A stretch of DNA of 64,000 bases from a virus. The stretch lies in IMG/VR virus record IMGVR_UViG_3300033146_001059, positions 1 through 64,000 of that record. One strand, written 5' to 3'. The notes under the pieces were generated by a model. That model had not been told where the DNA came from. It saw only the letters and a list, made by a program, of their open reading frames with translations, and searched no databases. A program made the position numbers and the translations under genes. This document shows, one piece after another, positions 1 to 64,000 of this stretch. The first letter of the stretch is position 1; every line of letters begins with the position of its first letter.

Positions 1-1057
1 ACACTGTAGCATTAAATATGTTAGGTGTAAGATATGACATTGTAACTGTCAGAATTTCCCCAACTTTATCAACACATATAAATGTATTGTTATGTGATAG
101 TTCTGATAACTCGCCCACCTCTACATATACAGGCCCCTCAAGGTTTACCTTTAATTTATCTACTTTCATTATGAACTTTGTACCTATATGGTAACTATGT
201 GGGTGTAACACTATAGGCTGGTAACCACGATCTGCAATCTCATCAATATCAGTGACAGATGTCTCAGAATACACTGTACACATATTTAATCTGTGGTCCA
301 TATCCGCCAAAACAGATCCTCCTGGATAATTATCAATTGTTGATATAGGGGTATATGCTAGACTTGTTGATCCCATACCCATAAACATAAGACGAGAGTA
401 CAATGTACAGTCATAGTGATATATTTTTGGTTTTTGAACATTGTCTGGTACTTCCCCTCTAACACAAGCCTGCGATATTATATTTGCAGGTATGTTTATA
501 TTTTTAAATGTTATATCGGGGAATTCTGTTTTCATGAATGCATTTTCCAGTATATTTATACCTGTATAGCTGTTGATTGTAGATTTCCTAACACCTACGT
601 TGCTTGTAAACTCTATGATATACCTGTAATCTTTATTTATCATAAATTGAAGTAGTCCTTGTTCTGATGAGGATGATGAGCTACTACCACTACTTCCACC
701 GTCACCGTAGTGATCATATATTAAGTCAAACCCGTTCATGTCAAATATAACATGTTGATGCTCCTGTATGTCCATACTTCTTGTCATTTGTGCATCAATC
801 CAAAACACTATTTTTATATACTCACCTAAGGATGTAAACGGTATATCATCTATTACCGCAAAATGATTTTTGCATACCTTATCAGATATAAAGATAACAG
901 AGGATTCGTGTTTGCACTCATCTATAACCAGCTTATCACCTACCTTTTTATACATGTATTTAGTACGTGTATCATAATATATATCATTCGCTGCAGTTAT
1001 TAATGTACTGTCGGCACGGGTTATAGAACTATCGAAATCTTTAATTGGTTTTGTCAT
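1..1057 (-). CDS. Tail/fibre-region protein, C-terminus outside window (partial)
   Basis: The frame is open from the ATG at 1057 to the window edge, so at least 352 residues are present with no stop. Its start overlaps the stop of the glycosyltransferase-like gene in an ATGA arrangement, so the two are translationally coupled. A Gly/Ser-rich low-complexity linker lies near residues 115-125 and separates two beta-rich, aromatic-rich halves. I do not recognise the family. Position at the distal end of the fibre cassette suggests a tail appendage or receptor-binding protein; this is inference from context only. Confidence 0.75.
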   Translation of the reverse strand, partial: MTKPIKDFDSSITRADSTLITAANDIYYDTRTKYMYKKVGDKLVIDECKHESSVIFISDKVCKNHFAVIDDIPFTSLGEYIKIVFWIDAQMTRSMDIQEHQHVIFDMNGFDLIYDHYGDGGSSGSSSSSSSEQGLLQFMINKDYRYIIEFTSNVGVRKSTINSYTGINILENAFMKTEFPDITFKNINIPANIISQACVRGEVPDNVQKPKIYHYDCTLYSRLMFMGMGSTSLAYTPISTIDNYPGGSVLADMDHRLNMCTVYSETSVTDIDEIADRGYQPIVLHPHSYHIGTKFIMKVDKLKVNLEGPVYVEVGELSELSHNNTFICVDKVGEILTVTMSYLTPNIFNATV

Positions 1058-1905
1058 ATCTTCTTAATGTTTTTTAGATGTTGTAAACTCAAAATATTAA
1101 AATTAAAATCATCTTTGTTATGCATATTATTATATACTACGTTTAAATTCTCCTCCGTTATATCTGCAAAATTATCTACTATATGTATCGGAAGAGACAG
1201 GCTCAGTTGCTCCATATACCTGGACCTTTCAACTATTGGTATAACACCGTTTATTATACATTCATAAGTTCTGAAGTTGTCTATACCTGCACCTTCAGGA
1301 CTTATGGCAAACTTATACGTGCTGAGTTTATTTATATAATCATCATTAGATAAGCTATAACTACCCCAATTACCCATAAATTCAAAATCTATAAATTGTT
1401 TACCTAATATATTATGATATATATATTCCCGTGTAATATTTGTATCTATCGAGAAATTTGAGTAACATAATCTACTCTTCTCTTTGACTGTTGCTACGTA
1501 ATTCCTACCATAGTCAAGTCCAAGAGGTAATATAAATACGCTTGTATTAAAATAAGCAGAGTCTACCACATCATCACCTATATTTGACGTGTGTATGTTG
1601 ACATTATCCGGTATTACATCGGCAGCATTGAGTGTAAAGGTATTATCTGTTAATGGTATAACTATAAATGTATTGTGACTATATCTGCTTAAAATACTCA
1701 TAAGTCTGCTAAACACGTTAAACACGTCACTACTACTTGTTGGGTATATCACTGACCTTCTGTGTCTATTTCCTATTAGGATTACATTGGCCGTATCACT
1801 ACTTAGGTTTGCAGCGTCTACGACCGTACTACCGCTGTTCATAACGTCGGTCAGATTAGTGAATTTATATTTATGTAAGTTTAATTGAAATTGACTGATC
1901 TTCAT
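1054..1905 (-). CDS. Exostosin-like glycosyltransferase
   Basis: The 283-residue protein has a C-terminal block typical of exostosin/GT47-like enzymes: a segment reading KFAISPEGAGIDNFRTYECI followed by NGVIPIV, near residues 195-225, which is where the nucleotide-sugar donor binds in that fold. The N-terminal half is a plausible Rossmann domain with no clear motif. It sits inside the tail-fibre operon, overlapping the next gene by 4 bases. It could glycosylate a virion fibre or alter a host surface glycan. The family assignment is from motif recognition; the substrate is unknown. Confidence 0.6.
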   Translation of the reverse strand: MKISQFQLNLHKYKFTNLTDVMNSGSTVVDAANLSSDTANVILIGNRHRRSVIYPTSSSDVFNVFSRLMSILSRYSHNTFIVIPLTDNTFTLNAADVIPDNVNIHTSNIGDDVVDSAYFNTSVFILPLGLDYGRNYVATVKEKSRLCYSNFSIDTNITREYIYHNILGKQFIDFEFMGNWGSYSLSNDDYINKLSTYKFAISPEGAGIDNFRTYECIINGVIPIVERSRYMEQLSLSLPIHIVDNFADITEENLNVVYNNMHNKDDFNFNILSLQHLKNIKKI

Positions 1906-1937
1906 ATGTATACTGTATTATGTTATATTATGTTATA

Positions 1938-2993
1938 TTATGTTATCGCACCTGTGGCATCTACCCAGTTGCCTCCATTATACCATATAGGCTTAGAGAT
2001 AGTTGTATCGAAATAGAATTGACCAGCTGTTAAGTTACTGGTAGGTCTATTTGCAGTTGTACCATTATATTGAACATATTCTTTAGTAACAAGTGCTTTT
2101 GACGCACTTCCTTCTGCCTGTAAATCAGCTAATACTGCTTCTGGTGCTTTAACAAGTCCAGTACTATAAATTTCTAGTCCATTTTTACGTTCTATAGGTG
2201 TACCATTATAGTTAACTGGTCCTATACCAAACTCAACTATGGCACCAGATACTCCAGTGTTACACTTACCAAATGCCTGATTAAACTTAACATTAGCAAC
2301 TGTATTGACACCTATGGCAGTAGAGGCTGCACCTGCTGAATGAGAGAATTGACCTAACGCTAGTGAAGCTAACCCTATCGCCCTAGCAGCTATACCCCAC
2401 GCAAATGAAATGTGTCCTGCCGCTGTTGTATGATTACCTAATGCAAATGAAACGTGTCCTGAAGCAAGATTTTTAGATCCTGCAGCAAAAGAATCATTAC
2501 CCAATGCGCCCAGAGTTGTAGGGTAAGGGGGTGCCTGTTCCTGGTTAGGTGGTTTTTCAGGTGTTGGTGGAGGTGGATTTGCACCTACTGACAGATCTGT
2601 TGCGCCATCACCTATACCCCCGTAATTTGCACTTGGCCTACCGACATATCTCCAACCACTCTTTCCGTTTTTAGTAACTTTCTCCAAACCAGTGCCACTC
2701 CCGACACCAAAAGACTCCCAATCAGATGCTTCTGTCACATCTGGGTCGTTAGTTGGGTCGTTTATAAGTTTATAGTATCCTGCAGTGAGAGCATCATTCC
2801 CATCTGAATTTTGATTATACACCAACATCCCAACTCTACGTCTGGGCCTGGGTATATTTAAAATATCTGTTAATTGTGCCCACGTAGAAAAACCACCAAT
2901 TCCCCACCTAGGATCCGAGACACCATAAGTATCTAATGAATCCGTAGGGGCGAAAAATCCTGTTACTTGTACACTTCCCGGTATCTTAGCCAT
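1938..2993 (-). CDS. Tail fibre with YadA-head-like repeats
   Basis: 351 residues. Residues 1-65 (starting MAKIPGSVQVTGFFAPTD) are nearly identical to the N-terminus of the neighbouring fibre at 3008-4237, so this is a shared virion-anchoring domain. Residues about 165-245 contain 14-residue repeats of the xALGxxxxAxGxxS type, as in YadA/Hep_Hag trimeric adhesin heads, predicting a trimeric left-handed beta-roll. The C-terminal part (KPIWYNGGNWVDATG) is of a kind common at fibre tips. Role inferred: trimeric receptor-binding fibre. Confidence 0.75.
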   Translation of the reverse strand: MAKIPGSVQVTGFFAPTDSLDTYGVSDPRWGIGGFSTWAQLTDILNIPRPRRRVGMLVYNQNSDGNDALTAGYYKLINDPTNDPDVTEASDWESFGVGSGTGLEKVTKNGKSGWRYVGRPSANYGGIGDGATDLSVGANPPPPTPEKPPNQEQAPPYPTTLGALGNDSFAAGSKNLASGHVSFALGNHTTAAGHISFAWGIAARAIGLASLALGQFSHSAGAASTAIGVNTVANVKFNQAFGKCNTGVSGAIVEFGIGPVNYNGTPIERKNGLEIYSTGLVKAPEAVLADLQAEGSASKALVTKEYVQYNGTTANRPTSNLTAGQFYFDTTISKPIWYNGGNWVDATGAIT

Positions 2994-3007
2994 GCTAATT
3001 ATTTATA

Positions 3008-4237
3008 TTATGTTAGTACTATTGTTAAAGCTCCGTTTATAACATTCGTAGTTCTATAACACATAAGGTTAATAGATATTGAATGAGCATTTGTCAATGC
3101 AACTGTTATAGGTGCCTCCATTGCCACTGGTAACTGTGTAAGTTCATCCTTAAATACAGTAGGTTGTGCTTCTGAGTCAACTACACATATCCATTTATAG
3201 GTCCCCACTGCTGCACCAAATACGTAACTTCCAGCTGACCCACTTTTAAGTGTATTGGCCAATATCTTGATTTGAGGCTCTAATATTGCCGCAGATGTAT
3301 GATTACCATAATAAAGTCTATTCATCCATTTTATACTATCTGATTTAGACCCTATTGCACCTCCAGCCGGTTTGTCGGCATTAAATGTCCATGTTTCTGT
3401 AGCGACAGTTGCATGTGTAAATGTTGACCCAGTATCAGCTGTAACTATACCTGAAGTACCTGTAGTAGGGAAAGATGCTCCTGCAAATCCCGCAGCTCCT
3501 GTTATAGTCATATTTATTGGGGCAGCACCGTTACTGTCAGTAGTCCAACTTAAAGATGCATTTGCTAAGGTAACTGTTGCCCCAACTTCTACGTTCACCC
3601 CTGGATTAACAGATAAACCTGCTAATGTAGGTGCTAGATATGGAGAAAGTAAATCTTCAATAATGTCAGTTATAGGAGTATGTGCGTCATATGTTGTACC
3701 AGAAGAAATACCACCAACTGAAATAGTAGATGTTACGGCTCTGTTAATTACAACAACCTCTAACCACGCAGTAGATAATCCACCTGGGTTTATTGCTGCT
3801 ATATCCATTGGAGGACCGTCAACACTGTTTGCAGGTACTGACGTATGATCTCTTATTGTTAAGAATGTTCTATTCGACTGAGTAACTATATCACCAGCAA
3901 TATAATCAATTCCAGATGCCCATACTTGATGAAGACTTCCACCACTACCACCCCCTGTTGCAAGCGAGGCCCAGTTTACATTAGTAGTAACATCCCCCAC
4001 AGGGTTACTTATTAACTGATATATACCATTATTAACATCTGCTGCATCAATATTTTGATTGTAAACCAGCATCCCAAGTCTACGTCTTCCCGCAGGTATT
4101 GAAAGTATCTCTGCCCACTGAGGCCACGTTGAGTAACCACCTATACCCCATCTTGGGTCTGATACGCCAAACGTATCCTTATCATCTGTAGGTGCGAAAA
4201 AGCCCGTCACCTGTACACTTCCTGGTATTTTAGCCAT
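3008..4237 (-). CDS. Tail fibre, mosaic of two neighbours
   Basis: 409 residues. The first ~65 residues match the N-terminus of the fibre at 1938-2993. The last ~240 residues (from DIIEDLLSPYLAPTL onward) match the C-terminal half of the protein at 4263-5429, sharing an LSxxPGVxxEVG start, SDSIKWMNRLYYGN and KWICVVDSEAQP. The protein therefore joins an anchor from one neighbour to the tip of the other. A His/aromatic linker (residues ~100-165) lies between. Role inferred: receptor-binding appendage. Confidence 0.75.
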   Translation of the reverse strand: MAKIPGSVQVTGFFAPTDDKDTFGVSDPRWGIGGYSTWPQWAEILSIPAGRRRLGMLVYNQNIDAADVNNGIYQLISNPVGDVTTNVNWASLATGGGSGGSLHQVWASGIDYIAGDIVTQSNRTFLTIRDHTSVPANSVDGPPMDIAAINPGGLSTAWLEVVVINRAVTSTISVGGISSGTTYDAHTPITDIIEDLLSPYLAPTLAGLSVNPGVNVEVGATVTLANASLSWTTDSNGAAPINMTITGAAGFAGASFPTTGTSGIVTADTGSTFTHATVATETWTFNADKPAGGAIGSKSDSIKWMNRLYYGNHTSAAILEPQIKILANTLKSGSAGSYVFGAAVGTYKWICVVDSEAQPTVFKDELTQLPVAMEAPITVALTNAHSISINLMCYRTTNVINGALTIVLT

Positions 4238-4262
4238 TATTTTAGTGTTTTATTTATTAATA

Positions 4263-5429
4263 TTAATTTGTTATTATAACGGTTACGTCACCACCTAATT
4301 TTTCTTTACTTCTATAGCACAATAGTGTTAGTGCCTGTTGAAAATCGTTAGTAATTGCTACCGAAATAGGATTATTTTCATACATTGCTATATTTAATCC
4401 AGTATCAGCGTCTTTTATAGTTACAGGCTGTGCCTCTGAACTAACAATACAAAACCATTTATATTTACCAGTCTCTGTAGGAAATACAAACGTACCATCT
4501 GATCCATCTATAAGTATATTGTCAAATGCTTTTATTTTCACTTCTGTAATATTCCCATCAGCATTACCAAAATACATCCTATTCTTCCAATACACAGTAT
4601 CACTTTTGGTTTGTAATGCAGTACTATTTTTATCATTAGCAGAAAAAACCCACGTCTTTGATCCAGGTATTGTAAGTATCACTGGTGAACCACTTGCCAC
4701 TATATTAGCAGCAGTACCTGATGATGGAAATGTAGCACCTGAAAACTCTTCACCTGATATAGCCATATTAAATGGTACATTACCGTCACTGTCGAGTGTC
4801 CAAGCTATATCAGCTGATATTACAACCAATGATTCACCTACCTCACGAAGTACGCCTGGATGAATATCTAGTCTAGTTAAATCTGATTTAACGTCAGGAG
4901 AAACTAGTTGACGTATAAACTCATTTAGATCTGAACCAGCAGGTACCGGATCATTTTTCTTTATACCTCCAACGTTTACCGTAGCGTTTATCTGTGTAGT
5001 CGTACCACCACCAGAAAACACATATTTTGTACTTGCAACATTCCAGACATATAGTGAACCTGTGTTCTCAACTATATACACTGCATTAACCTCACCGTAA
5101 GGCGGTAATTCTGATTTATTTGTATATGTATATATATTACCTCCACCACCTGAAGAGCCCCCAGTAATCTCAGTCCATCTGCTGTCGCCCAGGTTTATCC
5201 CAGGTGCACCACTAACACTTGCAATATAAACTTTCTTACCGGTATCATCTGTTACAAGTTCTCCTTTATTGTAATTTACTGTGTTATCAGCAATCATTAT
5301 CTTAAGATTGCTCCACTCTACCGTACCTGCTGCATCTGCTGCATAAAGTAATTTACCTATTTTAGCGTCGTCTGCGGCTGTATGTATAACCAGATCCCTT
5401 AAAACCTTTAAATCTCCCCTTATTTTCAT
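4263..5429 (-). CDS. Tail fibre/appendage protein
   Basis: 388 residues. The N-terminus (MKIRGDLKVLRDLVIHT) is of the short beta-helix type seen at the start of phage fibre shafts. A Gly-rich linker lies near residues 92-98. The C-terminal ~240 residues are paralogous to those of 3008-4237 (KWFCIVSSEAQP, YWKNRMYFGN). Same operon, 25-base gap to the next gene. Probably a fibre whose C-terminal domain contacts the receptor; specificity unknown. Confidence 0.7.
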   Translation of the reverse strand: MKIRGDLKVLRDLVIHTAADDAKIGKLLYAADAAGTVEWSNLKIMIADNTVNYNKGELVTDDTGKKVYIASVSGAPGINLGDSRWTEITGGSSGGGGNIYTYTNKSELPPYGEVNAVYIVENTGSLYVWNVASTKYVFSGGGTTTQINATVNVGGIKKNDPVPAGSDLNEFIRQLVSPDVKSDLTRLDIHPGVLREVGESLVVISADIAWTLDSDGNVPFNMAISGEEFSGATFPSSGTAANIVASGSPVILTIPGSKTWVFSANDKNSTALQTKSDTVYWKNRMYFGNADGNITEVKIKAFDNILIDGSDGTFVFPTETGKYKWFCIVSSEAQPVTIKDADTGLNIAMYENNPISVAITNDFQQALTLLCYRSKEKLGGDVTVIITN

Positions 5430-5430
5430 T

Positions 5431-5973
5431 TTATGATAATTTTACTTTTATACTAGTCCCGGACAATATGTTAGGGTATAAATATATGTATAGCTTCTTA
5501 TCTACATCCCATTTAATTGAGTCTGGGTATGTCACTTCTGTATCGCCATCTATTATTAATTCAGCAGTTATCACACCAGCCTGCGTGGCGTAAAAAGGTA
5601 ATTTAGAGTAATCAAAGAAAATATAATTTAGGTCATTTGTTTTAGTTATATTATATCTAACAACATCAGAGCTTATTACAAAATTGTAAGTTTTACCAAC
5701 GTAGTCTATACCTCCAGGCCCTCCTATATTATTATCCCATGTAGCGTATGTTTTTCCCACGAGCATTAACCCCCACGGATTTTCTACCCATTTATACCTT
5801 ACATTTGTTTCATCAACATATATCTCTATCCCATCATATAATTGCTCATAGGACGTAGCTACAAAATCCATAAGATCTTGCACAGTACTAAACTGAGACC
5901 TGTCATCTACTGGCCTAGCTTTCATTATTTTAAACCCTAAGGTCTGGGTGCTATTATTAATCTTCTTTGCCAT
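5431..5973 (-). CDS. Small tail-appendage protein
   Basis: 180 residues, beta-rich and acidic. It lies one base from its neighbours on both sides, so it is co-translated with the fibre cassette. The N-terminus (AKKINNSTQTLGFKIMKARP) resembles short adapter segments. I do not recognise the family. Most likely an adapter or fibre-anchoring subunit between the muzzle-proximal protein (5975-7366) and the fibres. Confidence 0.65.
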   Translation of the reverse strand: MAKKINNSTQTLGFKIMKARPVDDRSQFSTVQDLMDFVATSYEQLYDGIEIYVDETNVRYKWVENPWGLMLVGKTYATWDNNIGGPGGIDYVGKTYNFVISSDVVRYNITKTNDLNYIFFDYSKLPFYATQAGVITAELIIDGDTEVTYPDSIKWDVDKKLYIYLYPNILSGTSIKVKLS

Positions 5974-5974
5974 G

Positions 5975-7366
5975 CTAAGCCTGTTTTTTTATTTGATAAT
6001 CAATTGGTAATGAAGACTCCCCTGTAGGTGATTGTTCAATATAAGCATCAACTATATCTGCTGTAACAGTGGTTCCTGTGATATTTGACACCACATCAAA
6101 AGTATTTGTAACATCATAACTACTCAAAATTATAGCAGCATTCCAGCTTCTAGGCAATTCAAATATAGTAAATAATGGTGTGTGATAACCAGTGAGCTCT
6201 TGTGGTATGATAGTAGCTATCTTAGGTGTTAAATTACCTACTCCAGCATCCGCTGTAATTGTTGTTTTATAAACATCTCCAGAGCTATTGTATCCGCCGA
6301 CAGTCAATATATTTACTTTTTTATCTGCCCCAACATATCCTGAAACAGTGCTTTTTGATGCCTGTGGTACTCTATTTATAATTGTGGCTGTTTTATTCAT
6401 TACTGAACCATACTCTATCACTTGTATTTTATATGTCTTATTTCCTGTACCGTAATCAAATGAATGTAATAATCCACTAACCGTTACATCAGTAGCTGGA
6501 TAATCAGTCTCATCACCTGTAGCAGGCACACCAGCATTCATTACTACATTGCCGTCTGGATCAGTAACTTCCCATGTAAACAAGTCATAACTCCCTTTAT
6601 CTACTCTGTATACGAGGTCAAATGACGCGTCTGTTGCTTTCTGTAACACCGAATTAGGTGAGATTGAGATAGAAGGTACAGAGTGCGACACTCCCCCAAC
6701 TTTATAAGTTGCACTTCTTATGAGCTTCTCGTCCTGACCAGGTAAATTAGTAAGATCGTATACAACTACTAACATAAATGATATAGTATCATCCGCCCTA
6801 TCAATAGCTTCACCGGTACTTATCTCATGGTTTATAACTTTACCAGTAGAATCCACGCCATCAACTATTAAATCCACACCATTCAGGAATTCACCAGCTG
6901 TATTTTGTGCTGTTACACCAAGAGCTACATCTTTATATATGGACCAATATATGTTTGATGCGTCATTCTGCTCTATCTTAAACGAGAAATCTAAAATATT
7001 TCCCCTACCAAAAGTTGGTGACACACTAAATGAAATTAATCTTGGAGGTATTTTTATATCCCTCTCTACAGGTTTATCATAGAAATAACCAACTACTATG
7101 GTTCTTCCATCTAGTACTACACCATTAAAATGTACCTCAGAAATACCCACTACTGTGTAATCCCTGCCTAATGCCTGTGTTACACCATTAATAGACACAA
7201 AAGAAATTTTATGTATACTGTAATTAGTGTAGAATATTGTTTTTGCATTTATGATAGCAATATTGGAATTAGTCCCAACAACACCGAATTCTTGTATATA
7301 ATTCACGTTGTTAGTTCTCATTATTAACTCTCTATCTATAATGTCTCTTATTTTACGTTTAGCCAT
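5975..7366 (-). CDS. Tail protein with Ig-like beta domains
   Basis: 463 residues with no membrane segment or catalytic motif. Several ~90-residue beta-sandwich-like stretches run from residue ~100 onward, a pattern of immunoglobulin-like domains in virion proteins. Stop and start are separated by 2 bases from the muzzle gene upstream and 1 base from the gene downstream. The position just distal to the muzzle gene suggests a baseplate or appendage-anchoring subunit. Not recognised beyond fold-level impression. Confidence 0.65.
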   Translation of the reverse strand: MAKRKIRDIIDRELIMRTNNVNYIQEFGVVGTNSNIAIINAKTIFYTNYSIHKISFVSINGVTQALGRDYTVVGISEVHFNGVVLDGRTIVVGYFYDKPVERDIKIPPRLISFSVSPTFGRGNILDFSFKIEQNDASNIYWSIYKDVALGVTAQNTAGEFLNGVDLIVDGVDSTGKVINHEISTGEAIDRADDTISFMLVVVYDLTNLPGQDEKLIRSATYKVGGVSHSVPSISISPNSVLQKATDASFDLVYRVDKGSYDLFTWEVTDPDGNVVMNAGVPATGDETDYPATDVTVSGLLHSFDYGTGNKTYKIQVIEYGSVMNKTATIINRVPQASKSTVSGYVGADKKVNILTVGGYNSSGDVYKTTITADAGVGNLTPKIATIIPQELTGYHTPLFTIFELPRSWNAAIILSSYDVTNTFDVVSNITGTTVTADIVDAYIEQSPTGESSLPIDYQIKKQA

Positions 7367-7368
7367 AA

Positions 7369-10300
7369 TTAATCATAATTATTAGTGAATAGTGATATAA
7401 CATTGTATAAATAAGTATAATCCTCACCGCTATATGTTATTTTTATTTTAAAATACTTATCTCTTACTCTTCTTGATGAATTGTTAAACCTACTGAACGA
7501 ATCAACCTTACCAACTTGCACTAAATACTTACCGTCTCTATAATAAGCATTCTCTTTGAATATTCCAATACTCATGTTAGAAGAATCCTCTCTAATATAG
7601 ATATTTTCTTCAAATACGGTATTAAACACATTGTCAATGTCAGTATAATCTGGCTCATCAATAATATCACCGTTATCATCGTAATAATTTATTTTATTTT
7701 GACGTAAAACGGCATTCGGAACATCAGTCGTTATGGAGTACTGAATGGTTTTAGGTTTTATTTTATTAGATAGTATCTGTATATTTGTAAGTATTTTCTC
7801 CATATCAGGTCTCTCATGCATAACAAATTCAACGTGAAATGTGTGCTGAGTACCGTGAAACTTACAATATGTAGAGTTAACACCTGTTGCCCACGCCTCT
7901 GATTTTCTATTAGAAACATCAAATAATAAATTATATTCATTATCTGTTAATTGAAACTTAGGGGTATAACTTGTTCTGGATACCCACCTATTCATAACCT
8001 CGTTATAATACACTGTACCGTATGTAGAAAATAATCCACCAGACTTATCATTCAACAATTTATTATAAGAAAAATATACATTCTTTTTTACAGAGTCGAA
8101 TGACGTATATATTTTTGGTATTCCTACGTCGCTCTTCAATTGAACCAGTTCTTTTTTTGCTTTGAGTAGGTATGATTCTATCTTATAATCACTTAAAATT
8201 TCAATGCTAGAACCAGAAACCCTCCATATCTTATTACGTATAAAATCTACCCCGTAGATTGTATTGAAACTTCGTATAATTGATTCTGGATTTACAGACC
8301 CAATAGTAGAGTCTATAACCCTGGCTTTTGAAGCAAGTGCCTGAGCATCATCAACATATATATCTTCTTGAGAATTCACAAGAGTTCTACCATCAACTGT
8401 TATAAGAGCAACTCCATTTTCAAATATGCAAAAAAGATTATTATTATGGTTTATTAACTTAACTATTTGACCTAACTCCGAATTATAATCTTTAAAGTTT
8501 ATTCCGGAAAAATCCCTATATCCATTGAAAAACTCACTCTGAATATTTGGTGCAGATATCATTATCCTGTTTGGATATTGTAATGTGTATGTTGGCGCCT
8601 CTACCGAGATACCAACGTATGAGACAGCCCTGTAATCCCCTGTTAAACCTCTGTTATATGCTGACGAGTCTGGTCTATACTCTGAGTATAGTTTATCAGC
8701 CGCAACTGCAGGGTGAAATCCTCTCTCGCTACCGTATAGCATCATCTCCATAGGGTCTGATTTTTCATACGACCTAACATCAGCGTTGTGGTTAGTTTGA
8801 GATATTATTTCCACTATCATTCCATTTGACGCTAATTTTCTACCTTCATCCATAGTTTCTGATGACGATGATGATTTCCATCCGGTAGTAATGTTCTCAT
8901 CTATATCATGAGTCCACTCTTGCGTAGGCCCGGAACCATAAGTATTAAAATCACTAAATGTTGCTGCCGGTGCATCCATTATCCCCATAGCATATGTAGT
9001 CCTCTTAAACACCTTAGTTATAAAACAATCACCATCTGCCACAACTACTGTATCAGTTTCACCAAAAGGTAACCTATCAGTAGTAGAAAAATATGGTAAA
9101 CTGTTTGTACTTGAATATATTTCAGCTAAATCTGTAGACGTAAGTGTTGCCTGGGTGGCTTTTATCTCTGCTAGATAAAGAATATCATTTTTCCAAAAAT
9201 GTTCAAACTCTAATGTGCTTGTTGCAGTAAAATTCAATGTATATAGATCATTTTCATTTGTTATATCCATCGCAGATGCACTTGGATCCGTAGCCTCTGC
9301 TGTAAATGAGTAATTACCATGTGTAGGTATAGTTATACTTCTCACAATAAACTCTGATGTCTCCCCGGCTATGATAAAATCCACATAACTACCAACAGAT
9401 ACATTAGCTTTAAGGTCATCACCAGGACGTTTACCGGCTGCATTTATATAACTTAACTCAAACGTATACGTACTATTAACTAGACTTATTTTCATTTTAC
9501 CAGTTAAAGGCGAGTGCTGTGTTAATTTATAACTTGAATTATAATTAGTTGGGTTAAATAACTCTACCCCTATGTATTTGCTCCAGTTATTGACGACCGA
9601 TGCATACGGATATAAGTTTGCTGTTCCAGTATTATCCCACCACGAAGCTTTATTTATACCTGTCTGTCCATCATCCCATAAACTTACTGGGTAATCTGTC
9701 ACAGTAGATGCGTATCCCATAGCGATAGATTTTTTAGGTAGGTATGCGACAGGGTAAAATTTTAATCTTTGTTTACCTTGAAAGTGTATTTCTATATGCC
9801 TATAATCCCAATCGTGTACAATACCTTGTGCTGGACTAGTATCAAACTGGAAATAATTGCCGTGCCTCACAGGTGAACTGTCTACGGAGTACTCTCTGTT
9901 TACAGTTGGAACATAAATTATATCCCCTTTACGTAAAACCTTTAAAATACCTTCTCTATTTATTTTATTTGCGTCAGTTACATGTATCTTCATAGCAGCA
10001 GCACCCCAGCTCCAGTATTCAATGTATATCATACCAGAATCTGGTGCCCTATCTTTATAACCATCCCTATGTCTATACTTTATCTGACCGGAGTTACCTA
10101 CAATAGACGTATATGCAAAGTTGTATGTTCTATCTATCTGTGATGTGAACTGTCCCTCGGCTGCAACTGACACACCATTTGGTACGTACACGAATTTTCC
10201 CTTGTACTTTAAATCCCCCTCTAAATTTTGTAAACTAGGCGGACTTTCTACCCCACTAGCTGTTATATCTCTTATATACTGTACCCTACTGGTGTCGTTA

Positions 10301-13218
10301 GTCATTGATGTTAGTCTAATAGCGGTATTACTATTATAGCCAACTATATTTATATTAAGATTGGCATTATTAAGTATTGACGCCATATTTATACCATCAA
10401 CTTCAAAGTCACCACTAAAAAATACCACTTTATTAGATCTAGGTACTCTTCCCTTCTCACTAGGAAAAGCTATACCACTAGGATGTATAAGTGGTATCGC
10501 TGAAGCATACTGTGGCACATGTGCAGTTACTAAGTCATATAGATTATGTTTTAAATCAGAACTCTTTGCAAGCCCTAAACCCGGAGACTGCCCTTTATCC
10601 CATCCAATATATGTTTTCTCCTGATCTACTTCTCCAGGAGTTGTAGGATATACATTCCGAGCAATATATGTGGCTGTATTTCTTCTAAAACCTATAAAAT
10701 CATAACTTCCTACTACAGTATCTATATTACCTATAGGCAACACTGCTGTAGGGCTTATTAATCCCTGATATAGAGTATCTTTATTTCTAGTTTTTCTAAC
10801 TACAAAATACCCTATTATATTAGACTTTAAGTAACCTAAATATTTATTATTTATAGAAGTTATAGGTGTCATATCTAGTACCAACTTTGTAACTTGACGC
10901 CTACCTTTTTTTAGTAGATGCTTGTCGTGAAAAGTTCTATATAAACCTCGTACGTTTTCGAACCTGTTTATCGACGGAATAGTATCAATCTCATCTTGCC
11001 CGACTATACCGTTACTTGTACGAATATCTAAATCCTCACCAAGTATTATATCACCACTATACTGCTCACCACCTTTATAATTATCTAATCCTCTTACTGG
11101 AAATGCGGGAGTCAGTGATCCGCCGTCAAGTATATATACAACACCTAACTCATATGTCTCACCACCCCAAAAACCGAGATTATTATAAACATTGAACGGG
11201 TCGCCATATGATGTCTTTATACCTTCAATCACTTCATTCACTCTGATTCTCTGTGTCAGTTTATCAAGTATGTCAAATAACGTCTCGTCTATATTCGAAG
11301 AAACATTCCCAAGAACTAACCTATTATTTATCTGATCTAAAGTCTTCACTGTACTAATTGCAGAATAACTAGTGTTAATAGTTTCCTCATTAACTACAGT
11401 TATCTCCTCTAAACCAGAATGCTGTATAGCACACGAACCGTCATCAGCTATATAATAACGTTCATTTATTTTATATGACTTAGCAACAGGTTGTGAGTCC
11501 CCACTAACATGTGTCACAGATACTTCTATACTTCCAGAAGTAACATCTAACCCACTTAACATGAACTTCACTAATTTATTAGTCTTTTTATCACCTGAGA
11601 CACCGTAGGCATCCCTATTATTACCGAAATGTATAGACACTAAACGCGATTCAGCAAGTATGTCAGACAGATTTCCATCAGCATTTTTATGCCTGAAGTA
11701 GTACCTGTACCCACCTCCGAGTAGTACACCACCCTTTTCTACTCCGATAAAATCCAATTTAGCTACAGACGTCGACTTAATTATAAGGTCAGTTCTTTTA
11801 AAAAATTTAGCTGAGTATGTATTCGTGTCTTTAGCTTGTCGTCTATCTATTATTGTAGCAGAACCATCTGAATTCAACCTGAATCTACTATTTATAAATC
11901 TTATAGGATTATTATTATCTGTGAATATAAAATTTACAGATCTATCATACTCTTGCTGAAGTGTGAGGTCTATGAAGTCATTTAAATTAAATTCAAATTC
12001 CTTAGTTCTAAAAGGCATGGTATGACAAGCATCAACCTCCCAAGGATTAATATAACTCGCACAATCACTACCCACAGGTGTATTCTCCTCTGTTAGGAAA
12101 TTATGTATAGGAGAATATACTTTAACTAAATCTGTTCTAACATTGTTTGATGATGTAACTACTTTTCCATCAACAGCATACTCCATAGAAAAGATACTTA
12201 GTGTGTCTTTCGGGAATTCAACCATGTCATTAATGTTGCCATGATATTTATTCATGTAAAACCTTAGCATATCATAATAATCCTCCATCTTTATATTAGG
12301 AAGAAAACTTAACGAGGCCTCGGGGTCCCCTAATTTAGTATAAAATTCTTCCAACTCACTGTCACTTAATGATATAGCCACACCTGAAACATCCTGTATT
12401 GTAGATGTTGCTACGTCAGTACTATTATTTACAAATTGAGTGTATTTCACATTGTCTCTGCTGACAAAATTAAATGCACACGGCGTTAGGTATTTTAATG
12501 ATTTATTCATCCTAGGTAGTGACGTGGATGTTTCGTATGTGATATACACAGTAAACGTATGTGTTTTCATGTCAACTACATCTATACGCATTAATGTATC
12601 CCACTCAGCATCATCAGACATAACCTGGGCATCAACTGGAACAGAGCATTCTATAGCCCCTTCGTGCATGTACACCTTTTTTGTATCGAAAGAGGAAAAT
12701 ATACCATTATCATTTAATTTATAACGTAAAATAACATCTCTACCTATAGATGCGTCGGTTAATGTAAATTCTATAGCACGAGTTAATGTATATTTATTTC
12801 TATCCTCAAACGGTACTATAACTGCATTAGTACGTGTTACCACCTTCACTATGTCAACACCTAATTTTTTATTATTATTTGAGTAATCACTCCATTTAGG
12901 GCTTGGAAATGTTCCAAGTTCACCTTCAACAAAAGTCCCATCTGTATTAAATTTCCCACTTACTATATATGCAATATTGTTATAAGACTTAGCTGCTAAC
13001 GGTATAAACCCCTCTGTTAGTGCAAAACCAACGCCAGCATTCTCATTTAAAATATCACCAGGAATATTCTTTAATACATATTGATTTTCACCTACAGTAA
13101 GAATTTCAACATTTAATGCGTCTATCATCTCTGTGTTTTTTACCACAAGAGGATGACTGTCTGTGTTTATTCCATCATTAAAACTGTTAGACCCTGATCC
13201 TTTATTATTTAACGCCAT
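7369..13218 (-). CDS. Giant tail muzzle protein (crAss-like)
   Basis: At 1,949 residues this is the largest protein in the window. It begins MALNNKGSGSNSFNDGINTD and contains long beta-propeller-like stretches with repeated Tyr/Asn-rich strands, without catalytic motifs. In crAss-like phages a very large protein directly after the ring-protein genes forms the muzzle that closes the tail and gates DNA exit; size and position here match. The start overlaps the preceding small gene by 14 bases. The family call rests on synteny and general sequence character. Confidence 0.75.
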   Translation of the reverse strand: MALNNKGSGSNSFNDGINTDSHPLVVKNTEMIDALNVEILTVGENQYVLKNIPGDILNENAGVGFALTEGFIPLAAKSYNNIAYIVSGKFNTDGTFVEGELGTFPSPKWSDYSNNNKKLGVDIVKVVTRTNAVIVPFEDRNKYTLTRAIEFTLTDASIGRDVILRYKLNDNGIFSSFDTKKVYMHEGAIECSVPVDAQVMSDDAEWDTLMRIDVVDMKTHTFTVYITYETSTSLPRMNKSLKYLTPCAFNFVSRDNVKYTQFVNNSTDVATSTIQDVSGVAISLSDSELEEFYTKLGDPEASLSFLPNIKMEDYYDMLRFYMNKYHGNINDMVEFPKDTLSIFSMEYAVDGKVVTSSNNVRTDLVKVYSPIHNFLTEENTPVGSDCASYINPWEVDACHTMPFRTKEFEFNLNDFIDLTLQQEYDRSVNFIFTDNNNPIRFINSRFRLNSDGSATIIDRRQAKDTNTYSAKFFKRTDLIIKSTSVAKLDFIGVEKGGVLLGGGYRYYFRHKNADGNLSDILAESRLVSIHFGNNRDAYGVSGDKKTNKLVKFMLSGLDVTSGSIEVSVTHVSGDSQPVAKSYKINERYYIADDGSCAIQHSGLEEITVVNEETINTSYSAISTVKTLDQINNRLVLGNVSSNIDETLFDILDKLTQRIRVNEVIEGIKTSYGDPFNVYNNLGFWGGETYELGVVYILDGGSLTPAFPVRGLDNYKGGEQYSGDIILGEDLDIRTSNGIVGQDEIDTIPSINRFENVRGLYRTFHDKHLLKKGRRQVTKLVLDMTPITSINNKYLGYLKSNIIGYFVVRKTRNKDTLYQGLISPTAVLPIGNIDTVVGSYDFIGFRRNTATYIARNVYPTTPGEVDQEKTYIGWDKGQSPGLGLAKSSDLKHNLYDLVTAHVPQYASAIPLIHPSGIAFPSEKGRVPRSNKVVFFSGDFEVDGINMASILNNANLNINIVGYNSNTAIRLTSMTNDTSRVQYIRDITASGVESPPSLQNLEGDLKYKGKFVYVPNGVSVAAEGQFTSQIDRTYNFAYTSIVGNSGQIKYRHRDGYKDRAPDSGMIYIEYWSWGAAAMKIHVTDANKINREGILKVLRKGDIIYVPTVNREYSVDSSPVRHGNYFQFDTSPAQGIVHDWDYRHIEIHFQGKQRLKFYPVAYLPKKSIAMGYASTVTDYPVSLWDDGQTGINKASWWDNTGTANLYPYASVVNNWSKYIGVELFNPTNYNSSYKLTQHSPLTGKMKISLVNSTYTFELSYINAAGKRPGDDLKANVSVGSYVDFIIAGETSEFIVRSITIPTHGNYSFTAEATDPSASAMDITNENDLYTLNFTATSTLEFEHFWKNDILYLAEIKATQATLTSTDLAEIYSSTNSLPYFSTTDRLPFGETDTVVVADGDCFITKVFKRTTYAMGIMDAPAATFSDFNTYGSGPTQEWTHDIDENITTGWKSSSSSETMDEGRKLASNGMIVEIISQTNHNADVRSYEKSDPMEMMLYGSERGFHPAVAADKLYSEYRPDSSAYNRGLTGDYRAVSYVGISVEAPTYTLQYPNRIMISAPNIQSEFFNGYRDFSGINFKDYNSELGQIVKLINHNNNLFCIFENGVALITVDGRTLVNSQEDIYVDDAQALASKARVIDSTIGSVNPESIIRSFNTIYGVDFIRNKIWRVSGSSIEILSDYKIESYLLKAKKELVQLKSDVGIPKIYTSFDSVKKNVYFSYNKLLNDKSGGLFSTYGTVYYNEVMNRWVSRTSYTPKFQLTDNEYNLLFDVSNRKSEAWATGVNSTYCKFHGTQHTFHVEFVMHERPDMEKILTNIQILSNKIKPKTIQYSITTDVPNAVLRQNKINYYDDNGDIIDEPDYTDIDNVFNTVFEENIYIREDSSNMSIGIFKENAYYRDGKYLVQVGKVDSFSRFNNSSRRVRDKYFKIKITYSGEDYTYLYNVISLFTNNYD

Positions 13219-13468
13219 CTTTTCTTCTTTTTATATTCTTTTCCTTGTTACTTCGTGCTGGTGATATAGCTCTATACATAGTGAATACATTTGTTGTACT
13301 GTCTATCATAGATTTAGATTTGAATCTCACTGCCCCAGTAACACTTCTAAGTGTTTTCAAAATTGAGGAGTTACCCAACTTGAGTATAGAGCGTATAGAC
13401 GATTCCTCTACCTCTGGGAATATCTTAGCAAGCTCAATTACATAATCATTTACATTCTTAACTTTCAT
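13205..13468 (-). CDS. Small tail-module protein
   Basis: 87 residues when started at ATG 13468, which lies immediately after the stop of the upstream gene (13470) and gives MKVKNVNDYVIELAKIFPEV. A longer start at 13489 would overlap that gene. Helical N-terminus and a strongly basic C-terminal tail (KNIKRRKDGVK). Unrecognised. The context between connector and muzzle genes suggests a minor tail or assembly protein. Confidence 0.65.
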   Translation of the reverse strand: MKVKNVNDYVIELAKIFPEVEESSIRSILKLGNSSILKTLRSVTGAVRFKSKSMIDSTTNVFTMYRAISPARSNKEKNIKRRKDGVK

Positions 13469-13469
13469 A

Positions 13470-14009
13470 CTACTTACTTTTAATAACATTAGAGCTTATT
13501 TTAGGGTACACTTTCCCATTAGCTATGTTTTCCCACATAGTATTATACAGCCTTTTAGGTACGTGAAATACCCTGTCTATGTATTTACTATTTGGCCCAA
13601 AGTTTATTAAGAATTTGGGTATTCTGTATTCAGTATTTCTTAGGTTTATTATGAGATCTTTTTTTATATGCGGTAATATTTCGCTGCTAGCCTCTTCATT
13701 TAACAAGCCAACATGTATTGCAGGAAATGACCCGTGTGTTTTTAGTACGGCTATATCCCCATTTAATACATCACGAGCTATCATATATAGATACTCACCA
13801 TAAATTATCTTCGCAAGCTGCGCATTTGTACTACACTTATATATGTCTCTCAGTTTGCCTTTTGGTGCATCCAGGCGCTTCTTTATCTTACTACCTATGC
13901 TAGTAGTTGTAAATACATCAGCGAGGCTAAGAGCCCCGTACATGTCGTAATTACCCCCATAAGGATTTATATATCTAAAACTATCACCAACCTTCTTATA
14001 ATAACCCAT
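13470..14009 (-). CDS. Connector/tail-module protein
   Basis: 179 residues starting MGYYKKVGDSFRYINPYGGN. Mixed alpha/beta with no signal peptide or membrane segment. Its ATG overlaps the stop of the ring-type protein upstream (shared base 14009). Placed between ring-type connectors and the muzzle, it is probably a tail-hub or adapter subunit. The exact role is not determined from sequence. Confidence 0.65.
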   Translation of the reverse strand: MGYYKKVGDSFRYINPYGGNYDMYGALSLADVFTTTSIGSKIKKRLDAPKGKLRDIYKCSTNAQLAKIIYGEYLYMIARDVLNGDIAVLKTHGSFPAIHVGLLNEEASSEILPHIKKDLIINLRNTEYRIPKFLINFGPNSKYIDRVFHVPKRLYNTMWENIANGKVYPKISSNVIKSK

Positions 14010-14767
14010 TAACCTCTCCTAAACTTAAAACTTCTATTATATCTTTTTCTGTCAAATCTTGTATGCTCATTAAGCACTTCATCAAGTTCATTATCTGTGA
14101 TCTGTTCAGGTATTGCTGCAGCTTGAACCAGTCTTGCTGACTCCTGCGATATCCACTGCATAGAGTTAGCCGCTACAGGATCGCCTGTAAACATTTTTCT
14201 TGTCATATATGATAAGGCCACCTTCGCAGCTATAGCATTTGCATGCTTTCTTGTTATCATTGGTAGTCCGTCGTCATCGACTTTTATACCCTCATAGATC
14301 ATATGTATCTCGACTTCCCATAATCGTTTGTCAATTATTCTTATTGAAGTAGAGTCTACCCACTCATATTGCAGATACGATCCTACACCAGTAAATGGTG
14401 TATCATCAAAATGATATGTTTTTAACTCAGAATTACCGGCCAAAACATTTATATACTCATTATCTCTATTTACTCTATTCTCTCTTCCCTTATACGCCTC
14501 CACTTCACCCCACTTATTAGCATGCACAGGATCTGCAGTTACACTTATAAGTCTATATAAGTTGCAAGGCACATCGATTATCATTGTATCCTGATTCTGT
14601 GGTTTTTGTGATAGTTTATAGTATTGTACTGGAACTGAGTTTATATCTTTAAATGCTTGATATGCCTCCTCCAAAAAATCGTCTTCTTGCATTGTTAGCC
14701 CGTACTTTCTTTTAAAGATAGGGTAAGCAGCGAGAATGTTAAGTGTAGGTTCGAAATTAGAGTTCAT
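14009..14767 (-). CDS. Head-tail ring/connector protein
   Basis: 252 residues. The N-terminus (LNILAAYPIFKRKYGL) and a central helix (LPMITRKHANAIAAKVAL, residues ~175-195) resemble the ring/adapter proteins that stack below the portal in crAss-like virions. No catalytic residues. One of at least three ring-type genes in a row (also 14771-15454 and 18864-19733). The specific ring layer cannot be assigned from sequence alone. Confidence 0.65.
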   Translation of the reverse strand: MNSNFEPTLNILAAYPIFKRKYGLTMQEDDFLEEAYQAFKDINSVPVQYYKLSQKPQNQDTMIIDVPCNLYRLISVTADPVHANKWGEVEAYKGRENRVNRDNEYINVLAGNSELKTYHFDDTPFTGVGSYLQYEWVDSTSIRIIDKRLWEVEIHMIYEGIKVDDDGLPMITRKHANAIAAKVALSYMTRKMFTGDPVAANSMQWISQESARLVQAAAIPEQITDNELDEVLNEHTRFDRKRYNRSFKFRRG

Positions 14768-14770
14768 ATG

Positions 14771-15454
14771 TTACTGTTTTTCTTGTGTGTTAGGTTCTAC
14801 AGGTCGGTTTAATTGTCTGTAGTAATTTACGTACTTCTGTGTAAGTGAGTCAATTATCTGTTTCTGTACAGACGATGGAGCGTAAAACTCGCTGTTTGAA
14901 AACTGATTTGCGTAAGGTGTTTTTAATAGTGATGCTGGGTTCTCAAATAAGGCAACAACAGAAACATACTTTAAATTATTGTACTTACCCAAGTTGTAAA
15001 AATAAATATCATACATACCAGGGTGTTTCCCAGAGGTATTTACCCACACATATGGTCGATTAGATGTTGCTTGATTGTATTTATGAAACCTAAAATCAGT
15101 GTCATTATATACTTTAAATGTTGTTGAGTTGTCAAGTGGTCCTATGAATGAAAGTGTTTCATATATAGGTAACATCTGTGACAGCTTCGGTATAGATATG
15201 TGTGGTACAACCACCTGCGAGTCAATTGCACAGTTACCAGATGTATCTTCACAGACTACTTCTATACCATCTATTCTTTGGCTTATACTTCCAAGTTGAA
15301 CGGTTCTCTGTGTTATTCCCTGTATTATAAGCGTTTCTGATTCAAGGACTATTTCCTGCATAAGTTGCTCTATTGAAAACGCCTCATTTGTAACACCCTT
15401 AAGACCATCTACTATATGATTTCGTATTGCACTCGCTAATTCTCTTAATGTCAT
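14771..15454 (-). CDS. Head-tail ring/connector protein
   Basis: 227 residues beginning MTLRELASAIRNHIVDGL, the same style of N-terminal helix as the ring-type protein at 18864-19733 (MTIRELYRNTLIEL). A mixed alpha/beta body and a disordered Pro/Gln C-terminus follow. Two bases separate it from the Dps-like gene upstream. Inferred to be a ring protein of the collar; the ring number is unknown. Confidence 0.65.
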   Translation of the reverse strand: MTLRELASAIRNHIVDGLKGVTNEAFSIEQLMQEIVLESETLIIQGITQRTVQLGSISQRIDGIEVVCEDTSGNCAIDSQVVVPHISIPKLSQMLPIYETLSFIGPLDNSTTFKVYNDTDFRFHKYNQATSNRPYVWVNTSGKHPGMYDIYFYNLGKYNNLKYVSVVALFENPASLLKTPYANQFSNSEFYAPSSVQKQIIDSLTQKYVNYYRQLNRPVEPNTQEKQ

Positions 15455-15456
15455 AA

Positions 15457-15945
15457 TTATCTTTTTTTAATAGTAGCTTTTCCTCCGCATCTCATTTTTC
15501 CTCCCCCACATTTATTTTTATATCTTAAAAGTGTGCTTTCCCCATGTTCCTCATGTTCGCCAGCTTTTGCATTAGAGACATCTGCTAAGTTTTTAAGTTT
15601 ATACAGTTTTTTAGATATAGTAGTTTTAATCATATCTATTTCAGCTGATATATCATTCATACCTTTAACATCCGCATGGTCTTTCATCTTATCCGTCATT
15701 GGTCCAAGTTCATGTTTCAGGTAGTGAATCATATCTGTTTTTTCTGGTATAGAGTTAATTTTAATTGGAACGGGTCCTCTAGATAAACGCATCTCAGCAA
15801 TAGAGTCAACATGATCCAATAAAGCATCATACAGCTCCTCTAGAACAACATGTTCTGCCATATTGCTAGACTGTAAATGTTCTATGTGAGCTATATCTCT
15901 AGCTCTAAATAATTCTCCAATATATTCCCCGCACTTCATAATCAT
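15457..15945 (-). CDS. Dps/ferritin-like virion-region protein
   Basis: 162 residues. Residues ~5-60 (IGELFRARDIAHIEHLQSSN, then a helix with HVxLEELYDALLDHVDSIAE) match the helical pattern of a Dps/ferritin-like family I associate with phages, where it sits near structural genes. His and Glu are spaced as in a four-helix metal or DNA binding bundle, though not all ferroxidase ligands can be identified. The C-terminus is Cys/Gly/Lys-rich (KCGGGKMRCGGK). It starts a new block behind a terminator and a TTTCTTATA motif. Possibly DNA-binding or assembly related. Confidence 0.55.
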   Translation of the reverse strand: MIMKCGEYIGELFRARDIAHIEHLQSSNMAEHVVLEELYDALLDHVDSIAEMRLSRGPVPIKINSIPEKTDMIHYLKHELGPMTDKMKDHADVKGMNDISAEIDMIKTTISKKLYKLKNLADVSNAKAGEHEEHGESTLLRYKNKCGGGKMRCGGKATIKKR

Positions 15946-15965
15946 ATATTTTAATGTTATCTTTT

Positions 15966-15978
15966 TATTATAAGAAAT
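15966..15978 (-). promoter_or_regulatory. Late-promoter-like motif, copy 1
   Basis: On the minus strand this reads TTTCTTATAATAA, about 20 bases upstream of the Dps-like gene and directly after a terminator. The same core occurs at six other upstream positions. It contains TATAAT, but the conserved TTTC to its left suggests a phage-specific or host-variant promoter. Confidence 0.5.
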
Positions 15979-15992
15979 TATACTAAATAAAA

Positions 15993-16015
15993 AAAGCTCT
16001 CGGTATGAGAGCTTT
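15993..16015 (-). terminator. Rho-independent terminator after the paralog trio
   Basis: A perfect 9-bp stem (AAAGCTCTC with GAGAGCTTT) and 5-base loop, followed on the minus strand by a run of T. It ends the transcript carrying the three paralogous virion genes. The symmetrical AT tails may let it act in both directions. Confidence 0.8.
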
Positions 16016-16039
16016 CTTAAAAATAACTTTTATATTATA

Positions 16040-16912
16040 TTACACCACAAATGCATCAAGGATAACCTTAAGGTCAGCCGCAGAGTCATTAGCGTAGATC
16101 ACATAGTGAGTAGGTTTTGAAGCCATAGCTGCATTTACGTATGAATGATCAACATACTCATGAGATTCCCACCCTGTTCCAGTATCTTCTCCTTGGAAAT
16201 CAAATGTATAAGCTTTATAAGTACCTCTTACATCTACACCCTGATCATTACCGCCGTGGTTCTGAGCATAAGGCATAACGTTTTCTTTTGTAGCCATTCT
16301 TCTTGACTCCTCAATGAATTTACCAAGACCAACACCTACAGATCCCGCTGTAATTGATGATTGTACTAGCTGAGTGAAAGGTAAACCTCCATGTGCAACT
16401 AATTTAATACTAACAGATTTAATGAATATGTGCTCCATACCTTTAGCAACCTCTAATTCAACCTCTGCCCCATTAGCATTAGTAGAAAAATAAGTTTCAA
16501 TCTCATTTAGACTTTGTACAGCTAATGTAGCCCCTAAGTCTATAGCTGCTGCTATACCAGCTTCATCAGCTGTTAATACAGGTGTTGATTGAAATACAAT
16601 AGATTTACCGTCTACTATGAAATCTCTTGCAATAGAGCTAACGTTTCTTAAAGAACGTAGTTTAATCTCCACCTCAAAAACATCACCTTTAACAAATATA
16701 TGTGGTTTTCCCCAAGCATCAACAGGCATAGACGGAATTACAGCCGTCCATGAAGTTAATTCTTGTACTGCAGGCGCAGAAGCAGTTTGCACTGGATTTG
16801 ATATTTGTCCGTGCTTAATTTTTCCGTACCCAGGAATGTTTATAACATTTGCGTCACCTGTGATCTCACCAAGAGAATTTAATACGACTTCTTTATATCC
16901 TAAATTGAACAT
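16040..16912 (-). CDS. Virion protein, paralog 1 of 3
   Basis: 290 residues starting MFNLGYKEVVLNSLGEIT. It shares the start MFN(L/T)GYK and a C-terminal pattern (ESRRMAT then NQHGGN/NHGGN, VDxxGxYxxF, WESHEYxxH) with the genes at 17009-17974 and 18067-18846. Beta-rich, no catalytic motif. Three adjacent diverged copies between connector genes suggest a tandemly duplicated virion protein, perhaps head decoration or collar. The last copy ends at a strong terminator and lies behind a long structured leader. Confidence 0.7.
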   Translation of the reverse strand: MFNLGYKEVVLNSLGEITGDANVINIPGYGKIKHGQISNPVQTASAPAVQELTSWTAVIPSMPVDAWGKPHIFVKGDVFEVEIKLRSLRNVSSIARDFIVDGKSIVFQSTPVLTADEAGIAAAIDLGATLAVQSLNEIETYFSTNANGAEVELEVAKGMEHIFIKSVSIKLVAHGGLPFTQLVQSSITAGSVGVGLGKFIEESRRMATKENVMPYAQNHGGNDQGVDVRGTYKAYTFDFQGEDTGTGWESHEYVDHSYVNAAMASKPTHYVIYANDSAADLKVILDAFVV

Positions 16913-16931
16913 AATTTTTAATTTTTAGTTT

Positions 16932-16990
16932 GTTCGGCATACCAGCTACGTCCGAACGGTTTATATAAATATACGAAAGGAGCTGGGTTC
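16932..16990 (-). promoter_or_regulatory. Structured inter-paralog leader, copy A
   Basis: The gap between two paralogs contains CCAGCT (16942-16947) pairing with AGCTGG (16981-16986), plus GTTCGG (16932) that can pair with CCGAAC (16952). It shares ACCAGCT and CGGTTTATAT, with the same spacing within 2 bases, with the gap at 18001-18050. Probably an RNA element duplicated with the gene: mRNA stabiliser, processing site or translational control. Confidence 0.5.
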
Positions 16991-17008
16991 CCCTCCGCTT
17001 TAAAATTT

Positions 17009-17974
17009 TTATGCGAAGAAGTCTGTTCCGTCAGCTGCTCCTGCAGATCCATCTGCTAATGTTAGTTTTATGTCTGAGGTAACCAGTGATCCAATGAAAG
17101 CCTGTAAATCAGTGTCTAGATCTTTACTCACTTTTTCGTTTATATATAACACATAACGCCTAGGTTTACTGTCCATCTTAGCCTGCACATAGCCGTGTTT
17201 AAGATACTCATGAGACTCCCACCCTGTTGGGCTACTATCCTCTTTAGCTTCAATAAAGAAAGTAGTGTATTCTCCATGCACGTCAACGCCTAACGAATTA
17301 CCTTGTTGGTTTTCTCCGTATGGTCTTATATTGTTCAAAGTAGCCATTCTTCTTGACTCCTCTACCCACGATCCTTGCCCTTTACCGGGGTTAAAACCTA
17401 CGATAGATTGCTCAGTTAATTTAGTGGCGGGCTGATCCATTGGGTTAGCTTTCTGTATAGTAACACCTTTAAAGCTGTCTATAATAAGATCTTCACCTTC
17501 TTTTGTCATTACAACATTGAATGTGTTTGCTGCTGCCCCTGCTTTTAATTTAATAATCTGCGCTGCGTTTGTAAAATGCGCTGCTGCTAAATTAAACCCT
17601 TCGATTATTGCATCTGCTAATGCGTCATTTGTAGCTGCTTTCATTGGTGCAGATTGAAAAGATAACCTCTCGCCGTCGATAATGAAATCTCTAGCAAAAT
17701 CAGATCTATTTCTAGAATACTCTTCCACATAAATGACAACATTATAAACATCGCCTGAAGCACCTAAAACGGTACCTACTCCTATACTACCAGAATCTCC
17801 TGGGATGCTATAAGCAGTCTCTTGTGGAGCCTTTTTCTGCGCTCTTTCAGCGTAGAACCTAGTTACTCCTGAAGCCGCTAGCGTAGCAAAACCATCAATA
17901 CCAAATGCATCCTGGTCAAGTTTCGTGTATGAGACATCATTAAGTACAATTTCTTTATATCCTAAATTGAACAT
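17009..17974 (-). CDS. Virion protein, paralog 2 of 3
   Basis: 321 residues starting MFNLGYKEIVLNDVSYTK, the longest of the three. It carries the family C-terminal pattern (ESRRMATLNNIRPYGENQQG, WESHEYLKHGYVQ) and an extra C-terminal extension of about 35 residues (SLVTSDIKLTLADGSAGAAD). Beta-rich. Its leader holds a hairpin element related to the one before paralog 1. Inferred virion component; exact location unknown. Confidence 0.7.
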   Translation of the reverse strand: MFNLGYKEIVLNDVSYTKLDQDAFGIDGFATLAASGVTRFYAERAQKKAPQETAYSIPGDSGSIGVGTVLGASGDVYNVVIYVEEYSRNRSDFARDFIIDGERLSFQSAPMKAATNDALADAIIEGFNLAAAHFTNAAQIIKLKAGAAANTFNVVMTKEGEDLIIDSFKGVTIQKANPMDQPATKLTEQSIVGFNPGKGQGSWVEESRRMATLNNIRPYGENQQGNSLGVDVHGEYTTFFIEAKEDSSPTGWESHEYLKHGYVQAKMDSKPRRYVLYINEKVSKDLDTDLQAFIGSLVTSDIKLTLADGSAGAADGTDFFA

Positions 17975-18001
17975 ATTAATTATTTATTTGTTGACACACT
18001 T

Positions 18002-18044
18002 ACCAGCTTCGGTGCGTCTCGGTTTATATTTACCGGAGGGCTGG
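18002..18044 (-). promoter_or_regulatory. Structured inter-paralog leader, copy B
   Basis: CCAGC (18003-18007) pairs with GCTGG (18040-18044), enclosing CGGT (18020-18023) pairing with ACCG (18032-18035). It shares ACCAGCT and CGGTTTATAT with copy A near 16941-16966. The stem positions differ in sequence while pairing is retained, supporting a real RNA structure. Confidence 0.5.
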
Positions 18045-18066
18045 AGTCCCCCATCTTGTATTTTTA

Positions 18067-18846
18067 TTAGCTTAATGGGTCTGCAAGATCCTCTCTTACA
18101 TATATAATCCATTTAATATCTGTTGTAGGTAAATCTACCCCAACTGATGTGTGCTTAATATATTCACCCTGTTCCCAAGGAGCAAAATCAGCCTCTGGGG
18201 TCTTAACAAAAATAGTAGTATATTTAGCTTTAAGATCTATGTTATGTGAATTTCCCCCGTGTTGTTGGTTGTAGGCAGCATAATTAGTCGCTGTTCCAAG
18301 CTTAACAGATTCTTCAATCTGCCAACCCATACCGTAACCTTTTTCAGCCTCGGCAGTAATGGTTTTAACTAACCTTGTCGATGCGTTAGCTTTTTCAATA
18401 CCATCAAATGTACCAGGTCTAACGTGAATATCAGATACTAACATATTCTCATGTCCAAATTGTATCGTAGTTGTAAGGCCAGCTGACACTTTTACAGTAG
18501 CTTCTGATTTTACAGGTGATGTGTTAAACGTTAAATTATGTAATAAAATCCACGCATCGAAACCGCTTACAATATCACCCTCTGAAGATGATTTAGCATT
18601 AAAAGCTATAGTCTTTCGTGTGTCATCTGTGTTGCCAGTTAGTACTATTTTAACATCAGCATAATCACCTCCGCTAGGAAGTCCTGCCCATGTTGCTATT
18701 TCGGCTACTGGTTCCTTAGCCGCTAAGATCTCTACTATATTCCCTTTGTCGTATGTACCAAATCCAGGTATAGTTACTTTAGATCCGTTAACTGTAATAC
18801 CTTCATCGGCATTTATTACAACTTTTTTATATCCTGTATTGAACAT
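18067..18846 (-). CDS. Virion protein, paralog 3 of 3
   Basis: 259 residues starting MFNTGYKKVVINADEGITVN, the shortest copy and first to be transcribed. It keeps GYGMGWQIEESVKLGTATNY and NQQHGGNSHNIDLKAKYTTI, aligned with the other two. It lacks the C-terminal extension of paralog 2. Only a 17-base gap separates it from the ring-type gene upstream, unlike the longer structured leaders before the other two copies. Confidence 0.7.
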   Translation of the reverse strand: MFNTGYKKVVINADEGITVNGSKVTIPGFGTYDKGNIVEILAAKEPVAEIATWAGLPSGGDYADVKIVLTGNTDDTRKTIAFNAKSSSEGDIVSGFDAWILLHNLTFNTSPVKSEATVKVSAGLTTTIQFGHENMLVSDIHVRPGTFDGIEKANASTRLVKTITAEAEKGYGMGWQIEESVKLGTATNYAAYNQQHGGNSHNIDLKAKYTTIFVKTPEADFAPWEQGEYIKHTSVGVDLPTTDIKWIIYVREDLADPLS

Positions 18847-18863
18847 ATCTTTAAAATTTTTTA

Positions 18864-19733
18864 TTATTTACCTCCGCTAAACGCTTGTATTGACTGATTA
18901 ACCATAGGAGTAACACTTACCCTAGGGTCAGATCCTTGCTCCATAATAAATACTACTATCTGATTTAATATTTCCACGTTAATATAGTCATCAAACTCCA
19001 TGTTTTCTGTTGTATCCTCTAAGGTCAATAACTGACTAGGGTATAAACTTATTATCTTAGGATCCCTAAGATACTCTATAGTAACCTTCTCTATGTTGTA
19101 GTCATCAGATTCATCACCTGTTTTTATATGAAGTGTGTCACCTATGATGTCATAGTAAGGCCTGTAAAATTGTGGGTCTAAAAATGCATTGTTAAGTATA
19201 GCTGCTTTCCTGTCAGCTGTTAATCTCTTAGCGGCATATTCCCTAGACGTATTATTTTTTTGATCGCATCCAAATACCGAAGCAGTAGTAGAAGTTTTAA
19301 CTTTTACTATACAATTAAGTAAGTGCCTATAATTATACTCCATAATTGCCAGGTTGCCTTTAGACGCTTTAATGCAGTTTTGCTTACATCTAACTTTATT
19401 AGCCTCGCAAACTTCTTTACACGCTTGATCAGACCCGCACGCGTCATCACATGTTGTAAAGGTACTCTCACACACGTCATCACATTTTGTAGCTTTTTCA
19501 GCTCTTGCAGCCTCTATTTTTACAGGGTCAAATAACACCTCCTCAGGACCAGTACGTAAAACTCTAAGGTCATCACTTAACTGCTGTGATACATCCATCT
19601 GATTATAACGAGTGTTAGTATACCAACTTATAGCTTTATTCGCATAATAAAGGAAATCCTCTACGTACAACGCAGAGGCTTCCTCTTTATTTAATTCTAT
19701 TAATGTATTACGATAAAGCTCTCTTATAGTCAT
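18864..19733 (-). CDS. Ring/connector protein with four CX3C motifs
   Basis: 289 residues. The N-terminal ~70 residues (MTIRELYRNTLIELNKEEAS) and C-terminal part resemble collar ring proteins of crAss-like phages. Between them, residues 84-120 form a Cys-rich insertion with eight Cys in four CX3C motifs (C84/88, C95/99, C105/109, C116/120), spaced 6, 5 and 6 residues. Twin CX3C is the signature of disulphide-bonded helical hairpins, and could also bind metal. The stop overlaps the next gene by one base. Confidence 0.65.
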   Translation of the reverse strand: MTIRELYRNTLIELNKEEASALYVEDFLYYANKAISWYTNTRYNQMDVSQQLSDDLRVLRTGPEEVLFDPVKIEAARAEKATKCDDVCESTFTTCDDACGSDQACKEVCEANKVRCKQNCIKASKGNLAIMEYNYRHLLNCIVKVKTSTTASVFGCDQKNNTSREYAAKRLTADRKAAILNNAFLDPQFYRPYYDIIGDTLHIKTGDESDDYNIEKVTIEYLRDPKIISLYPSQLLTLEDTTENMEFDDYINVEILNQIVVFIMEQGSDPRVSVTPMVNQSIQAFSGGK

Positions 19734-20578
19734 TACTTTTCTCCTTTATTTTTTTTCTCTGCAGCTTTCTCAGCCTTAGCAGCCCTTGCTTTTGCCATTG
19801 GATCCTCTTTTTTAGGATATATAGCATTTTCAATCTCTTTTACTATTGGTACGTTTACAGCACTATTTAAATACTCTAAAGCCAAAGCTTCGGTTGTACC
19901 CAGTAATATATTATTGTATCTATATGCGAAACCATCATAAGCAATTATATCTTTATCAAGACCGTGATATAGCATTAATTTTAATGATATATTTGCATCT
20001 TCATATAAAGCAGCGATCTCATTACGTCTGTGCCTGTCTTTAGCAGCAGTCATCAGATACTCTTTTACGTCAGACATTGGTTGACCAGTCATATCTATAC
20101 CAAGTAATCTTACTCTATTGTATAGATTAATTTCAGTATCATCCATTATCTTATTAAGCACTTTCATCTCCGATTCGATTTCAGAAAGTTTCTTTCTAGA
20201 TTCTGCGCCAGGCCTGAATACATAGAACCAGGCTTCACTTAAACCTGTTTGTTGTGCAGCATCAAAATCTTTTGCGATGTGAATAGAGTGTCTCACCCAT
20301 TCCCAATCTGCTGCATCTTGTGAATCATTTAAATCAAAAGTAAGTCCGTCTTTTATAGTTATAGTTGAACTTATCTCTGGTAAATATCCTCTTTTTAGTT
20401 TCTCCATCTCTGATACATTGGTTTCAATACCATTGTATCTCCCGTTGGACATACCTTTTGAAGGTTGTAATTTTAATTTTGCCTCCTTACTGAAAATTGA
20501 TTTTATTATTACAATCTTATCTTCAGGTGTCCCGTCTGCTAATTGCTCTTGGCTCAGTGTTTCAAATTTTTGTGTCAT
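19733..20578 (-). CDS. Head-associated protein downstream of MCP
   Basis: 281 residues, mostly helical, with a Lys/Ala-rich charged C-terminal tail (AKARAAKAEKAAEKKNKGEK). No membrane segment or catalytic motif. It follows the major capsid gene, separated by a hairpin and a TTTCTTATA-type motif, so it may start its own transcript. Synteny suggests a head-completion or auxiliary capsid protein. Not recognised at family level. Confidence 0.65.
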   Translation of the reverse strand: MTQKFETLSQEQLADGTPEDKIVIIKSIFSKEAKLKLQPSKGMSNGRYNGIETNVSEMEKLKRGYLPEISSTITIKDGLTFDLNDSQDAADWEWVRHSIHIAKDFDAAQQTGLSEAWFYVFRPGAESRKKLSEIESEMKVLNKIMDDTEINLYNRVRLLGIDMTGQPMSDVKEYLMTAAKDRHRRNEIAALYEDANISLKLMLYHGLDKDIIAYDGFAYRYNNILLGTTEALALEYLNSAVNVPIVKEIENAIYPKKEDPMAKARAAKAEKAAEKKNKGEK

Positions 20579-20607
20579 AGTCTTATTATTTCATATTATC
20601 ATTAAAT

Positions 20608-20632
20608 AACCCCACCCAACATGAGTGGGGTT
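20608..20632 (-). terminator. Hairpin after the capsid gene
   Basis: An 8-bp stem AACCCCAC/GTGGGGTT with a 9-base loop. On the plus strand it is followed by TTTTATTATT, on the minus strand by TTATTTAAT, so it is a weak or partial terminator for the capsid transcript. It could attenuate read-through into the next gene. Confidence 0.55.
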
Positions 20633-20635
20633 TTA

Positions 20636-20648
20636 TTATTATAAGAAT
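20636..20648 (-). promoter_or_regulatory. Late-promoter-like motif, copy 2
   Basis: The minus strand reads ATTCTTATAATAA between the capsid stop and the hairpin at 20608-20632. If it is a promoter, the hairpin lies in the new leader; if a processing site, the hairpin would protect a cut end. Confidence 0.4.
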
Positions 20649-20655
20649 TTAATTC

Positions 20656-22065
20656 TTAGTATGCAATTGATTCAGTAATAATTGCTGATTTGTAAGGGTT
20701 AAATATTACAACTCCAGAGTATCCTAATAGGTGGTAAGAACTACCGTGGATTGAAGTAGCAATCTGTCCGCTTTCACGTCCTGACTGTCCACCCATACCA
20801 TTAAGTGTTCCAGATAACATCTCAGCCCCGTCAAGAGTGAATGTTGCCATATTAGGTCTTCCTGTAGAAACATCTGGTTGCATATCGATACAGAAACCGT
20901 ATCCATAATCAGGGTATTCTTGAGAAAGAGATCTATCAACTACGAAAGAGATAGAGTTTCCTTGGAATGTGTAAGTATCAAATTGTGCGCCAACCTTAAC
21001 TTTAGAGTTAGATTGTTTAGACCAGAAGTAAGAACCTTCAGCTGGAGAGGTAAATCTCAAGTCAGCTTTCATTACTTTTCCAACTTGGAACCACAGTCTC
21101 TCGTTTACAACGAAAGCATAAGAATTTCCAATAGGTGTATCTGATTTTTCAACCATAGCTGCCATGATATCCTCGAATAAATCAATAGACAGTACAGAGT
21201 AAGCGAATTTATCACAATATCTTTCGATCTGTGCAATTACACCATCTCCAATCGGCACATCTCTACCTTTTTCATCCTGCATCATACATTTACCGTTCGC
21301 ATCAAAGTTAGATTGACCGAAGATCATATGTTGTTCTCTTGAGACTAGGTAAGAGTCCATACACTCTTTTTCCTTAGTATTCATCTTAGCATACTGCTCA
21401 CCATCTTTACCTTTACCCATGTCGATGAAAACATCTTCCATAAGTGCAAAATCACCTGAGAAATCTACAGAAGATCTGTGTCTAGATAGATAATTTCTAT
21501 GTGTCTCAGTGTTAGAGATGTACTTGATATAACCTCTCTCAGAAAGCTCTGGGTGATAGTTAGATCTGTATCTTGTGATACGTCCTGGCGTAAGGAATTC
21601 TTTAGCAGCTTGCTTGCTCATGTCAGCAGTAACCAACATAACTTTATGCATCCACTTATTATCCATTTCCTTCTTAGGTGGGGCAACTACAAAAAGTTGT
21701 TGCTTGTTCTCAAGAACTAACGTATCATTTTTGTCGTAATATTTCTCAGCTAGTGCAAGATCAAAGATCGCACCTGCTGCTGGGGTAACAGTTCCACCCG
21801 CTACAATTTTAACTTTTTTGATAAAGTTAACTTTAATTGACCACTCAATAGTCATTGAGTTAATCGGTGTGAAAGAATCTCCACCTTTCTTTTTAGTATA
21901 AACATTTCTAAGTGCCTCAGTAAGGTTAGAAATTGCTAATCCAGGGTACATAGTTACTACCTGCCCCATTTTGTGAGGTTTTTTCCCCAACAATGTTCCA
22001 AAGTTTTGGACTGTTTTTGTGCTCGAAACGTTTTCCAAAACCGTGTTTCTGTCTACTATTCTCAT
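20656..22065 (-). CDS. Major capsid protein (crAss-like)
   Basis: 469 residues, expected size for a HK97-fold capsid protein. The C-terminus (YHLLGYSGVVIFNPYKSAII) resembles the ending I associate with crAss-like capsid proteins. A preceding acidic gene fits a scaffold, and portal and TerL follow in the usual order upstream. Codon use is visibly richer in C- and G-ending codons than the fibre genes, consistent with high expression. No prohead-protease cleavage site was identified by eye. Confidence 0.85.
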   Translation of the reverse strand: MRIVDRNTVLENVSSTKTVQNFGTLLGKKPHKMGQVVTMYPGLAISNLTEALRNVYTKKKGGDSFTPINSMTIEWSIKVNFIKKVKIVAGGTVTPAAGAIFDLALAEKYYDKNDTLVLENKQQLFVVAPPKKEMDNKWMHKVMLVTADMSKQAAKEFLTPGRITRYRSNYHPELSERGYIKYISNTETHRNYLSRHRSSVDFSGDFALMEDVFIDMGKGKDGEQYAKMNTKEKECMDSYLVSREQHMIFGQSNFDANGKCMMQDEKGRDVPIGDGVIAQIERYCDKFAYSVLSIDLFEDIMAAMVEKSDTPIGNSYAFVVNERLWFQVGKVMKADLRFTSPAEGSYFWSKQSNSKVKVGAQFDTYTFQGNSISFVVDRSLSQEYPDYGYGFCIDMQPDVSTGRPNMATFTLDGAEMLSGTLNGMGGQSGRESGQIATSIHGSSYHLLGYSGVVIFNPYKSAIITESIAY

Positions 22066-22092
22066 AGTTCTTTAAAATTTAATTATTAATAA

Positions 22093-23280
22093 TTAGTCGT
22101 CCCACAGTGCGTCGATATTGTCAGGTCTACCAGTTTGTCTACCTTGGCCAACATCTTTGCCAGGTTTTGGTATAATATCATTACGAGACATTCCATTTGC
22201 GGATCCAGGTGCACCATTAAGCACATCTTGTCTCCCTTGCTTGAAAGCCTCCGACTCTTTTCTTCTCCAGTACTTGTCAACATTATCTAAGTAACTTTCA
22301 CCATATTTCATAAACCATGCTGCTTTGAACAGCCTTTCTGGATCACTAAACATTTCTTCCATAATTAACGGATCACCCTGGTCATTAATTTCCAGTAAAC
22401 TGTGTAAAACTTCATTTTTCATTTGATCTGTAACCTCAGCACCTCCAATATTATCAATATTCTCAACCGCTGAAACTATTTCGTATCTATCAGCTTCTAG
22501 TGCAGCTACTTTTTCTTTGCTCACTTCCGCCTCTTCAGATGCTTTTGCTTGTGCTTGCTTGTCGTTTAATTGACCTCGCAAACTAGCCACCTGTTTAGTA
22601 TAAATAGACTCATTTTCTTTCTGTCTACCCATTGCAATTATTGCTTCTTCTTCTGTTAAATCCGGTTCAACATGTTTGAGCCAGCTTAAAAAGATAGCGT
22701 CATCAGGCATTTCATTATAATCTACGCTATTAGCATCTCGAGCAGCGAATGATTTTGCTACCTGCTTATTTATTACATCAGACATAAACTCAGAAACACT
22801 CCTGTTGGAATTTCTTATGTCATTAAGTAATTGTATTTCTTCACTTGCTAGATCATATTCCTCTTCTACAGTAGGTCTTGCATCTGTTGAAAGTGACTGC
22901 AATACAGTGTACTGCTCATCTGCGCTCAGAGAATCGAAATCCACAGACGCGCCGTCATCGTATGTTATCTTACCTCCTACGATACCGTAGTCTGCTAAAT
23001 ATCTCTCTACTCCTGTAAGTATGTCATCTCCGTCGGTACCAGAGCCGGAACCGTCTCCATCTGTACCATCACCGACAGTTCCCCCGTCAGCCCCGCTAGC
23101 GTCAGTTCCATCAGAACCATCAGAACCACCAGAACCACCAGAACCACCAGAACCATCAGAACCACCAGCTCCGTCTGTATTTGTACCGGAACCATCTCCA
23201 GTATCAGCTGCAGCAGCAGCTCCATCAGATCCATCTACGTCTTCCGCAAAAAGATCATCTACACTTAAATTGTCATTCAT
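22093..23280 (-). CDS. Scaffold-like acidic protein
   Basis: 395 residues. Residues 15-85 are an Asp/Gly/Ser low-complexity tract built of GSDG and GGSG repeats. The middle is helical and acidic with a coiled-coil stretch (NDKQAQAKASEEAEVSKEKV, about residues 235-265), and the C-terminus is short and disordered. An acidic, coiled-coil protein directly upstream of the capsid gene is the classic scaffold arrangement. The function is inferred from position and composition; the repeats leave several other frames open by chance. Confidence 0.7.
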   Translation of the reverse strand: MNDNLSVDDLFAEDVDGSDGAAAAADTGDGSGTNTDGAGGSDGSGGSGGSGGSDGSDGTDASGADGGTVGDGTDGDGSGSGTDGDDILTGVERYLADYGIVGGKITYDDGASVDFDSLSADEQYTVLQSLSTDARPTVEEEYDLASEEIQLLNDIRNSNRSVSEFMSDVINKQVAKSFAARDANSVDYNEMPDDAIFLSWLKHVEPDLTEEEAIIAMGRQKENESIYTKQVASLRGQLNDKQAQAKASEEAEVSKEKVAALEADRYEIVSAVENIDNIGGAEVTDQMKNEVLHSLLEINDQGDPLIMEEMFSDPERLFKAAWFMKYGESYLDNVDKYWRRKESEAFKQGRQDVLNGAPGSANGMSRNDIIPKPGKDVGQGRQTGRPDNIDALWDD

Positions 23281-23308
23281 CTTATTATCGTATTTACATT
23301 ATAAAAAC

Positions 23309-23345
23309 TGACACAACTTTATGTCATTTTCTTATTATAAGAAAA
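23309..23345 (-). promoter_or_regulatory. Late-promoter-like palindrome and hairpin before the scaffold gene
   Basis: Positions 23327-23345 are a 19-base perfect palindrome around a central base (TTTTCTTAT, T, ATAAGAAAA), containing the TTTCTTATAATA motif. Immediately downstream on the minus strand, TGACA and TGTCA (23309-23326) form a hairpin. It lies ~30-65 bases before the scaffold start, where expression of scaffold plus capsid would be set. Confidence 0.5.
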
Positions 23346-23369
23346 AAGTAGAGTAATACCAACTACCTA

Positions 23370-23765
23370 CTAGTTACTTAGGTTTCTTTTATCTTGACTA
23401 CCAACGCGTAATGCTAAAGCAAATACACCGTCTGCTACCCATGCCCCAACACCATACATATGAGCTACGCCGTTTGGACCTATTTTTATAGATACTCCTG
23501 TCTCGTCTATCAGATTATACATACTTCCAAATGTAATCACAACCTCAGTGGCTACTGTGTTTACTATCTTTAGCTCATGAACAGAGTCCTCTACTAATGT
23601 TGTACCTTCCCATTTAGCTATTATAGCGTCAGCACCTATTTCCCATAGTTGCATAGTGGATCTGGCTTTAAAATCAGGGTACAATGTACCTACAATTATC
23701 TCTTTAACCTCCGCGCCATCGTCCTCGAAGTCTGATAAATTATTCATGTATATTCCTAAACCCAT
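23370..23765 (-). CDS. Small head-module protein
   Basis: 131 residues with beta-rich segments and no signal peptide. The start at 23765 overlaps the upstream gene by 10 bases; a second ATG six codons in (giving MNNLSDFEDD) would also serve. Lies between the portal-side genes and the scaffold. Size and position fit a head decoration or assembly factor; not recognised. Confidence 0.6.
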   Translation of the reverse strand: MGLGIYMNNLSDFEDDGAEVKEIIVGTLYPDFKARSTMQLWEIGADAIIAKWEGTTLVEDSVHELKIVNTVATEVVITFGSMYNLIDETGVSIKIGPNGVAHMYGVGAWVADGVFALALRVGSQDKRNLSN

Positions 23766-24025
23766 TGTGTTCTTATTTTATTTGTTATCTCTTTTAATGA
23801 GTATATAATACTCTCGATCTCTCTGTTTTGTGACAAGTCTTTATTCATGTCAAGCATATCTATGTATTCCAAATTAGCTACTATCTTAGTGCTTAAAGTA
23901 TACATTCTATTAAATGTACGTACATCACCTGATACAGGCTCTTTAACAGATAATATATACTGTATATCGGCTAAAGTCTTATATGCGTTATTTACAGCTG
24001 TGTACACCTCTTCTATATAGATCAT
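23756..24025 (-). CDS. Small helical head-module protein
   Basis: 89 residues, predicted all-helical (MIYIEEVYTAVNNAYKTLAD). One base separates it from the Cys-motif protein upstream and it overlaps the next gene by 10 bases, so it is tightly coupled. Unrecognised; likely a minor assembly factor. Confidence 0.6.
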   Translation of the reverse strand: MIYIEEVYTAVNNAYKTLADIQYILSVKEPVSGDVRTFNRMYTLSTKIVANLEYIDMLDMNKDLSQNREIESIIYSLKEITNKIRTQWV

Positions 24026-24026
24026 T

Positions 24027-25043
24027 TTAACAAGATTTACTGTTTATAGAACAAGACTTTCTTGCCGACTCTAGGATTACCTGCGCCTTTCTGAATTCTC
24101 CTTCAATGAAATTAATGTAGGCCCCTAACCTCTTCTGCTGCAGTTTTTGCCAATCTGCAATCGTACATGCATCATCACATGCTGGATCGCAGGCTATATT
24201 TCTAATTTCTGTTACAATGGCATTATTTATTTCTTCAGTTACAAGAATCTGTGAATCTGCCATCATGCCTACTGTAAAGGTATCATTACCCTCTAATCTT
24301 CCTATAGCTAGCATTTTTTCTTCGTACGTACTGTCTAAGTCAAACGCAAGTGTTATGTTACCTGCATAATCTAAAATCACAAGCTCGTCGTTATTGTTTA
24401 TCCCAAATGTTCCACTGGCTGAGGCTAATCCCCACTCACCAGCATAACCGTATACGTCTCCTTTTATAGCTTGATTACCTTCAAGTACATCATTAAATAT
24501 AACATATATAGCATTGTACCACCCATCAAAAAATGAATCTACACCACTTCTGTTTGGTAAACTATTCATTGTAAATGGGTATGAGTATGAGTATTTATAT
24601 ACAGACTGGAATGGTGGGTTATTACCACCTACAGGAACACCTTTAAATTGCAATATATTGGCTTCTCCGGTATAGAAATTTATATTTAAAACTACATCAT
24701 CTGGTTTTACATCTTGTGTATAATACAGTCCATCAACAGAATATTTAAACTCAGGTGGTTCCGCCGCATTAAGCTTTCCGTTATCTTCAACTACTACCTG
24801 TGAATATAATTGTTTTCTGCCCATAGTTCCCATATATGACAGCACAAATCCGTATGTTTTACCCCTACCAGTATCTGTTATTATAGATCTGTAATCTATA
24901 TTATTATAATTTATACTAAGCACAGGTTTGCGTGCGTCATCATATAGAACCTCAGCAGAGACACATGTCTCAGTGCCTAGTTTCTGAAGTACAGATGTCA
25001 GCGCTCCGTGACTATCTTTAGTAACTGCTTTTGGTATATTCAT
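24027..25043 (-). CDS. Portal-adjacent structural protein with Cys cluster
   Basis: 338 residues. The first ~280 are beta-rich and the last ~50 helical. Near residues 286-294 a cluster CDPACDDAC repeats the CX3C spacing found in the ring protein at 18864-19733, followed by two Cys at the extreme C-terminus (SCSINSKSC). The two proteins may use the same disulphide or metal-binding device. Starts 3 bases after the portal stop. Role unknown, probably head or neck. Confidence 0.6.
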   Translation of the reverse strand: MNIPKAVTKDSHGALTSVLQKLGTETCVSAEVLYDDARKPVLSINYNNIDYRSIITDTGRGKTYGFVLSYMGTMGRKQLYSQVVVEDNGKLNAAEPPEFKYSVDGLYYTQDVKPDDVVLNINFYTGEANILQFKGVPVGGNNPPFQSVYKYSYSYPFTMNSLPNRSGVDSFFDGWYNAIYVIFNDVLEGNQAIKGDVYGYAGEWGLASASGTFGINNNDELVILDYAGNITLAFDLDSTYEEKMLAIGRLEGNDTFTVGMMADSQILVTEEINNAIVTEIRNIACDPACDDACTIADWQKLQQKRLGAYINFIEGEFRKAQVILESARKSCSINSKSC

Positions 25044-25045
25044 GG

Positions 25046-27316
25046 TTATATTTTATTATTGTTTATTTCTCTTGCGTTGCTGTTACCACCTTCAACGTAC
25101 AACTGCTCTCTTTCTAGTTGTACTATCTCACGTTTAGCTCGCATCTCTTGCTCTTTAAACCTAGCTTCGTCTGTAGCTACTTTCTCTTTAATATTAAGCT
25201 CCCTTGTTTTATTCTCGCTTTCAATCTTAAGTTTCTCTTTATCTAGGTTAAGTCTTTCTCTGATAAGTATATCTGCCTCACGTTGTAGTTTCTCAGCCTG
25301 AGCACCAGCTTCTTTCAACTGCTGTTCATACTGTTTAACCTGGTCATCCATCTGCTTCATCTGCCCTTCGTTATCATCGGAAGATAATCCTTGACGCACA
25401 ATATCTCGTGCTTCCGCTACTGTATCTGCTAATATAAGGTTAACCATGACTTCAGGCTTAACTGCTCCTCCTCCAACTAACTCACTTACTAGCCCTTCTA
25501 GTTTTTGTAGTTTAAGCGCATCTCTAGATGAATTTGTTACCTGTATATTATAATCCGTCCACACAAAGTCCTTTCTATCAATCTTAAAAGCTATACTCGC
25601 TGAGCCTACTCTGTAAGCTCCCATCTTACCTTTCTTATATGATGTTTTAGCATTGTTTATAAGTGTAGTAAGTATTCTTTTTCTAGCATCGGACATTAAG
25701 TCAAATATGTTTAATGTAATAAGAGATACCTGTCTTATGCCTGTCTTTACATTTTCTACTGCTTCACGTTCCTCAATCTGCCCGAGCATTTGGTCTGTTA
25801 CACCTGTAGTTAGAACTACCTGTCTTTCAAGTGTTTGTAGTATAGCGTTTATACCGTTAATGGCGTTACCGTCTATGCCTCCTTGAAATTCACCGTAGTG
25901 ATTAAATAGCTGTGCTCCCTCTTCTGTGGGATCAATTAATTCTACCCCTTGTTTTCTAAGAGCTATCCACTTCATCAATCTCTCCATAAAACGAGACCCT
26001 AATACTTTTGGTATACCAGCGATATTAACACGTGTCCCTGCAACTCCAGCTGTAGCCACTAAGTTATTACGGTGAAACTGGGTTATATCATACATGTCTT
26101 GCACATCCTTGAGGTTCCATACCATTGAGTATGCCTCACCTTGACGTATGTTGTATGACATACCTGAGTAAGTTAATGATGTTTTATATGGGTCATTTTG
26201 TGACCTTGGAACGTCCTCAGATTTCTTTAGACCAAAATATATATCATAACCTATCCTATAGCCCTCATATCTATCTTCGATGTAACCTTTTTTACCGTCT
26301 TTGGTTTTACCGTCTAATTCATTGGATGCTAACCACTCTACATGGTAAACCTCCACTGTGTCAAACTCATTACCAGTGTATTGATTATATACATTATCGT
26401 CATCGTTGTAGTAGGGGTCTTCAAGTCTTTGTGGGTCTGCCAATCTCCTAGAAGTACCGTAAGCTGAGGGTTTTATACCAAACAGTTTCTTCTTATCTTC
26501 AGAGGTCATCATATGACCAAATTTTTGTATAACCTGATGGCGTGTGTAAAATTCTCTATGAACAACTGCATTAACAGAATCCATAAATAAATCATTTTTA
26601 TTTTTATTAAAAAATAGATTTTCAGGTTTTATTATTTCGAATACAGGGTCCTTGCCTTTTTCACGTATATACGTTCTCCAGTTCATTTCTCCTGTTATAA
26701 GTAGGTCGTAAAGTAGTTCAGCCGACTTACGTTTAAAATCTATTATGTTATCTTGTTCAAAGAATTTAACTAAATGCTGTGCCGCTTTAGCGTACACACT
26801 TATAAAGTCTTCATTTATATACTCCATTAACCCATGAAGGTACTCTTCATGTAAAGGATTTTCCTGCTCTTTAGATGCTTGTCCACCAGCCTGTAAATCT
26901 ACTGACTGCTGAAATTGCTGCATAGATGTTTTAAACCTAGTATTAACTTCCCCAATAATAAAGTTCTTCTTCTCCTCGTCTTCTAATGAAAGTGTTTTAT
27001 CATCACTTACAGATATACCATAGTTAAATGTTTCTGTTAAAAATAATCCAACCAAAGCATCTATACGAGGTTTAATAATAGGTGTAAACTGTATGTCTAT
27101 AGGGTTTCCTATACCATAATTGTCGCTTAAGTACTCAAATTCTTCAGCGTCTCTTCTACCAGAGTAGTATTTCCTACACACTGGAATATGTTTCTTCTCA
27201 TACATCAACTTACCTATCCAGTAGTCAACCATGCCAACTAAGTACGGATCGCCTTCTTTCTGTTTTCTAGTTGCATATATGTCGTCTACTGGACGTCTAT
27301 TAATAATACTTGCCAT
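25046..27316 (-). CDS. Portal protein (crAss-like)
   Basis: 756 residues, the expected size for crAss-like portals. The N-terminal region carries CRKYYSGRRDAEEFEYLSDN then GIGNPIDIQFTPIIKPRIDA, which I recognise as the signature of that family. The C-terminal 130 residues are a long charged coiled coil rich in Glu/Lys/Arg (residues ~640-740), fitting the barrel/crown helices facing the capsid interior. It is one base downstream of the GroES-like gene, which starts close to TerL. Forms the dodecameric DNA channel at the head vertex. Confidence 0.88.
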   Translation of the reverse strand: MASIINRRPVDDIYATRKQKEGDPYLVGMVDYWIGKLMYEKKHIPVCRKYYSGRRDAEEFEYLSDNYGIGNPIDIQFTPIIKPRIDALVGLFLTETFNYGISVSDDKTLSLEDEEKKNFIIGEVNTRFKTSMQQFQQSVDLQAGGQASKEQENPLHEEYLHGLMEYINEDFISVYAKAAQHLVKFFEQDNIIDFKRKSAELLYDLLITGEMNWRTYIREKGKDPVFEIIKPENLFFNKNKNDLFMDSVNAVVHREFYTRHQVIQKFGHMMTSEDKKKLFGIKPSAYGTSRRLADPQRLEDPYYNDDDNVYNQYTGNEFDTVEVYHVEWLASNELDGKTKDGKKGYIEDRYEGYRIGYDIYFGLKKSEDVPRSQNDPYKTSLTYSGMSYNIRQGEAYSMVWNLKDVQDMYDITQFHRNNLVATAGVAGTRVNIAGIPKVLGSRFMERLMKWIALRKQGVELIDPTEEGAQLFNHYGEFQGGIDGNAINGINAILQTLERQVVLTTGVTDQMLGQIEEREAVENVKTGIRQVSLITLNIFDLMSDARKRILTTLINNAKTSYKKGKMGAYRVGSASIAFKIDRKDFVWTDYNIQVTNSSRDALKLQKLEGLVSELVGGGAVKPEVMVNLILADTVAEARDIVRQGLSSDDNEGQMKQMDDQVKQYEQQLKEAGAQAEKLQREADILIRERLNLDKEKLKIESENKTRELNIKEKVATDEARFKEQEMRAKREIVQLEREQLYVEGGNSNAREINNNKI

Positions 27317-27925
27317 CTATTGCTTTATTTTTGCTACTATATCAAACGCATAACATACCACATATAGATCACTATCAACATCAAGATATACATCTTTTCC
27401 TGTGAAAGCCTCTATTACAACAACATCCCCTTCATCTATAGAGTCCGCCGATGAGCGTATAACATCAGCAACCCTTATGTCCTGTGCTGTAGGATCCTGT
27501 GATAATGTCTCTGTTGGTATATGTATACCTGAGGCTGTTATGGATTCTTTTTTCCTTAGCTTTATAAGTATTCTATCTATACCTGGTTGCATTTTAACTA
27601 TATCACTCATAACTTTAAACTTTTTACTATATTTTAACACTATACCAGATGCTGGTACTATTTTTACCTTACCGACCCTACTTTCAGAAGGGACGTGAAC
27701 ACCATAAAAAATATCAACTGCCACAGTATCTCCAGTTATAAAGTTTTCATCACCAGAACTCGTAACTTCACCAAGATATAATTCTCTACCATTATCGTAT
27801 TTATTTCTAACACTGTCTGGTATTATAATATTAGCTGTTGATTCTATAGTGCTGGGCCATTTTCTTAAATTTAAAACTACATTGCCCTTAGTAGCCTCTA
27901 AGTCATTTACATTTACATACATCAT
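27317..27925 (-). CDS. Tandem GroES-like co-chaperonin
   Basis: 202 residues containing two GroES-like folds. The second (residues ~112-202) reads PGIDRILIKLRKKE, then SGIHIP in the mobile-loop position, then a GDVVVIEAFTGKDV strand and a C-terminal DIVAKI, matching GroES landmarks. The first (~12-103) repeats the pattern with GNVVLNLRKW, NIIIP, GDTVAVDIFYGVHV and VPASGIV. NIIIP and GIHIP would be the hydrophobic tripeptides that dock into GroEL. The gene abuts portal and lies 45 bases after TerL, pointing to capsid folding with host GroEL. The two-domain form is unusual. Confidence 0.7.
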   Translation of the reverse strand: MMYVNVNDLEATKGNVVLNLRKWPSTIESTANIIIPDSVRNKYDNGRELYLGEVTSSGDENFITGDTVAVDIFYGVHVPSESRVGKVKIVPASGIVLKYSKKFKVMSDIVKMQPGIDRILIKLRKKESITASGIHIPTETLSQDPTAQDIRVADVIRSSADSIDEGDVVVIEAFTGKDVYLDVDSDLYVVCYAFDIVAKIKQ

Positions 27926-27948
27926 TAAAACATTTTAATATTCATAAG

Positions 27949-27961
27949 TTATTATAAGAAT
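27949..27961 (-). promoter_or_regulatory. Late-promoter-like motif, copy 4
   Basis: The minus strand reads ATTCTTATAATAA in the 44-base gap between TerL and the GroES-like gene, about 24 bases before the ATG at 27925. It would drive the GroES-portal-head block separately from TerL. Confidence 0.5.
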
Positions 27962-27969
27962 AAGAAATA

Positions 27970-30192
27970 TTATTTCCAACCACCCATTAAACCTTCTTTA
28001 AGAGAAAACTCATATTCTTTATTCATATTTTTTTCTTCCTCGCTCTTTTTAGGCATCTCACCATATTTCTTTTTACCAGTAATAGGATCTCTATAATAAC
28101 CAAATGGCTGCAGTTCTGCTAACATTTCTTTTGGTTTAGCTATTTTACCCATCAAATCATCGTCCATCAATTCACATAAGCCCATGGCTATAACTAAATC
28201 CGAGGGTGTACGATTACCTCTGTCATACTCAATAAGCTGTTCTAATGCAAGATCAAACCACACGTTGTGACTGTTATCATCAATATACTCCTTAAGTTTA
28301 CCGTCTTGGTAATCAATATATTGCGGTGATGGTGGGGTACCGAGCTGCGAGGACTGCGCCTTTGTAGGATCTGCATCCATATTATTTGCTGTGGCAATAG
28401 TTGGTCTTTTAATAAATCTGTGGTACTGCCCACGTGTTCTGAAGTGACCTACAATACCTATCTTAGCATACTCCAGATTTATCTTTGAGTTAAAGAACAT
28501 TGATAGCTTTAATACATTCTCGTAATCGTCACGTACATCATCAGATCTATTATTATAGTAGGCAACGTATAAATTTGTAGTAGTATTAAATATCCCCCCA
28601 TCTGGTATTCTTTTCTTAACTGCGGCAGCTAATTTGGAACCTTCTGTACCAGGTGCTGAATCAGCATTACCTTGATCAATACTGTCGAGCCCCATTATGT
28701 ACAAGTCATTAAATATACTTCCTCGTTTATCTCTGTAAGGCTTCTCCTCACCTTCAAGTATATAAATGCTGCCAGCTTCATTTTCAATAAAATTGGCCCC
28801 TACATGTTTTCCATCTGCATCGTCAACATATTCAAGAGTCCCTTTTAACCACTTAGGCACACCCTCTTGCTTCAACATTATTTTAGTACGTTGAGCAGCA
28901 AGCAGTTCTGTGTTGAATATATTCTTACCATCTTTCTGGAATACTTCTTTAAGCTCCAGCGGGAATTCCTGGCACTCTTTTAAGAATGCTTCAGGATCAT
29001 TTTCAATTAGCTTACGCTCCTCTACCATAGCCAATCTGGCTGTCTTAATATCAGGCACTCCCCACTCCTCCCATGTTGTAGCGTACTTCAACTGTGACGG
29101 TATAAATAATGCAGTCTTTCCTCCCCACTCATATGTAGGATATAAATTAAATGCATCTGGATCCATAAACATATGCTTAGCGTGGTCATTATTTACTGAT
29201 CCACCCGTACCTGTATAGACTACAAATGCTTTCTTAATTTTACGCATAACAAGCCATGATCCCTTAGATTGACCTATAACTTCTTTTAATGAGCCTGGAC
29301 CTGTAGATGGGAATGCAGCGAATTCCTCTATGTGTTGGAAATTAGGACGACGTCCTTTAGTTGCACCGGCACGGAAACCGTACACGATTTTTTTAAGGTC
29401 ATTCTGCGACCCCTTCTTAGCTTTTTTACCTGTAGACAGGTCTGTTACTTCTTTATACGCAACTATATTTTTTTTAGAGTCTGTGTAGCGTTCTTGCCAG
29501 TAACCGGAGTAGAGCTCCTCTATCTCGTCTAATGTCTCTACAATCTTGTCCCATGCCTCTTCAGCATGATCCTCTGATGTTGCAGATGATATAAGATCTT
29601 GTTTATCATGTAAAATGTAGTACCACATCATTATCGATGTAGTAAAGTAAGATTTACCAATACCACGCCCCGACATTAAAGCCACATATTTACGTTGCTT
29701 GTATGCTGCCCACATGATATCGAACACATACCTATCAACATTCGAATATGTTGGGTGGTTTATATCTGTCTCTTCCTCGAGATACCCACCTTCGCCATCT
29801 GGCACTGGAACTGGGAATATATAAATAATCATCCAGAACACATAAAATGGATTATAGTATTCCCCTTCGATGGTCACACCATTCTTACATGCATAGTCTA
29901 CTTTTTGGTAATAGTCAAGCATCTCAAGTGAATCTGGGTGAACATCGGGCGGAGTACGCATATTCTCAAACCACTTTGGTATTGGTCTAAATACAAGGTA
30001 ATCAAGCATACGTATTTCCTCATCACCAGTAACTATGCCTGGTAATCTGTGTGATGCATTTGTGACGTCATGTACGTCATTAAATATTCTCCCATCAGCC
30101 CTGTATTCTAGGAATGGAACTTTTTTCTTGTCAAACGGGTCGTACGCGTTACGTGTACTAACCTTTAACGGTTTAACTGCTTTCTTTGCCAT
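27970..30192 (-). CDS. terL: Terminase large subunit
   Basis: 740 residues. The Walker A motif SGRGIGKS spans residues 174-181, preceded by a beta strand (KYVALM). FQHIEEFAAFP about 110 residues later is the Walker B-like region, followed by a TGTGG motif typical of the coupling region. The C-terminal half has the acidic nuclease region with LYIMGLDSIDQ (first catalytic Asp). ATP-driven packaging motor plus endonuclease, acting with the portal. No clear small-subunit partner; 33584-34177 is a candidate. Confidence 0.9.
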   Translation of the reverse strand: MAKKAVKPLKVSTRNAYDPFDKKKVPFLEYRADGRIFNDVHDVTNASHRLPGIVTGDEEIRMLDYLVFRPIPKWFENMRTPPDVHPDSLEMLDYYQKVDYACKNGVTIEGEYYNPFYVFWMIIYIFPVPVPDGEGGYLEEETDINHPTYSNVDRYVFDIMWAAYKQRKYVALMSGRGIGKSYFTTSIMMWYYILHDKQDLISSATSEDHAEEAWDKIVETLDEIEELYSGYWQERYTDSKKNIVAYKEVTDLSTGKKAKKGSQNDLKKIVYGFRAGATKGRRPNFQHIEEFAAFPSTGPGSLKEVIGQSKGSWLVMRKIKKAFVVYTGTGGSVNNDHAKHMFMDPDAFNLYPTYEWGGKTALFIPSQLKYATTWEEWGVPDIKTARLAMVEERKLIENDPEAFLKECQEFPLELKEVFQKDGKNIFNTELLAAQRTKIMLKQEGVPKWLKGTLEYVDDADGKHVGANFIENEAGSIYILEGEEKPYRDKRGSIFNDLYIMGLDSIDQGNADSAPGTEGSKLAAAVKKRIPDGGIFNTTTNLYVAYYNNRSDDVRDDYENVLKLSMFFNSKINLEYAKIGIVGHFRTRGQYHRFIKRPTIATANNMDADPTKAQSSQLGTPPSPQYIDYQDGKLKEYIDDNSHNVWFDLALEQLIEYDRGNRTPSDLVIAMGLCELMDDDLMGKIAKPKEMLAELQPFGYYRDPITGKKKYGEMPKKSEEEKNMNKEYEFSLKEGLMGGWK

Positions 30193-30198
30193 AACTAT

Positions 30199-33100
30199 TT
30201 AACTTTTTTTATATAAAATACCACCGTATCTGAATTTATTAACTTTAATATTATTTTCAGTTTTATACATATCTAGTATTTTTTTATTCTCTATCGCTTT
30301 TGTAAAATCAAGTAACCCTTCTGGGTCATCAGACTTCTTAAATATATCAAACAGATTACCTGATCCTTTTAATTTTTCTATACGAGCCTGTACGGCTTTT
30401 GCATTCTCTGGGGTAAATGCATTAACACCGTTAGGAGTGTACTCATATATAGTATGACCCACACCTGCTATAGGGTAACGTCTTCTACTTGCGTGGTACT
30501 TTGCCAATTCCTCTAAAGATAAATCCTTCCCGTTTTTAACCAGTTTACCAAATTTTTCTTCCAACTGCTTATTTGCTGCCCTAGCTATAGTAGCTTTAGA
30601 TGCTTTTTCTACGTGAGTCAATCCATAATGAGAATACATAAAACGTGTATTTTGTGGACTAAGTGTAGTTAATATCTCATTATATGTTCCAGTCTGCCCG
30701 TTAAGTGCAGCCATTAATGATGTAGTTGCACCTCGGTCATGCACATGACTTGACGATTTACCTATACCTATACCCGTAACAGCTGTTCTATGTTCGTTGT
30801 TTGGTAGCGCAAAATAATCTGACGCATCTCTATTAACTGTAGGTGATCCGATATCTCTAGGATAGAAACCCCTAAAATCTTTATTAGTAGGATAACTTTT
30901 TAGCATAAAATTACCTGGATCTCTGTTAGCAAGACTACCAAGATCATCGTTTTTAAATGTCATTTCATTAGCATGCAAACGTCTTCTCCTTGCGTACGTA
31001 GAAAATTCCACAGGTGATCCTACTTTAGCATTTCTTTCCCATGCCTTTATAATAGCATTAGGCGATAAGTCTAATTCTGTAAAAGCCCCAAGTACAGATA
31101 ATATATCTGTATTATGATACAGGTCATCTCCATTTGTTAATACATCTATCTCTCCGCTAGCAACTTTATCGTCAAATATTTTTGCGTTCTTAGTGTGTTT
31201 TGCATTATGTTTTGTGAACTGTATCATTCTAGTCAACTCGTGTTGAGCATCTTCTCTTTCTAATGGATCTGCTATTTTATTTATAGTCTCAAGCATCTCC
31301 TCTATCTTAGCATCGCCTTCAAACGTTTTAACGTCTTCCGGAAGGATTTTTTGCGTAGCCTTAGCCTGCTCCCCTAATCGCTCAGCACCTTCTCTAGATA
31401 ATTCCGATGTGTGTATCTTTTTACCCGTCTTTCCATAAATAAAGTTACCTCTACCTTTATCGACCATAGGGAATTCTCTATCAAGTATGACTTTATTTGG
31501 TCTATTACTCTTAGGAGGAAGTTTGGTTATACCCACCTTTCTAGAAGCTGGTCTCTTACCTGTAGCAGCTCCAGTGTATCGTTCAACTCCAAGCTTGTCT
31601 ACACGAGCTTTTACTTCAGGTGATAATCCATACAGATAATCTTTCGGTAAATCATCTCCATAGTCTTCTCTTTTTCGTATTATATTTTTTATATACTCAA
31701 TAACGTGCCCTGGTTCATGTGTATAATCTTCTTTTGTCAAAGATTTCATTACTTTCTCTGTAGGGAAAATGTTATATTCTCCAAGCATTGTATTATGTAT
31801 TCCAAACCCTTTATCACCCTCTACTACCTTAGTATTGTCATCATATAATTGCCCTTCTAAATGTCCTTTAACTGCGTTCTCGTCATTTCTAGCTAAGAAG
31901 TTTGTATATTTATTATACCCAGGTTTAGACTCTGTATACATTAAAGCTGAACTTCTTCGGACTAAATCATTTTTAGAAAAGTCGTCTAAATTATTATAGT
32001 TAATAGTAGCTTCTGAACGCATATTCATATCGTCCCACTTGGTTTTAAAATCTGTACGCACCCCACGTTCCTCAGGCGTACCACCCAGTTTACCATACAT
32101 TTTATTTTTAAACTGGTCCTGTTTTCTATACAAAAGTTTGCTAGCTTTACCTGCTTTTTTACTTTCTGTTATTAAACCAGACTTCTCACCCTGTAACAGT
32201 TTTACTATGTCATGTTCGTATATTGTCGCAGTAGGTATTTTACCTTTCTCACCACGCATTAAAGCTACTTTAGTTTTAAGTGGTAATTTATTATACCCCT
32301 CTAATAACCCAGTTTGTGCATTATATTTGTATTTATATGCGTCTGCTGTTCTGGCTGTTTCGAATGGTGAATTAGCTTTTTTATTACGGTCAAGTATGTT
32401 AAGTCTATTTTTTACTTGTGGGTTGTTAGCGTAGAACTCTGCTACTCCTAGCTCTCGCTTATTTATGAATTTGGTATAGCTAGCTTTTTTTGTAGCCGCA
32501 GTTTTACGCGACGGAATAATTATATCAAGTATTTTATCTTTCGCTGATTTTACACCAATTTTTTCATGTGCTAAACTGGTCTTTCCTTTGGATTTCATGT
32601 CAACACCGTACTTGAATATCGCGTCAAGCTCTTCTTTTTTCATTGTCCCCGCAATAGGTAAATCATCAATAGCAGCTCTTACATTTGAACCACTAAAGAT
32701 ATCGTCTATATTTTCCTGCCCCTTTAATATTCCTGGTGCATCTTTCATAGCTTTTATAACTGGCTTATGTGTGTTGGCTGCTAAACCCTCTGACAACTCC
32801 TTTATACCTGTCTTATACACTTTATTGTATGAGTATACATCTGGTAGCACTTTACTTGCGACACGCTCAGCTAATGAAGCCGTCTTAGGTAGTACTTTAT
32901 ACCCTTTCTTAACTACATTATTAACAAGTGTTTCACCTGCTCTCACTGTTTGTGCTGCTTTGCCGCCACCAAATAACATAGATGGGTCTGTTACCACATC
33001 TATACCTAAGTTACCTGCCATTTCCCACACATTGTCTCCGTGTCTAATACCGGTTTCTTTATCTACTGTACCAAAACCCCACTCATCAGACATAGTAGAC

Positions 33101-33582
33101 ATCTGACGCTTATCTTCTTTTCCAGTATATAATTCTCTTAATGATCTTGGCACAGCTAAAGAGTAGTCGTGTTTTTTACCTGTGGCGTGTCTATATCCTT
33201 CTGTTAACAATGTTGCTGGCGTACCCATCACCTCGATACCTGGTAATAAGTAATTTTCAGCCATTTTACCAACTGTAATATCATCTAGATATCCTTTTCT
33301 GTGCTCGTTACCCTCAGCGTCTATAGTACCCTCTTGCCCTGCTACCACATCTACATTTGGTAAGCGTCTTTCACTGGCTTTCTTCTGCTGGTTATATTTC
33401 TTACCACCATCATCGTTTTTACTTTTTACCACAGTACGTCTAGATTTAAATCCAGACTTGATTCGTTTAATATTGTCTTCACCCATTAAAACGTAAGAGC
33501 CGTCTTTCTGTACATCTACTTTTTCTGGTACTTTACCTGTGCTCTGAAACATTTGGTATTTCTTTTTATACAATATATTCAT
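30199..33582 (-). CDS. Large tagged protein, probable virion cargo/ejection protein
   Basis: 1,127 residues from the ATG at 33582, chosen because the longer start at 33630 overlaps the upstream gene by 47 bases. Lys/Arg-rich and largely helical with disordered stretches, no membrane segment. Near residues 622-626 it has HEPGH, a possible HExxH zinc-protease motif, though Pro in that helix is atypical. The C-terminus is FRYGGILYKKS, the same tail found on the amidase and three other neighbours. Size, charge and location match internal virion proteins ejected with DNA; this is inference. Confidence 0.65.
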   Translation of the reverse strand: MNILYKKKYQMFQSTGKVPEKVDVQKDGSYVLMGEDNIKRIKSGFKSRRTVVKSKNDDGGKKYNQQKKASERRLPNVDVVAGQEGTIDAEGNEHRKGYLDDITVGKMAENYLLPGIEVMGTPATLLTEGYRHATGKKHDYSLAVPRSLRELYTGKEDKRQMSTMSDEWGFGTVDKETGIRHGDNVWEMAGNLGIDVVTDPSMLFGGGKAAQTVRAGETLVNNVVKKGYKVLPKTASLAERVASKVLPDVYSYNKVYKTGIKELSEGLAANTHKPVIKAMKDAPGILKGQENIDDIFSGSNVRAAIDDLPIAGTMKKEELDAIFKYGVDMKSKGKTSLAHEKIGVKSAKDKILDIIIPSRKTAATKKASYTKFINKRELGVAEFYANNPQVKNRLNILDRNKKANSPFETARTADAYKYKYNAQTGLLEGYNKLPLKTKVALMRGEKGKIPTATIYEHDIVKLLQGEKSGLITESKKAGKASKLLYRKQDQFKNKMYGKLGGTPEERGVRTDFKTKWDDMNMRSEATINYNNLDDFSKNDLVRRSSALMYTESKPGYNKYTNFLARNDENAVKGHLEGQLYDDNTKVVEGDKGFGIHNTMLGEYNIFPTEKVMKSLTKEDYTHEPGHVIEYIKNIIRKREDYGDDLPKDYLYGLSPEVKARVDKLGVERYTGAATGKRPASRKVGITKLPPKSNRPNKVILDREFPMVDKGRGNFIYGKTGKKIHTSELSREGAERLGEQAKATQKILPEDVKTFEGDAKIEEMLETINKIADPLEREDAQHELTRMIQFTKHNAKHTKNAKIFDDKVASGEIDVLTNGDDLYHNTDILSVLGAFTELDLSPNAIIKAWERNAKVGSPVEFSTYARRRRLHANEMTFKNDDLGSLANRDPGNFMLKSYPTNKDFRGFYPRDIGSPTVNRDASDYFALPNNEHRTAVTGIGIGKSSSHVHDRGATTSLMAALNGQTGTYNEILTTLSPQNTRFMYSHYGLTHVEKASKATIARAANKQLEEKFGKLVKNGKDLSLEELAKYHASRRRYPIAGVGHTIYEYTPNGVNAFTPENAKAVQARIEKLKGSGNLFDIFKKSDDPEGLLDFTKAIENKKILDMYKTENNIKVNKFRYGGILYKKS

Positions 33583-33583
33583 T

Positions 33584-34177
33584 TTATAGCATTCCTTTCT
33601 CTCTGAAACTCGTCTGCTTAGTACCTCCACGGTTTCTAGTATTAATACTTTGCCTCTTCATTGACGCTATCAACTTCTCCTTAACTTCGAGGATAGTAGG
33701 CAATTCTTTAATAGCTTTATTTATAATATCTATATTGGTTACAAATGATGTCACCCCTGTTGTGGGATGCATCTGCTCCATAATCTTTGGTTTTGTATCT
33801 CTAATAGTTTCTCTCAGCTGCTCCATCTTACGATTAAGCTCCTCGACAGCACGCTCCTCTTCATTTGATGATACCAACACATATGCATCTGCTGCCAACT
33901 CATACAACTCGAGTTCTTTTTTAGTGAATGGAGGCTCCGGATCCCTCGACTTCCATATTCTATAAATAACCTGCTCCTTTTTCATCTTACCATCTAAATC
34001 TCTGAAGGCATTTTCCTCATCGAGACTAAACATGTGGTAGATGTATAGAAACAGTTTGTCTAGTTTATCTTTTTTCTTAACTCCGTAGAACTCTTTGACA
34101 TCCATGAACTCTCTAACTTGTACGAAGTTAACATTTATCATTAATCTATCATCTTTAAAATCTAATTTTATTGGCAT
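33584..34177 (-). CDS. Helical DNA-packaging-region protein
   Basis: 197 residues, helical, with a coiled coil around residues 100-130 (EEERAVEELNRKMEQLRETI). The N-terminus is KLDFKDDRLMINVNFVQVRE. Placed two genes upstream of TerL. It may be a terminase small subunit, since size and coiled coil fit, but no helix-turn-helix is obvious. It lacks the GG-LYKK tail of its neighbours. Low certainty of function. Confidence 0.6.
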   Translation of the reverse strand: MPIKLDFKDDRLMINVNFVQVREFMDVKEFYGVKKKDKLDKLFLYIYHMFSLDEENAFRDLDGKMKKEQVIYRIWKSRDPEPPFTKKELELYELAADAYVLVSSNEEERAVEELNRKMEQLRETIRDTKPKIMEQMHPTTGVTSFVTNIDIINKAIKELPTILEVKEKLIASMKRQSINTRNRGGTKQTSFREKGML

Positions 34178-34186
34178 AATTCATTA

Positions 34187-34315
34187 TCATTTATCATTAA
34201 ACATATTCTCATTTTCTTTTACAGCCTTTTTAGCATCGTCAAACTTTATATACATCCCCAACACTAATGATCCACATAGTATAATTAAATAATATATAAC
34301 TGCAAGCAACCTCAT
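34187..34315 (-). CDS. Small single-pass membrane protein
   Basis: A 42-residue frame beginning MRLLAVIYYLIILCGSLVLG, one transmembrane helix, then a charged tail (KFDDAKKAVKENENMF). It fills the gap between two tagged-protein genes and starts 2 bases after the stop of the upstream gene. Could be an inner-membrane lysis accessory or an ejection-channel component; unknown. Confidence 0.5.
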   Translation of the reverse strand: MRLLAVIYYLIILCGSLVLGMYIKFDDAKKAVKENENMFNDK

Positions 34316-34317
34316 AA

Positions 34318-35010
34318 TTATTTTTTATATAACAATCCGCCTAGTTTATATCTAGACACAGCTTCTCCTTTCTGCCAATCTCCTTTTGTAAAATTACCAG
34401 TATTCCACATAGTAGCTGGTGTACCCTCAACCCTTTTACTTGCCCCTCTATATCTACTAGGATCAAGATTAACCATAGATTGCTGTATTAGTTCATCTGA
34501 TAAAACATTATCGTAATCATTATTTTTTCTTGAGTAATTGGCTCTCATTATTTTGTCAGTCATATATCCTGGGCTCGTTTTTGGAGAGTATGAGTTTGTA
34601 TTTCTGACACTCGAATATGGTGAACTAGCTTGAAAACCCCTTACCCTCTCAAGTATACTGTTATAAGTTGCACTCTTATTATTATTCAAAGCTGAAGCTT
34701 TAGGTAGAAAATGTCCTGTAACATTCTGCGCCTCAAAATTACCATTAAATTTATCAAATTTTGTATTAGCATTATACCTTGTCGCATATGCATTTCCGAT
34801 ATCATTATATTCAGACGTAGCATTACCTAACGAATCCTTTTTATAGAACCCGGCTTTACCTGCAAAATGCTGCACATTGTCCGCTCCCCAGTCCAGGTTT
34901 TCATCCTTCCAATTAACTGGTTCCCATGCTTTCACAATGGGGGTTCCTGTGGTTGGTGTTTTAGTTGGTGAGGGATTTCCTCCATTTAAATATTTTCTGT
35001 ACACACTCAT
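34318..35010 (-). CDS. Tagged protein with GGLLYKK tail
   Basis: 230 residues, Asn/Ser/Tyr-rich and probably disordered, with no recognised domain. The C-terminus RYKLGGLLYKK is shared with the large cargo-like protein, the amidase and two frame-disrupted neighbours. The N-terminal segment YLNGGNPSPTKTPTTG is low complexity. Probably packaged in the virion because of the tail it shares. Confidence 0.65.
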   Translation of the reverse strand: MSVYRKYLNGGNPSPTKTPTTGTPIVKAWEPVNWKDENLDWGADNVQHFAGKAGFYKKDSLGNATSEYNDIGNAYATRYNANTKFDKFNGNFEAQNVTGHFLPKASALNNNKSATYNSILERVRGFQASSPYSSVRNTNSYSPKTSPGYMTDKIMRANYSRKNNDYDNVLSDELIQQSMVNLDPSRYRGASKRVEGTPATMWNTGNFTKGDWQKGEAVSRYKLGGLLYKK

Positions 35011-35028
35011 AATTATTTATCTTTTTAT

Positions 35029-35700
35029 TTACTTAGTTTTGTATAGTATTCCTCCTAACCTAAATCCTGGTCCGTAGTACTTTGTTTTGCCTGTTCGTAT
35101 ATATTCCTCCAAAGGTTTCCATGCATGCCCCATACTTGTATGCGCTCTAATACGTTCTCCTGCGGGTTTGTAATAATTAGCTTTCTCAAAATCCTCGTCA
35201 TTACCCTCAAACAATGTGCTTCTAACTCTTCCGTCTATCCAATTATCAAGATAAGCTCGTTCTCCATCACCTTCTATGTCTTTTCCGCGATACCCTCTGT
35301 CGTATCTCTTCTTTTTATTATTTTCCCAGTCACGTTTAAAATCCCCTCCATCGTACTTCAGGGATTCGTTTGCAAAATTACTTCGTAGGCCAGCATACGT
35401 ATCGTCAGCTTTACGCATTCCATGTAACACATCAATAGCTATGTCTTGATCTTGTGTTTGTCTTTGGATTATATAAAATGCCATGAGTGCCAAGTTTAGG
35501 GTGCTTGGCTTTACAGTTATCATACGTGATATTTTTCTGGGTAGGACTGAAGTACTCTATGGAGCCCGCACCTGTTTTATCACGTGTAAATGTAGAGTCA
35601 GCTTTAATAGTCACCTCACCACCGTACTCAAGCGCTTCCAGGGCTTTGTATCTACTATATATATATCTTTTTTACGCTTACTTAGTACTGGTTGTAACAT
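35029..35700 (-). pseudogene. Frame-disrupted tagged protein (GGILYKTK tail)
   Basis: Three reading segments make one protein-like sequence. Segment 1 starts at ATG 35700 (MLQPVLSKRKKDIYIVDTK). After a -1 shift, segment 2 continues as ALEALEYGGEVTIKADSTFT to GILYNPKTNT near 35450. After a +1 shift, segment 3 reads QDIAIDVLHGMRKADDTYAG to FRLGGILYKTK. The two shifts cancel, so the end is back in the starting frame. Either two base errors or a decaying gene. An in-frame ATG at 35523 could still express segment 3 (164 residues) with the tail. Confidence 0.6.
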
Positions 35701-35702
35701 AT

Positions 35703-35924
35703 TTAATCATCTATTTGCTCTAAATCCTTAGAATTAAATCTGTGTTCTTGTAACTTACCATCATTAGCAAACCATATACAACTTACTCCTAAGAATAAAT
35801 TATCGCGTGTTGCCATTACTTTCAATTTTTCGATCTTTGACACCATCATTTTTGGTGCGTTAGGTAATTCTTTATTCAACTTAACTAACTGACCTGGTTT
35901 AAAATATACCTTGTCTTCCATCAT
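35703..35924 (-). CDS. YodC/DUF2158-like small protein
   Basis: 73 residues. FKPGQLVKLNKELPNAPKMM, then CIWFANDGKLQEHRF, then DLEQI match the compact beta-barrel pattern of the YodC (DUF2158) family: a GxxVxL strand, an MxV strand and a CxWF strand. Function of that family is not established. It follows a TTTCTTATA motif and is first in the transcript for the frame-disrupted neighbour. Confidence 0.6.
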   Translation of the reverse strand: MMEDKVYFKPGQLVKLNKELPNAPKMMVSKIEKLKVMATRDNLFLGVSCIWFANDGKLQEHRFNSKDLEQIDD

Positions 35925-35956
35925 CTTCTATTTATTTATTTATTATTAATATCACA

Positions 35957-35972
35957 TTACTATAAGAAAAAA
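35957..35972 (-). promoter_or_regulatory. Late-promoter-like motif, copy 5
   Basis: The minus strand reads TTTTTTCTTATAGTAAT, 33 bases before the DUF2158-like gene and right after the amidase stop. The G at the variable position supports the consensus TTTCTTATAnTA. Confidence 0.5.
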
Positions 35973-35973
35973 T

Positions 35974-37692
35974 TTACTTTTTATAAAGTACCCCGCCTCC
36001 ACGTAACTTTGGTGATGATGCATATAACTTCTCTAAAAATATTTTAGATACTCGTGCAAATTCCTTTTTAGACACATCGCCTTTTCTAAAGGCCTCCTTA
36101 TCTTCTGGATGCATTAGCCTGTATAGATTTCTAATTATTTCGTGAGACGTTATATTTTTAAATTTTATATTGTATTTTTGTATAATTGGTTTCAAGTACT
36201 CAACTGCGCTTGATATCTGCTTCTCTGTCAGCGGTTTAGCCCCAGCATCACCCTCATCTGTATTACCTTGAAACTCTACACCTATAGAAAAATCATTAAC
36301 ACCCTCACGTCCGTTAAATACAGATTTACCAGCATGGAATGTTACTTGGTCTGGATCGGCTAAGCGTACTCTGGTACCATCAAATCCTATAAGTACATGT
36401 GCCCCGGTTTCTTTATCTCTTGTAGCTAACTCGTACACCGCATTAGTTAAATCATCGTCCATAAATGCTGTGTGGTGAAGTATTACAGCCGATGCCTCGT
36501 TTGTTATTGATCTGCCTTTTTCTGTAAATGACTTATCATTTTTATTTCTAACAGACATCGTAGGCACATAAAACTCATTAAAGTTATTACCTCTAGGACG
36601 TATTTTCTCTGGTGAATTCATTTCTAACAGTTTCTCTGCGTAATTACCACCAAATTTAGCTCTATAGAAATTCTGCATGTTTTTACTTTGGTATACTTTA
36701 GTCATATATCTATTGTACTCTGTGAGATCTACCTCAGGTGGAGAGTACATTACAGGCGCTGTATATTTAGGATTTGCTTTATATGTAGAGTTTTCTGGGC
36801 CAGCTGTAGAACTATTACCTCCAAGTGCTGATCCAAATATGTCAGTGGCTGCATTTGCTTCATTAGCTATATCTGTGTATGCTGAATTATCCTGTGAAGA
36901 CATCCCTCCCATAATATTTTTATACCTAGCTTCCTCTGTGTTCTCAGGGGCACTTACTGACGCTACTTTACTATCATGTTGAGTATTTAACTGTTTAGCA
37001 TGTTCAGCTATCACTGCATCTTTATAGTAGGGCTCTTGTCCATTAGACACCAACCACTTATCGTATTCGCCCCGCACATCCTCAGGCTGCTCAGTATATT
37101 TTATAGTTTTACTTTTCTCGGCTACCCGGACGTTTTGTACGTGTTGATCTTGTACTGGCTGTGCATCCTCGCTTTGTTGTGGTAACACCATCTTTTTAGC
37201 TGTTTTATTCGACATAACCACCTGGTTAGATGGTTGGTTGTATAATAATCCTTTTGGTGCCGATATAAATGGCGACAACTCAGACGTTGCCTCTTGCTCC
37301 TCTTTATCTACTGTAGCTGCCGCCCATGTTAAAGGTGAGTAGGTTTCCTCTATCTTTACCTCTTCTTCTGTTGGTACAGTTTTAGTACTCGCAGGCTGTG
37401 TGACAGTAGTAGGTATTTTGGGCTCTACTTTTTTTACAGCTGTTTTCCTCTTTACTAGGGGAGTCTTTTTTTGTTTGGTATTCTTAAGGGCTTCTCCCTC
37501 TTCTTTATACCTTGTATTATACTCTTTAAAATTCCATGTAAACACATCTTCACCAGAAGCTCTTGCTGACGCAAACGCCTCTTTAAAAGTATCTCCTCGC
37601 TGAGAACTAGAGGTACGCTTTTTAACGTCAAGTTTATTTAATCCATCACTCTTAGTAGGATCATCTATAGGCAACTTAATTTTGTCAATCAT
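35974..37692 (-). CDS. Tagged N-acetylmuramoyl-L-alanine amidase (Amidase_2 type)
   Basis: 572 residues. Residues 1-~345 are Lys/Glu/Pro-rich and probably disordered. Residues ~385-550 form an Amidase_2/PGRP-type domain: AVILHHTAF (first zinc His), GAHVLIGFDGTRVRLADPDQ, VTFHAGKS, DFSIGVEFQG and ITSHEII (second His region). It would cleave the amide bond between muramic acid and the peptide. The C-terminus KLRGGGVLYKK carries the shared tail. An amidase in the structural block with that tail is more likely a virion-borne wall hydrolase than a classic endolysin. Confidence 0.8.
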   Translation of the reverse strand: MIDKIKLPIDDPTKSDGLNKLDVKKRTSSSQRGDTFKEAFASARASGEDVFTWNFKEYNTRYKEEGEALKNTKQKKTPLVKRKTAVKKVEPKIPTTVTQPASTKTVPTEEEVKIEETYSPLTWAAATVDKEEQEATSELSPFISAPKGLLYNQPSNQVVMSNKTAKKMVLPQQSEDAQPVQDQHVQNVRVAEKSKTIKYTEQPEDVRGEYDKWLVSNGQEPYYKDAVIAEHAKQLNTQHDSKVASVSAPENTEEARYKNIMGGMSSQDNSAYTDIANEANAATDIFGSALGGNSSTAGPENSTYKANPKYTAPVMYSPPEVDLTEYNRYMTKVYQSKNMQNFYRAKFGGNYAEKLLEMNSPEKIRPRGNNFNEFYVPTMSVRNKNDKSFTEKGRSITNEASAVILHHTAFMDDDLTNAVYELATRDKETGAHVLIGFDGTRVRLADPDQVTFHAGKSVFNGREGVNDFSIGVEFQGNTDEGDAGAKPLTEKQISSAVEYLKPIIQKYNIKFKNITSHEIIRNLYRLMHPEDKEAFRKGDVSKKEFARVSKIFLEKLYASSPKLRGGGVLYKK

Positions 37693-37698
37693 CTTTTA

Positions 37699-38619
37699 TT
37701 ATATTAATTGGTATGGGTTATCTCTATCGTACTCCTCGTCTTTAGAGCTGTCATACAGATCCCCATTAAATTTTCTATACTTTGCTTGTAACGTTCCAAA
37801 CTTATCGACCCATATTTTCATATCATAACCGTCTACAAAGTCGTAGTCGTCTACAGTCATAACTATCAGTGTTTTCTTATATACCTTATTACCAAGACCA
37901 CCCATTAACATTTTGTACAGTTCCATTTGAATACTGTAATGATAATAGTTACAATCCATTAGATGCTTAAACGGTCCTGACATCATTTTATACTTACGCG
38001 TACGAGAGTTATAAAAACTCTTTTTTTGTATGGGCTCCTTTAGAAATTTGTAATCAAAAATTCCGAATATAGTAGTAGGTATCCCCTTCACTTTAACTCT
38101 TTTTTTCATTAGTAAATCTACCTGCCCGGCTAGCCTCAGCCGTGTATTATATACCAACAGTTCAGTTTTTGACAGCTTCCACTTAGCCTTTTCCATAAGG
38201 TTGAGAGCTTTCTCTGCCTGACGCGCTTGAGGCTCTTCAGGTGTTTCGCCAAAATCCCAACCGTCATAAATAGACTCACAATAAGCATGAAGTTTAGACC
38301 CACGGTCACTTGCCACACGAGCTTTTTCAGCCCACTCAGCACGGAGTTCTTCAGCTGATATTTCCAGTCCATGCTTCTCAACATAGCGCTCACTAATTCC
38401 AACTGAGTCGAAGTGCTCTTTAAACCCAGCCAAAACACCAGTCGGCGATCTAAATCTGAATTTACTACTTGCAAAATCTATTAATTTATTGTTATTTATA
38501 TCGTCTACGTGAAAGTATTTGTGATCATCTTCTATGAATACTACTTTCTTGTCTGGACTAACATTGTCCACTACAACACCCTCAACTGTAATTGAAGGTT
38601 TAAACTCCGGTACATACAT
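37699..38619 (-). CDS. PD-(D/E)XK nuclease (RecB/Cas4-like)
   Basis: 306 residues. Motifs in order: GSKLHAYCESI (helix with conserved His, residues ~107-117), RLAGQVDLLMKK (catalytic Asp), IFGIFDYKFLKE (D-x-K, with Asp-Tyr-Lys as the central catalytic core) and YYHYSIQMELYKML (RecB motif IV QxxxY). This order is that of phage RecB-like exonucleases. It lacks the GG-LYKK tail. Probably acts in replication, recombination or genome processing. Confidence 0.8.
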   Translation of the reverse strand: MYVPEFKPSITVEGVVVDNVSPDKKVVFIEDDHKYFHVDDINNNKLIDFASSKFRFRSPTGVLAGFKEHFDSVGISERYVEKHGLEISAEELRAEWAEKARVASDRGSKLHAYCESIYDGWDFGETPEEPQARQAEKALNLMEKAKWKLSKTELLVYNTRLRLAGQVDLLMKKRVKVKGIPTTIFGIFDYKFLKEPIQKKSFYNSRTRKYKMMSGPFKHLMDCNYYHYSIQMELYKMLMGGLGNKVYKKTLIVMTVDDYDFVDGYDMKIWVDKFGTLQAKYRKFNGDLYDSSKDEEYDRDNPYQLI

Positions 38620-38628
38620 ACACTATAA

Positions 38629-38981
38629 CTATTTTAAATTCTTATACAATATACCCCCCCCCCCGTTATGAAATCCTGGGGCATACTTACCATTCTTATT
38701 TTTAATATAATCTAGCACATCATTAAGCTGGTTATTTATTCTACCGTCTCTATAGTTAACATACTCAGCGTCTGGGCTCATATATTATATACTACCAAAC
38801 CTGTGCGTTTCTCGGTAAAAGTATCGTCTGACTGTAAGAAAACACCGCGATCCCTTAATTTACTAAGTCCACCGTAGTCTAGTATAATTTTATTTACTTT
38901 ATCACCTTGAACTTTTTTCTCGTTGGAGGATAGTTTTCTAAATGACGCCCCCCACTGAAATTTTCTGCGTATTAACCTCAT
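38629..38981 (-). pseudogene. Second frame-disrupted tagged protein, with G11 tract
   Basis: An upstream segment (38778-38981, 67 residues, MRLIRRKFQWGASFRKLSSN to TGLVVYNI) is followed by a segment starting at ATG 38781 (MSPDAEYVNYRDGRINNQ) that overlaps its stop as ATGA and ends GFHNGGGGILYKNLK. The pieces align with the protein at 35029-35700 (LDYGG/LEYGG, DDTFTEKRTG/DSTFTRDKTG). The Gly run is encoded by 11 consecutive G (38654-38664 as C on plus) directly before the tail. Either a split gene, a phase-variable gene or a sequencing error. Confidence 0.5.
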
Positions 38982-39010
38982 TCTGTTTATTAGACTATAG
39001 TTTATTCAAA

Positions 39011-39025
39011 TTAGTATAAGAAAAA
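39011..39025 (-). promoter_or_regulatory. Late-promoter-like motif, copy 6
   Basis: The minus strand reads ATTTTTCTTATACTAA, 30 bases before the ATG at 38981 and just after the stop of the GIY-YIG-type gene. C at the variable position. Confidence 0.5.
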
Positions 39026-39042
39026 TAAATGAGGCTTCAAAA

Positions 39043-39708
39043 TCATTTCTCTGCTATAAGCATATAAATCGGGGTTGTATCCTCTAAAGCCCCTACCTTT
39101 CTTACAAAAACGCGCTTAGCATATAAGTCCTTAAATTTCGTAAGTGTAGATTCAAATCTATTAGCTACTATTTCTATAATGTAGTTTGAGCCCACTTCCT
39201 CCATTATTGTATTATTTATAAATGTTTTTGGTCCTGCTAATATTACCCCAGCATGACATGTGTCATAACCTATACCATTGTAATACACGTAACCGAGCAT
39301 ATTGAGAATTTTACGTCCTAAGGTATATTGATAATAGTCTATTTTACGTAGCTGGTTCAGTACGGCTACAGCTGGTATATGTACATCTATGTGTTCATAT
39401 AGATTATGAGGAGAATAGAACGCTATGTCCTGCTTTTCTAGCGAGTCGATAAACGGCTTTATTTTACCACCGTAGCGGAACCACTCTGTGTGGCCATCGG
39501 CGTAGGCAGGGTTTGGATGTGATTTTAAGCGTTCACTATTATACTCCCCATGTAGATCCCCCTCGATATCTTTATGGAAAACATGTATTGGTACAACTTT
39601 GCCTGGTCGACATAATTGTCTGAAACGTGCACGAGGATTAATTGACTTTCCTATCTTATATAGATCTGTGTCGAGATCGTGCAATATATATGTATAAACT
39701 TTACTCAT
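39043..39708 (-). CDS. GIY-YIG superfamily (T5orf172/MUG113-type) protein
   Basis: 221 residues. The N-terminal domain has VYTYILHDLDTDLYKIGKSI, the GIY-YIG-like core with Tyr and the KIGKS turn, then RARFRQLC, then a His-rich segment with GEYNSERLKSHPNP and DGHTEWFRY, matching T5orf172/MUG113 nuclease-fold proteins. The C-terminal half is unrecognised. Could act as a nuclease on host or competing DNA. It lies between the regulator and the late genes. Confidence 0.65.
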   Translation of the reverse strand: MSKVYTYILHDLDTDLYKIGKSINPRARFRQLCRPGKVVPIHVFHKDIEGDLHGEYNSERLKSHPNPAYADGHTEWFRYGGKIKPFIDSLEKQDIAFYSPHNLYEHIDVHIPAVAVLNQLRKIDYYQYTLGRKILNMLGYVYYNGIGYDTCHAGVILAGPKTFINNTIMEEVGSNYIIEIVANRFESTLTKFKDLYAKRVFVRKVGALEDTTPIYMLIAEK

Positions 39709-39723
39709 ATCTTCTAAACTTTT

Positions 39724-40635
39724 TTAACTTTCTAAACTTTCTAGACTTTTATCTACTCTATCTAGTATATTCTCTGCATTTGTAAGGCGAGACTGCTTTA
39801 TGTATTTCTCAGCCCTTAGTAATTCTAACTGATCGGCTAAATGATTCATCTGCAACTCTTCTAAACGTAATATGAGTCCTTGCTTCTTAGTCGACCCCTT
39901 ACGTTTTGATTTATTATTTAATTTATACTTTACTTGCAACTGTGTCGACAGACGCTCTTCGGCTCTTTTACGTGCCGTGGATTTAAATTTATTACGTTTG
40001 TAATATTCTATAAAGTCCTTTACTACCATTTCTCGTAAATGGTCATAATCTATTGTAAGTACATTATCTTTATATGTCATCCACGGGGCATCTTCCACAC
40101 CAACTAAAGATTGTATAGATTTACGCACTGATGATACTGGTACATTTGTAGATCTTGCTATTTGGGCCCCGGATACTTCAAGCTCTGAGAGAGCCCCGGC
40201 CTTTTCTAACGCCGCAAGCCTTAACAAAAATGCCTTTTGTGCCGTAGTTACAATTGGTGATATAAGAAATGCAAGAGGTACAGCTATGTAATCCTTTTTG
40301 ATAGTAGTGCGTGTAGTATAGCCCCCGACCAATTTCTTAAGCATTCCTAGTGCTGTGAGCGAATCAAGTGCAGACTTTACAGATCTGTAATCTATGTTTA
40401 TGTAATCGGCCAACGTTTCTGGTGTATCATTAAATAGTACACGCCTAGACTTTCTGTTATAATAATCTGTGACTATGTAACCATATACCACTATTTCCAC
40501 ATTTGTAAGTACTCGGTATCCTTCGTGAACCTTCTTTTGAACCTGTATCAGGTCAGTTACCTCCAAGGCAGCAAACTGGTAGTGGCCATAGTCAGTAGAA
40601 TACCCCAAGCTCCCTTCAATCTTTAATTTCGCCAT
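39724..40635 (-). CDS. Winged-helix DNA-binding regulator/initiator
   Basis: 303 residues with two helix-turn-helix-like units: LADYINIDYRSVKSALDSLT (residues ~75-95) followed by a GxxTRTTI wing, and GAQIARSTNVPVSSVRKSIQ (~155-175). The C-terminal 100 residues are basic and helical with a coiled coil. It faces the divergent control region, which holds three copies of an imperfect palindrome, so it may autoregulate or switch early to late transcription. A plasmid-type replication initiator is the alternative. Confidence 0.65.
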   Translation of the reverse strand: MAKLKIEGSLGYSTDYGHYQFAALEVTDLIQVQKKVHEGYRVLTNVEIVVYGYIVTDYYNRKSRRVLFNDTPETLADYINIDYRSVKSALDSLTALGMLKKLVGGYTTRTTIKKDYIAVPLAFLISPIVTTAQKAFLLRLAALEKAGALSELEVSGAQIARSTNVPVSSVRKSIQSLVGVEDAPWMTYKDNVLTIDYDHLREMVVKDFIEYYKRNKFKSTARKRAEERLSTQLQVKYKLNNKSKRKGSTKKQGLILRLEELQMNHLADQLELLRAEKYIKQSRLTNAENILDRVDKSLESLES

Positions 40636-40654
40636 AATAATAATCTGTAATACT

Positions 40655-40668
40655 ATATAATAAGAAAT
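40655..40668 (-). promoter_or_regulatory. Late-promoter-like motif, copy 7
   Basis: The minus strand reads ATTTCTTATTATA about 20 bases before the regulator start. It is the most divergent copy (TTA for TAA after CTTAT). Confidence 0.4.
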
Positions 40669-40690
40669 GTTTTTATTAATTACAAGGAAC

Positions 40691-40815
40691 TACTACAAAA
40701 GGTAATATTATGATTTTTAAATGGTTCAAATATGAGCCAAAAAAAAGACACCTTTTGTAGTAAAAAAAGACACCTTTTGCAAAACCGTGTAACTAAAAAG
40801 ACACCTTTTGTAGTA
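40691..40815. repeat. Operator/iteron-like repeats in the divergent control region
   Basis: AAAAGACACCTTTTG occurs exactly at 40743-40757, 40765-40779 and 40796-40810, with centre spacings of 22 and 31 bases, about two and three helical turns. Each is an imperfect palindrome (AAAAG, ACAC, CTTTT). CCTTTTGTAGTA occurs at 40751 and 40804 and inverted (TACTACAAAAGG) at 40691-40702. The 527-base gap 40636-41162 holds no convincing gene. A multi-site operator or replication origin is likely. Confidence 0.65.
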
Positions 40816-41088
40816 AAATGGGCGTATAAAAAGTATGAAAGTCCAATGTTTACTGTATGTGTAGAGCGTGTAATCTTCGTGTATTATAGAAGGGCTACTC
40901 TATTATTACACGTTACTCTGTGTAATATACTCGCTCAAGCGCCGCGACGGCTTGAACCAAAATTGTAATTCGTGTAACTATAAGCCCCAGGTCGTTTCTA
41001 TATTCAAAAGCGAATAGTATACGAAAACACCAAATAATGAAAAAAAAATTATAGTGTTTGTCAGGCGCGGATGGTCCTTGTAATTTAG

Positions 41089-41110
41089 CCCCATCAAGTT
41101 TTCATTGGGG
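41089..41110 (+). promoter_or_regulatory. Hairpin in the early leader
   Basis: CCCCA pairs with TGGGG around a 12-base loop, 50 bases before the first plus-strand gene. It is followed by an A/T-only stretch of about 50 bases that probably contains the start region of the early transcript. Confidence 0.4.
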
Positions 41111-41162
41111 AATTAAAATAATAATTAAATAGTATAATATAAATTATAGAAAATTAAATAAA

Positions 41163-41345
41163 ATGAAAAATTTAATTGTATTAACACAGTTTGCATTGTC
41201 AGCAGTAGTTGCTTATGGTGCTTTGTTCGGTCAACTTGAAACAGGTTTAGATAGAGCAACATTATTGATCATTGCCTTAGTGATGGCATTAACAGTAGGC
41301 ATTATGTCTACTATAACACATGAGAAGGATGAGAAAGAGAACTAA
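41163..41345 (+). CDS. Small two-pass membrane protein
   Basis: 60 residues with two hydrophobic helices (LTQFALSAVVAYGALFG and LLIIALVMALTVGIMS) and an acidic C-terminus (THEKDEKEN). First gene of the early block, behind an AT-rich leader. Function unknown; early membrane proteins often alter host physiology or block superinfection. Confidence 0.65.
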   Translation: MKNLIVLTQFALSAVVAYGALFGQLETGLDRATLLIIALVMALTVGIMSTITHEKDEKEN

Positions 41346-41580
41346 CAAGGTTACATACGTTAACCGTAATGAGGGTAAGACTTGTGCTCAACTTGAGCGC
41401 GAGTTGAGACGATTAAAGCAGGACATCGAATACAATAAGAGGATGTCTGATGCGTTCTATGAGCGTAGACAGCGTATAATAGATGGAGAAGCAGAAATAA
41501 CAGCTGCGGATATTAAGGAGGATAACATAACACCAGAAGGGTACGCTATGTGTTTTGGTAAACTAATAAAAATAAATTAG
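41320..41580 (+). CDS. Small basic coiled-coil protein
   Basis: 86 residues overlapping the previous gene by 26 bases. A charged helix (LERELRRLKQDIEYNKRMSD) suggests a short coiled coil. A second in-frame Met four codons downstream is possible. Unrecognised. Confidence 0.55.
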   Translation: MRRMRKRTNKVTYVNRNEGKTCAQLERELRRLKQDIEYNKRMSDAFYERRQRIIDGEAEITAADIKEDNITPEGYAMCFGKLIKIN

Positions 41581-41595
41581 TAATTTAACAGTGGG

Positions 41596-41617
41596 GTGCG
41601 CAATACATATCACGCAC
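41596..41617 (+). promoter_or_regulatory. Leader hairpin A (covarying pair with 42068-42089)
   Basis: GTGCG pairs with CGCAC around CAATACATATCA. The hairpin at 42068-42089 has CTGCG/CGCAG around a nearly identical 12-base loop, so the closing pair has changed from G-C to C-G with pairing kept. It sits 10 bases before the ATG at 41627. Confidence 0.5.
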
Positions 41618-41626
41618 AATATTAAT

Positions 41627-42055
41627 ATGGAGTATAAAATATTAAATCCAAAAGGAGAGATGCTATCTTCTAAAACGTTCAACAGTATAACTGGCAGCGT
41701 AGATCACGCAAAAGAGTATATTGAAAATGCCATATCACATGACAATACAACATGGGACAACATATCAGAGTATCTGGTTGGATTCTTACTTGATAGTGTA
41801 TCTTTTCATGCGGCAGTTGGTAAGACTGCACGAGTAGCAGCAATATCGAAGCTTATGGAAGACCATAATGATTTATTTGGTTTAATAGCTGAGTTACGTG
41901 GACTAGAACTTACCATAGAGATTAAGTACAGTGTGGTGTATGAAACTGCAGGACAAGAGATGCGTGTTATAGAAGTATTCGCATCAAATGCGTTTGAAAT
42001 ACACGGAAAAATCCCAGGTAACTGGAGAAGAATAATAGCTAGACAAGTTATATAA
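41627..42055 (+). CDS. Early protein, unrecognised
   Basis: 142 residues from ATG 41627 (MEYKILNPKGEMLSSKTFNS). A GTG at 41591 would extend it through the leader hairpin and is rejected. Mixed alpha/beta, no signal peptide. The flanking leader hairpins suggest regulated translation. No family recognised. Confidence 0.65.
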   Translation: MEYKILNPKGEMLSSKTFNSITGSVDHAKEYIENAISHDNTTWDNISEYLVGFLLDSVSFHAAVGKTARVAAISKLMEDHNDLFGLIAELRGLELTIEIKYSVVYETAGQEMRVIEVFASNAFEIHGKIPGNWRRIIARQVI

Positions 42056-42061
42056 ACTAAA

Positions 42062-42262
42062 TGTGGGCTGCGCATACATTATCACGCAGATAAATTATGA
42101 ATATACTATAGTATAAGTTAACCACCTTGGTTTGGGGAGATGCAGTTCAATTCTGCTAGTGGTTCTAGGGTCATGTTATTAATTCTAGCTGACAATCGTA
42201 TGCTTTGCGAACATACTTGCTGAAGATAGTAGGCAAGTGATCGGGAGTATTAATACGTGACC
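42062..42262 (+). ncRNA. Multi-hairpin structured RNA
   Basis: A 300-base gap rich in paired segments. Hairpin 42068-42089 (CTGCG/CGCAG). AACCAC (42120-42125) pairs with GTGGTT (42159-42164) around an inner GCAG-TTCAATT-CTGC hairpin whose loop resembles a tRNA T-loop. A long-range stem joins 42169-42186 to 42245-42262: 8 bp, a bulge, 6 bp, a mismatch, 2 bp. It encloses hairpins 42198-42216 and 42215-42238. It could be an independent small RNA or the leader of the gene at 42355. No anticodon arm is present, so it is not a tRNA. Confidence 0.55.
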
Positions 42263-42354
42263 ACACCGAGATGTGTATAAACTATAGGGCACTTAAGCCT
42301 GTTTAGCATCAAGAAGTCCTTTGGTGTGTCGTGATCTAGGCATCTTTTATAATT

Positions 42355-42933
42355 ATGGGTGTAAATACCAAGTTATCAAAAGCACAAGTTAAGGAGATTA
42401 ACGGTGAAGTAGCTGCAAAGGCTGAAGATCGTAAGGTTCGTGAAGATATCCTTACTACTCAACTCATGGCTAAGAAATTAGCTACGCATGCCACTGAAGG
42501 GTTACTGCTTAGATTTGATGGTCAGAAGGACTATAAAGATAAGGATGGAAAGTTCCAGACCAAAATGTTGCGTTATAAGAATTTTTATACGGGTGAGTTC
42601 TATTCGTTCTCACTTAAGGAATTACTTAACAACTTTAAGGTTGCAGGTGAAACTGTTGCATCTACGCTTAAGTTCGATCAGGACAATATGTGGTCTTTAC
42701 CAGGTCTTATATTTGTTGATAACGTAGTTCCTGCCATTGCTGGTAAGGAAGAGTATCCTCTTGTATCTTATAAGGGCTATACTCAGACGTTATTCACTAA
42801 GTATGCGGGTGAAGCGCTATCTAAGCAATTAGATAAGATTAAGGTTAAGAAGAACCTACGTCCTGATTCTAATCCGTTCCTTGACCAAGTGAACATAATA
42901 ACAGATCCAACTAAAATACCAGTGTTGATCTAG
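42355..42933 (+). CDS. Early protein, probably highly expressed
   Basis: 192 residues (MGVNTKLSKAQVKEINGEVA). Lys-rich with a beta-rich centre. Codon use is richer in C- and G-ending codons than most early genes, suggesting strong expression, and it is followed by a good terminator and preceded by a structured leader. Possibly nucleic-acid binding from its charge, but no motif supports this firmly. Confidence 0.65.
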   Translation: MGVNTKLSKAQVKEINGEVAAKAEDRKVREDILTTQLMAKKLATHATEGLLLRFDGQKDYKDKDGKFQTKMLRYKNFYTGEFYSFSLKELLNNFKVAGETVASTLKFDQDNMWSLPGLIFVDNVVPAIAGKEEYPLVSYKGYTQTLFTKYAGEALSKQLDKIKVKKNLRPDSNPFLDQVNIITDPTKIPVLI

Positions 42934-42952
42934 GGTGATAGTAGTATAAGAA

Positions 42953-42981
42953 GTCTCGCATGTAATGTGTGAGGCTTTTTT
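42953..42981 (+). terminator. Rho-independent terminator
   Basis: GTCTCGCA pairs with TGTGAGGC (8 bp with two G-U pairs), 7-base loop, then TTTTTT. It ends the transcript of 42355-42933. Confidence 0.85.
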
Positions 42982-43038
42982 AATGTCTACACTGCTCTAC
43001 GACGCATACACTGCTGGACGACAATTGCACTTTTTACC

Positions 43039-43073
43039 GGTAGGTGGTGGTCATGTATCACGTTAAACCTACC
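43039..43073 (+). promoter_or_regulatory. Leader hairpin before 43120 gene
   Basis: GGTAGGT pairs perfectly with ACCTACC (7 bp) around a 21-base loop. It lies ~45 bases before the start codon and downstream of the terminator, so it is in the new leader and may stabilise or regulate the mRNA. Confidence 0.45.
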
Positions 43074-43119
43074 CCTGTGTTCGCCGGTGCACGCTTAATT
43101 TATTTAATATCATAACGTT

Positions 43120-43728
43120 ATGAAAATTTCTGTAAAAATGGATGCCATTGTTCGCGCAATGGACAAAAAAGTATTCAACAATGAAGTTGTTGAGGGTGAT
43201 GAGGTTACAATCCTTAAACCAATGCCTTACGACAATAAAGATGCTGAAGGCAAGATTATATCAACCACATATAGCTTCATCTGTAAGTTAACTCGTGCTG
43301 ATGGCACAAGTGAGATTGTATCTCTTCCTGGTAAAGTATTATTCTCTGCTCAAGTATTGAAGAGTACTGAAGGAGGTACAACTGAAGATATTCCTGCTAA
43401 CTATGAGTCATTTATGTCTCGTATTGGTGGTGGTGAGACTGATGAAGGAGCAACAGTAGAGCTTGACGCGTTTACTAACTTCACAGTTAAACATGTTTCA
43501 GATATTCCTGAGACAAGAGCTAATGTGTTGGCTAAGTATGACATAATGAATGTGGCTGAAGACCGTCGTAAGATGTATGCATTGAGAGATTATGCTAGAT
43601 TTGCTGAGCTTTTAAAGCTTAATAAGGGCAAGTATGATGCGTTATTAGACTACGATGCAATCTATGAGTCTGGACCAATCAGTGCATCTGTTACTCCTCT
43701 AAAGAATATTCAAATCGCACTATCGTAA
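43120..43728 (+). CDS. Early protein, probably highly expressed
   Basis: 202 residues (MKISVKMDAIVRAMDKKVFN). Acidic with a beta-rich middle and a helical region (AEDRRKMYALRDYARFAELL). Like 42355-42933, it has its own terminator and structured leader and a stronger codon bias. Unrecognised; the pair may be abundant proteins that manipulate DNA or the host early. Confidence 0.65.
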   Translation: MKISVKMDAIVRAMDKKVFNNEVVEGDEVTILKPMPYDNKDAEGKIISTTYSFICKLTRADGTSEIVSLPGKVLFSAQVLKSTEGGTTEDIPANYESFMSRIGGGETDEGATVELDAFTNFTVKHVSDIPETRANVLAKYDIMNVAEDRRKMYALRDYARFAELLKLNKGKYDALLDYDAIYESGPISASVTPLKNIQIALS

Positions 43729-43745
43729 ACAGATAACATTAATAA

Positions 43746-43773
43746 GTAGCCTAAGAGATCACGCTTGGGCTAC
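43746..43773 (+). terminator. Terminator-like hairpin
   Basis: GTAGCCTAAG pairs with CTTGGGCTAC (10 bp, one G-U), 8-base loop, followed by ATTTAAT. A strong stem with a weak T tract. Confidence 0.65.
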
Positions 43774-43854
43774 ATTTAATACCTATTTACCACTCACTTA
43801 AGTACCATAAACACTCAGTAATTACAAATATAACACTAATAACCAGTTACTATT

Positions 43855-43950
43855 ATGGTAGAACTAATTAATGCTCTTTTATCAGTTGGCGCTCTGATTT
43901 TTGGTATAATAGCAGTCTATTTTGTAATAAAAGCTCCAAATAAATCATAA
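43855..43950 (+). CDS. Micro membrane protein
   Basis: 31 residues, MVELINALLSVGALIFGIIA then VYFVIKAPNKS: one transmembrane helix. It starts after an AT-rich leader and ends 22 bases before the next gene. Short, so moderate confidence; similar one-helix micro-proteins are frequent across this early region. Confidence 0.5.
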   Translation: MVELINALLSVGALIFGIIAVYFVIKAPNKS

Positions 43951-43972
43951 TTAACTCATAAACTATATTGTT

Positions 43973-44248
43973 ATGAAAATATCAGTAAATTCAGATTTTA
44001 AATCAGCAGACGTTATAGTATCAGCGTCAATAACCTTATCAGTAGAAGAAGCTCGTGCATTGTATGTATTGACAGAAACTCCTACTAAAATAGCTCAAAA
44101 TGGTAATATTACTGTCGACGAAGATGAAGCTAAAAAGAGAAATATACTTACTCGTGATTTCGTGCGTAGCATTGCTAAGAAAGTATTAATTACTTCTGGC
44201 AATATTACACCAATCACAGATATCATAGAAGATATCAAGAATGCATAA
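43973..44248 (+). CDS. Small early protein
   Basis: 91 residues starting MKISVNSDFKSADVIVSASI, with an acidic centre and a helical C-terminus. Its stop overlaps the next start by 8 bases. The MKISV start echoes the 43120 gene but the rest does not align. Unrecognised. Confidence 0.6.
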   Translation: MKISVNSDFKSADVIVSASITLSVEEARALYVLTETPTKIAQNGNITVDEDEAKKRNILTRDFVRSIAKKVLITSGNITPITDIIEDIKNA

Positions 44249-44516
44249 CAAGCTTATAACCTATGTAACCCTAGCGCTAATGTTTGGCGCTGGGATTATA
44301 TTAGGCACAATTAGTGCGTTACCCGGTAAAAATAAATCCATATCTGTATTACGCAGTCATGGTATTGTAGATACTAGTAAAGACTATTATACAGTTTATA
44401 TGCCAAATAAAGAATATATTACTGAAGTAGAGTTTAAAGCTTTAGTAGTAATGTCTGATATGTGTTCGAGAGTAATTGTACACTACCTAAGAAATATTAA
44501 TGAACACACTAGATAG
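44241..44516 (+). CDS. Membrane-anchored small protein
   Basis: 91 residues. One N-terminal hydrophobic helix (LITYVTLALMFGAGIILGTI) followed by a soluble domain of ~60 residues outside or inside the membrane. Overlaps the previous gene. Function unknown. Confidence 0.6.
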   Translation: MHNKLITYVTLALMFGAGIILGTISALPGKNKSISVLRSHGIVDTSKDYYTVYMPNKEYITEVEFKALVVMSDMCSRVIVHYLRNINEHTR

Positions 44517-44524
44517 ATTAAATC

Positions 44525-45101
44525 GTCGACACATCAGTTGACGTTTAAATAGGGTCTCAACGCGAGATAGACTCCGTACTACGCATGTTAAGCTTAACGG
44601 CATGCAGGTAGGTAACAGAAAAGTGCGAGTACAGAGGTTGTGCCTACTCTGACTTTTAATGCAGTGAGCACTACGAACCGAGATGTTTTAAAACTAATGT
44701 TAATTATTAGTACAATTAAAAAGTCCTAGGCTCCTAGGCAAGGGTGGTTGTAATGGGATAATAGATGGATATCAAGTAAGTATAAAGGTCAGTCCGAACT
44801 TGATTATAATTCTACTATTCTGTTGCCACAATGACCCACACGCTATCTATGACTGGCAATACGTGAACTCTCTTCGAGTGAGCGGCATGTAATCTCCATT
44901 CTAAAGGAGAAATGTGTGAAAAGAAGCGTGACACCTTAGCGGGTGCACTTATGACTGTAAATCAATCAGGGTACACAAGGGGGGAGTTAGCATAGCTGTA
45001 ATGTGCTAGGCAGATCGCCAGAGAAAAGAGTTCGTAGCTCTTACTCCTCACAATGATTTTGTGGATTTTCCCTGAGATAACTTCAAAGGGTTTCCACAGA
45101 G
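44525..45101 (+). ncRNA. Large structured non-coding RNA region
   Basis: No gene is visible for 837 bases (44517-45353). The first ~580 are dense in pairing: GTCGAC/GTTGAC at 44525-44542; a palindromic GTTAAGCTTAAC within GCATG/CATGC at 44583-44605; a ~96-base extended hairpin (44742-44751 with 44828-44837, 44756-44765 with 44811-44820, ATCAAGT 44771 with ACTTGAT 44798); and TGTGGA 45060 with TCCACA 45093 enclosing CCCT/AGGG. Base composition is more even than in the AT-rich flanks. Large ornate phage RNAs of this length, such as ROOL and GOLLD, exist; identity here is not established. Confidence 0.5.
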
Positions 45102-45119
45102 CAGTATTAAAAACTTAAT

Positions 45120-45233
45120 AAGAGTAGTTCTGATCTTATAATTTTTCATTAATAAATGAATAGTTTTTGGGTTTAATAGTTTTAGGTTTTATTAAGTTCC
45201 TAGTAATATTAAAAATATAGCAAGAGTAGTTCT
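45120..45233 (+). repeat. Twelve-base direct repeat pair
   Basis: AAGAGTAGTTCT occurs exactly at 45120-45131 and 45222-45233, each between AT-rich flanks and each soon followed by TTATAA or TATAAG. The stretch has no gene. Tandem protein-binding sites or paired promoters are possible. Confidence 0.4.
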
Positions 45234-45353
45234 TATAAGCTAAGTGAATTTTTTGAACATTTTTTACTTAACAACAAATGTAATTTTCATCGATACAATT
45301 GTAGAGGTTTTTACTATATTCCTCACTTAATTATTAATTAATCCATAATTACA

Positions 45354-45494
45354 ATGAGAACAGGATTAAAGAGAGTACTAGCAGGTACCTTCACCTTAGC
45401 TGCACTATCATTTATACTACCAATCAGTTGGATTATAATGATAGTATTTGGTTTAACACTGTGGGGCGCTTACTGTCTTTCAGACATAATGTAA
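45354..45494 (+). CDS. Small membrane protein
   Basis: 46 residues starting MRTGLKRVLAGTFTLAALSF with two hydrophobic stretches (to ILPISWIIMIVFGLTLWGAY). Positive N-terminus, so probably inside. It follows the long non-coding region and precedes a pseudoknot. Confidence 0.55.
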   Translation: MRTGLKRVLAGTFTLAALSFILPISWIIMIVFGLTLWGAYCLSDIM

Positions 45495-45511
45495 GATTTT
45501 ATTAGGATCCC

Positions 45512-45552
45512 AGATGACGTTATGTTGGTAGCGTGCGTCATCTACTAACATA
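45512..45552 (+). promoter_or_regulatory. H-type RNA pseudoknot
   Basis: Stem 1 is AGATGACG (45512-45519) with CGTCATCT (45536-45543). Stem 2 is TATGTTGGT (45521-45529), inside loop 1, with ACTAACATA (45544-45552): 9 bp with one G-U. The two stems abut without a gap, the classic H-type arrangement. A further TATCAC/GTGATA hairpin follows near 45593-45608. It lies 117 bases before the next gene and could be a riboswitch or regulatory leader. Confidence 0.55.
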
Positions 45553-45668
45553 CCTAAAGTGACAGGTATAAAAATAAAGTTGCAGAAACTTATCACACGA
45601 GTGATATAATACTAAAGTTTATCTAGTCGAGGTTTTTATATAGTATTATAATTTTAAATTAAATAGTT

Positions 45669-45857
45669 ATGGTTATAAGTGAGAAATTAGATTTTAATGA
45701 AAGAGGCATTTATATGCCTAGAAACAGATCGTTAGATCTCAGATTAAAGAAAGAAATCAATAAGCATTTCATTTCTATAGGATTTCCCTCGTATAAATTT
45801 GTACGTGCTGAAACATCTAAAAATAGAGTTAAACTAATCTATAAAATATATAATTAA
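45669..45857 (+). CDS. Small basic protein
   Basis: 62 residues, Lys/Arg-rich (RSLDLRLKKEINKHFISIGF). An internal Met at codon 16 (MPRNRS) is an alternative start. Unrecognised; two bases before the next gene. Confidence 0.5.
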   Translation: MVISEKLDFNERGIYMPRNRSLDLRLKKEINKHFISIGFPSYKFVRAETSKNRVKLIYKIYN

Positions 45858-45859
45858 TT

Positions 45860-46105
45860 ATGGGTACATCTGAATGGATTCCAGAAACACACTTAGAAGC
45901 TGTTATGAATGGCGAACTTGGTAAAGGAACTACACATCTTAATATAGATGTAAAAACCACAGATACTGTGTTGCAAAACGCTTTAGCTTTAAGTGCTACT
46001 GAACCGTGGTTTAAGACAATTGAGAAAGAAAATAAAAAAGAATATTCATTAGATTTTAAATTTAATGATGGTACAACTCTAAACATTTTATTAGCTAAAG
46101 TTTAG
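45860..46105 (+). CDS. Small early protein
   Basis: 81 residues (MGTSEWIPETHLEAVMNGEL), no membrane segment. Follows two bases after the previous stop, so coupled. Ends before a terminator-like hairpin. Unrecognised. Confidence 0.55.
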   Translation: MGTSEWIPETHLEAVMNGELGKGTTHLNIDVKTTDTVLQNALALSATEPWFKTIEKENKKEYSLDFKFNDGTTLNILLAKV

Positions 46106-46138
46106 TAAATTTAAGATATAAATGCTGGTTTAGTCGTT

Positions 46139-46167
46139 AGCCTCAAGACTCAAAATCGAGGCTTTCA
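46139..46167 (+). terminator. Terminator-like hairpin
   Basis: AGCCTC (46139-46144) pairs with GAGGCT (46158-46163), 13-base loop, then TTCATATT. Modest T tract; probably a weak terminator before 46185. Confidence 0.5.
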
Positions 46168-46184
46168 TATTATCTAATATTAAA

Positions 46185-46640
46185 TTGATTACGATGACAA
46201 TAAAAGATTTATACAATAAAGATTATGCTGTTACACGAGTTGAAACAGGGATTTCAGGAAAAGGTTCAACTGTAATATCGGTTGGTGTTATATTCAGAAC
46301 CGAGATTGAAACTTATGCCGATGGACGTGATAATGTTACTGAAGATGAGCTTGTGAAATTATTTGGTAAGAAAGTGGTTATTGTTGATGATATTAATTCT
46401 GGGAACGTATTAATATCTGAGCTTGTAGGTAGTAATACTACTACGGCCACTATTATTAAAGGGTATTCATTTAGGCAAGTTAAAAATGATTTAAGTCAGT
46501 TTATATATTTCTTTTTAAAGAATGCTTTAGCAAAACATGTTGGGAATGATAATGACGGGATAGTAGCTAAAAAAATGATTGCGGGTGTTATTCAATCACT
46601 TGAATTATCTTTGATGCTTAATGGTTTAGATATTAACTAA
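46185..46640 (+). CDS. Early protein, unrecognised
   Basis: 151 residues (MTIKDLYNKDYAVTRVETGI). N-terminal half beta-rich, C-terminal half helical with a hydrophobic helix typical of dimerisation. Layout is similar to 47847-48308 (about 100 beta-rich residues then 50 helical), suggesting a loose family of early proteins. No motif. Confidence 0.6.
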   Translation: MITMTIKDLYNKDYAVTRVETGISGKGSTVISVGVIFRTEIETYADGRDNVTEDELVKLFGKKVVIVDDINSGNVLISELVGSNTTTATIIKGYSFRQVKNDLSQFIYFFLKNALAKHVGNDNDGIVAKKMIAGVIQSLELSLMLNGLDIN

Positions 46641-46745
46641 AATAAAATACATTAGCCTCTAATATAATAATTGAGACTACTTTATTTACCATCAATTAAT
46701 CATAAAAATTAAAAATAGAGATTTAAGAACTCGCTATTTAATCAG

Positions 46746-46780
46746 AAAAGGGCTGACATACAGGTTGGCTCTTTTTATTT
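46746..46780 (+). terminator. Rho-independent terminator
   Basis: AAAAGGGCTGAC pairs with GTTGGCTCTTTT (12 bp including G-U pairs), 6-base loop, followed by TATTTT. It closes the transcript from 46185. Confidence 0.75.
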
Positions 46781-46852
46781 TGGCTCTGAGAGCATTAGAT
46801 GCAGCGATGTATCCTTAATAACTAAAATTATATTAACTTAAATTAAATCGTT

Positions 46853-47146
46853 ATGTTACAACAAGCAATGAAATTATCAGATGGTAACCCAGGTGCTGCA
46901 ATGTTTATTATGGAATTATTAAATTTCGACAGTCCTATGCTGCAATTAAGAGTCCTTAAGACACTAGAAGACATTAAAACATTAAGAGGAACTAATCTGT
47001 GTGTGTTGTATTCAGACTTAGCAGGTAAAGATCTGCGTAAAGTTGAGGAAATATGCGAAAAAGTACCTTTAAACGTATTAGAAGATGCTTGTAGTCGTCA
47101 AGATTATTCAGGTATTGCTTTAATTAAACCCTACTTAGATAAATAA
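46853..47146 (+). CDS. Small helical phage protein (GNPGA type)
   Basis: 97 residues. MLQQAMKLSDGNPGAAMFIM, then a central LRGTNLCVLYSDLAGKDLRK and a C-terminal LIKPYLDK give a pattern I have seen in short phage proteins of unknown function. All-helical. Own leader behind a terminator. Confidence 0.6.
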   Translation: MLQQAMKLSDGNPGAAMFIMELLNFDSPMLQLRVLKTLEDIKTLRGTNLCVLYSDLAGKDLRKVEEICEKVPLNVLEDACSRQDYSGIALIKPYLDK

Positions 47147-47194
47147 AAATAAGAAATTTTTCATTTAGCTTTAATTATATATTAAATTATTAAT

Positions 47195-47389
47195 ATGAAT
47201 TCAGTGTATTTTGTAAATTTAGAGTTTCGAAGAGGGAGTGAAAAAAAGAATATTATGGTAGATGTATGTGGTACAAAAGAACTTACTAATAACGCAGTTA
47301 TTAAACTACAGCCAAAATATTCTACTGGTCCACTTAAAGTGGAGAAGGTTGAATTAAATAAAACCTTTAAATATGAAAATATTAAGTAG
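47195..47389 (+). CDS. Small beta-rich protein
   Basis: 64 residues (MNSVYFVNLEFRRGSEKKNI), predicted mostly beta, basic. Overlaps the next gene by 17 bases. Unrecognised. Confidence 0.55.
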   Translation: MNSVYFVNLEFRRGSEKKNIMVDVCGTKELTNNAVIKLQPKYSTGPLKVEKVELNKTFKYENIK

Positions 47390-47621
47390 ATGTACACGTA
47401 GAATATTAGATAATGCTATACGTGATGAAAATACTGAGTTAATTGTACTTAAAGATGACCTTAGAAGAGCTCAAAATGAGCGTAATAAATTAGGTGATAA
47501 AAGTTATGTATTAGATCCAGTAGTTAAAAATAAAGAAGCCTGTATAAAACGTAGTGATACAGTTATACAGGAACTAACTCAAATTTTAAATAGTCATGGC
47601 AAAAGACAATTCGAGGGCTAA
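47373..47621 (+). CDS. Small coiled-coil protein
   Basis: 82 residues, helical and charged (LIVLKDDLRRAQNERNKLGD), a likely coiled coil. Overlaps both neighbours. A later Met is not available near the N-terminus, so the start is kept at 47373. Confidence 0.55.
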   Translation: MKILSRCTRRILDNAIRDENTELIVLKDDLRRAQNERNKLGDKSYVLDPVVKNKEACIKRSDTVIQELTQILNSHGKRQFEG

Positions 47622-47751
47622 TATAGGTTCAATACAATCGCAAACTAAAGATTTTGATAAAAGATATAATGGTAAAGTATCTAAAAGATATCTATTTGAT
47701 AAAGGACTTGATTGGTATAATTACCCTTTAACAGGTAAAGCACCAGTTTAA
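47596..47751 (+). CDS. Short basic protein with WYNYP motif
   Basis: 51 residues (MAKDNSRANIGSIQSQTKDF) ending RYLFDKGLDWYNYPLTGKAPV. The C-terminal GLDWYNYPLTG resembles LLGWYDYPCLGG in the frame-disrupted gene at 49844-50049, so the two are probably distant relatives. Overlaps the previous gene by 26 bases. Confidence 0.5.
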   Translation: MAKDNSRANIGSIQSQTKDFDKRYNGKVSKRYLFDKGLDWYNYPLTGKAPV

Positions 47752-47771
47752 AAATACAATTTCTTAACTTG

Positions 47772-47799
47772 GGGCCAGTACGTTAGATTACGCTGGTCC
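47772..47799 (+). promoter_or_regulatory. Intergenic hairpin
   Basis: GGGCCAG pairs with CTGGTCC (7 bp, one G-U) around a 14-base loop. No T tract, so not a classic terminator; it lies in the leader of 47847-48308. Confidence 0.45.
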
Positions 47800-47846
47800 A
47801 CTGAGAATATAAAACTTTAAATTAAATTATTTCAAATAAATTGAGA

Positions 47847-48308
47847 ATGAAAGCAATTGAATGTAAAACGATGCAGGACATCGCAGAAGATGGAGTTTCT
47901 TTTGTAGATGCAGATTTTAATAACAATGAGGAGGGTTCTATTATTTTTAATATTAAATTTTTATCTAAAAAGGATATTCAAATAATTGAAGATTCTGGTG
48001 TTGAGTTATTTACAACGGAAGATGCACTAAAAACCAATATGTTAGGTAATTTTATTATTAAAGTGACTTCTACAGGAGGATTTTTATTAGTAAATAAATC
48101 TGAGGCTTTAGTGTTATCAACTATAAAGTTGGACACATTAAATTTAGTTATGGGTATGGTTGAAAATTTTAAACAATTCTTACTTGATAATAAAACTGAG
48201 GGTATGCTCGAGTCTGTTGAATTTATTTTAGGTTTGTTAACGAATCTAAAGAAACATCTAGAGTTGAAGTTTCTTATGGATATGGTGTGTAATAAAATTA
48301 GTAATTAA
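47847..48308 (+). CDS. Early protein, unrecognised
   Basis: 153 residues from ATG 47847 (MKAIECKTMQDIAEDGVSFV); a TTG two codons upstream is less likely. Acidic, beta-rich first half and helical, hydrophobic second half, as in 46185-46640. No motif recognised. Confidence 0.6.
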   Translation: MKAIECKTMQDIAEDGVSFVDADFNNNEEGSIIFNIKFLSKKDIQIIEDSGVELFTTEDALKTNMLGNFIIKVTSTGGFLLVNKSEALVLSTIKLDTLNLVMGMVENFKQFLLDNKTEGMLESVEFILGLLTNLKKHLELKFLMDMVCNKISN

Positions 48309-48320
48309 AAGTGTTTTAAG

Positions 48321-48428
48321 ATGGAAAAAAATAACATATTATTAGATGTACTCCAGGTAGTTGTTACTGCGGGGTTAATGGCTGCAGGAGCTTGGAGCAT
48401 ATATTTATTAACTAAAATTAATTTTTAA
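48321..48428 (+). CDS. Micro membrane protein
   Basis: 35 residues, MEKNNILLDVLQVVVTAGLM then AAGAWSIYLLTKINF, one transmembrane helix. Twelve bases after the previous stop and three before the next start, so it fills the gap as a coupled gene. Confidence 0.5.
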   Translation: MEKNNILLDVLQVVVTAGLMAAGAWSIYLLTKINF

Positions 48429-48431
48429 GTT

Positions 48432-48881
48432 ATGGGTGATTCAATAACACCAGATAGAAAACCAATAGCATTGGTTATAGATCATAATCAGTCGACGTTA
48501 CTTGGTTTTGCTCTAACATTAATGCCGGATGAAATTCCGATGGATAAACTTATAGCTATGAGCTCAGATTCTGAAAACAAATTAGGGTCTATGTTAGGTC
48601 TAGCTTTTATGATGCTTATTAAGATGAGCGACAAAGAAGAAAAAGCTAAGTTAACAGAAGCATTAAAAGAACATAAGGATTATACTAATTCCACAATAGT
48701 AGTTAACAATGCTACTGCTTCGGGTAACTTTGTATCTAAAAAAGTGTTTAAAGATGTACTTGATCTTGCTATGAAAACGCATCGTAAGATGTATGATTAT
48801 GGTATAAGTGGAGAAGATGTTATGTTGGATGATTTACCAGTTTTCAATACGTTGGTAAATGCCCACAAATTATTACAATAA
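48432..48881 (+). CDS. Early protein, unrecognised
   Basis: 149 residues (MGDSITPDRKPIALVIDHNQ). Mostly helical with Met-rich segments (MLGLAFMMLIKMS). Soluble. No family recognised; operon member. Confidence 0.6.
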   Translation: MGDSITPDRKPIALVIDHNQSTLLGFALTLMPDEIPMDKLIAMSSDSENKLGSMLGLAFMMLIKMSDKEEKAKLTEALKEHKDYTNSTIVVNNATASGNFVSKKVFKDVLDLAMKTHRKMYDYGISGEDVMLDDLPVFNTLVNAHKLLQ

Positions 48882-48899
48882 AGGTTAAATTATTTTATT

Positions 48900-49418
48900 A
48901 TGAGTAAGAAAGTTGTAGAAGTACTTGTAGCTGAGATAGCTAATATTGATGCTAACATATATAAAATGTTAATTGAACGCGCTGATCTTAAAGTAGGTGC
49001 AGAATTATTTGAGCCAGATATTATCATTGATGAAGCTAGGCTTATACGTGGCCCAGGCTCTAAAACACATAAAACTAAAAAAGTTAGTGTAGAAACTATT
49101 ATAAAAGGGAAAAATGCTAACAAAATAGTCAGAAGAGCTAGGAAGAAAACTGCTCGCTTAGCTATTGCTGGATCTATTTTATTTAGTGAAAGAATAGAAA
49201 ATACCGATTCTGCTCGCTTAGTTCAAAAATCTTTCTTACAGCATTTAGTTTCTACTGGATATATAAAACCTGCAGGCAACTTCTATTTAACTATAGATGC
49301 TGGTAAAAAGTATATGAGAACTTATGCTAATACAGGCATCAAGTTTTATACTGATACATTTGACGAGTTAATTAAAGAATGTGGATTTAAGTTCACAAGA
49401 AAGAAGGAATTAGCTTAG
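48900..49418 (+). CDS. Basic early protein, possible DNA-binding
   Basis: 172 residues. A Lys/Arg-rich middle (KTHKTKKVSVETIIKGKNAN, then RRARKKTARLAIAG) and a C-terminal region with helix-helix-strand order that could be a winged helix (QKSFLQHLVSTGYIKPAGNF). The last base of the stop is the first base of the next start. DNA binding is inference. Confidence 0.6.
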   Translation: MSKKVVEVLVAEIANIDANIYKMLIERADLKVGAELFEPDIIIDEARLIRGPGSKTHKTKKVSVETIIKGKNANKIVRRARKKTARLAIAGSILFSERIENTDSARLVQKSFLQHLVSTGYIKPAGNFYLTIDAGKKYMRTYANTGIKFYTDTFDELIKECGFKFTRKKELA

Positions 49419-49648
49419 TGGGAGGCTCAATAGATGTTGACAAACACATCTGGGAAGGATGGACTGTCGGAGATTTCATAGAAGATTTAGAACCTGTTTT
49501 AGACCTTATAATTAGTGGAGGAAGCTACATAAAGATAAGAAATAAACAAGAGCTTAGGGAGTGGTGTACGAATAATCAGCCATATTATAAGAAACATATT
49601 CCAGAGGTTGTTGAGTATTTTGTAGATAAATTTGGTATTATAGATTAA
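49418..49648 (+). CDS. Small acidic early protein
   Basis: 76 residues from a GTG start that shares base 49418 with the preceding TAG (TAGTGG overlap). Aromatic and acidic (DKHIWEGWTVGDFIEDLEPV). Unrecognised. Confidence 0.55.
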   Translation: MGGSIDVDKHIWEGWTVGDFIEDLEPVLDLIISGGSYIKIRNKQELREWCTNNQPYYKKHIPEVVEYFVDKFGIID

Positions 49649-49733
49649 ATTTTTATATTTACAATATTCCAATTAAAGAACGCTGAATAGGGCGTAATCT
49701 ATCGTCGAGGGCGTAGACACACATTAAAACGCT

Positions 49734-49821
49734 AATAATCAAAGGAAAATAAGTCGAGTGGTGTATACTCGCTATAAAGTACAGAGACCGTTAAGTGGGC
49801 TCTGTTAGCACATTGATTATT
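49734..49821 (+). ncRNA. Three-way-junction RNA
   Basis: A perfect 9-bp closing stem (AATAATCAA 49734-49742 with TTGATTATT 49813-49821) encloses two hairpins: CGAGT/ACTCG (49755-49771) and ACAGAG/CTCTGT (49781-49805, with a further CC/GG pair inside). It lies 23 bases before the gene at 49844. Regulatory leader or free small RNA. Confidence 0.55.
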
Positions 49822-49843
49822 ATTTAATTTAAAATTAAATTAT

Positions 49844-50049
49844 ATGGCAAAGAAGAAAGAAAGAGAATTCTCTTCTATGAGAGATAAGGAGCTTAGTAAA
49901 AAAAAAGAGCTAAGCGTACAGATATAAGAGATTTATTAGGTTGGTACGATTACCCGTGTTTAGGTGGAAATAAACGTGCAGGAAATTATGTGACACCTAT
50001 TACGTCAGGAAATAAAGAGAAAAAGAATGTTTTAAATTATGTATTTTAA
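49844..50049 (+). CDS. Small basic protein with A9 frameshift site
   Basis: Frame 0 (MAKKKEREFSSMRDKELSKK) stops after 27 residues at 49927. A -1 shift at the run of nine A (49898-49906) continues in the open frame as RAKRTDIRDLLGWYDYPCLG to 50049, giving about 68 residues. LLGWYDYPCLGG resembles GLDWYNYPLTG in 47596-47751, which supports the long product. AAAAAAA is a known slippery sequence; programmed frameshift, transcriptional slippage or a missing base could all explain it. Confidence 0.45.
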
Positions 50050-50056
50050 ATTGAGT

Positions 50057-50530
50057 ATGAAAAAACTACTGGTGTTAATTATATTATTACACACTTTAGG
50101 GAGTTGCACTAAAGTAGAGTATATAAAAGATGAACGCCCTTTAAAAGAATATGAATATGAAGAAAAAGATGTTTCAACTACATATTCTCCATATGCCTAT
50201 CTAAAAGTATTAAAGGTTGAAAAAAATTATAAATATATAAAAATAAGTGTAAAATGTTCTAACCTTCTTTCTTCTTATATACATATAAGAGTATCGCAAC
50301 TATACACAGAAACAGGTGAAGTTTTTTATATGTATAATAATATAATGTATTATCCTAATGTTAGACCTGGTATGACTTTTAATATTCGTCAAAGTAATAA
50401 TGCATTAGATGAATTTATACTCACACTAGATTATGTATACAATTCTTTTGAAGAAATTAATATAAACATATCTCAAAAAAGGGGGATTTATTCATATAGA
50501 ACCAGTTCTGCATTAATAAATAGTATTTAA
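50057..50530 (+). CDS. Phage-encoded lipoprotein
   Basis: 157 residues from ATG 50057 (MKKLLVLIILLHTLGSC), chosen over 50039 because it begins a standard lipoprotein signal: basic N-terminus, hydrophobic core and lipobox LGSC with Cys 17. The mature part is Tyr-rich and beta-rich (VSTTYSPYAYLKVLKV). It should be lipidated and sent to the periplasm or outer membrane. Phage lipoproteins often block superinfection; that role is inference. The tmRNA begins within 30 bases of its stop. Confidence 0.65.
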   Translation: MKKLLVLIILLHTLGSCTKVEYIKDERPLKEYEYEEKDVSTTYSPYAYLKVLKVEKNYKYIKISVKCSNLLSSYIHIRVSQLYTETGEVFYMYNNIMYYPNVRPGMTFNIRQSNNALDEFILTLDYVYNSFEEININISQKRGIYSYRTSSALINSI

Positions 50531-50554
50531 AATTTAATATATCGTTTGAGTTCA

Positions 50555-50798
50555 ATTTGAACTGTATCAAACACGCGGGTTCGATTCCCGCTACCTCCAC
50601 TAATAATTTAAAATCATGGGGGTAACCAGGTATCGACTTGGTACGAAGTAGAAGTAGACGAGATGTATTGAGGTGAATCCGACAATAAACGGAAAGAAAA
50701 CAGCAAAAGTAATCAACTTTGTAGATGACACTAGAGTGTTAGCTGCGGCTTAATCAGCCTATGATTGCGCGTTAGGTGAGAGCCCTAACGTTCTTGAT
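50555..50798 (+). ncRNA. ssrA: Circularly permuted tmRNA
   Basis: The acceptor piece comes first: P2 3' strand GTATCAA (50564-50570), T-arm GCGGG-TTCGATT-CCCGC (50575-50591), acceptor strand TACCTCC (50592-50598) and discriminator A. After a ~19-base spacer comes the coding piece: GGGGGTA (50618-50624), a perfect partner of TACCTCC allowing one G-U, then CCAGGTATCGAC as in tmRNA 5' ends, and TTGGTAC (50638-50644) pairing with the P2 strand. The resume codon is GCA at 50703; the tag is AKVINFVDDTRVLAAA, with TAA at 50751. CCA is not encoded. It would rescue stalled ribosomes with host SmpB. Confidence 0.85.
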
Positions 50799-50803
50799 TT
50801 TAA

Positions 50804-50833
50804 AGGCTCACCCTATGTGGTGGGTCTTTTTTT
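50804..50833 (+). terminator. Terminator of the tmRNA gene
   Basis: AGGCTCACC (50804-50812) pairs with GGTGGGTCT (50819-50827), 9 bp with G-U pairs, followed by TTTTTTT. It lies ~50 bases after the tag stop and defines the 3' end of the precursor. Confidence 0.75.
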
Positions 50834-50865
50834 ATTTTAAATTAAACCATATAAATTATATAGTT

Positions 50866-51015
50866 ATGTGTGCAATATTTGTAATAATTTTAGTATTATT
50901 TGGGTTTATATACGTATATAGATGCAAAACAACTTTTTATAAAGAGGTGGCAGCTTTTGAACATCAATTAAAGATGAAAGAATATGTTATTCAAAAGCTT
51001 AAAGATAATAAGTAG
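50866..51015 (+). CDS. Small membrane-anchored protein
   Basis: 49 residues from ATG 50866 (MCAIFVIILVLFGFIYVYRC), one N-terminal transmembrane helix and a charged helical tail (FEHQLKMKEYVIQKLKDNK). A frame extending upstream to 50776 runs through the tmRNA terminator and is rejected. Topology resembles small i-spanins but it is short. Confidence 0.55.
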   Translation: MCAIFVIILVLFGFIYVYRCKTTFYKEVAAFEHQLKMKEYVIQKLKDNK

Positions 51016-51175
51016 TCCTGGCTTGAGCAGGTATGAGGTTTAAGTTCTTAAAAATATATTAAGTGAATATGGTAAAACTAATAGGTTAGGTATTTACGTG
51101 ATGTTTACTTACAGTAATACTGATAAAATAAAAGGCTTAATATATTTATTTTAAATTACATTAAAAAAAAAGAGA

Positions 51176-51529
51176 ATGACTAAAGAAGAAATAAATGAAA
51201 TGAATGGAGACTTATTGATAGTTTTCCAAGCATTCAAGGATATTAGAAAGATTCTTATTAAATGGAATATTGGAATAGAAGATGCTTTACTTATATTTCG
51301 TTTAAAAAGTTTCAACGCTAAATGGATTGGATTTCGTTATGCCCCAATTATATTAAAAAGATTAGCTACAATTAAAGAAAGGTTCAATCTTACTTTAGCA
51401 CAACGCAGAATATTACGTGATGCTATTGAATTTCATAATCCTCAAAAGAAAACTGAGGCTATTAGTATTAAAATACCAGTAGGTGAGAAAAGAAGTGTAG
51501 TCAAAAGAATAATGGGCACATTCAGTTAA
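51176..51529 (+). CDS. Basic early protein
   Basis: 117 residues (MTKEEINEMNGDLLIVFQAF), helical with a basic C-terminal half (RFNLTLAQRRILRDAIEFHN). Could bind nucleic acid. Unrecognised. Preceded by a 160-base AT-rich gap with no further feature I can support. Confidence 0.55.
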   Translation: MTKEEINEMNGDLLIVFQAFKDIRKILIKWNIGIEDALLIFRLKSFNAKWIGFRYAPIILKRLATIKERFNLTLAQRRILRDAIEFHNPQKKTEAISIKIPVGEKRSVVKRIMGTFS

Positions 51530-51536
51530 TAATATA

Positions 51537-51713
51537 AAGTCAAGTCAGCGTCGAGGATGAAATCTAAACTTTGATGCCGGGATAATGATATTCCTTTTAG
51601 GTCTGCAGACTAAGAGGTGAGTAAGTATTTATATAATAGGGTTTTGAGTAGGGTACCTATCACTCCTAATCTAACGTATAACGTTAGCTTTGAAGTTAGC
51701 TCCGACTTGACTT
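51537..51713 (+). ncRNA. Closed structured RNA, 177 nt
   Basis: A perfect 10-bp closing stem joins AAGTCAAGTC (51537-51546) to GACTTGACTT (51704-51713). Inside are CTAACG/CGTTAG (51671-51687), a GGGATA...TATTCC hairpin near 51579 and the self-complementary TCTGCAGA near 51602. Followed by a T-rich stretch. Looks like an independent small RNA between two genes. Confidence 0.55.
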
Positions 51714-51728
51714 TTAATATTTTATATT

Positions 51729-51944
51729 ATAGTAAAAATAGTAATAGAAATAAATGAATGCAGTCAATGTCCTCATGTTACTGTAACTCCTTACCCGACT
51801 GGTGATAGCTGGGAAAGAGCAGAAAACTGGCATTGTAAAATTAAAACGGATAAGAATACCGGTAAAAATAAGAAAATTGTTGGGTATATTGAAGCGTTTG
51901 ATAAAACAGAGATACCAGAATGGTATCCAATAAAAGTTAAATAA
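51729..51944 (+). CDS. Zinc-binding phage protein without a standard start
   Basis: About 71 residues: VKIVIEINECSQCPHVTVTP, then GDSWERAENWHCK and a C-terminal EIPEWYPIKVK. CxxC plus a later WHC suggests a zinc ribbon; I recognise the pattern from short phage proteins. No ATG, GTG or TTG lies between the in-frame TGA at 51708 and the first Cys; ATA (51729) or ATT (51726) are the only start-like codons. The reading frame is otherwise intact and the spacing to the next gene is 7 bases, so it is probably expressed. Confidence 0.5.
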   Translation: MVKIVIEINECSQCPHVTVTPYPTGDSWERAENWHCKIKTDKNTGKNKKIVGYIEAFDKTEIPEWYPIKVK

Positions 51945-51951
51945 TATTATT

Positions 51952-52362
51952 ATGGTAACATTAAAAATGGTATCTGATTTTATAAATAATGAACTTAAAA
52001 TAGATATAAGTAATAAAAGTAGGCATAATCCTTTACCACAATATAGAAAGTTTTACTATGCTATGGTTTATAAATATGTCACTATTGAATTTACTAAGCA
52101 AGAAATCGGTTGGCACATCAATAGAAAATCTTCTACGGTATTACAGCAATTAATAAGATTTAATGATATTTGTGACGTTGATAAGTCCTATAAAGCTGAA
52201 TACGATGCTGTGTGCTTTAGATTTGAAATGTATACTCTCAAAAGAATGTTGGACCAAAGAAGGGAGGCTGTAAAACTTGAAGCTTTACTAGAATCTTCAT
52301 TTGATACTGCTATGATTGAAGGTATTGCAAATCAATTAATTAAAATAATTAAATCTAAATAA
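51952..52362 (+). CDS. DnaA domain IV-like DNA-binding protein
   Basis: 136 residues. SRHNPLPQYRKFYYAMVYKY, then FTKQEIGWHINRKSSTVLQQ (residues ~22-68) follows the DnaA C-terminal pattern: an Arg-rich start, a helix equivalent to ARxIAMYL, then IG and HSTV-like positions. No AAA+ domain is present. It may bind DnaA-box-like sites at the phage origin or interfere with host initiation. The match is by eye. Confidence 0.55.
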   Translation: MVTLKMVSDFINNELKIDISNKSRHNPLPQYRKFYYAMVYKYVTIEFTKQEIGWHINRKSSTVLQQLIRFNDICDVDKSYKAEYDAVCFRFEMYTLKRMLDQRREAVKLEALLESSFDTAMIEGIANQLIKIIKSK

Positions 52363-52364
52363 TT

Positions 52365-52514
52365 ATGGGATTCAGAAAGCGTATTAAATTGAAACTTTCT
52401 ATAATGCTTGATCGTAAATTGAAAGTTCGTATAAGACCACGTACAGATGCTGATATTATATTAGATCAGATGCAATTAAGACAAGAAATTAATCAATTAA
52501 ACAGTGAAAATTAA
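52365..52514 (+). CDS. Small basic protein
   Basis: 49 residues (MGFRKRIKLKLSIMLDRKLK), strongly basic then a helical Gln-rich tail. Two bases after the previous stop and six before the next start. Unrecognised. Confidence 0.5.
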   Translation: MGFRKRIKLKLSIMLDRKLKVRIRPRTDADIILDQMQLRQEINQLNSEN

Positions 52515-52520
52515 AATAAA

Positions 52521-52976
52521 ATGGAAAAGTTGACAGATATATTGGCGGATGTATTACTGATGCTAAAAGATGGTATGAGCTTAGCAGCGGATCAAATACC
52601 TACATTAATTCAAGATTTCATAAGTTGGGGGATCGTAAAGGAAAGTACGCATGTTATAATTTGGTTGGTTGTAATTATAACTTTAAAGATAGTAGCTAAT
52701 AAATTTGATAAATATAGTTTAACTTATAGAGATATAGTTGAAAAATTAACTGCGGAAGAAGAGAAAGAAGGTTACTATAATAGATACGGATACCTTAAAG
52801 AGGCTAGAGAAGAAGCTACTGGTTTTACTATTGCAAAATATGTGGTATATGCAGCTTTATTTTTCGCTACCCTTCTCTTAATAGGAGAGTTAATGGATGT
52901 TATTAAGATTTTAGTAGCGCCCAGAATTTATCTTATTGAGGAAATTACTAATTTATTAAAACCAGCAGTAAAATAA
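52521..52976 (+). CDS. Holin-like membrane protein
   Basis: 151 residues. Two strong hydrophobic helices (VIIWLVVIITLKIVANK, residues ~43-60, and YVVYAALFFATLLLIGELMD, ~107-127), charged loops and a C-terminal LVAPRIYLIEEITNLLK segment typical of a membrane-protein family near lysis genes in Bacteroidota phages, as I recall it. A lipoprotein-type micro-ORF overlaps its stop, consistent with a lysis cluster. Confidence 0.5.
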   Translation: MEKLTDILADVLLMLKDGMSLAADQIPTLIQDFISWGIVKESTHVIIWLVVIITLKIVANKFDKYSLTYRDIVEKLTAEEEKEGYYNRYGYLKEAREEATGFTIAKYVVYAALFFATLLLIGELMDVIKILVAPRIYLIEEITNLLKPAVK

Positions 52977-53041
52977 TAAAGAGATTTATATTATTAATCA
53001 TGATTGCTGCAGGATTTAGCAGTTGTGGACCTAAAGTTTAG
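52976..53041 (+). CDS. Lipoprotein micro-ORF, o-spanin-like, ATA start
   Basis: Reads (I)KRFILLIMIAAGFSSCGPKV: a lipoprotein signal with lipobox FSSC or SSC, 21 residues long. The first codon would be ATA, overlapping the holin-like stop (TAATA); a single G would make the normal TAATG overlap. A downstream ATG at 53000 removes the basic N-terminus. Its stop is directly followed by the next ATG. Possibly an outer-membrane spanin subunit. Confidence 0.35.
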   Translation: MKRFILLIMIAAGFSSCGPKV

Positions 53042-53182
53042 ATGGCTAACGAATATAAATTGGTAACTGTAAATAAAAAAGTTATTGATTTAGGGTATTT
53101 TAGTGATATAAAAGATGCAATCAAGGTTAGAAAAGATGCAGAAATATCTAACAATAGAAAACCATTAAATAAAAATAATTAA
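53042..53182 (+). CDS. Small AP2-like-fold protein
   Basis: 46 residues: MANEYKLVTVNKKVIDLGYF then SDIKDAIKVRKDAEIS. The LGYF, Ala-rich and RKxAE pattern resembles the second half of AP2-type DNA-binding domains in phage endonucleases. Very short, so tentative. The ATG directly follows the previous TAG. Confidence 0.45.
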   Translation: MANEYKLVTVNKKVIDLGYFSDIKDAIKVRKDAEISNNRKPLNKNN

Positions 53183-53187
53183 AACAT

Positions 53188-53262
53188 AATCCCTCTTAGA
53201 AATCTTACACTGTCGAGGAATTCGACGCCTGATTTTGGTTCTGGAAGAATTTTAGAGGGGTT
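53188..53262 (+). ncRNA. Small hairpin RNA
   Basis: AATCCCTCT (53188-53196) pairs with AGAGGGGTT (53254-53262) around an inner perfect hairpin GTCGA/TCGAC (53212-53226). A T-rich stretch follows. Similar in style to the elements at 49.7 and 51.5 kb. Confidence 0.45.
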
Positions 53263-53278
53263 TATAATATTTTAACTT

Positions 53279-53467
53279 ATGACAATAGGAGAAATAACGA
53301 TTATACTAGTACATACAATATTTATAGTAGCTTTTATAGCTTTAAAAACTGAAGACGTACCTAGAGAATACGCAGGTCTTGCTTTTGCATCTACATTAAT
53401 AACAACAGCAGTATTACTTTTTTATGTCTTTGTGTTATTAGATAATTGGAATACTCAAATATTTTAA
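53279..53467 (+). CDS. Small two-pass membrane protein
   Basis: 62 residues with two hydrophobic helices (ITIILVHTIFIVAFIAL and LITTAVLLFYVFVLL). Unrecognised. A 16-residue frame (53471-53521, MTGFSILIILMHLAYI) follows and may be a leader for the next gene. Confidence 0.55.
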   Translation: MTIGEITIILVHTIFIVAFIALKTEDVPREYAGLAFASTLITTAVLLFYVFVLLDNWNTQIF

Positions 53468-53520
53468 ATTATGACAGGTTTTAGCATATTAATTATTTTG
53501 ATGCATCTTGCATATATATA

Positions 53521-53646
53521 GTGACAACACTTCTAGATATACTAGTTGGTGAAGTGAGTGACACTTTAATAAAAACATTAAGATATTTAGTAATATCTTT
53601 TTGGATTACATTTCTACTTATTAATTGGAATACTAATTTTGGGTAA
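53521..53646 (+). CDS. Micro membrane protein, GTG start
   Basis: 41 residues from GTG 53521 (TAGTG overlap with the 16-residue frame upstream). One hydrophobic helix (LRYLVISFWITFLLINW). Ends 3 bases before the radical SAM gene. Confidence 0.45.
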   Translation: MTTLLDILVGEVSDTLIKTLRYLVISFWITFLLINWNTNFG

Positions 53647-53649
53647 ATT

Positions 53650-54630
53650 ATGGATATTAAAGAACTTGAGGTATTTAACTTTACTAATAATGAATATAAG
53701 GAGTTTGAGAATAATGGTAATACGTACTTATTGAATCAGCACCCTTATTTAGACATTGTACTAACTGACCACTGTAATCAAAATTGTAGTTTTTGTATAG
53801 CTGATTTGATTCATCATAAATTAAATGCAGATTTAATCATCTTTAAAAAAAAAGTTGAATTTGCTATAAATAACATGAATATTGATGAGGTTTTATTACT
53901 TGGAGGAGAACCTACTGTTAGTAATGTTCTTATTCCTATTATAAAATACCTTAAAACCTTACCTCTTAAAAAGATAATCATGACCACAAACGGTATAAGA
54001 TTAGCGAGAGATGAAAAGTATCGAGAAAAAGTATTTTCTAGTGGATTAACACATGTTAATATTTCATTTATGAATATTGAACCTGTTAAACAAGGCGAAA
54101 TTACTGATAATGTATTACCATTAACATTATATGACCTTGCATTAATATATGAAACAGCCAAAAAGAATAAAGTTACTATAAGAATAAATAATAATATTTT
54201 TATAGATAATAATGATACTGTTAATGCTATGCTTAATTTTTATAATACAGTTAAACCTTATTGTGATCAAGTTAAATTTAGCCCTTTATTTGCTGTTGAT
54301 AATTTTAGCGTTGTTAATGTTAAAACAAATTGGGTTAAAGAACATATATTAACTGATGGGTATGTTGATGCTTTATTTACTGCCTTTGAATCAACTATGC
54401 GATCTAAAGTGTTAATTTTAGAAAATCCAATGCAATTTGGTTTCGTAAAAAATACCTTAATACCTTTAAAAATACCTATCATTATGAATTGGAATTTTGG
54501 GAAGTATACAGGTATGATGGATAAAGTTGTTAAAGAAAAGAAGATTAATAATATTAAATTACTTCCTAATAATGAGCTGTCTTTGTCTTGGAACAGAGAA
54601 GACGAGAAGTATTTTATAAAAACTGATTGA
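53650..54630 (+). CDS. Radical SAM enzyme
   Basis: 326 residues. The CX3CX2C cluster motif is at C42, C46 and C49 (DHCNQNCSFC), followed by LLLGGEPT (85-89), the SAM-amino binding motif, and a MTTNGIRL strand. This is a standard N-terminal radical SAM barrel (MoaA-like in order). The C-terminus has no second Cys cluster, so no SPASM domain is evident. It lies directly before a secreted Cys-rich mini-protein, a plausible substrate. Other possibilities are nucleotide or tRNA modification. Confidence 0.85.
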   Translation: MDIKELEVFNFTNNEYKEFENNGNTYLLNQHPYLDIVLTDHCNQNCSFCIADLIHHKLNADLIIFKKKVEFAINNMNIDEVLLLGGEPTVSNVLIPIIKYLKTLPLKKIIMTTNGIRLARDEKYREKVFSSGLTHVNISFMNIEPVKQGEITDNVLPLTLYDLALIYETAKKNKVTIRINNNIFIDNNDTVNAMLNFYNTVKPYCDQVKFSPLFAVDNFSVVNVKTNWVKEHILTDGYVDALFTAFESTMRSKVLILENPMQFGFVKNTLIPLKIPIIMNWNFGKYTGMMDKVVKEKKINNIKLLPNNELSLSWNREDEKYFIKTD

Positions 54631-54632
54631 TT

Positions 54633-54890
54633 GTGAAGAAATTGATGTTGATTTGTTTAATGTTATCTGTATTCATGATGGCACAACCTAAAATACCATC
54701 TCCACCTCGAGAAAAAAGAACTCAAAGTTTTGGTGGTGGTTGTTGGTGTTGTGAAAATTTAGGTGTAGAAGCATGCTGTAACAGATGTGCTAGTGCCCCT
54801 ATTGACGCTGTTTTGCCTGTATTAGCTTTTACTGGCTTAGCTTTGGAAGTATTCATCTATAAAAAGAGATCTCATGGGACATTTAAATAA
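54633..54890 (+). CDS. Secreted Cys-rich mini-protein
   Basis: 85 residues from GTG 54633, two bases after the radical SAM stop. A signal peptide (KKLMLICLMLSVFMMAQ), a Pro-rich segment, a Cys cluster (GGGCWCCENLGVEACCNRC, Cys 37, 39, 40, 48, 49, 52), then PIDAVLPVLAFTGLALEVFI as a C-terminal membrane helix and a basic end. The PID-helix-KK ending is common in short Bacteroidota surface proteins. The Cys cluster next to a radical SAM enzyme makes a thioether-modified peptide conceivable. Confidence 0.65.
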   Translation: MKKLMLICLMLSVFMMAQPKIPSPPREKRTQSFGGGCWCCENLGVEACCNRCASAPIDAVLPVLAFTGLALEVFIYKKRSHGTFK

Positions 54891-55623
54891 ACAAGATAGG
54901 CATGTAAAACGTGCGCTAGCTCTTGATAGGGCCATGACTAAAGTGCAAGATAAAATCTATGCTCTTGGATGGGATAAGCTTGATAAACCTATTGCTCATG
55001 GATGGGAAACGCAGTGGAAGCTACGTGAAGACGTTGCCAGACGCGCAGATTCTTGGCAAATGCAAATGGCTCTAGATGTTGCTAAAATGACCCCTAAGCA
55101 CTGTGACAATAAGAAGTGTTTCAAGGAATATAAACATAGTGAAATGAGATATATTTCACCAGAATACAAAATTGTTGTTAAGTCTAAAAAAGGCGTTAAA
55201 GTATTAATTACCCCTGGCACTAGACGAATTCATAAACATGAGTATGATAAATTACATATACAAGCTCAAAAATGGTTCACTGAAATAACTGAGGTTAATC
55301 CTTGGGGAGGTAGAGAATATAAGATATACATACTCAGACTTTCATTTGAATTAGTGCCGGATATCTCTAGATGTTATATCACTCATAGACAAGTTATTGA
55401 TCCTGTTTTAGAGCAAGAATATGATGAACTGTCAGATGAGTTTGATAAATATATAAATGATGGTACTATGTCGTCACGTTGGTCTCACTCAACTAATAAT
55501 TTTAGAGCTAAGCGTGAAAGAGCTAGATGGCGTAATGCTAAAACTGAAATATTAATGGGTAAAGATCCTGACGATTTAGAATTTGTGCCGAGACTTAAAC
55601 GTGGTTGGGACGATTGGGTATAA
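54874..55623 (+). CDS. Basic early protein, unrecognised
   Basis: 249 residues (MGHLNKQDRHVKRALALDRA), rich in Arg, Lys and Trp, helical at both ends, with a CxxxxC near residue 76 (HCDNKKCF). Overlaps the Cys-rich gene by 17 bases, so it is in the same unit. Could be RNA- or DNA-binding, or a partner of the radical SAM module. No family recognised. Confidence 0.6.
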   Translation: MGHLNKQDRHVKRALALDRAMTKVQDKIYALGWDKLDKPIAHGWETQWKLREDVARRADSWQMQMALDVAKMTPKHCDNKKCFKEYKHSEMRYISPEYKIVVKSKKGVKVLITPGTRRIHKHEYDKLHIQAQKWFTEITEVNPWGGREYKIYILRLSFELVPDISRCYITHRQVIDPVLEQEYDELSDEFDKYINDGTMSSRWSHSTNNFRAKRERARWRNAKTEILMGKDPDDLEFVPRLKRGWDDWV

Positions 55624-55624
55624 T

Positions 55625-55744
55625 ATGGAATATCTAATAAATTATATACAGAATTTAACTTTCTTAGGTGTAATTGGTTGGTTAATAATATTTTCTATAC
55701 TAGGTGATTGGATTTTAGACATAATAAAAGCACTTAAAAAATGA
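55625..55744 (+). CDS. Micro membrane protein
   Basis: 39 residues, MEYLINYIQNLTFLGVIGWL then IIFSILGDWILDIIKALKK: one or two hydrophobic stretches. The stop overlaps the next ATG (ATGA). Confidence 0.5.
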   Translation: MEYLINYIQNLTFLGVIGWLIIFSILGDWILDIIKALKK

Positions 55745-55890
55745 ATATAACAAACTTATTTGAGGAAACAGTAGAATTAATTGAGCTTGGTATATTTGTG
55801 AATTTACTTGCATCCATACTTGTAGGTTTAATAGTTTACGCAATTATAGAACATAAAGTTAAGAAACTTATAGAAAAATGCCAAAAGTAA
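55741..55890 (+). CDS. Micro membrane protein
   Basis: 49 residues (MNITNLFEETVELIELGIFV) with one transmembrane helix (NLLASILVGLIVYAII) and a basic C-terminus. Overlaps both neighbours by a few bases, an arrangement that supports translation. Confidence 0.5.
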   Translation: MNITNLFEETVELIELGIFVNLLASILVGLIVYAIIEHKVKKLIEKCQK

Positions 55891-56063
55891 AATGGGAATA
55901 TGGTCCACAGAAGGGAGATTCTATGGATACAGTAACAATAGAGAAAACGTGGGTTGAGGTTTATGATAATTTTAATAAAACCCATACTTTTCTGGTGTCA
56001 GCGATAGTCGCTGATTATATTGAGAAACTTGAAAATCAAATTGATAATCATGATAATACTTAA
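55878..56063 (+). CDS. Small early protein
   Basis: 61 residues (MPKVKWEYGPQKGDSMDTVT), beta-rich start then an acidic helix. Overlaps genes on both sides by 13-14 bases. Unrecognised. Confidence 0.5.
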   Translation: MPKVKWEYGPQKGDSMDTVTIEKTWVEVYDNFNKTHTFLVSAIVADYIEKLENQIDNHDNT

Positions 56064-56424
56064 TGGAGTAGAGTACAAAGGAGACAATGTTACTACCCAA
56101 GGTGGTAGGGTGTTTGTTGATGGAAAAGAAGCTATACCTATTAAAGAGCATGGTAAATTTGTAGTAAATATAGCTGGAGATATTAAAACTCTCAATGCAC
56201 ACAGTGCCGGGGAAATTAATATAACAGGTAATGTAGCTGAAATTGAATCGCGTAGCAGCAGGATCAATATTCAGGGAAATATTAATGGTAATATTGAGAC
56301 TAGATCAGGTAAAGTATCATGCTGGAACATATCTGGAGGTGTTAAAACTACTTCTGGTAAAGTTGTATGCGAAGAGTTAGTTGGTCCAGCAGAGACAATA
56401 TCAGGAGATATAAAATGTAATTGA
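56050..56424 (+). CDS. Beta-solenoid-like repeat protein
   Basis: 124 residues from ATG 56050 (MIILNGVEYKGDNVTTQGGR); the longer start at 56020 is less likely. Short repeats of INITGNV / INIQGNI / IETRSGKV / VKTTSGKVV form a bactofilin-like beta-solenoid. The NGVEYKGxNV...GGRVFVDGK start is of a kind common in phages. Polymer-forming or adhesive role is inferred. Confidence 0.6.
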   Translation: MIILNGVEYKGDNVTTQGGRVFVDGKEAIPIKEHGKFVVNIAGDIKTLNAHSAGEINITGNVAEIESRSSRINIQGNINGNIETRSGKVSCWNISGGVKTTSGKVVCEELVGPAETISGDIKCN

Positions 56425-56425
56425 T

Positions 56426-56662
56426 ATGAGAAAATGGATTAAAGTATTATTTGCCATCACAGTGTGGTATTTAGTTGGAACTTTTTATTTTTTGTCATTT
56501 AATATAGTCAATTGGTCCTCGGGAGGTAGATTTTTAATAGTATCATTTATGCTAATTTCATCTATTGTAGTATATTTTACAGCTTTATTTGATGACACAA
56601 TTAAAACGGAAGAATATAGAAATATGCATCAGTGTAAATTTGATTATCTGTCCAAAGTTTAG
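56426..56662 (+). CDS. Small two-pass membrane protein
   Basis: 78 residues, two helices (VLFAITVWYLVGTFYFLSF and FLIVSFMLISSIVVYFTALF). Its 3' end overlaps the convergent minus-strand homing-nuclease-like gene by 62 bases, which may reflect insertion of that gene. Confidence 0.55.
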   Translation: MRKWIKVLFAITVWYLVGTFYFLSFNIVNWSSGGRFLIVSFMLISSIVVYFTALFDDTIKTEEYRNMHQCKFDYLSKV

Positions 56663-57056
56663 GTAAGTTTTTACCACATTTTGGGCAGCCATGTATTACT
56701 TTTGTACGTAGATGAGTTATAGTTTTTTGTTTAAATTCATCGTGAATAGGACAAATTATAGTGACTGGAGTTTTTCCATTTATATAATTTACTTTAGAAT
56801 AATCAAATTTATCTCTACACTTAAAATTAGCATGTTTAATAAACCAATCATTTTTATCTAATGCTGTATGTACTGATGGTTTTCTTCCACGGTCCTTTCG
56901 TAGCATATCTCTAGGAGAAGCTAAATATTTAATATATAAAGAATCCTTTATTAGTAATTTTATATCGTTTTTAGTGTAGATTTCTAGTACAGTAATATCT
57001 GGATATATTAAGGATAATTCAAATATAAATTCTTCATGTGATTTGTATGCTGACAT
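56601..57056 (-). CDS. Zinc-finger homing-endonuclease-type protein (DUF723-like)
   Basis: 151 residues on the strand opposite to its neighbours. KFDYSKVNYINGKTPVTIIC, then CPIHDEF and HGCPKCG give the CPxHxxF...GCPxCG zinc pattern found in phage homing nucleases. No HNH catalytic block is visible, so it may be a DNA-binding remnant. It overlaps the end of the upstream gene and has its own short leader. Confidence 0.6.
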   Translation of the reverse strand: MSAYKSHEEFIFELSLIYPDITVLEIYTKNDIKLLIKDSLYIKYLASPRDMLRKDRGRKPSVHTALDKNDWFIKHANFKCRDKFDYSKVNYINGKTPVTIICPIHDEFKQKTITHLRTKVIHGCPKCGKNLPKLWTDNQIYTDAYFYILPF

Positions 57057-57116
57057 AACTAGATTTTAATATAATATACAAAATAAATAATTAATAACCC
57101 ATTAATATTAAAGCTA

Positions 57117-57770
57117 ATGGCTATAAAAATTAAGGATAAAAATAAGCTCTTTTTCGTTTCAGATTGTCATTTTGGTCACTTTAATATTATTAGACTTGCT
57201 CAACGCATGGATAATACTATTATTGAGCCTGATGTTGCAGGAGCTAGGGGAACAGCAAGTACTCCAATAGAATTTAAAAGTGCGGATGCTATGAATGATG
57301 AGATTATTCGTAGATGGAATCAGATTGTACCTGCAGATGCAGTAGTAATAGATCTTGGTGACTTTATGTTTAAGTTACCTATGAAAAAAGCTGCACCTAT
57401 TCTTAAGAGATTGAACTTTAAGGAGATTCATTTTATTAAAGGTAATCACGGTAGAAATTATTATAAAGAATTCGAAAATGTTGGACGCAAAGTTGTAGTG
57501 CATGATAGAGATATTGTACACATAATTGTTGACGATGACGAATTCGATGACGGAAAATGTGAATTCCAAGTTTGCCATTACCCTTTATATGAACATGATC
57601 GTAAATTTAAAGGGGCATTTCATTTATTTGGGCATACCCACAAAGATCTTTATTACAGTAAAGTAGCTTTACATGTAGGTATTGATACATGGAATTTAAG
57701 GCCTGCATCATATCAAGAAATACTTACTCGTATGTATGTAAGAGCTGCGGATGATAAGTTGTGGAAGTAA
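57117..57770 (+). CDS. Calcineurin-like metallophosphoesterase
   Basis: 217 residues with the full motif set: FFVSDCHFGHFN (DxH), VVIDLGDFMF (GD), HFIKGNHGRNY (GNH), CHYPLYEHDR (H) and LFGHTHKD (GHTH). A two-metal phosphatase or phosphodiesterase acting on nucleotides or nucleic acid. It is flanked by two minus-strand homing-type genes. Confidence 0.85.
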   Translation: MAIKIKDKNKLFFVSDCHFGHFNIIRLAQRMDNTIIEPDVAGARGTASTPIEFKSADAMNDEIIRRWNQIVPADAVVIDLGDFMFKLPMKKAAPILKRLNFKEIHFIKGNHGRNYYKEFENVGRKVVVHDRDIVHIIVDDDEFDDGKCEFQVCHYPLYEHDRKFKGAFHLFGHTHKDLYYSKVALHVGIDTWNLRPASYQEILTRMYVRAADDKLWK

Positions 57771-58064
57771 AAAACATTCTGTATCTCCTCCAAAATTAAT
57801 TTGTGGAGTATACTTTGAATGTTTAAACTTTCTATGTAATTCATGTTCTAAATCAAATATAGTTTTAGCAGAACCCTCTATTATACGTAATATTTTATAA
57901 TTATATGGCATTCTTATTGAATTTCCATTATGAAATTTATACTTGATAGAGTTAAATATTTTACCTATTTTGATAAATTTTTCAGTATCATTATAACATC
58001 CTATAATATAAACTTTAAAGGATGTAAAATGTGTAGATATTTTGGCTTTTTTCTCCCAATTCAT
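57708..58064 (-). CDS. GIY-YIG-fold (T5orf172-like) small protein
   Basis: 118 residues. KVYIIGCYNDTEKFIKIGKI, then LRIIEGSAKTIFDLEHELHR and INFGGDTECF follow the T5orf172/GIY-YIG order (YI...KIG, then E..LH..F, then G.TE.F). Opposite strand to its surroundings and overlaps the phosphoesterase end by 63 bases. Compact mobile nuclease-like gene. Confidence 0.6.
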   Translation of the reverse strand: MNWEKKAKISTHFTSFKVYIIGCYNDTEKFIKIGKIFNSIKYKFHNGNSIRMPYNYKILRIIEGSAKTIFDLEHELHRKFKHSKYTPQINFGGDTECFLLPQLIIRSSYIHTSKYFLI

Positions 58065-58093
58065 AATATAAATATATAAAAATAAAAAGAAAC

Positions 58094-58279
58094 ATGAAAG
58101 TATTTAAAGGGTTATTCTTTGTGATATTAACTATAGCAGCTACTGTGAATTTTATTTATGGTTCAGTTGCAGCAGTTGGTGCACCAGACAATGAAGCTTT
58201 TCTTATGGCTCTTATTCAGATAGCTTTTACATTGTTATTTATTATATTAATTAAAAACATGTATAAGAATAATGTATAA
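58094..58279 (+). CDS. Small two-pass membrane protein
   Basis: 61 residues, two helices (LFFVILTIAATVNFIYGSV and LMALIQIAFTLLFIILI). Overlaps the next gene by 8 bases. Unrecognised. Confidence 0.55.
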   Translation: MKVFKGLFFVILTIAATVNFIYGSVAAVGAPDNEAFLMALIQIAFTLLFIILIKNMYKNNV

Positions 58280-58580
58280 ATTAACTAGAATAGGAAATTA
58301 TGGAAAAGAGACGAACGAATATATTGGAGCTTTTACTGAAGCTTACAGTGTAACATACGGAATACCAGAGAAAAAGAATATTGTTAACGAGCTCCCACCA
58401 CTTGTGGGCGATGGGTTAGTTGTGCGAGGTTCTATTTCTGTGTGCGATAATTGTAATACTCATTGGAGAACGACAGAGATAACTAAAGTTGTTGATATTG
58501 ATCGTGGTTGGATGATTACTACTAAAAATAGTTTATATAAACTTGTAAAATGGAATCCAGGTGATAGTAAAACAGAATAA
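58272..58580 (+). CDS. Early protein with CxxC
   Basis: 102 residues. SVCDNCNTHWRTTEITKVVD has a CxxC that could bind metal with His; the C-terminal part looks like a small SH3-like barrel (WMITTKNSLYKLV). Unrecognised. Confidence 0.55.
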   Translation: MYKLTRIGNYGKETNEYIGAFTEAYSVTYGIPEKKNIVNELPPLVGDGLVVRGSISVCDNCNTHWRTTEITKVVDIDRGWMITTKNSLYKLVKWNPGDSKTE

Positions 58581-59133
58581 ATTATTGGCGAAGTTTCTTG
58601 ATTGGACATATGTTCCTTGGAATGATAGGGATAAATATGATTTTAATTTTCCTTACCCATTTGACAAGAAAGACATAAAAATAGAGCGAATTGAAAGAGT
58701 AGAAGGCACTACACATGTTATCAATACTAAAGTGACACACATACCAACTGGCACATCAATTGTACCTCCTATGCTATTTAAAATGGCGTGTAAAGATACA
58801 TTTGTACCTGGCTGGTATGCTACAAGCTTTCCATTTCCATTTGCTAAACGCAAAGGATGGACTCCTTTTCATTATAAAGGGAGGAATAATCTTGCGCTTA
58901 ATTTTGATACGAGTTTGGATGCCTTAGTGCCTGTTGTTAATAAATTAGCAGAAAATGGGTTTAATATTCGTATTGCTGTATATTCTCCTGATAATATTCC
59001 TTATAAATATTCTGTAACATTTGACGGTGTTAATTATACTATTGATGGAAATATGGTAAAAGCAATATATGGAGCATGTGTAGCAGCAGTAAAGAAATTT
59101 AATTTAAATAATTTAAAAAATGAGCGAGACTAA
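58561..59133 (+). CDS. Early protein, phage ABA-sandwich-like
   Basis: 190 residues from GTG 58561; no ATG is available near the N-terminus. Trp/Pro-rich first half (FLDWTYVPWNDRDKYDFNFP). The second half (SLDALVPVVNKLAENGFNIR, then YGACVAAVKKFN) resembles the small alpha-beta-alpha sandwich seen in many phage early proteins. Function unknown. Confidence 0.55.
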   Translation: MIVKQNKLLAKFLDWTYVPWNDRDKYDFNFPYPFDKKDIKIERIERVEGTTHVINTKVTHIPTGTSIVPPMLFKMACKDTFVPGWYATSFPFPFAKRKGWTPFHYKGRNNLALNFDTSLDALVPVVNKLAENGFNIRIAVYSPDNIPYKYSVTFDGVNYTIDGNMVKAIYGACVAAVKKFNLNNLKNERD

Positions 59134-59506
59134 AGGCAACGTGTCATTCGGTTTTGATGGCACTTTAGATAGAGCGGATGTCGAGGACTATGCCGCTGAA
59201 CTAATTGGATTGGGATTTAATGTTCACATTTTAACATTAAGAGAACCTCAAGATGAGAACGAAGCACAACTTATAGACAACTCGGATCTTTTCGATGTTG
59301 CTAATCAACTTGGAATACCGGCAGAGAATATCATGTTTACTAGCTATCTTCCTAAATATAATATACTTATAGATTCTAATATGATATTTCATTTAGATGA
59401 TAGTGAAGTAGAGCTTGAAGAAATAAGTAAATTAACTAGTGTAATAGCTATAAATGTAAATAAAAATGATTTTAGAAAATCTTGTGATCGATGTCTCGGA
59501 CTATAA
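59120..59506 (+). CDS. HAD-like protein lacking the nucleophile Asp
   Basis: 128 residues. VSFGFDGTLDR aligns with the HAD motif DxDGT, but the first Asp, the nucleophile, is Gly. VHILTLR fits motif II, and IFHLDDSEVE fits the C-terminal acidic motif. The phage form is probably catalytically impaired or has shifted function. It resembles short HAD proteins that handle nucleotides. Overlaps its neighbours. Confidence 0.6.
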   Translation: MSETKGNVSFGFDGTLDRADVEDYAAELIGLGFNVHILTLREPQDENEAQLIDNSDLFDVANQLGIPAENIMFTSYLPKYNILIDSNMIFHLDDSEVELEEISKLTSVIAINVNKNDFRKSCDRCLGL

Positions 59507-59591
59507 TTTTCTTATATTAATATTTTATGGTTTAGTATGTTATGCTACGGGACTTTATGTTGGTAATAAAATATGTAAAGATAAAAACTAA
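59466..59591 (+). CDS. Micro membrane protein
   Basis: 41 residues (MILENLVIDVSDYNFLILIF) with one helix (FLILIFYGLVCYATGLYVG) and a basic tail. Overlaps the HAD-like gene by 41 bases and the next start by one base (TAATG). Confidence 0.45.
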   Translation: MILENLVIDVSDYNFLILIFYGLVCYATGLYVGNKICKDKN

Positions 59592-59752
59592 TGGAAAACT
59601 TAATGATGTTTGAGGGTACCATTGGTAACCTTTTTAAAATGTTTGGAGCTATTATAGTGCTAGCATTCTTTTTTAACGCTGGAAGAGATTCCAAAAAACA
59701 AATTAGAGATGAAGATAAAGACGATAAAGTTCAAGATCAAAAAGAAGATTGA
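59591..59752 (+). CDS. Small membrane-anchored protein with charged tail
   Basis: 53 residues. One helix (MFGAIIVLAFFFNAG) then a highly charged tail (DSKKQIRDEDKDDKVQDQKE). Its end overlaps the nucleotidyltransferase-like gene by 44 bases in another frame. Confidence 0.5.
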   Translation: MENLMMFEGTIGNLFKMFGAIIVLAFFFNAGRDSKKQIRDEDKDDKVQDQKED

Positions 59753-60629
59753 TGCTTGGCTTGAAAGTATTCTTGATGAACAATTAAGAGAAGATCTTAA
59801 AGATAACACTATAGTAACAGGTGGAGCAATAGCTTCAATGTTACGGGGTGAGGATGTAAATGATTATGATTTATACTTTACAGATAAGAAGATTGTAATT
59901 AGACTTATTAATTACTATAAAGACGCGTCTTGGCCTATAACTATACTTAACGGTGCATTTAAACAGGTATATATTGAAGATGCTAAAGTACGTAGTGGAG
60001 GAGACTTTGAGCCAGCCGGTAACGCTTATAATATGGCTGTAGAGAATCTTGACGATGACAGGGTAACTATGTTTTTTAATTCTAAAGTTGGATATATTGT
60101 TAAAGCGCCATTAACTGGTGAAAGGGCACCTTATTCCCCTTTATTTTTTAGTGCGAATGCTATTACTCTTGCGAATGATATTCAAATCATTACTAGATTC
60201 CATGGTAGTCCACTAAAGATACACGAGAATTTTGATTTTGTACATGCCACTAATTACTATAAAGTTAGAACTGGTGAGTTGTATACAAATAAGAAAGCTC
60301 TTATATCATTAATGACAGGCGAGTTAAAGTACATGGGTAAAAGTAAATATCCATTAACTGCAATGATACGTACTCGAAAGTTTCAAGCTAGAGGGTATAC
60401 TATGGGTGCAGGTGAGATGGTGAAGATTATGTTTCAACTTAATGGTTATGATTTAAAAGATCCTGTTGTATTATCTGAGCAGCTTATAGGTGTTGATATT
60501 GCTTATTTTAATGAGCTTATTGAGGCGCTGATAAAAGCACAAAAAGATCCAGAGTTTAGTATTACTAATACATGGATCATGCAGCAGATAGATGAGATCT
60601 TTGATAAAGTTGAGCACGATGAAGATTAA
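59709..60629 (+). CDS. Nucleotidyltransferase-fold protein
   Basis: 306 residues. NTIVTGGAIASMLRGEDVND then YDLYF (residues ~33-57) is the GG...DYDLY signature of the DNA polymerase beta/poly(A) polymerase-like fold. The helical C-terminal half would carry the substrate. May add nucleotides to RNA or a small molecule. Also possible: a tRNA-modifying or toxin-like transferase. Confidence 0.7.
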   Translation: MKIKTIKFKIKKKIDAWLESILDEQLREDLKDNTIVTGGAIASMLRGEDVNDYDLYFTDKKIVIRLINYYKDASWPITILNGAFKQVYIEDAKVRSGGDFEPAGNAYNMAVENLDDDRVTMFFNSKVGYIVKAPLTGERAPYSPLFFSANAITLANDIQIITRFHGSPLKIHENFDFVHATNYYKVRTGELYTNKKALISLMTGELKYMGKSKYPLTAMIRTRKFQARGYTMGAGEMVKIMFQLNGYDLKDPVVLSEQLIGVDIAYFNELIEALIKAQKDPEFSITNTWIMQQIDEIFDKVEHDED

Positions 60630-60936
60630 TATAGACAAAACCAAAAATACTGGAAAAGAAGGTAAGAAAAGGAGTTTTACCTTTCCTAAATGGAAATTAC
60701 CTTCATTGATGCCTAGTAAAAAGATTATAGGGTTTTTATTTATATATGTTGGTGCTACAATATTCTTTTCTCTTATTGGGTGGGCGGTAGCTTATCCTCC
60801 TGTAGCTTTCTTAGCAGCCGTTTATACTACTGGAGTTAGTGTGGGAATAATTTTTATTGCAATAATATTTATAATTTGTGGTGTAGCTTTTATTGATAAT
60901 AGCGCAGAAGAGTGTAGACAATTCTTGAAATATTAA
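60619..60936 (+). CDS. Membrane protein, two helices
   Basis: 105 residues from ATG 60619 (MKINIDKTKNTGKEGKKRSF); the upstream start at 60592 is inside the previous gene. Basic N-terminal tail then two helices (IIGFLFIYVGATIFFSLIGW and VGIIFIAIIFIICGVAFI). Unrecognised. Confidence 0.55.
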   Translation: MKINIDKTKNTGKEGKKRSFTFPKWKLPSLMPSKKIIGFLFIYVGATIFFSLIGWAVAYPPVAFLAAVYTTGVSVGIIFIAIIFIICGVAFIDNSAEECRQFLKY

Positions 60937-60937
60937 T

Positions 60938-61013
60938 CGGATCATTTGATATGTAAATACGGATCATTTTTGAACTATATGATACATATTCGTGAGCTGA
61001 TTGATATGTAAAT
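60938..61013 (+). repeat. Intergenic direct repeats, promoter-like
   Basis: CGGATCATTT at 60938-60947 and 60960-60969; TTGATATGTAAAT at 60946-60958 and 61001-61013. The 92-base gap is otherwise AT-rich and lies before 61029. The repeats could be operator or promoter elements for the last early unit. Confidence 0.45.
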
Positions 61014-61028
61014 TTAAATTTAAATTAT

Positions 61029-61406
61029 ATGGAAGCAAATCAAATACTAGGACTTATAGTTTTACTAGGACTTATATTTTCATTAATGTGGGGATTTAAA
61101 ACTGCACTATCTACCACAAAGTATAAGAAAGCAGTTGTCAAACAGGTGCAAAATAAAGATGTGTGTGATGATGTGTGTGATGTTCAAAGTTACTTCATAG
61201 AATATGAATGTTATTTCTTAGGCTTTATACCTGTTACAGTTAAATTTTATAAAGAAGAGTGTGACTGGGGTGATTGCTATGAAGTTACCATTACAGCTAA
61301 ATCTGTTAAAAATATAATTAAGAAGTTTAATGAGCACGTTAAAAGTGTTCGTAGACCTATGAAATCTAAAACAATTCAAGACGTAAAAGATACATGCGAT
61401 GAGTAA
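61029..61406 (+). CDS. Membrane-anchored protein with twin CDDVCD
   Basis: 125 residues. One N-terminal helix (LGLIVLLGLIFSLMWGF), then a soluble domain with CDDVCDVQ, a beta-rich centre with four further Cys, and a Lys-rich end. Unrecognised. Overlaps the next gene by 8 bases. Confidence 0.55.
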   Translation: MEANQILGLIVLLGLIFSLMWGFKTALSTTKYKKAVVKQVQNKDVCDDVCDVQSYFIEYECYFLGFIPVTVKFYKEECDWGDCYEVTITAKSVKNIIKKFNEHVKSVRRPMKSKTIQDVKDTCDE

Positions 61407-61743
61407 AGAAGAAATGATAATTACCAGAAAAAGAGGGCTTATTGTTGAAGGAATACGGGCTGATAAAGGAATGTTAGAGATGTTACAATCTGTAATAATA
61501 CTTGATTTACTTGATGATAAGATGGATGTATTAACAAATATATTCACTCAAAAAGATAAGCAAGTGTCTAAGATGACTAGAAATCATTTTAGAAAGACAC
61601 AAGGACATCACGTAGCAGAATTCTTCGGGATTAGCTACGATACCGATGGAGATACTGATCCGGATCTTGATAAGATGAAGGAGAAGATTGAATTCACTAT
61701 CAAACAGTATATTGATAAGCGTGCTAAAAAACTAGGCTTATGA
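61399..61743 (+). CDS. Early helical protein
   Basis: 114 residues (MSKEEMIITRKRGLIVEGIR), soluble with an acidic centre (SYDTDGDTDPDLDKMKEKIE). Overlaps the next gene by 4 bases (ATGA). Unrecognised. Confidence 0.55.
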   Translation: MSKEEMIITRKRGLIVEGIRADKGMLEMLQSVIILDLLDDKMDVLTNIFTQKDKQVSKMTRNHFRKTQGHHVAEFFGISYDTDGDTDPDLDKMKEKIEFTIKQYIDKRAKKLGL

Positions 61744-62030
61744 CAAATGAAGAAAAAATTGATAGAGCCCATAAATTAGCGGGTACTATTGAACTCATAG
61801 AGCATATTCTTATTCGTATTAAAAGACAGAAGAAGATTTATGTCACTAAGGAGAAAGATGATGACATCTTCTTTTTTGGTGGGTTGCTGCAACGTTTTTT
61901 TCACATGTTTCAGCCTGAGTTAGAGAGTGTAAAAACTCCTGAAGAATATGATTTAGAAGTATTAACGCTTGTGGAAGACTTCTATGAGGAAAAAAGGCGA
62001 GAGCTTGAACATGAATTAATAACATTATAA
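61740..62030 (+). CDS. Early helical protein
   Basis: 96 residues, helical with acidic and basic patches (ELIEHILIRIKRQKKIYVTK). Stop and next ATG share base 62030 (TAATGG). Unrecognised. Confidence 0.55.
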   Translation: MTNEEKIDRAHKLAGTIELIEHILIRIKRQKKIYVTKEKDDDIFFFGGLLQRFFHMFQPELESVKTPEEYDLEVLTLVEDFYEEKRRELEHELITL

Positions 62031-62551
62031 TGGAAGAAGTAACATTTAAAAGAGAAGGATTTTGGTATTGGTTACATAATATGACCTTTATGCTAGAGCC
62101 AGAAGATACTTGCACATATAGAAATAGAATAGGATTTTCAATCATATTGAATATGTTGTTTTTACCTGCGTTTCTTACACGACTAGCTTTTATAGGTTTA
62201 TTTAATAAAAAACTTTGGTACGATGATTTTAGAATGTTTGGTTTTGGGCCTACGTTTATCTATATGATATTTTATGGGTTAATACTTGTGATAGCATCTG
62301 CACTAGCTGAGCAAGCTGGTGAAGCTCTGACATTTATTTATTATTTAATGTCTGCTGGGTATTTCATAGGAACATTTTCTGTTTTAGGTTTACTAGCTTA
62401 TGTTGCTAGTAAAATCCACGATTGGAAAGAAGCTAGAGAATTTGATAGAAAACATGCTGCAGATTATGTTGAGCCAGGTCCAGGTACATTTAAGAAATTA
62501 TATATTGCGTGGAAAAATAAATACTGTAGCAAGATAAAATGGGAAAATTAA
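62030..62551 (+). CDS. Membrane protein, three helices
   Basis: 173 residues. Hydrophobic stretches at about residues 40-63 (IILNMLFLPAFLTRLAFIGL), 78-96 and 103-128. Charged C-terminus. Overlaps the next gene by 13 bases. Unrecognised; may alter the host envelope. Confidence 0.6.
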   Translation: MEEVTFKREGFWYWLHNMTFMLEPEDTCTYRNRIGFSIILNMLFLPAFLTRLAFIGLFNKKLWYDDFRMFGFGPTFIYMIFYGLILVIASALAEQAGEALTFIYYLMSAGYFIGTFSVLGLLAYVASKIHDWKEAREFDRKHAADYVEPGPGTFKKLYIAWKNKYCSKIKWEN

Positions 62552-63060
62552 AAATAGACTGTAGAACAGGTGTGATTTCTCCTAGTAGTGATTACACTAA
62601 TAAATTCATGAACGGAGAAAAAGTTTTATTTAGTACTTATTCTAGTGGCAGCTTTAATTCTGATATGAAAAAGATGAAAGCCGTTATATTTGGCAATTTT
62701 ATAATGGAATTAGCTGAATATATGAAGAGTACTAGAAAAATCACTACAACATTACATGCTTATAATCATGAAGATGGGTCATTTATGATGGTCATGGGCA
62801 ACAGTATAAGTATAGGGTGTAATCCTATGTTGAAATCTTTTGATATAAAATTTAAATCTATAAGTATTGGTAGAACTGATTATGTTAATGTTCAGGCACA
62901 TATCTTAGATCAGAAGTTAAATATAGATATCTTAGAGGCATTTCATTATGTATCTAGAACATGGTCTTTTCCTGAAAATATGATTGTGCCTGATAATTAT
63001 AAAGAAAAATTTAAACGTTTTAATAAAAAGAGAAATGACGAAAGAAATCAAATTACCTAA
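62539..63060 (+). CDS. Early protein, unrecognised
   Basis: 173 residues (MGKLKIDCRTGVISPSSDYT), beta-rich with a helical C-terminus that is basic (NYKEKFKRFNKKRNDERNQI). Overlaps both neighbours. Confidence 0.6.
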   Translation: MGKLKIDCRTGVISPSSDYTNKFMNGEKVLFSTYSSGSFNSDMKKMKAVIFGNFIMELAEYMKSTRKITTTLHAYNHEDGSFMMVMGNSISIGCNPMLKSFDIKFKSISIGRTDYVNVQAHILDQKLNIDILEAFHYVSRTWSFPENMIVPDNYKEKFKRFNKKRNDERNQIT

Positions 63061-63367
63061 AGTAAGCGTTAAAACAGCTAAATTATATGAAAAAGCTGGT
63101 TTTGGTGCTATTGCAAATGAATTACCATTTGTAGCTAGAGTTGTATATAGACTTAGAACTGAGAAATATATATTACCTATAGTATTACCCACTGCTACTT
63201 GTTATTTCAATTATACGGCTACTACTATACTATGTGACCCGAGTGTAAAGCTTGAAAGACCCTTACCTTCGATTGTAAGTACTAATGATTATACTACTTA
63301 TGACGAAGCAATGGACATGTGCTTACAAGAAATACTGATGTTTTTAACACATACAGATGGACAATAA
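63035..63367 (+). CDS. Small early protein
   Basis: 110 residues from ATG 63035 (MTKEIKLPKVSVKTAKLYEK); an upstream start at 62984 would add 17 residues inside the previous gene. Mixed alpha/beta with a C-terminal helix rich in Met (EAMDMCLQEILMFL). Pattern suggests a fold similar to other small early proteins here; no family. Confidence 0.55.
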   Translation: MTKEIKLPKVSVKTAKLYEKAGFGAIANELPFVARVVYRLRTEKYILPIVLPTATCYFNYTATTILCDPSVKLERPLPSIVSTNDYTTYDEAMDMCLQEILMFLTHTDGQ

Positions 63368-63458
63368 TTTTAATACTGTTGAGGTATTGTACAACGATGA
63401 GTGGCAAGAGCTGCCATTATTAACACCTGAGTATTTAACAGAAAATAATCTATGGTAA
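63357..63458 (+). CDS. Micro-protein
   Basis: 33 residues (MDNNFNTVEVLYNDEWQELP then LLTPEYLTENNLW), acidic. It fills the gap between two genes and overlaps both, which supports translation. Confidence 0.4.
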   Translation: MDNNFNTVEVLYNDEWQELPLLTPEYLTENNLW

Positions 63459-63856
63459 TGAATAGAGATGAAATAATGAAGGAAGCGCTGAAGAGTGCAG
63501 ATCCTATAAAGAAAGGGCTATATAAAATGCTCGCAAGTGAGATGGATCGTGGATTTGATGATCCTAAAGTTACATTCCTAAGTGTTGTGAAGAAAATGAT
63601 TAAGAGTACCAAACTAGTACATCAAGATGATGTTACTCGTTATGAACTTAAACTTCTTCATAACCTTATGCCTAAACCAATTGACCTTAAGAAAGAATTT
63701 AAATGGTATATGGGTAACGCTTTAGCTGATAAATCTATTGGAGGAGTTATGAAATACTTCAAAGAAGAGTTTGATGGTAGATATGAAGCTAAAGATTTGT
63801 CTATTATGGCAAGAACTGAATTTAGAAAAGATTTACCTAAAACTAAGGGCGTATGA
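63452..63856 (+). CDS. YqeY/GatB-domain-like protein
   Basis: 134 residues. Helices reading MKEALKSADPIKKGLYKMLA, then YELKLLHNLMPKPIDLKKEF, IGGVMKYFKEEFDGRYEAK and LSIMARTEF follow the YqeY order (MKEAMK...LRML, then LPKQL...EE, then MGKVM..LK...G..D....V). YqeY is related to the GatB tail that contacts tRNA; its own role is unclear. A phage copy could touch aminoacyl-tRNA metabolism. Confidence 0.6.
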   Translation: MVMNRDEIMKEALKSADPIKKGLYKMLASEMDRGFDDPKVTFLSVVKKMIKSTKLVHQDDVTRYELKLLHNLMPKPIDLKKEFKWYMGNALADKSIGGVMKYFKEEFDGRYEAKDLSIMARTEFRKDLPKTKGV

Positions 63857-64000
63857 GTTTCGCACAAACAGTACTAGTGACAAGGTGCGCTTTTTGTGAA
63901 TTCTTTGACCCAATAAATGATGAATGTTCAGGGGTTGAAGGTTACATGGCAGTAGACCCTGAGTATATTCATGCTGATTGTCCAGAAGATAATAAACCTG
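63853..64000 (+). CDS. Cys-rich protein, cut by the window end
   Basis: The frame opens at ATG 63853 (ATGA overlap) and runs to 64000: MSFAQTVLVTRCAFCEFFDP then NDECSGVEGYMAVDPEYIHA. CxxC plus two further Cys suggests a zinc-binding site. Partial. Confidence 0.55.
   Translation, partial: MSFAQTVLVTRCAFCEFFDPINDECSGVEGYMAVDPEYIHADCPEDNKP

Follow-up and report, generated by a model that had tools for sequence, protein, structure and literature searches.

Does a crAss-like phage carry a genuine two-piece tmRNA when the bacteria of its presumed host phylum use the one-piece form, and if so, how would it work and where did it come from? The locus lies on the plus strand of the window, by which we mean the whole 64,000 nucleotides analysed, out of the 66,189 bases of a viral record that is a single metagenomic contig. 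An earlier note, written from the letters of the DNA, had claimed a permuted tmRNA here. An Rfam search bore this out: positions 50541-50753 (+) match RF04321 (tmRNA_permuted) from end to end (model positions 1-213) with 66.3 bits and E 1.4e-10, the gathering score of the family being 47 bits. RF04321 was the sole Rfam family above threshold in the whole 64 kb; Rfam found no glutamine riboswitch in the window, and none of the alpha, beta and cyanobacterial lineage models (RF01849, RF01850 and RF01851) reached its gathering threshold there. The tmRNA-specific finder ARAGORN, a check proposed by the note, independently called a permuted tmRNA (tmRNA*) at 50509-50844. The 5' end of the upstream-lying piece varies with the source: 50555 in the note, 50541 in Rfam and 50509 in ARAGORN. 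In the gene, the 3' part of the RNA lies upstream of the 5' part and the two are joined by helices; there is a tRNA-like domain with a T arm, a 7-bp acceptor and G3-U70 for AlaRS, and an internal tag frame with a stop, whose exact resume codon is a best reading. On these sequence features, the gene is confirmed as a real permuted tmRNA.

The upstream-lying piece (50541-50599 (+), counted from the start of the RF04321 alignment) would become the 3' part of the mature tmRNA. It carries a P2 strand (TGTATCAA, 50563-50570), the T arm GCGGG-TTCGATT-CCCGC (50575-50591, aligned by Rfam, with the T stem formed by GCGGG 50575-50579 and CCCGC 50587-50591 and covarying in relatives), the 3' acceptor strand TACCTCC (50592-50598) and the discriminator A at 50599. 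An 18-nt intervening segment (50600-50617) is expected to be removed. The downstream-lying piece begins with the 5' acceptor strand GGGGGTA (50618-50624), which pairs with TACCTCC over 7 bp including G3-U70; a G-U pair at position 3 is an alanine identity element. The positions of CCA read CTA in the window gene, which means that CCA has to be added once the RNA is cut. The second P2 strand (TTGGTACG, 50638-50645) pairs with 50563-50570. The acceptor of 7 bp and the T stem of 5 bp stand as the note had described them, and P2 is present but has 8 bp rather than 7. A possible PK1 pseudoknot was seen by eye at 50666-50693 (TATTG 50666-50670 with CAATA 50683-50687, and TCCG 50678-50681 with CGGA 50690-50693). 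Fold prediction places an 8-bp hairpin 3' of the tag (50769-50791) and a predicted intrinsic terminator at 50802-50834, consisting of an 11-bp hairpin (50802-50829) and a T run (fold z -2.8; 0 of 200 shuffles were as stable). The loop side GGTGAG of the first hairpin and CTCACC of the terminator could form a further pseudoknot, a candidate also found by eye. All of these features are on the plus strand.

The tag frame of the window ends in LAAA before the stop at 50753. The best reading, by comparison with relatives, is a 16-residue tag (AKVINFVDDTRVLAAA) that would start at the resume codon GCA 50703 and close with TAA (50703-50753), as the note had proposed. ARAGORN starts the tag at GGA 50691 (20 residues), and AAC 50715 would give 12 residues; the last 12 residues are common to all readings. 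GCA 50703 is favoured because the frame AKVINFVDDTRVLAAA can be aligned with the tag GKVIQMNNAPVRLAA of the prophage described below; comparison with the prophage tag and the relatives gave no such support to GGA 50691. AAC 50715 stands in the context TAATC, as in other tmRNAs, and is a possible resume codon. The resume context of the window is AAACA, unlike the TAAYT or TAAAT typical of the relatives. Tags of the relatives share the motif N-[VF]-V-x-[DY]-T. In two independent pairs of them, 8 synonymous and 2 nonsynonymous changes were counted, the expected synonymous share being 22% (binomial p 1.5e-4). This synonymous excess argues that the frame is translated in the relatives and indicates that their tag is under purifying selection. 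For the window, the prophage tag and more distant relatives are the basis for inferring the frame, selection having been measured in the relatives. The ARAGORN tag for one IMG/VR record, G003 (VSYQSG...), was rejected as wrong, the conserved frame GNVNNIVDYTHVA being present there.

The note had also called the phage crAss-like. Matches to the Pfam families Crass_capsid (PF23898, 88.4 bits) and crAss_MUZ (PF25731, 94.6 bits) agree with this and place the phage, by its capsid and muzzle families, in the Crassvirales; its portal and terminase share 20-35% identity with those of crAss-like records. It probably infects the phylum Bacteroidota. No near-identical DNA was found among phage records. 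Two adjacent genes of the window (1938-2993 and 3008-4237) start with near-identical protein sequence (MAKIPGSVQVTGFFAPTD...), apparently a duplication, and the block of genes that follows the tmRNA encodes a radical SAM protein (53650-54630).

At least eight more Crassvirales genomes have a permuted tmRNA. Public Suoliviridae records cr273_1, cr130_1, cr124_1, cr7_1, cr131_1 and cr10_1 bear a tmRNA feature ('transfer-messenger RNA') with its form unstated, and ARAGORN reads all six as permuted. RF04321 exceeds its cut-off in cr130_1, cr124_1, cr7_1 and cr10_1, and cr273_1 falls just below it (46.2 bits). A Bohxovirus record without a tmRNA feature scores 70.6 bits, and three more IMG/VR records carry the same permuted type. 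To the note, a permuted tmRNA in a crAss-like phage was undescribed; we came across no publication that treats the tmRNA of crAss-like phages, in literature covered without most subscription journals, but the window is not the sole case. In several relatives the tmRNA is directly bordered by tRNA genes, where the terminator stands in the window, and tRNA-processing enzymes could therefore make the ends there. By eye, the removed segment differs among relatives: it contains a tRNA-like sequence in cr130_1 (L012, about 1064-1160) and a long inverted repeat (GTCAATACACA/TGTGTATTGAC) in the G291 prophage (L164, about 1618-1715). A further IMG/VR phage (G053, 153.6 kb; L147 5372-5718) has a permuted tmRNA with the acceptor of the window and the tag GKNNNFSVNFGPVAQTAAPKAMMAAA; no crAss capsid or portal was detected in it, and a tRNA nucleotidyltransferase gene is present. 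In several Suoliviridae and in MT835539 (L154, L155, L157-L161), the portal genes have many in-frame TAG codons, which makes recoding of TAG probable; the window gives no such sign, and its ORFs read with standard stops. A T-arm match in Cellulophaga phage phi38:1 was discarded as no tmRNA was called, and distant blastn hits with the window tmRNA were mostly T-arm matches, uninformative alone.

Pairing across the swap was analysed in an alignment of nine distinct Crassvirales permuted genes, whose short sequences were put together from their two parts, in some cases by script and in others visually; the alignment depends on this extraction. Five acceptor sequences occur among the nine genes (GGGGGTA, GGGGCTG, GGGCGTG, GGGCATG and GGGCCAT) and each pairs perfectly with its upstream partner. 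In the acceptor and T stems, 108 of 108 cells are standard pairs, and changes on both sides were seen at 7 of the 12 pairs, including 4 of the 7 acceptor pairs. The covariation score was 0.606, against at most 0.125 when the partners were slid. G3-U70 and the discriminator A are invariant, and the covarying acceptor pairs connect the two swapped pieces. The locus might still be a decaying remnant, an assembly artefact or a chance likeness, given that the window is one metagenomic contig and that its Rfam score is far under that of proteobacterial-type genes (66 vs 84-141 bits). The E-value of the match, the intact helices, the open tag and the good terminator speak against this, and the arrangement recurs in genomes that were assembled separately, among them a bacterial contig of 1.6 Mb. 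This explanation is largely refuted, and we give it next to no weight.

The note had given one-piece tmRNA as the form of Bacteroidota hosts, and the genomes agree: RF00023 was above cut-off in 114 of 118 Bacteroidota genomes, and a permuted tmRNA exceeded its cut-off in one of 395 (G291). The permuted gene of G291 (C1:985944-986341) is inside a 1.61-Mb contig, with a crAss capsid gene 69 kb away (290 bits), a tyrosine integrase at 997091-998419 and, on either side of a 91-kb element, a direct repeat of 50 bp that corresponds to the 3' half of tRNA-Met (907589 and 998607). Judged by these features, G291:C1:907589-998656 (L172-L176) is a crAss-like prophage of 91 kb, complete by appearance, inserted in a tRNA-Met gene. 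The tmRNA of the G291 host itself is one-piece (160 bits) with the tag GEDNYALAA. The prophage also carries a 5143-residue ORF. A second, weak tmRNA match in another Bacteroidota genome, G160 (49.3 bits), was set aside; it had no ARAGORN call, and no crAss capsid was found.

Our main reading, to which we assign a probability of roughly 0.85, is that this is a permuted ssrA gene of a crAss-like phage whose transcript host tRNA enzymes would cleave to give a two-piece tmRNA that, with host SmpB, rescues ribosomes. The sequence itself shows the gene order and the pairing; that the gene is expressed, and that its RNA is cut, charged, used with SmpB and active in tagging, is inferred from what is known of tmRNAs. 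A single transcript would end at the terminator near 50830; host RNase P would cut it at 50617/50618, and 3' trimming after A50599 would precede CCA addition. The acceptor stem and P2 would hold the two pieces together, and AlaRS would charge the RNA via G3-U70. Host SmpB would then load it onto stalled ribosomes during infection, and the ribosome would resume on the internal frame, add the tag ending in VLAAA (NFVDDTRVLAAA) and be released. An SmpB gene was found in both Bacteroidota genomes searched, and in none of 19 phage records (the window and 18 others, some of them fragments). The RNA could instead be a decoy, its tRNA-like domain taking SmpB or AlaRS away from host tmRNA and blocking trans-translation, as the tRNA-like-domain-only tmRNA of mycobacteriophage DS6A inhibits tmRNA (PMC11915505, PMC4131195); tags of some relatives end in HVA, NVA or CVA and not in a host-like LAA. 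A decoy needs no tag, yet a full frame with resume and stop is kept, and the purifying selection on the tag in relatives weakens this explanation further, so that we consider it improbable.

One-piece tmRNA was above cut-off in 8 of 50 IMG/VR records (G021, G023, G027, G031, G036, G038, G039 and G050), of which 49 had been picked by portal similarity and one (G003) by its tag pattern; G003 was the sole record of the 50 with a permuted tmRNA above cut-off, and absences mean little here because many of the records are fragments. Some crAss-like records gave weak RF04321 matches (20-31 bits), which turned out to be one-piece tmRNAs or to sit among tRNA genes. A one-piece crAss-like tmRNA was also seen by eye in G033 (about 158 kb; L108 1558-2159), with the acceptor GGGGGTA/TACCTCC and the tag DNNNVIRHSFRTVAYRAAA; it had no ARAGORN call, and it seems to hold a 68-residue ORF without a Pfam match between the tag and the 3' domain. 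The portal scan of the collection rests on alignment A2, A1 having proved too diverse. In the portal tree, the window joins phages bearing one-piece tmRNAs with 100/100 support; the permuted Suoliviridae and the prophage stand separately, and a minimum of two changes is required to account for the permuted genes. Long branches occur in this tree, and the nearest kin of the window are fragments in which the tmRNA state is not visible. For these reasons, and because genes may have been transferred, independent permutation is offered as a hypothesis. We tentatively propose, at slightly less than even odds, that tmRNA became permuted within Crassvirales or the Bacteroidota that they infect, perhaps on two occasions, and independently of the three bacterial lineages already known for it.

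Most Crassvirales genes, permuted and one-piece, have a resume region of the form TAAYT/TAAAT-GGC-AA, and in most relatives this region resembles the one-piece tmRNAs of crAss-like phages and of two Bacteroidota hosts. With a profile of the host tmRNA 5' domain, proteobacterial permuted genes scored as well as crAss-like ones. Acquisition of the gene by the phage from Proteobacteria or Cyanobacteria concerns the origin and is compatible with the main reading. Permuted tmRNA is otherwise common only in these two groups, phages with a true proteobacterial-type permuted tmRNA exist (L001, 141 bits; L146, RF01850, 110.8 bits), and the likely resume codon of the window is GCA, as in genes of the L001/L146 type. 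None of the alpha, beta and cyanobacterial models reached threshold on the window or on the other Crassvirales permuted genes (the best weak match was to the beta model, 37.2 of 84 bits, in cr273_1), and the TAAYT/TAAAT-GGC-AA resume region and missing CCA of the Crassvirales permuted genes differ from the GCA-AACGA and CCA of L001 and L148. We regard such an acquisition as unlikely.

These genes place two-piece tmRNA in a very abundant group of gut viruses and in a phylum where nearly all bacteria have the one-piece form. In the prophage case, the same cell has a host tmRNA in one piece and a phage tmRNA in two, each with its own tag, so the use and timing of the phage RNA are directly testable. 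The coexistence of both gene orders in one phage order may show how permutation evolves; if the origin does lie in Crassvirales or their hosts, they would be a lineage with both orders, in which the change could be dated.

Phage two-piece tmRNA is already known; what is new is the lineage, the tag and the possible independent origin. The window gene resembles the RF04321 systems of Alphaproteobacteria, Betaproteobacteria and Cyanobacteria in gene order, acceptor, T arm, P2, G3-U70 and tag frame, but it has no encoded CCA and reaches the threshold of none of the lineage models, and Bacteroidota bacteria use the one-piece form. In a phage survey, 53 of 133 unique phage tmRNAs were two-piece, and 50 of those 53 were marine or aquatic (PMC9004378). 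The Methylophilales phage Melnitz and other marine phages encode a permuted tmRNA as the window does (PMC9004378); however, they infect Proteobacteria or cyanobacteria and their tmRNA is typical of the lineage, with an adjacent glutamine riboswitch in Melnitz. The DS6A RNA is likewise a phage tmRNA-derived RNA, but without a tag frame. One-piece crAss-like tmRNAs belong to kin of the window by portal and are alike in their resume codons, which are mostly GG-N, and in tags that end in AA; they differ in having the standard order (RF00023). The Suoliviridae tmRNAs are permuted like that of the window, belong to the same phage order and have a similar tag motif, whereas their acceptors (GGGCGTG, GGGGCTG and GGGCCAT), mostly longer intervening segments, tRNA neighbours in place of a terminator and tags often ending in VA set them apart.
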